Translations under genes and position numbers: made by a program | Shown: positions 1 through 11,598 of the stretch, piece after piece | Layout: the number at the start of each line of letters is the position of its first letter | Numbering within the stretch: the first letter of the stretch is position 1 | Notes under the pieces: generated by a model | What the model was told of the DNA's origin: nothing | The model's input: only the letters and a program-made list of their open reading frames with translations | Databases searched by the model: none | Origin: a bacterium | GTDB taxonomy: Bacteria; Blakebacterota; Blakebacteria; Blakebacterales; Blakebacteraceae | Length of the DNA: 11,598 nt | Direction: 5' to 3' | Assembly (NCBI GenBank): GCA_025774615.1 | Contig: JALGVQ010000146.1 | Span: 1 to 11,598, forward strand

Positions 1-1
1 C

Positions 2-625
2 TCCGAGTTCCGGGGGAAGTTCACGCATACGGTTGAGGATCAGACTACCCGTCTGGTCAAACTCATCGACGACCTGCTCGATTACAGCAGGGAGACCAGG
101 CTGCATCTCTCTGATCTTGACCTCAATCTGCAGCTCCATCTGGCGGTGGGTGTCTTCCGCGACATGATGGTCAGCAACCGGATCGCGGTGTATGAAGATT
201 ACCGGTCGACCCGGAAGATCAAGGGAGATCCGGACAAACTTGAACAGGTCTTCTTCAACCTGATCAAGAATGCCATCGAGGCACAGGGTGAAGGGGGCGC
301 GATCGTGATTCTGACCGTGGATGATGGCCCGAGTGTACTCACGGTTGTGGCTGATGCAGGAGCAGGTGTCGACCCATCGACCAGGGAGAGCCTGTTCGAA
401 CCCTTTGTGACCACGAAATCGAAGGGGACCGGACTCGGCCTGGCTATCGCCGGAAAGGTCGTGATTGCCCACGGAGGTGAGATCGAACTCTTTTCACCCC
501 TGGAGGAGGTCGACACCGGTCTTCTGGAGCAGGTCCGGGTCACCCTTGGTGACCACTGGCCAGGGAACCGGCAGGGAAGCTGTTTCATGGTCAGGTTGCC
601 TGCGGTAACGGAGAGCGAGAACTGA
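2..625 (+). CDS. Sensor histidine kinase, C-terminal part (5' end outside window)
   Basis: The open frame enters from the left edge and ends at TGA 623-625. The first visible residues (about 1-30, ending in LVKLIDDLLDYS) match the second helix of a HisKA dimerisation domain, so the phospho-accepting His lies just upstream of the window. The ATP-binding HATPase_c domain follows with all its boxes: the N box (FFNLIKNAIEA), a G1 box reading DAGAGV, the F box (FEPFVTTK) and the G2 box GTGLGLAI. An acidic insertion lies between the G2 region and the last strand. The family autophosphorylates on His and passes the phosphate to a cognate receiver. Only 4 bases separate it from the sigma-54 activator gene downstream, so the two probably form an operon and a cognate pair. 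The input domain and any membrane segments cannot be seen. The kinase assignment is firm; the stimulus is unknown. Confidence 0.93.
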   Translation, partial: SEFRGKFTHTVEDQTTRLVKLIDDLLDYSRETRLHLSDLDLNLQLHLAVGVFRDMMVSNRIAVYEDYRSTRKIKGDPDKLEQVFFNLIKNAIEAQGEGGAIVILTVDDGPSVLTVVADAGAGVDPSTRESLFEPFVTTKSKGTGLGLAIAGKVVIAHGGEIELFSPLEEVDTGLLEQVRVTLGDHWPGNRQGSCFMVRLPAVTESEN

Positions 626-629
626 AGAT

Positions 630-2009
630 ATGGCCCGGATCCTGGCGATAGATGATGAGAAGAGCATCCTCGATTCCTATCGGATGGCTCTTGAAGATAT
701 GCATCAGGTCGAATTCGCGGAGAATGGCGAAGATGGCCTGAAATCTCTCGATGAATCGCTCTTCGATGTTGTGCTGCTCGATATCTCGATGCCCGGATTA
801 TCCGGGTTGGAAGTGCTGAAAGAGATCAATCGTCATGATCACGACTGCTCCATCATCATGGTGACGGTACACAAGGATGTGGAGACGATCGTCGAGGCGA
901 TGAAGTCGGGGGCAGATGACTATCTCACGAAACCATTCAAGGTCACCGAGCTGCGACATGCTGTGGATCGTGCTCTCAAGGTCATCGAACTGGAGAGGAA
1001 GAACCGCTCTCTTGAAGCGAGCCTGATGGCAACCGGGAATCGACAGGAGATCGTCTACCTCTCCCGATCGATGGAGGAAGTGTTCCAGGACCTCAGGAAG
1101 AGCGCGGTGAGCGACTCCTCCATCTTTCTCATGGGTGAGTCGGGGACCGGCAAGGAACTTGCCGCGCACTTCGTGCATGAACATTCCAACCGGTCTGAAG
1201 GACCGATCGTCACCGTCAACTGCGCGGCGATTCCGGATACCCTGCTCGAATCGGAGCTCTTCGGACACGAGAAGGGGGCCTTCAGTGGAGCCGGCGAACG
1301 GAAGATCGGGAAATTCGAACTCGCCCACAGGGGAACCATCTTCCTGGATGAGATAGGACTGCTCCCGATGGATCTGCAGGCAAAACTGCTCCGTACGATC
1401 GAGACCAGGGTGATCGAACGGGTGGGGGGAACCAAACCGATCCACCTTGATGTACGCTGGCTTGCGGCCACTAATCGTGATCCCGCCGTCCTGGTCGAAG
1501 AGGGGATCTTCCGTGAAGATCTCTTCTTCCGCCTGAATGTGATATCAATGAGCCTGCCGCCCCTTCGGGAGAGGCTGGATGATTTGCCGCTGCTCGCGAA
1601 ACACTTCCTGGATCAGTTCGGGCGTGATATGAAAAAGCCCCCTCTCACACTGAGTGAGGAGATTCTGGAAGTCTTTCAGGTGTATCCCTGGCCGGGCAAC
1701 GTCAGGGAACTCCGGAATCTGATCGAGCGGTTGATGGTGCTCGAACCCGGACCGGAAATCTCGGTGGAGCAGCTGCCGACGAGGATGCTTGAAGCGTATA
1801 GTGAGGCAGTGGGTGTCGATATCACTGACGTGACCGATTCGCGGTACAAGGAAGCTATCGAAGAGTTCAGGCGGAACTTCATCATTCGGGCGATGCGGGC
1901 CGCCAATGGGAATCAGACTCATGCTGCCCGTTCCCTGGGGCTCCATCGGAACACACTTCTCCACCATCTCAGGGAGATGCACATCGAATCGGAGGAATAT
2001 GGCCTCTGA
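630..2009 (+). CDS. NtrC-family sigma-54-dependent response regulator
   Basis: This 459-residue protein has the three-domain layout of the NtrC/ZraR/AtoC family. The receiver (about 1-120) has acidic pair D8/D9, phospho-acceptor D51, T79 and K101, all intact. The AAA+ domain (about 140-370) has Walker A GESGTGKE at 169-176, the sigma-54-contacting loop at 216-221 reading GAFSGA instead of GAFTGA, and Walker B FLDE ending at E241. The C-terminal Fis-type helix-turn-helix lies at about 426-450. The family hydrolyses ATP to remodel RNA polymerase-sigma-54 closed complexes after phosphorylation and oligomerisation. Four bases separate its start from the kinase stop. Because a -24/-12 promoter lies about 275 bp downstream of its stop, the adjacent pseudo-receiver unit is the obvious candidate target (inference). 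The Thr-to-Ser change in the loop is conservative and probably leaves it active. Confidence 0.97.
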   Translation: MARILAIDDEKSILDSYRMALEDMHQVEFAENGEDGLKSLDESLFDVVLLDISMPGLSGLEVLKEINRHDHDCSIIMVTVHKDVETIVEAMKSGADDYLTKPFKVTELRHAVDRALKVIELERKNRSLEASLMATGNRQEIVYLSRSMEEVFQDLRKSAVSDSSIFLMGESGTGKELAAHFVHEHSNRSEGPIVTVNCAAIPDTLLESELFGHEKGAFSGAGERKIGKFELAHRGTIFLDEIGLLPMDLQAKLLRTIETRVIERVGGTKPIHLDVRWLAATNRDPAVLVEEGIFREDLFFRLNVISMSLPPLRERLDDLPLLAKHFLDQFGRDMKKPPLTLSEEILEVFQVYPWPGNVRELRNLIERLMVLEPGPEISVEQLPTRMLEAYSEAVGVDITDVTDSRYKEAIEEFRRNFIIRAMRAANGNQTHAARSLGLHRNTLLHHLREMHIESEEYGL

Positions 2010-2137
2010 TGGTTTGTGCGATCGAGCTGACTGACCGCATGATAGATCGGGCACCTCCAGTAACCTGTTGTATATCATGATGTTATAGTATTTTTAATAT
2101 GAGTGATAGTTCCTGTCAGATACTCCTCAGGATGTTA

Positions 2138-2225
2138 TTGCACAATATTTCGTGCAAAATATAAATTGCCGGATCCTCCGCACTTCATTCTGGAGCGTCA
2201 AACACAGAAATATTTCCTGTAAATT
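2138..2225. promoter_or_regulatory. Two related dyad elements, candidate upstream activator sites
   Basis: The first element (2138-2157) is TTGCAC, 8 bases, GTGCAA: perfect 6-bp arms. The second (2203-2225) centres on the 10-bp palindrome GAAATATTTC (2207-2216), flanked by ACA and TGT with one extra base. Both contain ATATTTC-N-TG-N-AAA, with copies offset by 65 bp (about six helical turns). They lie about 100 to 170 bp before the predicted start of the -24/-12 promoter, the usual place for activator-binding sites of NtrC-type proteins. That the neighbouring activator binds them is inference. Confidence 0.5.
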
Positions 2226-2283
2226 GTTTATTACCAGATGATTACACCTGTTGATTGCCGTAGACACATCCAGTCGGAGTATC

Positions 2284-2299
2284 TGGCATGCCTCTTGCA
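2284..2299 (+). promoter_or_regulatory. Sigma-54 (-24/-12) promoter
   Basis: The sequence is CTGGCATGCCTCTTGCA. It has GG at 2285-2286 (-24) and GC at 2297-2298 (-12) with exactly ten bases between, and matches the TGGCAC-N5-TTGCA consensus at all but one position (T for C at 2289). The predicted transcript starts near 2310, about 50 bases before the receiver ATG at 2361. The NtrC-type activator is encoded just upstream. Confidence 0.75.
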
Positions 2300-2360
2300 A
2301 TACACATCAGGCCTGAGTCGCTCTGAAACCGAGTCTACCGAGGCTGAGGAGAGTATTGGC

Positions 2361-2798
2361 ATGGTGCTTGTTCTGGAGAGTGATGATGCACTGCGAGAGG
2401 CGGTTGTCGGGGCTCTCGAAGTTGCAGTCGCCACAATAAGCGCGCGGACCGGGCGTGAAGCGCTCCGGCTCCTGGAGGAATCGTCTCCCTCCATCGTGCT
2501 TCTGAATGTACAGATACGGGATATGGACGGAGTTGAATTCCTCCGGCAGGTCCGAATGCGCCTGCCCGATACAAAGGTCATCGTCACATCCGATTCTGGA
2601 GATTATCGACTGGTGCAACGGGTCATTGAGCTCGGTGTCGGTGATTTCCTCGAAAAACCGTACGAGATCGAGGACCTCTTTCACTCCCTCGATAATTCCG
2701 TTCGGGGGATCAGTTCACGTCTCGATGATCGGGTGCTGGCAGCTCGGTACCACGAGAAGAGCCGGCTCCGCCGGCAGACACTCCTCGTGGCATCATGA
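2361..2798 (+). CDS. Receiver-only protein with degenerate phosphorylation site (pseudo-receiver)
   Basis: This 145-residue protein consists of one CheY-like receiver domain (about 1-118) and a basic tail of about 27 residues with no recognisable output domain. I chose ATG 2361 because GAGGAG lies 8-9 bases before it, the receiver fold begins exactly there (MVLVLES), and an earlier in-frame ATG at 2238 would place the sigma-54 promoter inside the gene. The phospho-acceptor Asp is replaced by Asn: N49 in IVLLNVQIRDMDG, codon AAT at 2505-2507. The acidic pair is E6/S7 instead of Asp-Asp. The switch residue (T76 or S77) and K99 in the EKPYE motif are kept. Receivers of this kind usually cannot be phosphorylated normally and act by protein contact or another signal. 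It is followed after 7 bases by a small gene probably co-translated with it. Its partner is unknown. Confidence 0.88.
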   Translation: MVLVLESDDALREAVVGALEVAVATISARTGREALRLLEESSPSIVLLNVQIRDMDGVEFLRQVRMRLPDTKVIVTSDSGDYRLVQRVIELGVGDFLEKPYEIEDLFHSLDNSVRGISSRLDDRVLAARYHEKSRLRRQTLLVAS

Positions 2799-2805
2799 GG
2801 ATCAC

Positions 2806-3099
2806 ATGCGCATGACGGTGAGACCATGTCGGGAAGAAAAGAGCACAAACGTGGAACAGAGATTTCGACAGGAACTACTGGGGGAAGTGGGAAGGGAGCT
2901 TGAAACCATCAACAACTGGGCTCAGAACATGCTGAGAGGATGTGATCCGGATGATCTCAGGAGGGACTCCGGAGAAACCATCGTCTGCGAGATAGCGGCC
3001 CTCCATAAGTATATCGCGGATTCACAATGCCGGACGCATGCTTCTGTCGAGGTGTCCGGTTCTCGCACCGGGCCGTTCTGTCCGGCCGCCGAGAGATAA
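2806..3099 (+). CDS. Small protein resembling a lone HisKA dimerisation hairpin without the phospho-His
   Basis: A 97-residue hypothetical protein. ATG 2806 follows the receiver stop by 7 bases with GAGG 5 bases upstream. ATG 2812 and GTG 2851 (residue 16) are alternative starts. Residues 18-72 read like a histidine-kinase DHp hairpin. FRQELLGEVGRELETI aligns with the FLANVSHELRTP-type H box, with R30 at the His position. A charged turn (RGCDPDD) follows, then a second helix, ETIVCEIAALHKYIAD, comparable to the ETI..E..RLL.LI.D helix of kinases. There is no ATP-binding domain, signal peptide or membrane segment. The tail (73-97) is Ser/Gly/Pro-rich and its last codons lie inside a strong inverted repeat. 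It could dimerise, or dock on the pseudo-receiver or a kinase (inference). It could also be an eroded kinase fragment. The family resemblance is from reading only. Confidence 0.6.
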   Translation: MRMTVRPCREEKSTNVEQRFRQELLGEVGRELETINNWAQNMLRGCDPDDLRRDSGETIVCEIAALHKYIADSQCRTHASVEVSGSRTGPFCPAAER

Positions 3100-3121
3100 C
3101 CACTGATGGCGGCCGGACAGA
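3077..3121. terminator. 14-bp inverted repeat, likely transcription terminator or RNA-stabilising hairpin
   Basis: A perfect inverted repeat has arms TCTGTCCGGCCGCC (3077-3090) and GGCGGCCGGACAGA (3108-3121) around a 17-base loop. It overlaps the stop codon (3097-3099) of the small DHp-like gene and sits between that gene and the end of the minus-strand tRNA-Leu gene. It is followed on the plus strand by only a weak T-rich stretch, so it may work in either direction or with Rho. Confidence 0.6.
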
Positions 3122-3170
3122 TATATTCATTCAGGTACTCTGATGTGGGGAGATGCCACAGGAGAGTAAA

Positions 3171-3257
3171 TGGTGCCGGAGGCCGGACTCGAACCGGCAC
3201 AGTGTTGCCACCGGGGGATTTTGAGTCCCCTGCGTCTACCAATTTCGCCACTCCGGC
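3171..3257 (-). tRNA. tRNA-Leu (anticodon CAA)
   Basis: Read on the minus strand, this is an 87-nt class II tRNA with CCA encoded in the genome. The acceptor stem is GCCGGAG/CTCCGGC with discriminator A. The D arm contains GGTAGACGC. The anticodon stem GGGGA/TCCCC encloses loop CTCAAAA, so the anticodon is CAA (reads UUG). A long variable arm is followed by the T arm GCCGG-TTCGAGT-CCGGC. The long variable arm together with the CAA anticodon identifies leucine. It is transcribed away from the hybrid kinase gene, from a strong promoter just upstream. No integrase gene or duplicated tRNA 3' end is visible in the window. Confidence 0.97.
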
Positions 3258-3273
3258 TGGGGACGACCGCTAC

Positions 3274-3301
3274 ATAATAGGCCGGTTGGCGGATCTGTCA
3301 A
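3274..3301 (-). promoter_or_regulatory. Sigma-70 type promoter for tRNA-Leu
   Basis: On the minus strand, TTGACA (plus 3296-3301) is followed after 16 bases by TATTAT (plus 3274-3279). The predicted start is near 3267, leaving a leader of about 10 bases before the mature tRNA 5' end at 3257. Confidence 0.8.
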
Positions 3302-3362
3302 AGTCTGGTGACAGAATATCGCAACCAGCAATCGGGATACATGCAACGATTGAGGTGACTGG

Positions 3363-4877
3363 ATGATGCCTGATAACGAGCAAGGATCAGCGTCAATCCA
3401 GGACGGCAGCGAGCCGATGTCCCTGGTGCTCGACCAGCTGCCCATTGGTGTCGCTCTGGTGGATGACGCCGGCGAACTCCTCTATCTCAATCCCGCCTTC
3501 CGAGAGATCAGTGATGCTCCCCAATTCACCAGTGCGATTCAGAAGCTGTACGACGGTGAACCGGTTAATGATCTGCTCTCCCTGACCAGAGCCGACCAGA
3601 ACGATCGTGAGGTCGAACATATATACCGGCTCCGTGGTTTCCACCTTGAAGGATCGGGTAACGGCAGTTCCAGATCGATGATGCTGGTCGAAGACATCAC
3701 CGAATCGTACCGGCTCAAGATGAACCTGAGGCGCGCCCAGCGGATGGAGAGCGTGGGCAGCATGGCCAGTGCTGTGGCCCATGACTTCAACAATATCCTG
3801 ACCGTGATCCTGCAGAGTGTGCATCTGCTGAAGCAGCAACTGCCTCAGGAGCGTGCATATCTCGATCCTCTCGATGTGATCGAGGGGACTACGTTGAATG
3901 CCGGCGAACTGGCACAACAGCTCCTGACTCTCTCAAAACCCAGGATCGTGGACTGGAAAGATCTCGACCTGAACGCGGTGATCAGGGATGCGCTGCCGAT
4001 CCTGGAGCGTGTGCTGCGGGAGGGTATCAGGCTGGAATGTGAACTTGAAGACGACCTCTGGAGTGTATGCTCCGACCCTTCCCAGATCCTGCATATCCTC
4101 CTGAACCTGTGTATCAATGCCCAGGAAGCCATGGAGGGGCAGGGAAAGATCACCATTTCCACACGGAAGATCGACCGGAGCAGGGTCCCACAGGTGGAAG
4201 GCGGTCTGGCAACGGGTCATTACGTCCTGCTCTCTGTTCTGGACGAGGGGCCTGGCATACCGCCTGAGCTGGCCGACCGGGTCTTCGATCCCTTCTTCAC
4301 CACCAAGGAGATGGGAACCGGGCTCGGTCTCTCGACCGCGTACACGTTCGCGGCCGAACAGGGCGGCACGGTAACGCTCTATTCTGAAGACGGCCATGGT
4401 ACAAGGATCAATCTGTACCTCAAGGCTGAACCGCGTCCGCCGGTAATCTCGGAAGTGGATGACGATCTGGTGGCAGGTGAGGACCTGACCGGTAGCGAAA
4501 CACTCCTTCTGGTTGATGATGAGTGGCTCGTGCTTGATCTGGCCCGCGAGATCCTCTCTCAGCAGGGATATTCCATCATAACCGCCTCATCCGGTGAGGA
4601 GGCGGTCGAGATCATCAGATCATCTGAGGAACGGATTCCTCTCGTGATACTCGACATGGCGATGCCGGGAATGAACGGACTGGAAACGTTGCGGGCCATC
4701 CGGGTCCATGAACCGGGGATCCGTGCCATCATCTCCAGCGGTTTCCACGCCACGCAGAAAATGCACAAGGTGCTGGATGCAGAAGTTGATGTATTCGTCA
4801 ACAAACCATATGAGATCGACCATCTGGTGCGAGAGGTCAGGCATCTCCTCGATGCCGGATCGATCCTCCCCGACTGA
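3363..4877 (+). CDS. Soluble hybrid histidine kinase (PAS-HisKA-HATPase-receiver)
   Basis: A 504-residue protein with no signal peptide or membrane segment, so it should act in the cytoplasm. A PAS-like domain (about 18-115, LPIGVALVDDAGELLYLNPAF, ending MMLVEDITE) is followed by a HisKA domain whose H box is AVAHDFNNIL with H140. The HATPase domain has N252 in the N box, a G1 box DEGPGIP at 294-300, FDPFFTTK, and GTGLGL at 318-323. A C-terminal receiver (about 379-495) has D385/D386, phospho-acceptor D431, S458/S459 and K481. All catalytic residues are intact. HDFNN kinases of this type commonly carry a fused receiver. GAGGTG at 3352-3357 suits either ATG 3363 or the adjacent ATG 3366, the latter with better spacing. 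No clear promoter was found in 3302-3362. No separate output protein follows, so the phosphate may pass to another protein or the receiver may regulate the kinase itself. Confidence 0.95.
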   Translation: MMPDNEQGSASIQDGSEPMSLVLDQLPIGVALVDDAGELLYLNPAFREISDAPQFTSAIQKLYDGEPVNDLLSLTRADQNDREVEHIYRLRGFHLEGSGNGSSRSMMLVEDITESYRLKMNLRRAQRMESVGSMASAVAHDFNNILTVILQSVHLLKQQLPQERAYLDPLDVIEGTTLNAGELAQQLLTLSKPRIVDWKDLDLNAVIRDALPILERVLREGIRLECELEDDLWSVCSDPSQILHILLNLCINAQEAMEGQGKITISTRKIDRSRVPQVEGGLATGHYVLLSVLDEGPGIPPELADRVFDPFFTTKEMGTGLGLSTAYTFAAEQGGTVTLYSEDGHGTRINLYLKAEPRPPVISEVDDDLVAGEDLTGSETLLLVDDEWLVLDLAREILSQQGYSIITASSGEEAVEIIRSSEERIPLVILDMAMPGMNGLETLRAIRVHEPGIRAIISSGFHATQKMHKVLDAEVDVFVNKPYEIDHLVREVRHLLDAGSILPD

Positions 4878-4878
4878 A

Positions 4879-4906
4879 TCGACACGACTGATCTTCCTTT
4901 TATTAT
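4879..4906 (+). promoter_or_regulatory. Sigma-70 type promoter for the OYE-family gene
   Basis: TCGACA (4879-4884) and TATTAT (4901-4906) are separated by 16 bases, the same layout as the tRNA-Leu promoter. The -35 begins two bases after the hybrid kinase stop codon. The predicted start is near 4913, giving a leader of about 79 bases that contains the hairpin below. Confidence 0.55.
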
Positions 4907-4944
4907 CTCTCTTCCGGAATGATCACCCGCAGTCATCTTGTGAA

Positions 4945-4994
4945 AGGTAGCCAGATATGGTATCCATTCCCTACCTGCAGGGAGGTATGGGATG
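4945..4994 (+). promoter_or_regulatory. Start-codon-sequestering leader hairpin with a possible alternative fold
   Basis: Bases 4965-4976 (CATTCCCTACCT) pair with 4983-4994 (AGGTATGGGATG): 11 of 12 positions pair, including one G-U, with a single C-U mismatch and a 6-base loop. The right arm contains AGG of the ribosome-binding GGAGG (4981-4985) and the whole ATG start. Upstream, AGGTAG (4945-4950) is fully complementary to CTACCT (4971-4976), the same left-arm bases, and encloses a small ATGG/CCAT stem. That pairing would free the start. The pairings are visible; a switching function is inference. Confidence 0.45.
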
Positions 4995-6128
4995 CTTTTC
5001 ACTCCGGTCACGATAGGATCGCTCACACTCCAGAACAGGCTCATTCGAGCCGCCTGTGGTGAGCGTCGGGCAGACCGCGCCGGCTTGGTCACACATGAGA
5101 TGCTCGCATACGTGGATGAGCTCGCTCGCGGTGGTTGCGGCCTGGTGATACTTGGCCATGGGTATATCCGTCGTGATGGACGGTTGACCGATAATGAAAC
5201 AGGGCTCGACCGAGATGAACAGGTCTCGCGGCTCGGCCTTGTCGCCGATCAGATCAGGGCCGGCGGCGCAAAAGCGGTAATACAGATCAGCCACGGAGGC
5301 GCGCAGTGCCGGCCATCGGTCATCGAGACCACACCGGTCTCTCCCTCGGGGGTCGAAGTGCGCAAAACGAAGGTTGTGCCGCGCATACTCGAACCGGATG
5401 AGATCGTCGAACTGGTAGCGGATTTCGCCGCCGCCGCAGGTCGGGTGAAAGATGCCGGATTCGACGGGGTTCAGATCCATGCCGCGCACGGGTACCTGAT
5501 CACGCAGTTCCTGAGTCCGGCGTCCAACCTGAGAGAGGATGAGTGGGGAGGATCGCCCGAAAAGCGGTTCCACTTCCTCTCGACATTGATCGGGGCGGTG
5601 CAGGAGCGTGTCGGTGATGACTTTCCGGTTCTCATCAAGCTGAACCTTGATGACTGCATACCGAAGGGTATTCCACTGAGTGAGGCTCTCAATGTTGCCA
5701 CAGCCGTTTCCGACCTCGGGATCGCGGCGATCGAAGTAAGCGGCGGGGTGGTGGACTCAGAGCGCGGGGCAGCGCGTAAGGGCATCACTCCCGGCAAACA
5801 GGAGGCCTACTTCCGCAGCATGGCTCGCGAAGTGAAGAGGATGGTGGATTGTCCCGTAATCCTGGTAGGGGGGTTGAAGTCGCTCCCGGTTATCAATGAT
5901 TGTCTGGAGAGCGAGGATGCCGACCTTGTGGCGCTCGGACGACCTCTGATAAGGGAGCCGCGTCTGCCACTGGATTGGCTCGATGGACGGGACACACCGG
6001 CTGACTGTGTCTCATGCAACCGTTGCGCGCTTTATAAGGATAGACCCCTCCGTTGTGAGACGCTCGTGCTGGAACAGGAGCAGGCAGAGAAGGAGAGGGA
6101 GCAGGGAAAAGAGAAGGAAGAAGAGTAG
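4992..6128 (+). CDS. Old Yellow Enzyme-family NADH:flavin oxidoreductase
   Basis: A 378-residue FMN-dependent (beta/alpha)8-barrel enzyme of the OYE family. N-terminal LFTPVTIGSLTLQNRLIRAAC and the R-A-A-C-G-E segment (C22) resemble the subfamily with N-R-x-V-R-S-A-T-x-E. QISHGGAQ follows at 98-105. The substrate-binding pair H163/H166 and Y168 sit in HAAHGYL, followed by FLSPASN (173-179) and W-G-G-S. Phosphate-binding strands ILVGGLKS and LVALGRPL come near the end. After the barrel lies C339-x2-C342-x2-C345-x9-C355, reminiscent of the Fe-S cysteines of 2,4-dienoyl-CoA reductase-type relatives, but the C-terminal NAD(P)-binding domain of those proteins is absent. The tail (361-378) is almost all Glu/Lys/Gln. 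The family reduces activated C=C bonds using NAD(P)H; the substrate here is unknown. The start ATG has GGAGG 6 bases upstream and lies in a predicted hairpin. It converges with the PBP gene 12 bases downstream. Confidence 0.92.
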   Translation: MLFTPVTIGSLTLQNRLIRAACGERRADRAGLVTHEMLAYVDELARGGCGLVILGHGYIRRDGRLTDNETGLDRDEQVSRLGLVADQIRAGGAKAVIQISHGGAQCRPSVIETTPVSPSGVEVRKTKVVPRILEPDEIVELVADFAAAAGRVKDAGFDGVQIHAAHGYLITQFLSPASNLREDEWGGSPEKRFHFLSTLIGAVQERVGDDFPVLIKLNLDDCIPKGIPLSEALNVATAVSDLGIAAIEVSGGVVDSERGAARKGITPGKQEAYFRSMAREVKRMVDCPVILVGGLKSLPVINDCLESEDADLVALGRPLIREPRLPLDWLDGRDTPADCVSCNRCALYKDRPLRCETLVLEQEQAEKEREQGKEKEEE

Positions 6129-6140
6129 CCTGATCCTGGA

Positions 6141-8449
6141 TCAGTTCGGTGGAAGAGGGGGTATGGGTGGAATCCTTCTCCAGAAATCACGGTTCAGCCG
6201 TGGATCGTGTACCGTGCATTCTTCGGTCGGCTGATTCGTTATCAGGAAGATCTCGGTGAACCGGTCGGGACAGGTCGGCAGCGCGAGTTTGTAATCGGGG
6301 TCCTCCGCGGTATAGCTCGAAGCGCACAGTTCCACCTCCACGATCCCCGGCGGCCGCACCCAGTCATCCTTCGGCAGACCACGTTCCTCATCCTTGTAGA
6401 GATCTCTGATGAAACGGGCCCAGACCGGCATCGCCATCACGGCACCGGATGGATCGGGTAATCCGGTCACCGGGCGTCCACCCGGTATTCGCATGGTCAT
6501 CCGGTCGTTGAACCCGATCCAGACCCCGGCCACGATGTGCGGTGTGTAACCGTAGAACCAGGCATCGCTCCAGTCGTTGGTAGTACCGGTTTTGCCGCCT
6601 GCCGGAACGTCAACGTAATAGACGCTGCGAGCCAATCCCGCGGTCCCGCCCTCTTCCAGCACCCCCTTCATGAGATCGACGACGAGGTAGGCAAGAGCAG
6701 GTTCGAGCACTCTGGAGAGTTTCACCGGTGGTGCTTCGATCTCCCGTCCGAATCGATCCCGCACATATCTGACCATCCGTGGTTCAGCCCGGGTGCCGAG
6801 GTTGGCAAAGGTCGTGAAGGCGCTGACCATTTCGATCAGAAGAACTTCACTCGATCCGATCGCCAGGGAGGGGAAGGGGCGGAGGGGAGTCGTGATCCCG
6901 AACATCTTCGCGTAATCCACCAGGATGCCGGGATTCATCGAACCGTGGCGACCGAGGCCGCCTCCAGATGCGCCAGACACGATTCGGGCAGCCACCAGGT
7001 TGATCGAGCGTCGCAGAGCATTGCGTATTGTGAGCGGTTCACTGAAGGTGCCGTAGTAGTTCTCCGGTGTCCAGCGCGAGCCGTCGGGCTGGAAGAGAGT
7101 GATCGGTTGATTAAAGACACGCGTGGCCGCTGTGTAGCCATTGTCGAGGGCAGCCGTGTAGAGGAACGGTTTGAATGAGGACCCGGCCTGCCTCAGCGCC
7201 TGGGTGGCGTTGTTGAACTGGTATTCCTGACCATCGCGAGTACGTCACCGTTTTTGGGGTCCATGGCGACGAAGGCCCCCTGGAGGGTATAGCGCCTTCG
7301 CAGTGCCTCTATGGACGATGTGTCGGGCTCGACACCTTCGGGAGTGTTGTCGAGGATCTCCTGGATGGCGGGCTGGATGATCCACTCATCGTAGCCCTTC
7401 TGCTTGTCCGCGAGCATGGTGAGCAGATGTTTCTCCGCCAGGGCCTGGATACCGGAGTCGAGGGTGGTCTGGATCGTTGCTCCATCTCTATAGAGGATAT
7501 CGGCGCCATATTTCCTCTCAAGGTCCTGTCTGATCCACTCGACGAAATAGGGGGCGGCCGGGACCTCATCCTCCCGCTCCACGAACTCCAGCGGCTTGCG
7601 GGCCAGGGTGTCCACGGCTGAATGCTCCAGATAGCCTGCCGCCACCATGTAATCGAGCACCCTGTTCCTGCGCTGCAGCGCCAGATCGGGCCTGTTGTAG
7701 TAGTAATACGGTCCCTGCAGGATGCCGACCAGGTAGGCACTCTCCAGCAGGTCAAGAGCCTCGACATCCTTGTCGAAGTAGTTCTGGGCTGCCTGCTGGA
7801 TACCGTACGCGCCATTGGCGAAATAGACCTCATTCAGGAACATCGAAAGGAGTTCGTCCTTGGAGTAATTGCTTTCAAGGGCGATGGCGGTAAGCTGTTC
7901 CCTCAGTTTTCTGGTAATGCTGTCCTCGGTACCGACGCTGGCGAACAGGTTCCGGGCCAGCTGCTGGGTGATTGTGCTGGCGCCCGAGATGATCTCCATG
8001 TTCCGGATATTGTCGAGCATCGCCGCTGCCAGTCGACGCAGGTTGACTCCCCAATGGTCATAGAAATCACGGTCTTCAGTTGCCAGGAGCGCTTCTTTGA
8101 GGTGCCGGGGGATCTGGTTGAGCGTTACCGGTACCCGCTGCTGTGTGTAGAATTCCTTCAGGGTGAGTCCATTGGCGTCATACACGCGGGTGATGAGGCG
8201 CTGTTCGAATCGCTCGAGTTCCGAAGGAGTCGGCAGATTGCGGGAGAGTGCATAGAGGATGAACGCGGATATCATACCTGCCAGAAGGCTGAGAACCGTG
8301 ACCTGGATCAGGAACTTCCGCCCCCATTTCCGGGGGAGCCAGTCCTTGAGATTGTCATACCGGATGAACGCCCACACGGCGGAAAAAACGCGCTTCACCA
8401 GGCGCTTCATCCGGGCCATGATTCCCTGAGATCCGGTGCTATCGGGCAC
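6141..8449 (-). pseudogene. mrcA: Class A penicillin-binding protein (PBP1A type), frame broken between the catalytic domains
   Basis: Read from GTG 8449 (AAGGAA about 8 bases upstream), the product has a basic cytoplasmic N-terminus, one membrane helix (about 46-68), and a GT51 glycosyltransferase domain with catalytic E125 in LLATEDRDFYDHWG and GASTITQQ at 156-163. The first frame ends at TGA 7193-7195 after GDVLAMVRNTSS. The other frame continues without a stop from about 7223 with YQFNNATQALRQAGSSFKPF and has every transpeptidase motif: S-S-F-K, S-I-N and K-T-G-T-T. It ends at 6141. Families of this kind polymerise and cross-link peptidoglycan. The whole region would give about 770 residues, normal for PBP1A. 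The break lies at about 7222-7235, where relatives have VLAMVGG plus several residues before F-N-x-A-T-Q-A. Here the GG and some following residues are missing, so a small out-of-frame deletion fits better than a one-base error. A sequencing or assembly error remains possible. Confidence 0.85.
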
Positions 8450-8501
8450 GGACAGTTCCTTTTTCAGCAGGTTGATCCTGGTGCCCTGTCACGCAACAAC
8501 C

Positions 8502-8529
8502 GTGGCATGACACTCAAGTACTCTATAAT
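8502..8529 (+). promoter_or_regulatory. Sigma-70 type promoter for tyrS
   Basis: A perfect TATAAT -10 at 8524-8529 has GTGGCA (four of six -35 matches) at 8502-8507, again with a 16-base spacer. The predicted start is near 8536, giving a leader of about 63 bases to the tyrS ATG. That is too short for a T-box, and none was seen. Confidence 0.6.
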
Positions 8530-8553
8530 GGCCTTGACCAGTGACGGAGGCAA
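8525..8553 (-). promoter_or_regulatory. Possible overlapping promoter for the PBP gene
   Basis: On the minus strand, TTGCCT (plus 8548-8553) and CATTAT (plus 8525-8530) are 17 bases apart. Each matches four of six consensus bases. It lies over the tyrS -10 on the opposite strand, so the two divergent promoters could compete. This is a weak match. Confidence 0.3.
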
Positions 8554-8598
8554 AGGTTCCCTGATGGTTGATCGAAGTCACCGGAAGGAGTTAGAAGG

Positions 8599-9810
8599 AT
8601 GGGTTTTGCGCCCGTAGACGAACAGCTCGAGATCCTCATGAGGGGTTGTGACCAGGTTGTCCCTGAGGGAGAACTTGCCGCGAAGCTTCAGCGATCGTTC
8701 GAAACAGACACACCGCTGATCATCAAAGAGGGATTCGATCCGACCGCTCCCGATCTTCACATCGGCCATACCGTCTCCATCCGCAAGCTGAAGCAGTTCC
8801 AGGACCTCGGACACACGGTGGTGTTCCTTATTGGTGACTTCACCGGATTGATCGGTGATCCGTCAGGACAGAACGTTCAGCGGAAACGGATGAGCCGGGA
8901 TGAGGTCGAGGCGAATGCTGAGACCTATAAAACGCAGATATACACGATCCTTGATCCTGAAAAGACGGTCATCGATTTCAACAGTCGGTGGTCACTCCCG
9001 ATGCAGAGTGAGGAGGTCCTCGAACTCGCGAGCAAATACACGGTGGCACGCCTTCTGGAGCGGGATGACTTCAGTAACCGGTACCAGAGCGGTCAGCCGA
9101 TCTCCATGCTTGAATTCCTCTACCCGCTCTTCCAGGGCTACGACTCATACGCCTTGAAGGCCGATGTTGAGCTCGGTGGTACCGATCAGCTCTTCAACCT
9201 CCTGGTGGGTCGGGAGATCCAACGTGAATACGGTCAGGAACCGCAGGTTGTCATGACACTGCCGCTGCTCATCGGAACAGATGGTACCGAGAAGATGAGC
9301 AAAAGCCTGGGTAATTACATCGGTATCTTCGATTCGCCGGATGAGATGTACGGCAGGACCATGTCGATCCCTGATAAGCTGATCCCCTCCTGGTTCGAGT
9401 TGTGTACGGATGTGTCCGCAGATGAGTTATCAATCATCACGTCCCAGCTGGAGGATTCGGAGGTCAACCCCCGCGACCTGAAGAACCGGCTTGCCCGGGA
9501 GATCATCACGCTCTACCACGATTCAGGCGCGGCTGAAGCTGCCGAAGCGCATTTCAAATCGGTCATCGTCGACAAGGATCTGCCGGATGAGATGCCCGAA
9601 GCGTCGATCTCCGATCCGGTCTGCATCGTCGAACTTCTCGAAGCGAACGGTCTCGTGTCGAGCAGGGGGGAAGCCCGCCGCCTGATCGAGCAGGGCGCCG
9701 TTTCCTTCGATGGTGATCGCGTGGAGGACCAGATGTTCCAGGTCCCGGCCGACGGTGAACATATCCTGAAGGTCGGCAAGCGCCGGTTCCTCAAAGTAAT
9801 CACCAGCTGA
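8599..9810 (+). CDS. tyrS: Tyrosyl-tRNA synthetase
   Basis: This 403-residue class I aminoacyl-tRNA synthetase joins tyrosine to tRNA-Tyr in the cytoplasm. The Rossmann domain begins with KEGFDPTAPDLHIGH, with the HIGH motif at residues 54-57. LGGTDQLFNLLVGR is the usual tyrosine-site segment, followed by LPLLIGTDGTEKMSKS, with KMSKS at 232-236. The C-terminal part (about 335-400) reads as an S4-type RNA-binding domain (EARRLIEQGAVSFDGDRV). The length is normal for bacterial TyrRS of the TyrZ-like branch with an eukaryote-like catalytic core signature. The start is well supported by GGAAGGAG at 8583-8590, 8 bases upstream. It is divergent from the PBP gene and followed by a gap of 106 bases with only a weak GATTC/GAATC hairpin and no T run. 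Confidence 0.98.
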   Translation: MGFAPVDEQLEILMRGCDQVVPEGELAAKLQRSFETDTPLIIKEGFDPTAPDLHIGHTVSIRKLKQFQDLGHTVVFLIGDFTGLIGDPSGQNVQRKRMSRDEVEANAETYKTQIYTILDPEKTVIDFNSRWSLPMQSEEVLELASKYTVARLLERDDFSNRYQSGQPISMLEFLYPLFQGYDSYALKADVELGGTDQLFNLLVGREIQREYGQEPQVVMTLPLLIGTDGTEKMSKSLGNYIGIFDSPDEMYGRTMSIPDKLIPSWFELCTDVSADELSIITSQLEDSEVNPRDLKNRLAREIITLYHDSGAAEAAEAHFKSVIVDKDLPDEMPEASISDPVCIVELLEANGLVSSRGEARRLIEQGAVSFDGDRVEDQMFQVPADGEHILKVGKRRFLKVITS

Positions 9811-9916
9811 TCTCCGGATTCTGTCCGGGAATCTCTCCGGCAACAGTCAGGCAACCAATCACGCTCCGGTGTCGTTAACTCTACAGGTAACCACCATTCC
9901 CGGAGTCTGTGACTGA

Positions 9917-11236
9917 ATGACCGAATCCGATCAGGGCTCAAGAACTGAAGTGCGTTCCTTTCTGGGGTTGATTGCGCTCCTCCTCGTTATAGGTGTCATC
10001 GCGGGGCTGGTTGTCGGGTGTTCCGGCCGTTCCACCGGAGGTGGATGGGTGCATGAGACCGTAGACGACGGATCGATCCGGACCGTAAGAACGGTCAGCG
10101 GCTCGGTCTGGGGTGGTCCCGGACATCTGGTAGAGGAAGCCTCGATCGGTGTCGCGGAAGGGGCGGATGAGTACATGCTGGGGCACGTACGCAGTCTCTC
10201 CGTGCACGATGAACAGATCTATGTGCTCGATAATCAGGTACCGGTCCTCAGGATCTACGATCTGGCGGGCAATCACCTCCGCGATATCGGTGGGCAGGGT
10301 GCCGGACCGGGAGAATTCGAGGACCCGAGAAGTGTCACGGTCGATCCCGTCGACGGGATCATCTACGTCAGGGATGGCACTCTTGGACGGATCATCCGTT
10401 TCACACATGAGGGAGAACCACTCGATACCTGGCCGCTCATGGCCGGGCTGTCAACAGGAACACAGATGGTCATGTCCGTTGATGGAAGTGTCTACACTCC
10501 TGTCTACCGGATCGATTTCGATGCCGACCTGTTCACCAAGGGGATGGCCCGCATGGGGCCGGAAGGCGCGACCGGCGACACCATCTATGGGCCCGAATTC
10601 GATTTCGAGGAGTGGGAGGTGGAAGTGAGGTCTGAGGATGGGGAGTCCATTTCGATCGATCTCGTTCCCTTCTCACCCGAAGAGATGTGGATGCTCTGCC
10701 CCGGTGGTGCGGTCATCGGTGGTATTTCGGAGGAGTACCGCTTCGAGATCCACGACAGTGAGGGTCGCGTCACTGTTGTGGAAAAATCGTGGGAGAGGAT
10801 CCCGATCGATCCGGGAGAGGCCCGCTGGTATCGGAACCGTCTGATCGCTGATTTCAGAACGGTTCTGCCCGGTTGGGCCTGGAACGGTCGTGAGATTCCC
10901 CGGCATAAGCCCGCGTTCGCACAGCTCATTCCCGATCAGAGTGAGCGGATCTGGGTACGGAGACAGGGCCCCGGGATCAACGTCGAAGGGTGTGATGAGA
11001 ACCCGGAGGATTCCTCTGAATTCCTGCGCAATCCCTGCTGGCAGGACACCTTCACGTTCGATGTCTTCGATCTGAACGGACGGTATCTGGGTGCAGTGGA
11101 TGTCCCTGATGGTCTGCTGCCGCGTCCCGAGCCATTCATCGAAGGAGATATGATGGTCGCCCTGCTCCAGGATGAGGAGGGTGTCCAGTATGTGAAACGG
11201 TATCGACTGGTACTGTCGTCAGGAAATGATGAATAG
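9917..11236 (+). CDS. Six-bladed beta-propeller lipoprotein (copy 1)
   Basis: A 439-residue exported lipoprotein. A hydrophobic segment (about 15-33) ends in a lipobox, VVG-C35, followed by Ser at +2, so it should be lipid-anchored outside the inner membrane, probably in the outer membrane. A Gly/Ser linker leads into a propeller (about 74-430) with NHL-like blades, for example VPVLRIYDLAGN, then IGGQGAGPGEFEDP and VDPVDGIIYVRDG. Two Cys residues 15 apart (GCDENP...NPCW) could form a disulfide. ATG 9917 has GGAG 11 bases upstream, a long spacing, and gives an unusually acidic n-region. GTG 9950 would give a more typical signal peptide. The function is unknown; such proteins are often paralogous families of possible ligand-binding or surface-scaffold proteins. 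A second copy overlaps its 3' end. Confidence 0.85.
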   Translation: MTESDQGSRTEVRSFLGLIALLLVIGVIAGLVVGCSGRSTGGGWVHETVDDGSIRTVRTVSGSVWGGPGHLVEEASIGVAEGADEYMLGHVRSLSVHDEQIYVLDNQVPVLRIYDLAGNHLRDIGGQGAGPGEFEDPRSVTVDPVDGIIYVRDGTLGRIIRFTHEGEPLDTWPLMAGLSTGTQMVMSVDGSVYTPVYRIDFDADLFTKGMARMGPEGATGDTIYGPEFDFEEWEVEVRSEDGESISIDLVPFSPEEMWMLCPGGAVIGGISEEYRFEIHDSEGRVTVVEKSWERIPIDPGEARWYRNRLIADFRTVLPGWAWNGREIPRHKPAFAQLIPDQSERIWVRRQGPGINVEGCDENPEDSSEFLRNPCWQDTFTFDVFDLNGRYLGAVDVPDGLLPRPEPFIEGDMMVALLQDEEGVQYVKRYRLVLSSGNDE

Positions 11237-11598
11237 GAACAGGAAGGTAACATCCAGGTTCATGAAAGATCTCAGATATACAGGTACGATTGTCCTTCTC
11301 TGCGTGGTGCTGGCAATCGGTTGTTCCAATACGGCTGCCGACCGGGAGGGATGGAGAGGCCTCGATCGGGATGGAGGAGGGGCCCGATGAATACCTCCTC
11401 GGACAGGTCGGCAGCCTGGCGGCACATGACGGCAGGATATTCATTCTCGACCGGCAGGTGCCGGTTCTCAGGGTGTACGACTGGGATGGGACGTTCCTCG
11501 CCGATATCGGCGGGCCGGGGAATGGTCCCGGAGAGATGCAGAGTCCCACCAGTGTCAGAGTCAATCCGACAGACGGCACCATCTATGTGCGTGACGGC
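11226..11598 (+). pseudogene. Six-bladed beta-propeller lipoprotein (copy 2), frameshifted and cut by the window edge
   Basis: ATG 11226 (or 11229) overlaps the end of copy 1, with AGGA just upstream, suggesting translational coupling. The frame gives a basic n-region (MMNRNRKVTSR), a hydrophobic stretch and a lipobox, LAIG-C33, then stops at TGA 11388-11390. The propeller resumes in another frame from about 11356: EASIGMEEGPDEYLLG through VPVLRVYDWDG to TIYVRDG at the window end. By hand alignment, 52 of 81 residues equal the same stretch of copy 1 (10136-10378), with no gaps. The distance from the lipid Cys codon to this block is 34 bases here against 117 in copy 1. The 83-base difference is not a multiple of three, so a deletion in the linker would explain the frameshift. 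A sequencing error is the alternative. The remaining gene lies beyond the window. Confidence 0.75.

Follow-up and report, generated by a model that had tools for sequence, protein, structure and literature searches.

Gene order at the locus and in related genomes

The window, i.e. the whole stretch of DNA analysed, is an entire contig of 11,598 bases (G000:C211) from the draft metagenome genome G000, which comprises 3.30 Mb in 324 contigs and is 82% complete. It starts with the 3' part of a kinase gene, followed by the gene of an NtrC-type regulator, a gap of 351 bases, a pseudo-receiver gene and the gene of a small protein. The following features were assigned.

2-625, plus strand: sensor histidine kinase, C-terminal part (Pfam HATPase_c and HisKA); remainder on G000:C277
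630-2009, plus strand: NtrC-type response regulator (bacterial enhancer-binding protein) with receiver, AAA+ domain with GAFSGA and Fis-type helix with HRNTLLHHLREM
2035-2054, plus strand: predicted upstream activator site 1 (weaker), CCGCATGATAGATCGGGCAC, at -249 from the TGG of the promoter and 103 bp before site 2
2138-2157, plus strand: predicted upstream activator site 2 (strong), TTGCACAATATTTCGTGCAA, a 20-bp palindrome TTGCAC-N8-GTGCAA at -146 from the TGG
2220-2232, minus strand: possible IHF/HU bending site AATAAACAATTTA, near -64, one mismatch to WATCAANNNNTTR
2283-2299, plus strand: sigma-54 promoter CTGGCATGCCTCTTGCA, -24 GG at 2285-2286 and -12 GC at 2297-2298 with ten bases between
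2309-2310, plus strand: transcription start expected from sigma-54 promoter geometry, 11-12 bases past the -12 GC
2346-2351, plus strand: ribosome binding site GAGGAG, read from the sequence, 9 bases before the ATG
2361-2798, plus strand: pseudo-receiver, a stand-alone receiver domain (Pfam Response_reg; alignment)
2806-3099, plus strand: small protein, probably helical, no family match; ortholog in G002 39% identical over 64 amino acids
3077-3121, plus strand: strong RNA hairpin ending the unit (z -4.7), no U-tract

The comparison set consisted of four genomes of the phylum (G000 to G003), all draft metagenome assemblies, in which the activator/pseudo-receiver gene pair occurs at three loci only. 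Orthologs of the activator and the pseudo-receiver are adjacent in G001 (JALGWK010000069.1; 83% and 88% identity, respectively) and in G002 (JAGLTZ010000379.1, labelled Candidatus Latescibacterota; 72% and 63%). No ortholog of the pair was detected in G003, which is 63% complete, and a contig search beyond the phylum gave no orthologs, only two remote matches with 28-30% identity to part of the receiver. In G001, contig C220 is unbroken across the locus and the kinase gene is whole. The order there is a cyclase gene (CHASE2), a sigma-54 promoter, a B12/radical SAM gene, an SBP_bac_5-like lipoprotein gene, the kinase, the activator and the promoter of the gap. The G000 counterpart of the upstream part is contig C277, which ends within the same kinase gene; as the contig break lies inside this gene, we infer from synteny with G001 that C277 adjoins the window. 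The B12/radical SAM gene is whole in G000 and frameshifted in G001, where it occupies two frames (L106 9745-11158, minus strand).

The kinase has a HAMP-HisKA-HATPase architecture. A kinase and an NtrC-type activator directly upstream of the gap had been proposed by the first-pass annotation, and the Pfam matches of the kinase and the domains of the regulator bear this out. The activator displays the hallmarks of a response-regulator-type enhancer-binding protein, namely a receiver Asp, Walker A and B motifs, GAF(T/S)GA and a Fis-type helix. The acceptor Asp, the Walker motifs, GAFSGA and the HRNTL recognition helix are intact in all three orthologs, and GAFSGA is among the variants listed as compatible with activation (PMC4641369). 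With TIGR01818, the NtrC/NR(I) equivalog model, the activator scored 407 bits, below the curated cut-off of 558.6, and it is therefore not NtrC itself. Used as a query against G000, it gave about 41 matches; most of these were receivers or further enhancer-binding proteins, of which the genome encodes dozens.

Alignment of the three pseudo-receiver orthologs revealed a phospho-acceptor Asp replaced by Asn (LLN) in every case. Judged from this alignment, the protein cannot be phosphorylated in the normal way. The gene of the small protein is mostly deleted in G001, so this protein is not essential to the unit. Beyond the pseudo-receiver unit comes a tRNA-Leu(CAA) gene in convergent orientation, and the hairpin at 3077-3121 lies between the two; G001 retains this hairpin, with base changes in each arm. 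Further downstream in the window, a penicillin-binding protein gene (6141-8449, minus strand) apparently runs in two frames near 7190-7240, due either to a frameshift or to an assembly error. Tandem related lipoprotein-like genes at the contig end (9917-11236 and 11290-11598) contain similar stretches (e.g. GGPGxGPGE), suggesting a recent duplication.

The sigma-54 promoter and upstream sites of the gap

The promoter sequence CTGGCATGCCTCTTGCA fits the consensus TGGCAYRN4TTGCW without a mismatch. The first-pass annotation had correctly recognized GG and GC ten bases apart, but placed the element at 2284-2299 instead of 2283-2299 and counted one mismatch to the consensus. The pattern was absent from all 300 dinucleotide shuffles of the window. 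In the whole G000 genome it occurs eight times versus three times for a reversed-pattern control, so the motif alone is no proof, and conservation and position carry the weight. All specified bases are retained in the orthologous gaps of G001 (TGGCACGTCTCTTGC) and G002 (TGGCATGGGTATTGC); the -24/-12 element, for which conservation among relatives had been anticipated, is kept beside the gene pair at all three loci. TGGCAYG-N4-TTGC is invariant in the three gaps, reading TGGCATG-N4-TTGC (2284-2298) in the window. In a three-way alignment, the proportion of invariant columns was 73% over 2284-2298, compared to 28% over the whole gap and 13% in 2158-2283, which makes 2284-2298 the most conserved 15-base block of the gap. 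Over the four genomes there were 31 matches to the consensus versus 11 to its reversed control. Of 30 matches examined, 22 sit 30-130 nt before the start of an open reading frame, compared to 17% of positions drawn at random from this DNA. RpoN is encoded in G000 (PF04552, E 8e-63, contig G000:C85). Because of these counts, the position before open reading frames, the conservation and the presence of RpoN, it is very likely that the consensus element serves as a promoter in this lineage, and the copy in the window is a strong instance. Transcripts from sigma-54 promoters depend on RpoN and begin some 12 bases beyond the -12 GC; a start at 2309-2310 is predicted here. A scan for sigma-70-type promoters across 1900-3400 returned no promoter-like site on the plus strand.

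Upstream of the promoter the gap harbors palindromic sequences related to a predicted 20-bp site with the consensus YTGCACWATNNATYGTGCAR. A matrix to score them was trained only outside the three gaps, on the two operon promoters described below and on a promoter at G001:C362. With this gap-free matrix the best site of each gap was located at -146, -147 and -148 from the TGG in the window and its relatives, and none of 1000 shuffles of each gap reached its score. The window site 103 bp further upstream is weak, with several mismatches to the consensus; it scored 14.4, a value reached by 4 of 1000 shuffles, and its G001 counterpart at -250 scored 17.1 (2 of 1000 shuffles). G002 has no good 20-bp partner at 103 bp from the main site, and a related N7-spaced dyad, TATGCACACAGATTGTGCATA, is present about 92 bp upstream. 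Taken together, the palindromes have the properties of predicted enhancers: they lie about 100-250 bp upstream, are common to sigma-54 promoters that would be co-regulated, and are conserved.

The arrangement differs from that put forward in the first-pass annotation, which had described two dyads 65 bp apart. A 31-nt direct repeat with this spacing does exist (2144-2174 and 2209-2239, 74% identical), and its first copy falls within the true dyad at 2138-2157. The second copy is no site of that kind and no partner of the first: a site matrix gave 27.3 bits for the first copy and -8.2 bits for the second, and 2209-2239 was rejected as an activator site. The actual partner is the sequence at 2035-2054, 103 bp upstream, outside the region to which the dyads had been assigned. 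Conservation of the dyads, which was likewise anticipated, holds for the main site at all three loci. G000 and G001 share 80% identity over 2203-2222, and part of the second dyad region may belong to an IHF-like site. The nearest IHF match to the promoter in the window is 2220-2232, with one mismatch; at the corresponding position G001 fits the IHF consensus exactly (TATCAATGAGTTA), and no match was seen in G002. An IHF site had formerly been placed at 2251-2256. The letters TTGATT are present there, but there is no IHF consensus match within one mismatch, and this candidate was discarded. Two genes of the HU/IHF family occur in G000, as a family assignment that does not distinguish HU from IHF.

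Recurrence of the sites at the kinase/activator operon and elsewhere

The exact pattern TGCAC-N8-GTGCA occurs only twice in the 3.3-Mb G000 genome, once in the gap of the window and once at G000:C277:4284-4301, before the kinase/activator operon; the reversed-pattern control occurs once. Chance alone would produce a pattern of ten specified bases a few times in a genome, so what stands out is the location of the two copies. Ahead of the sigma-54 promoter of the operon we found CTGCACAATACGTCGTGCAG and CTGCACTATGTATCATGCAG in G000, and CTGCACAATATATTGTGCAA and GTGCCCAATCCGTCGTGCAC in G001. The spacing of the pairs is almost constant over five promoters, with 103 bp in the window, 103 in the G001 gap, 102 at the G000 operon, 101 at the G001 operon and 103 at G001:C362. 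The last pair (L144 2601-2814) is followed by TGGCCCGATCATTGCT, upstream of a prepilin-like gene, and the sigma-54 element at this position has one mismatch. This gene is a possible third target of the activator. Its ortholog is absent from G000, and the G002 contig ends at the gene start. Every instance found has its sites 95-250 bp ahead of a sigma-54 element. Searches of G000 for a wider regulon, with degenerate patterns allowing two mismatches, returned counts close to those of controls beyond the known sites, and no ortholog of the radical SAM gene was found in G002 when sites before that gene were sought.

A second activator, present in the same three genomes (G000:C191, G001:C279 and G002:C22; L108, L109 and L110), carries a different recognition helix, SRVNLHQKINEY. 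In each of the three genomes it is followed by a sigma-54 promoter with a dyad near -128, CTGTTAA-N6-TTAACAG, whose first base differs in G002. The gene after this promoter, judging from the start of its protein, is presumably PilC/GspF-like. A second activator with a distinct helix and a distinct dyad of its own supports the view that dyad and neighbouring activator form a matched pair.

Proposed circuit, alternative explanations and known systems

The results strongly support the core of the earlier proposal, a sigma-54 promoter that drives the pseudo-receiver unit under the control of the adjacent NtrC-type activator. We consider it likely that this promoter is enhancer-dependent, with paired sites, and that the activator works at the promoter of the pseudo-receiver unit as well as at that of its own operon. 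In the mechanism we propose, the upstream operon would make the B12/radical SAM protein, the solute-binding lipoprotein, the kinase and the activator, and the kinase would phosphorylate the activator. Phosphorylated activator would bind two palindromic 20-bp sites that lie 150-250 bp upstream with a spacing of about 103 bp, and DNA looping would bring it to the sigma-54 polymerase at 2283-2299, with transcription starting near 2309-2310. The same site pair and a second sigma-54 promoter ahead of the activator's own operon would provide positive autoregulation, while the activator would simultaneously drive the pseudo-receiver and, in two of the three genomes, the small helical protein. The sequences show the promoter and its conservation, the sites with their pairing and near-exclusive location, and an intact activator and RpoN. 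We infer that the adjacent activator is the protein that binds, that it acts by looping and that transcription begins at the predicted point; any action of the pseudo-receiver on the kinase is hypothetical.

The principal alternative would be that the sigma-54 promoter is real, while another enhancer-binding protein binds the paired sites and the adjacent activator controls something else. The many related proteins found with the activator query and the additional G001 site pair before the prepilin-like gene, distant from the activator, are in line with this idea. We nevertheless regard it as improbable, since exact sites in G000 occur only at the two promoters flanking the adjacent activator, gene and sites are retained together in three genomes, and the other activator has its own distinct dyad beside its own target promoter. 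Still less probable, and in our estimate very unlikely, is binding of the palindromes by an unrelated dimeric repressor or other regulator, with the sigma-54 promoter responding to an activator that is bound elsewhere or acts from solution. Palindromes of 20 bp are a generic mark of many dimeric regulators, and those found here are distant from the promoter. However, paired sites 95-250 bp upstream on roughly one helical face are too far away for simple repression and typical of enhancers. RNTL is also part of the recognition helix of NtrC. The TGCAC half-site is similar to the one found in NtrC sites (PMC4987338). A chance origin of the motifs in an AT-rich gap, with transcription of the unit due to read-through or to a housekeeping promoter that escaped notice, could draw on the few genomic matches to the exact promoter pattern that chance would produce (eight versus three in the control). 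The threefold conservation of the promoter, of the main site and of the distance between them, together with the location of the sites and the result of the sigma-70-type scan, makes this explanation barely credible.

An enhancer-dependent promoter controlled by the adjacent activator thus remains our preferred reading. Of the circuit drawn in the first-pass annotation, it retains the promoter and the main site, both kept at all three loci, and adds the sites shared with the activator's operon promoter, while the 65-bp pairing and the position of IHF had to be given up. A feedback of the unit on the kinase had also been envisaged. In a transcriptional sense feedback gains support, as the same sites before the kinase/activator operon imply self-activation, and it is very likely that the activator increases the production of the kinase, of the solute-binding protein and of itself. 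That the pseudo-receiver acts on the kinase is a proposal, for which docking as a decoy appears plausible. A fully coupled circuit, in which the activator amplifies the kinase operon and also makes a non-phosphorylatable receiver that docks to the kinase or competes with the activator as a built-in delayed brake, a decoy under shared enhancers closing the positive loop, seems doubtful to us.

The closest parallel is NtrC (NR(I)) of enteric bacteria, for example at the glnA enhancers, with which the system shares the receiver, the AAA+ domain and the Fis-type helix as well as paired upstream palindromes with TGCAC half-sites and a sigma-54 promoter. NtrC sites read TGCACC(A/T)4TGGTGCA (PMC4987338), whereas the half-sites found here are 8 rather than 7 bases apart and lack the inner C/G, and the pair is about 103 bp apart; the spacing is N8 instead of that of the NtrC-type TGCACC-N5-GGTGCA (TGCAC-N7-GTGCA) in every site except one G002 dyad. 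The predicted targets also differ, being the activator's own operon and the pseudo-receiver instead of nitrogen genes. DVU3305 of Desulfovibrio vulgaris is likewise a GAFSGA response regulator controlling an adjacent operon and its own (PMC4641369). Its own operon is without a sigma-54 promoter, whereas the operon described here has one with paired sites, and the targets are different. In NmpRSTU of Myxococcus xanthus, too, an NtrC-like regulator occurs together with clustered kinases and a further receiver protein, NmpT, for which a role as phosphate sink has been proposed (PMC6211767). NmpT takes phosphate, whereas the pseudo-receiver has no acceptor Asp, and the reported target of NmpR is pilR, not its own extra receiver (PMC6211767). 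The parts of the predicted circuit are of a familiar kind, and its wiring can be read directly from the sequence.

Gene regulation in this candidate phylum is little known, and at this locus a promoter, an enhancer code and a likely activator become readable from sequence. The similar layout at the second activator, with the promoter of the PilC-like gene and its own dyad, suggests that activators could be assigned to their sites throughout the lineage. If the pseudo-receiver does act on the kinase, the unit would cleanly illustrate how a pathway can produce, when required, a decoy receiver that modulates it.

Follow-up and report, generated by a model that had tools for sequence, protein, structure and literature searches.

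A stand-alone pseudo-receiver conserved behind a kinase and an NtrC-type regulator, possibly a feedback brake

The stretch of DNA analysed here (the window; 11,598 nucleotides) contains at positions 2361–2798 of the forward strand a gene for a stand-alone receiver protein that has lost its phospho-acceptor aspartate. The gene is a maintained pseudo-receiver and not a product of decay. In all three species in which it was found, it lies just behind a pair of genes for a histidine kinase and an NtrC-type activator and is preceded by a palindrome and a sigma-54 promoter of its own, an arrangement that is new here. The most likely loop, judged from sequence, is that of a two-component system that induces its own restraint, a non-phosphorylatable receiver. 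More specifically, the pseudo-receiver is tentatively interpreted as a feedback brake with either the kinase or the receiver of the regulator as its docking partner, a reading to which we give a probability a little below even.

Results

The pseudo-receiver protein

The 145-residue protein matches the Pfam family Response_reg (PF00072) with 68.4 bits (cut-off 30.2) and an E-value of 7.5e-19 over positions 1–110 of 111. Response_reg is the sole domain matched, and the protein is without an output domain. Among solved structures, it is closest to the receivers of NtrC-family activators (NtrC1, E 1e-15). The active site aligns without gaps to those of NtrC1 and of the receiver of the adjacent regulator, which places N49 at the position of the phospho-acceptor Asp and E6/S7 at that of the acidic (DD) pair, the latter being disrupted. 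Both replacements, and the receiver fold itself, had been put forward in the original prediction, and the Pfam match and the alignments agree with it. Residues T76, F96, and K99 are kept, and the receiver domain is followed by a conserved basic C-terminal tail (residues 116–145). The protein of the window species contains no cysteine. Its predicted structure, computed from an alignment of three rows, is poor (pLDDT 61). A receiver tree positions the pseudo-receiver on a long branch, loosely among the receivers of hybrid kinases (0.90), and does not settle its origin; unlike the tree, pairwise scores favour NtrC-type receivers as its kin.

Orthologues of the pseudo-receiver are present in only two other genomes: G001 (Meg22_46_Bin_213), with 88% identity, and G002 (RS_11_2, filed as Candidatus Latescibacterota), with 63%. 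A wider search of 386 relatives and of GTDB contigs returned the same two orthologues and generic receivers. The lineage sample consists of four genomes including that of the window (G000), all of them fragmented drafts with a total of about 10 Mb; the fourth, which is 63% complete, contains neither a pseudo-receiver nor an orthologue of the regulator.

All three species share residues E6, S7, D8, D9, N49, T76, F96, and K99 without exception, and 12 positions of the basic tail are likewise invariant. For the two most closely related species, dN is approximately 0.07 and dS approximately 1.1–1.4, which gives a dN/dS of about 0.055, comparable to the value of about 0.10 for the neighbouring activator. 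This strong purifying selection, together with the invariance of N49, E6, and S7, indicates that the pseudo-receiver is maintained. The phospho-acceptor Asp is restored in neither orthologue, so that its loss has been kept, as in the class of pseudo-receivers or aspartate-less receivers. The original prediction had argued that a phosphorylation-independent receiver was kept here and was not decaying at random, and had named the residue at position 49 in relatives and the dN/dS ratio as checks; both came out in its favour, with Asn in three of three species.

Gene order around the pseudo-receiver

The order of genes for a HAMP-containing kinase, an NtrC-type activator with an intact phospho-Asp, and the pseudo-receiver is identical in the three species. 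At its start, the window contains the C-terminal part of the sensor histidine kinase (2–625, forward strand), comprising the end of the DHp domain and HATPase_c (Pfam E 4e-20). The N-terminal part with HAMP is on another contig of the window species, C277, and the whole orthologue in the sister genome G001 is 499 residues long. The kinase is followed by the sigma-54 activator (630–2009, forward strand), with Response_reg, Sigma54_activat, and HTH_8 domains, orthologues of which are located in the same place with identities of 83% and 72%. It is the presumed activator of the pseudo-receiver gene.

On contig C277, the front half of the kinase gene comes after genes for a B12-binding radical SAM protein and an SBP_bac_5 solute-binding protein, and upstream of these lies a cyclase gene. 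The complete order of radical SAM protein, solute-binding protein, kinase, and regulator is found on a single contig of G001. It is unusual for a B12-binding radical SAM protein (L098 710–3987, reverse strand) to stand at the head of an operon that also encodes a HAMP kinase, an NtrC-type activator, and a solute-binding protein of the peptide/nickel type. The radical SAM gene of G001 is frameshifted (L045 746–2159, reverse strand), and the pseudo-receiver is intact in the same genome. Elsewhere in the window (6141–8449, reverse strand), a gene of the penicillin-binding protein 1A type is divided into two open reading frames. In the sister genome the frame is unbroken across the part present, and the split in the window is either a draft frameshift or a broken gene.

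Promoter and palindrome

A sigma-54 (−24/−12) promoter, TGGCATGCCTCTTGCA, is located at 2284–2299 of the forward strand and is the sole match of at least 10/12 on the two strands of the window. The relatives have corresponding sites (TGGCACGTCTCTTGCA, 12/12, in G001 and TGGCATGGGTATTGCG in G002), the distance to the pseudo-receiver gene being 64–77 nt. The number of such promoters expected by chance in that gap is about 0.01. The gene rpoN, encoding sigma-54, is present in all four genomes.

Further upstream, at 2139–2156 of the forward strand, there is a palindrome that is a putative enhancer site of the regulator. It can be aligned across the three species (TGCACAATATTTCGTGCA / TGCTCAATACATTGTGCA / TGCATAATCTGTTGTGCA) and has the form TGCnnAAT-GTGCA. 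These three sites alone were used to derive a pattern, which was then searched for in the four genomes (about 10 Mb). Beyond the starting sites, exact matches were found in G001, where there are two before the radical SAM gene, one of them the perfect TGCACAATATATTGTGCA, and in the window genome, where one is before the radical SAM gene on C277 and one is inside a long open frame on C310. The reversed control pattern gave no match over the same four genomes. In both genomes that have the radical SAM operon, a sigma-54 promoter, TGGCACGGGAGTTGCG, precedes the radical SAM gene. The same palindrome and a sigma-54 promoter precede both the pseudo-receiver gene and the operon of the radical SAM protein, solute-binding protein, kinase, and regulator. 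The simplest reading of these sites is that the activator of the operon would bind the palindrome, activate its own operon, and also cause the pseudo-receiver to be made.

Contig C362 of G001 (L099) contains a one-mismatch palindrome with a second near-copy and a sigma-54-like site (5102–5119 and 5299–5314) before a gene for a prepilin-like protein of 1202 residues. Judged by these sites, the prepilin-like gene is a possible third target of the regulator.

The small hairpin protein

A second open frame, of 97 codons (2806–3099, forward strand), begins 7 nt behind the pseudo-receiver gene, in accordance with the original description of two open and adjacent frames. AlphaFold predicts a hairpin of two helices (residues 14–44 and 51–79), both with pLDDT above 90, followed by a disordered stretch that starts at about residue 80. 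G002 encodes a homologue of 69 residues in the same place and on the same strand, with 38% identity over the conserved core (residues ~19–80). This in-frame conservation between genera at the same genomic position indicates that the frame is a real gene; by third-position codon composition it is not separable from the other frames. The C-terminal ~18 residues overlap a conserved RNA/DNA hairpin, are not conserved as protein, and are predicted to be disordered. In G001, the nearest relative, the gene is absent though the pseudo-receiver is retained. Only DNA matching residues 64–95 is left, and the conserved 3′ element lies about 165 nt closer to the pseudo-receiver stop codon. The conservation of this remnant is owed to the strong hairpin to which it belongs and not to the protein. 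Insofar as the pseudo-receiver persists in G001 in its absence, the hairpin protein is dispensable.

The original prediction regarded this protein as a lone HisKA hairpin with R30 in place of the phospho-accepting His, and the two genes as two halves of a phosphorelay that had both lost their phosphorylated residue. Searches of Pfam and NCBIfam gave no match, and HisKA was unmatched at E-values up to 10 for either homologue, so that of the two domains expected from Pfam only Response_reg, in the 145-residue protein, was recovered. The best PDB sequence match is THR5, with repeated helices, which suggests a designed protein. The two long antiparallel helices of a HisKA/DHp hairpin are present, but this fold is generic and not diagnostic: unrelated helical hairpins match the predicted structure as well or better (Foldseek, VIA-align), and the hairpins of ZraS and ERS1 are among the structural matches. 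The phospho-accepting His is absent, and R30 is a Leu in the G002 homologue.

A marginal profile signal is left. The two-sequence alignment of the small hairpin was compared by hhalign with a profile of 24 kinase hairpins, 20 from the window genome and four from the flanking kinases and their orthologues; the G257 kinase, which had been picked by the small-hairpin profile itself, was left out. The probability was 58%, and the real score ranked second among 201, one of 200 shuffles that preserve the hydrophobic pattern being higher. The alignment sets R30 on the phospho-accepting His. As a single sequence, the 97-residue protein scores inside the range of the shuffles. The weak matches of the small-hairpin profile in the genomes include one NtrB-like kinase hairpin; two others, L053 and L054, were discarded as noise, being an open frame that overlaps a different gene and a methyl-accepting protein.

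The searches of Pfam, NCBIfam, and PDB sequences are thus unconvincing as to HisKA membership, and descent from a kinase hairpin through loss of the His is possible and weakly supported rather than established. Arg is indeed at residue 30 and falls on the His in the profile alignment; it is not conserved, and the gene pair is found in G002 and not in G001. The claim that both halves lost their phosphorylated residue is therefore not established beyond the receiver, even though neither Asp nor His, the restoration of which had been named as evidence against it, is restored in the orthologues. The 97-residue protein is probably an accessory hairpin and not a proven pseudo-kinase.

The 3′ boundary and the downstream hybrid kinase

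A perfect 13-bp stem (3078–3090 / 3108–3120, forward strand; fold z −4.0) overlaps the end of the small open frame and is kept in G001, where that frame is gone. It is likely to be a boundary or terminator between the forward-strand operon and the convergent gene for tRNA-Leu (CAA) at 3171–3257 of the reverse strand, identified by ARAGORN and Rfam. A terminator with a T-run was looked for after the small open frame and not found. The sequence 3028–3125, which separates the pseudo-receiver operon from tRNA-Leu, folds into a very stable double hairpin (−50 kcal/mol, z −4.0) that is conserved in the sister genome and has no match in Rfam.

The next gene of the forward strand (3363–4877) encodes a hybrid kinase with the Pfam domains PAS, HisKA, HATPase, and REC and with intact His and Asp; it is probably a separate transcription unit. 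Its best NCBIfam match is CckA, below the cut-off. In G002 a lone Asp-bearing receiver (L044 3674–4105, forward strand) stands at this position instead, 42 nt behind the hairpin gene and 45% identical to the receiver part of the hybrid kinase, and in G001 the frame of the hybrid kinase (L039 2383–3910, reverse strand) is interrupted before the receiver. The hybrid kinase is therefore a less constant neighbour. The interrupted hybrid kinase frame, split radical SAM frame, and missing hairpin gene of G001 may be assembly errors.

Discussion

The promoter architecture points to autoregulation. The adjacent membrane kinase would phosphorylate the NtrC-type regulator, which, as we infer, would then bind the TGCACAAT-N2-ATTGTGCA palindromes and, through the sigma-54 promoters, switch on its own operon (B12-radical SAM protein, solute-binding protein, kinase, and regulator) and the pseudo-receiver gene. 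Since the pseudo-receiver cannot take phosphate (N49, S7), it would dock on the helical hairpin of the kinase or pair with the receiver of the regulator and so damp a circuit that would otherwise amplify itself, in the manner of FixT on FixL and Osp on CckA. Self-amplification combined with a co-made unphosphorylatable receiver is the wiring of FixT and Osp, and the autoregulatory promoter architecture and these precedents make the brake the best reading. We infer both the sign of the effect, kinase inhibition, and the docking target from these analogies. The sample comprises three pseudo-receiver sequences, each from a fragmented draft genome.

FixT of Caulobacter crescentus and Sinorhizobium meliloti is a single-domain receiver without the acidic pair whose production is governed by its own system and which blocks kinase autophosphorylation (PMC7078487). 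Like the pseudo-receiver, as judged by sequence, it is not phosphorylated. Induction of the FixT gene by the two-component system to which it belongs closes a negative loop on the kinase, and the same is proposed for the pseudo-receiver. However, FixT is under the control of FixJ and not of sigma-54, whereas the pseudo-receiver gene has a sigma-54 promoter; the phospho-acceptor Asp itself is an Asn in the pseudo-receiver, unlike in FixT, and kinase inhibition is predicted here. The Fe-S motif of four cysteines, which is unique to the Caulobacter FixT (PMC7078487), is absent from the cysteine-free protein of the window species. Osp of Rhodobacter sphaeroides, also a single-domain receiver without the acidic pair, is under CtrA, the regulator of its own system, and binds the transmitter domain of the kinase, thereby blocking autophosphorylation; such control by single-domain receivers is possibly common (PMC9430884). 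Like the pseudo-receiver, Osp is unphosphorylated. However, its target is the hybrid kinase CckA, whereas the pseudo-receiver has an NtrC-type regulator and a simple kinase as its conserved neighbours.

The main rival reading, possible though rather unlikely, is that the pseudo-receiver is a constitutively active output, its amount being set by the two-component system, and that it binds some other protein, for example through the basic tail. Being under the control of its own system could equally mark such an output. CmrT of Clostridioides difficile is, like the protein described here, a pseudo-receiver protein encoded with a normal kinase/regulator pair (CmrRST; PMC12632262, PMC12548384), by which it is induced, as is proposed here, and it has been discussed as a constitutively active output (PMC12632262). 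However, CmrT is a DNA-binding regulator of the OmpR family, and the pseudo-receiver has no effector domain. Aspartate-less receivers and pseudo-receivers (PMC4395418, PMC12632262) share with this protein the absence of the phospho-Asp, the loss of the second acidic residue, and the retention of T, K, and the aromatic residue at K-3; those described are often attached to effector domains, whereas this one is stand-alone with a short conserved basic tail. The Y-T coupling residues T76 and F96, kept in only about half of pseudo-receivers (PMC12632262), the strong conservation of the tail, and a promoter separate from the kinase operon are consistent with an output. The position of the gene directly behind the kinase/regulator pair in three of three genomes argues against it, as does the fact that single-domain receivers with the same wiring, where tested (FixT, Osp), are inhibitors.

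For the feedback brake, the hairpin protein, where present, would be an accessory that either binds a kinase or pairs with the pseudo-receiver. It may be a helper resembling Sda of Bacillus subtilis, a small antiparallel helical hairpin that acts as an antikinase (PMC9430884). Sda has 46 residues and belongs to a comparable fold class, the likeness being one of predicted fold. A role in which the pseudo-receiver and a pseudo-kinase hairpin form one phosphorylation-independent pair, which mimics a receiver docked to a dimeric kinase hairpin and sequesters an active kinase or receiver, is unlikely. The confident helical prediction, the hhalign result with R30 on the His, the NtrB-like profile match, and the resemblance to ZraS and ERS1 hairpins favour such a pair, but Pfam HisKA is unmatched, the single sequence scores like shuffles, unrelated hairpins fit equally well or better, R30 is not conserved, and G001 keeps the pseudo-receiver alone. 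Distinctly unlikely is its extension to an inert copy of the whole phosphorelay interface, in which the pseudo-receiver and the His-less hairpin, co-made under the system that they imitate, would be a two-sided feedback decoy, with one part on the kinase and the other on the regulator.

That the brake targets the downstream CckA-like hybrid kinase instead of the upstream pair, as Osp does CckA, is very unlikely: the hybrid kinase is the next gene on the strand and has CckA as its best, sub-threshold match, but the convergent tRNA-Leu and the strong stem lie between, and the pseudo-receiver is intact in both relatives, where the hybrid kinase is replaced or interrupted. Decay of functionless phosphorelay remnants, to which the loss of the small frame in one of three genomes and the interruption of other genes of the G001 locus might point, is most improbable and already contradicted for the receiver by its low dN/dS, its intactness in three species, and its conserved promoter.

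The mode of action of pseudo-receivers has been described as an open question (PMC12632262). The protein described here is a stand-alone pseudo-receiver of an uncultured lineage, encoded beside its presumed target pair and apparently made by a self-amplifying sigma-54 circuit. It offers a compact three-protein system for measuring the effect of a non-phosphorylatable receiver on a kinase. If the brake reading is true, it would extend kinase control of the FixT/Osp type to NtrC-type systems outside Alphaproteobacteria and suggest that this wiring arose repeatedly.
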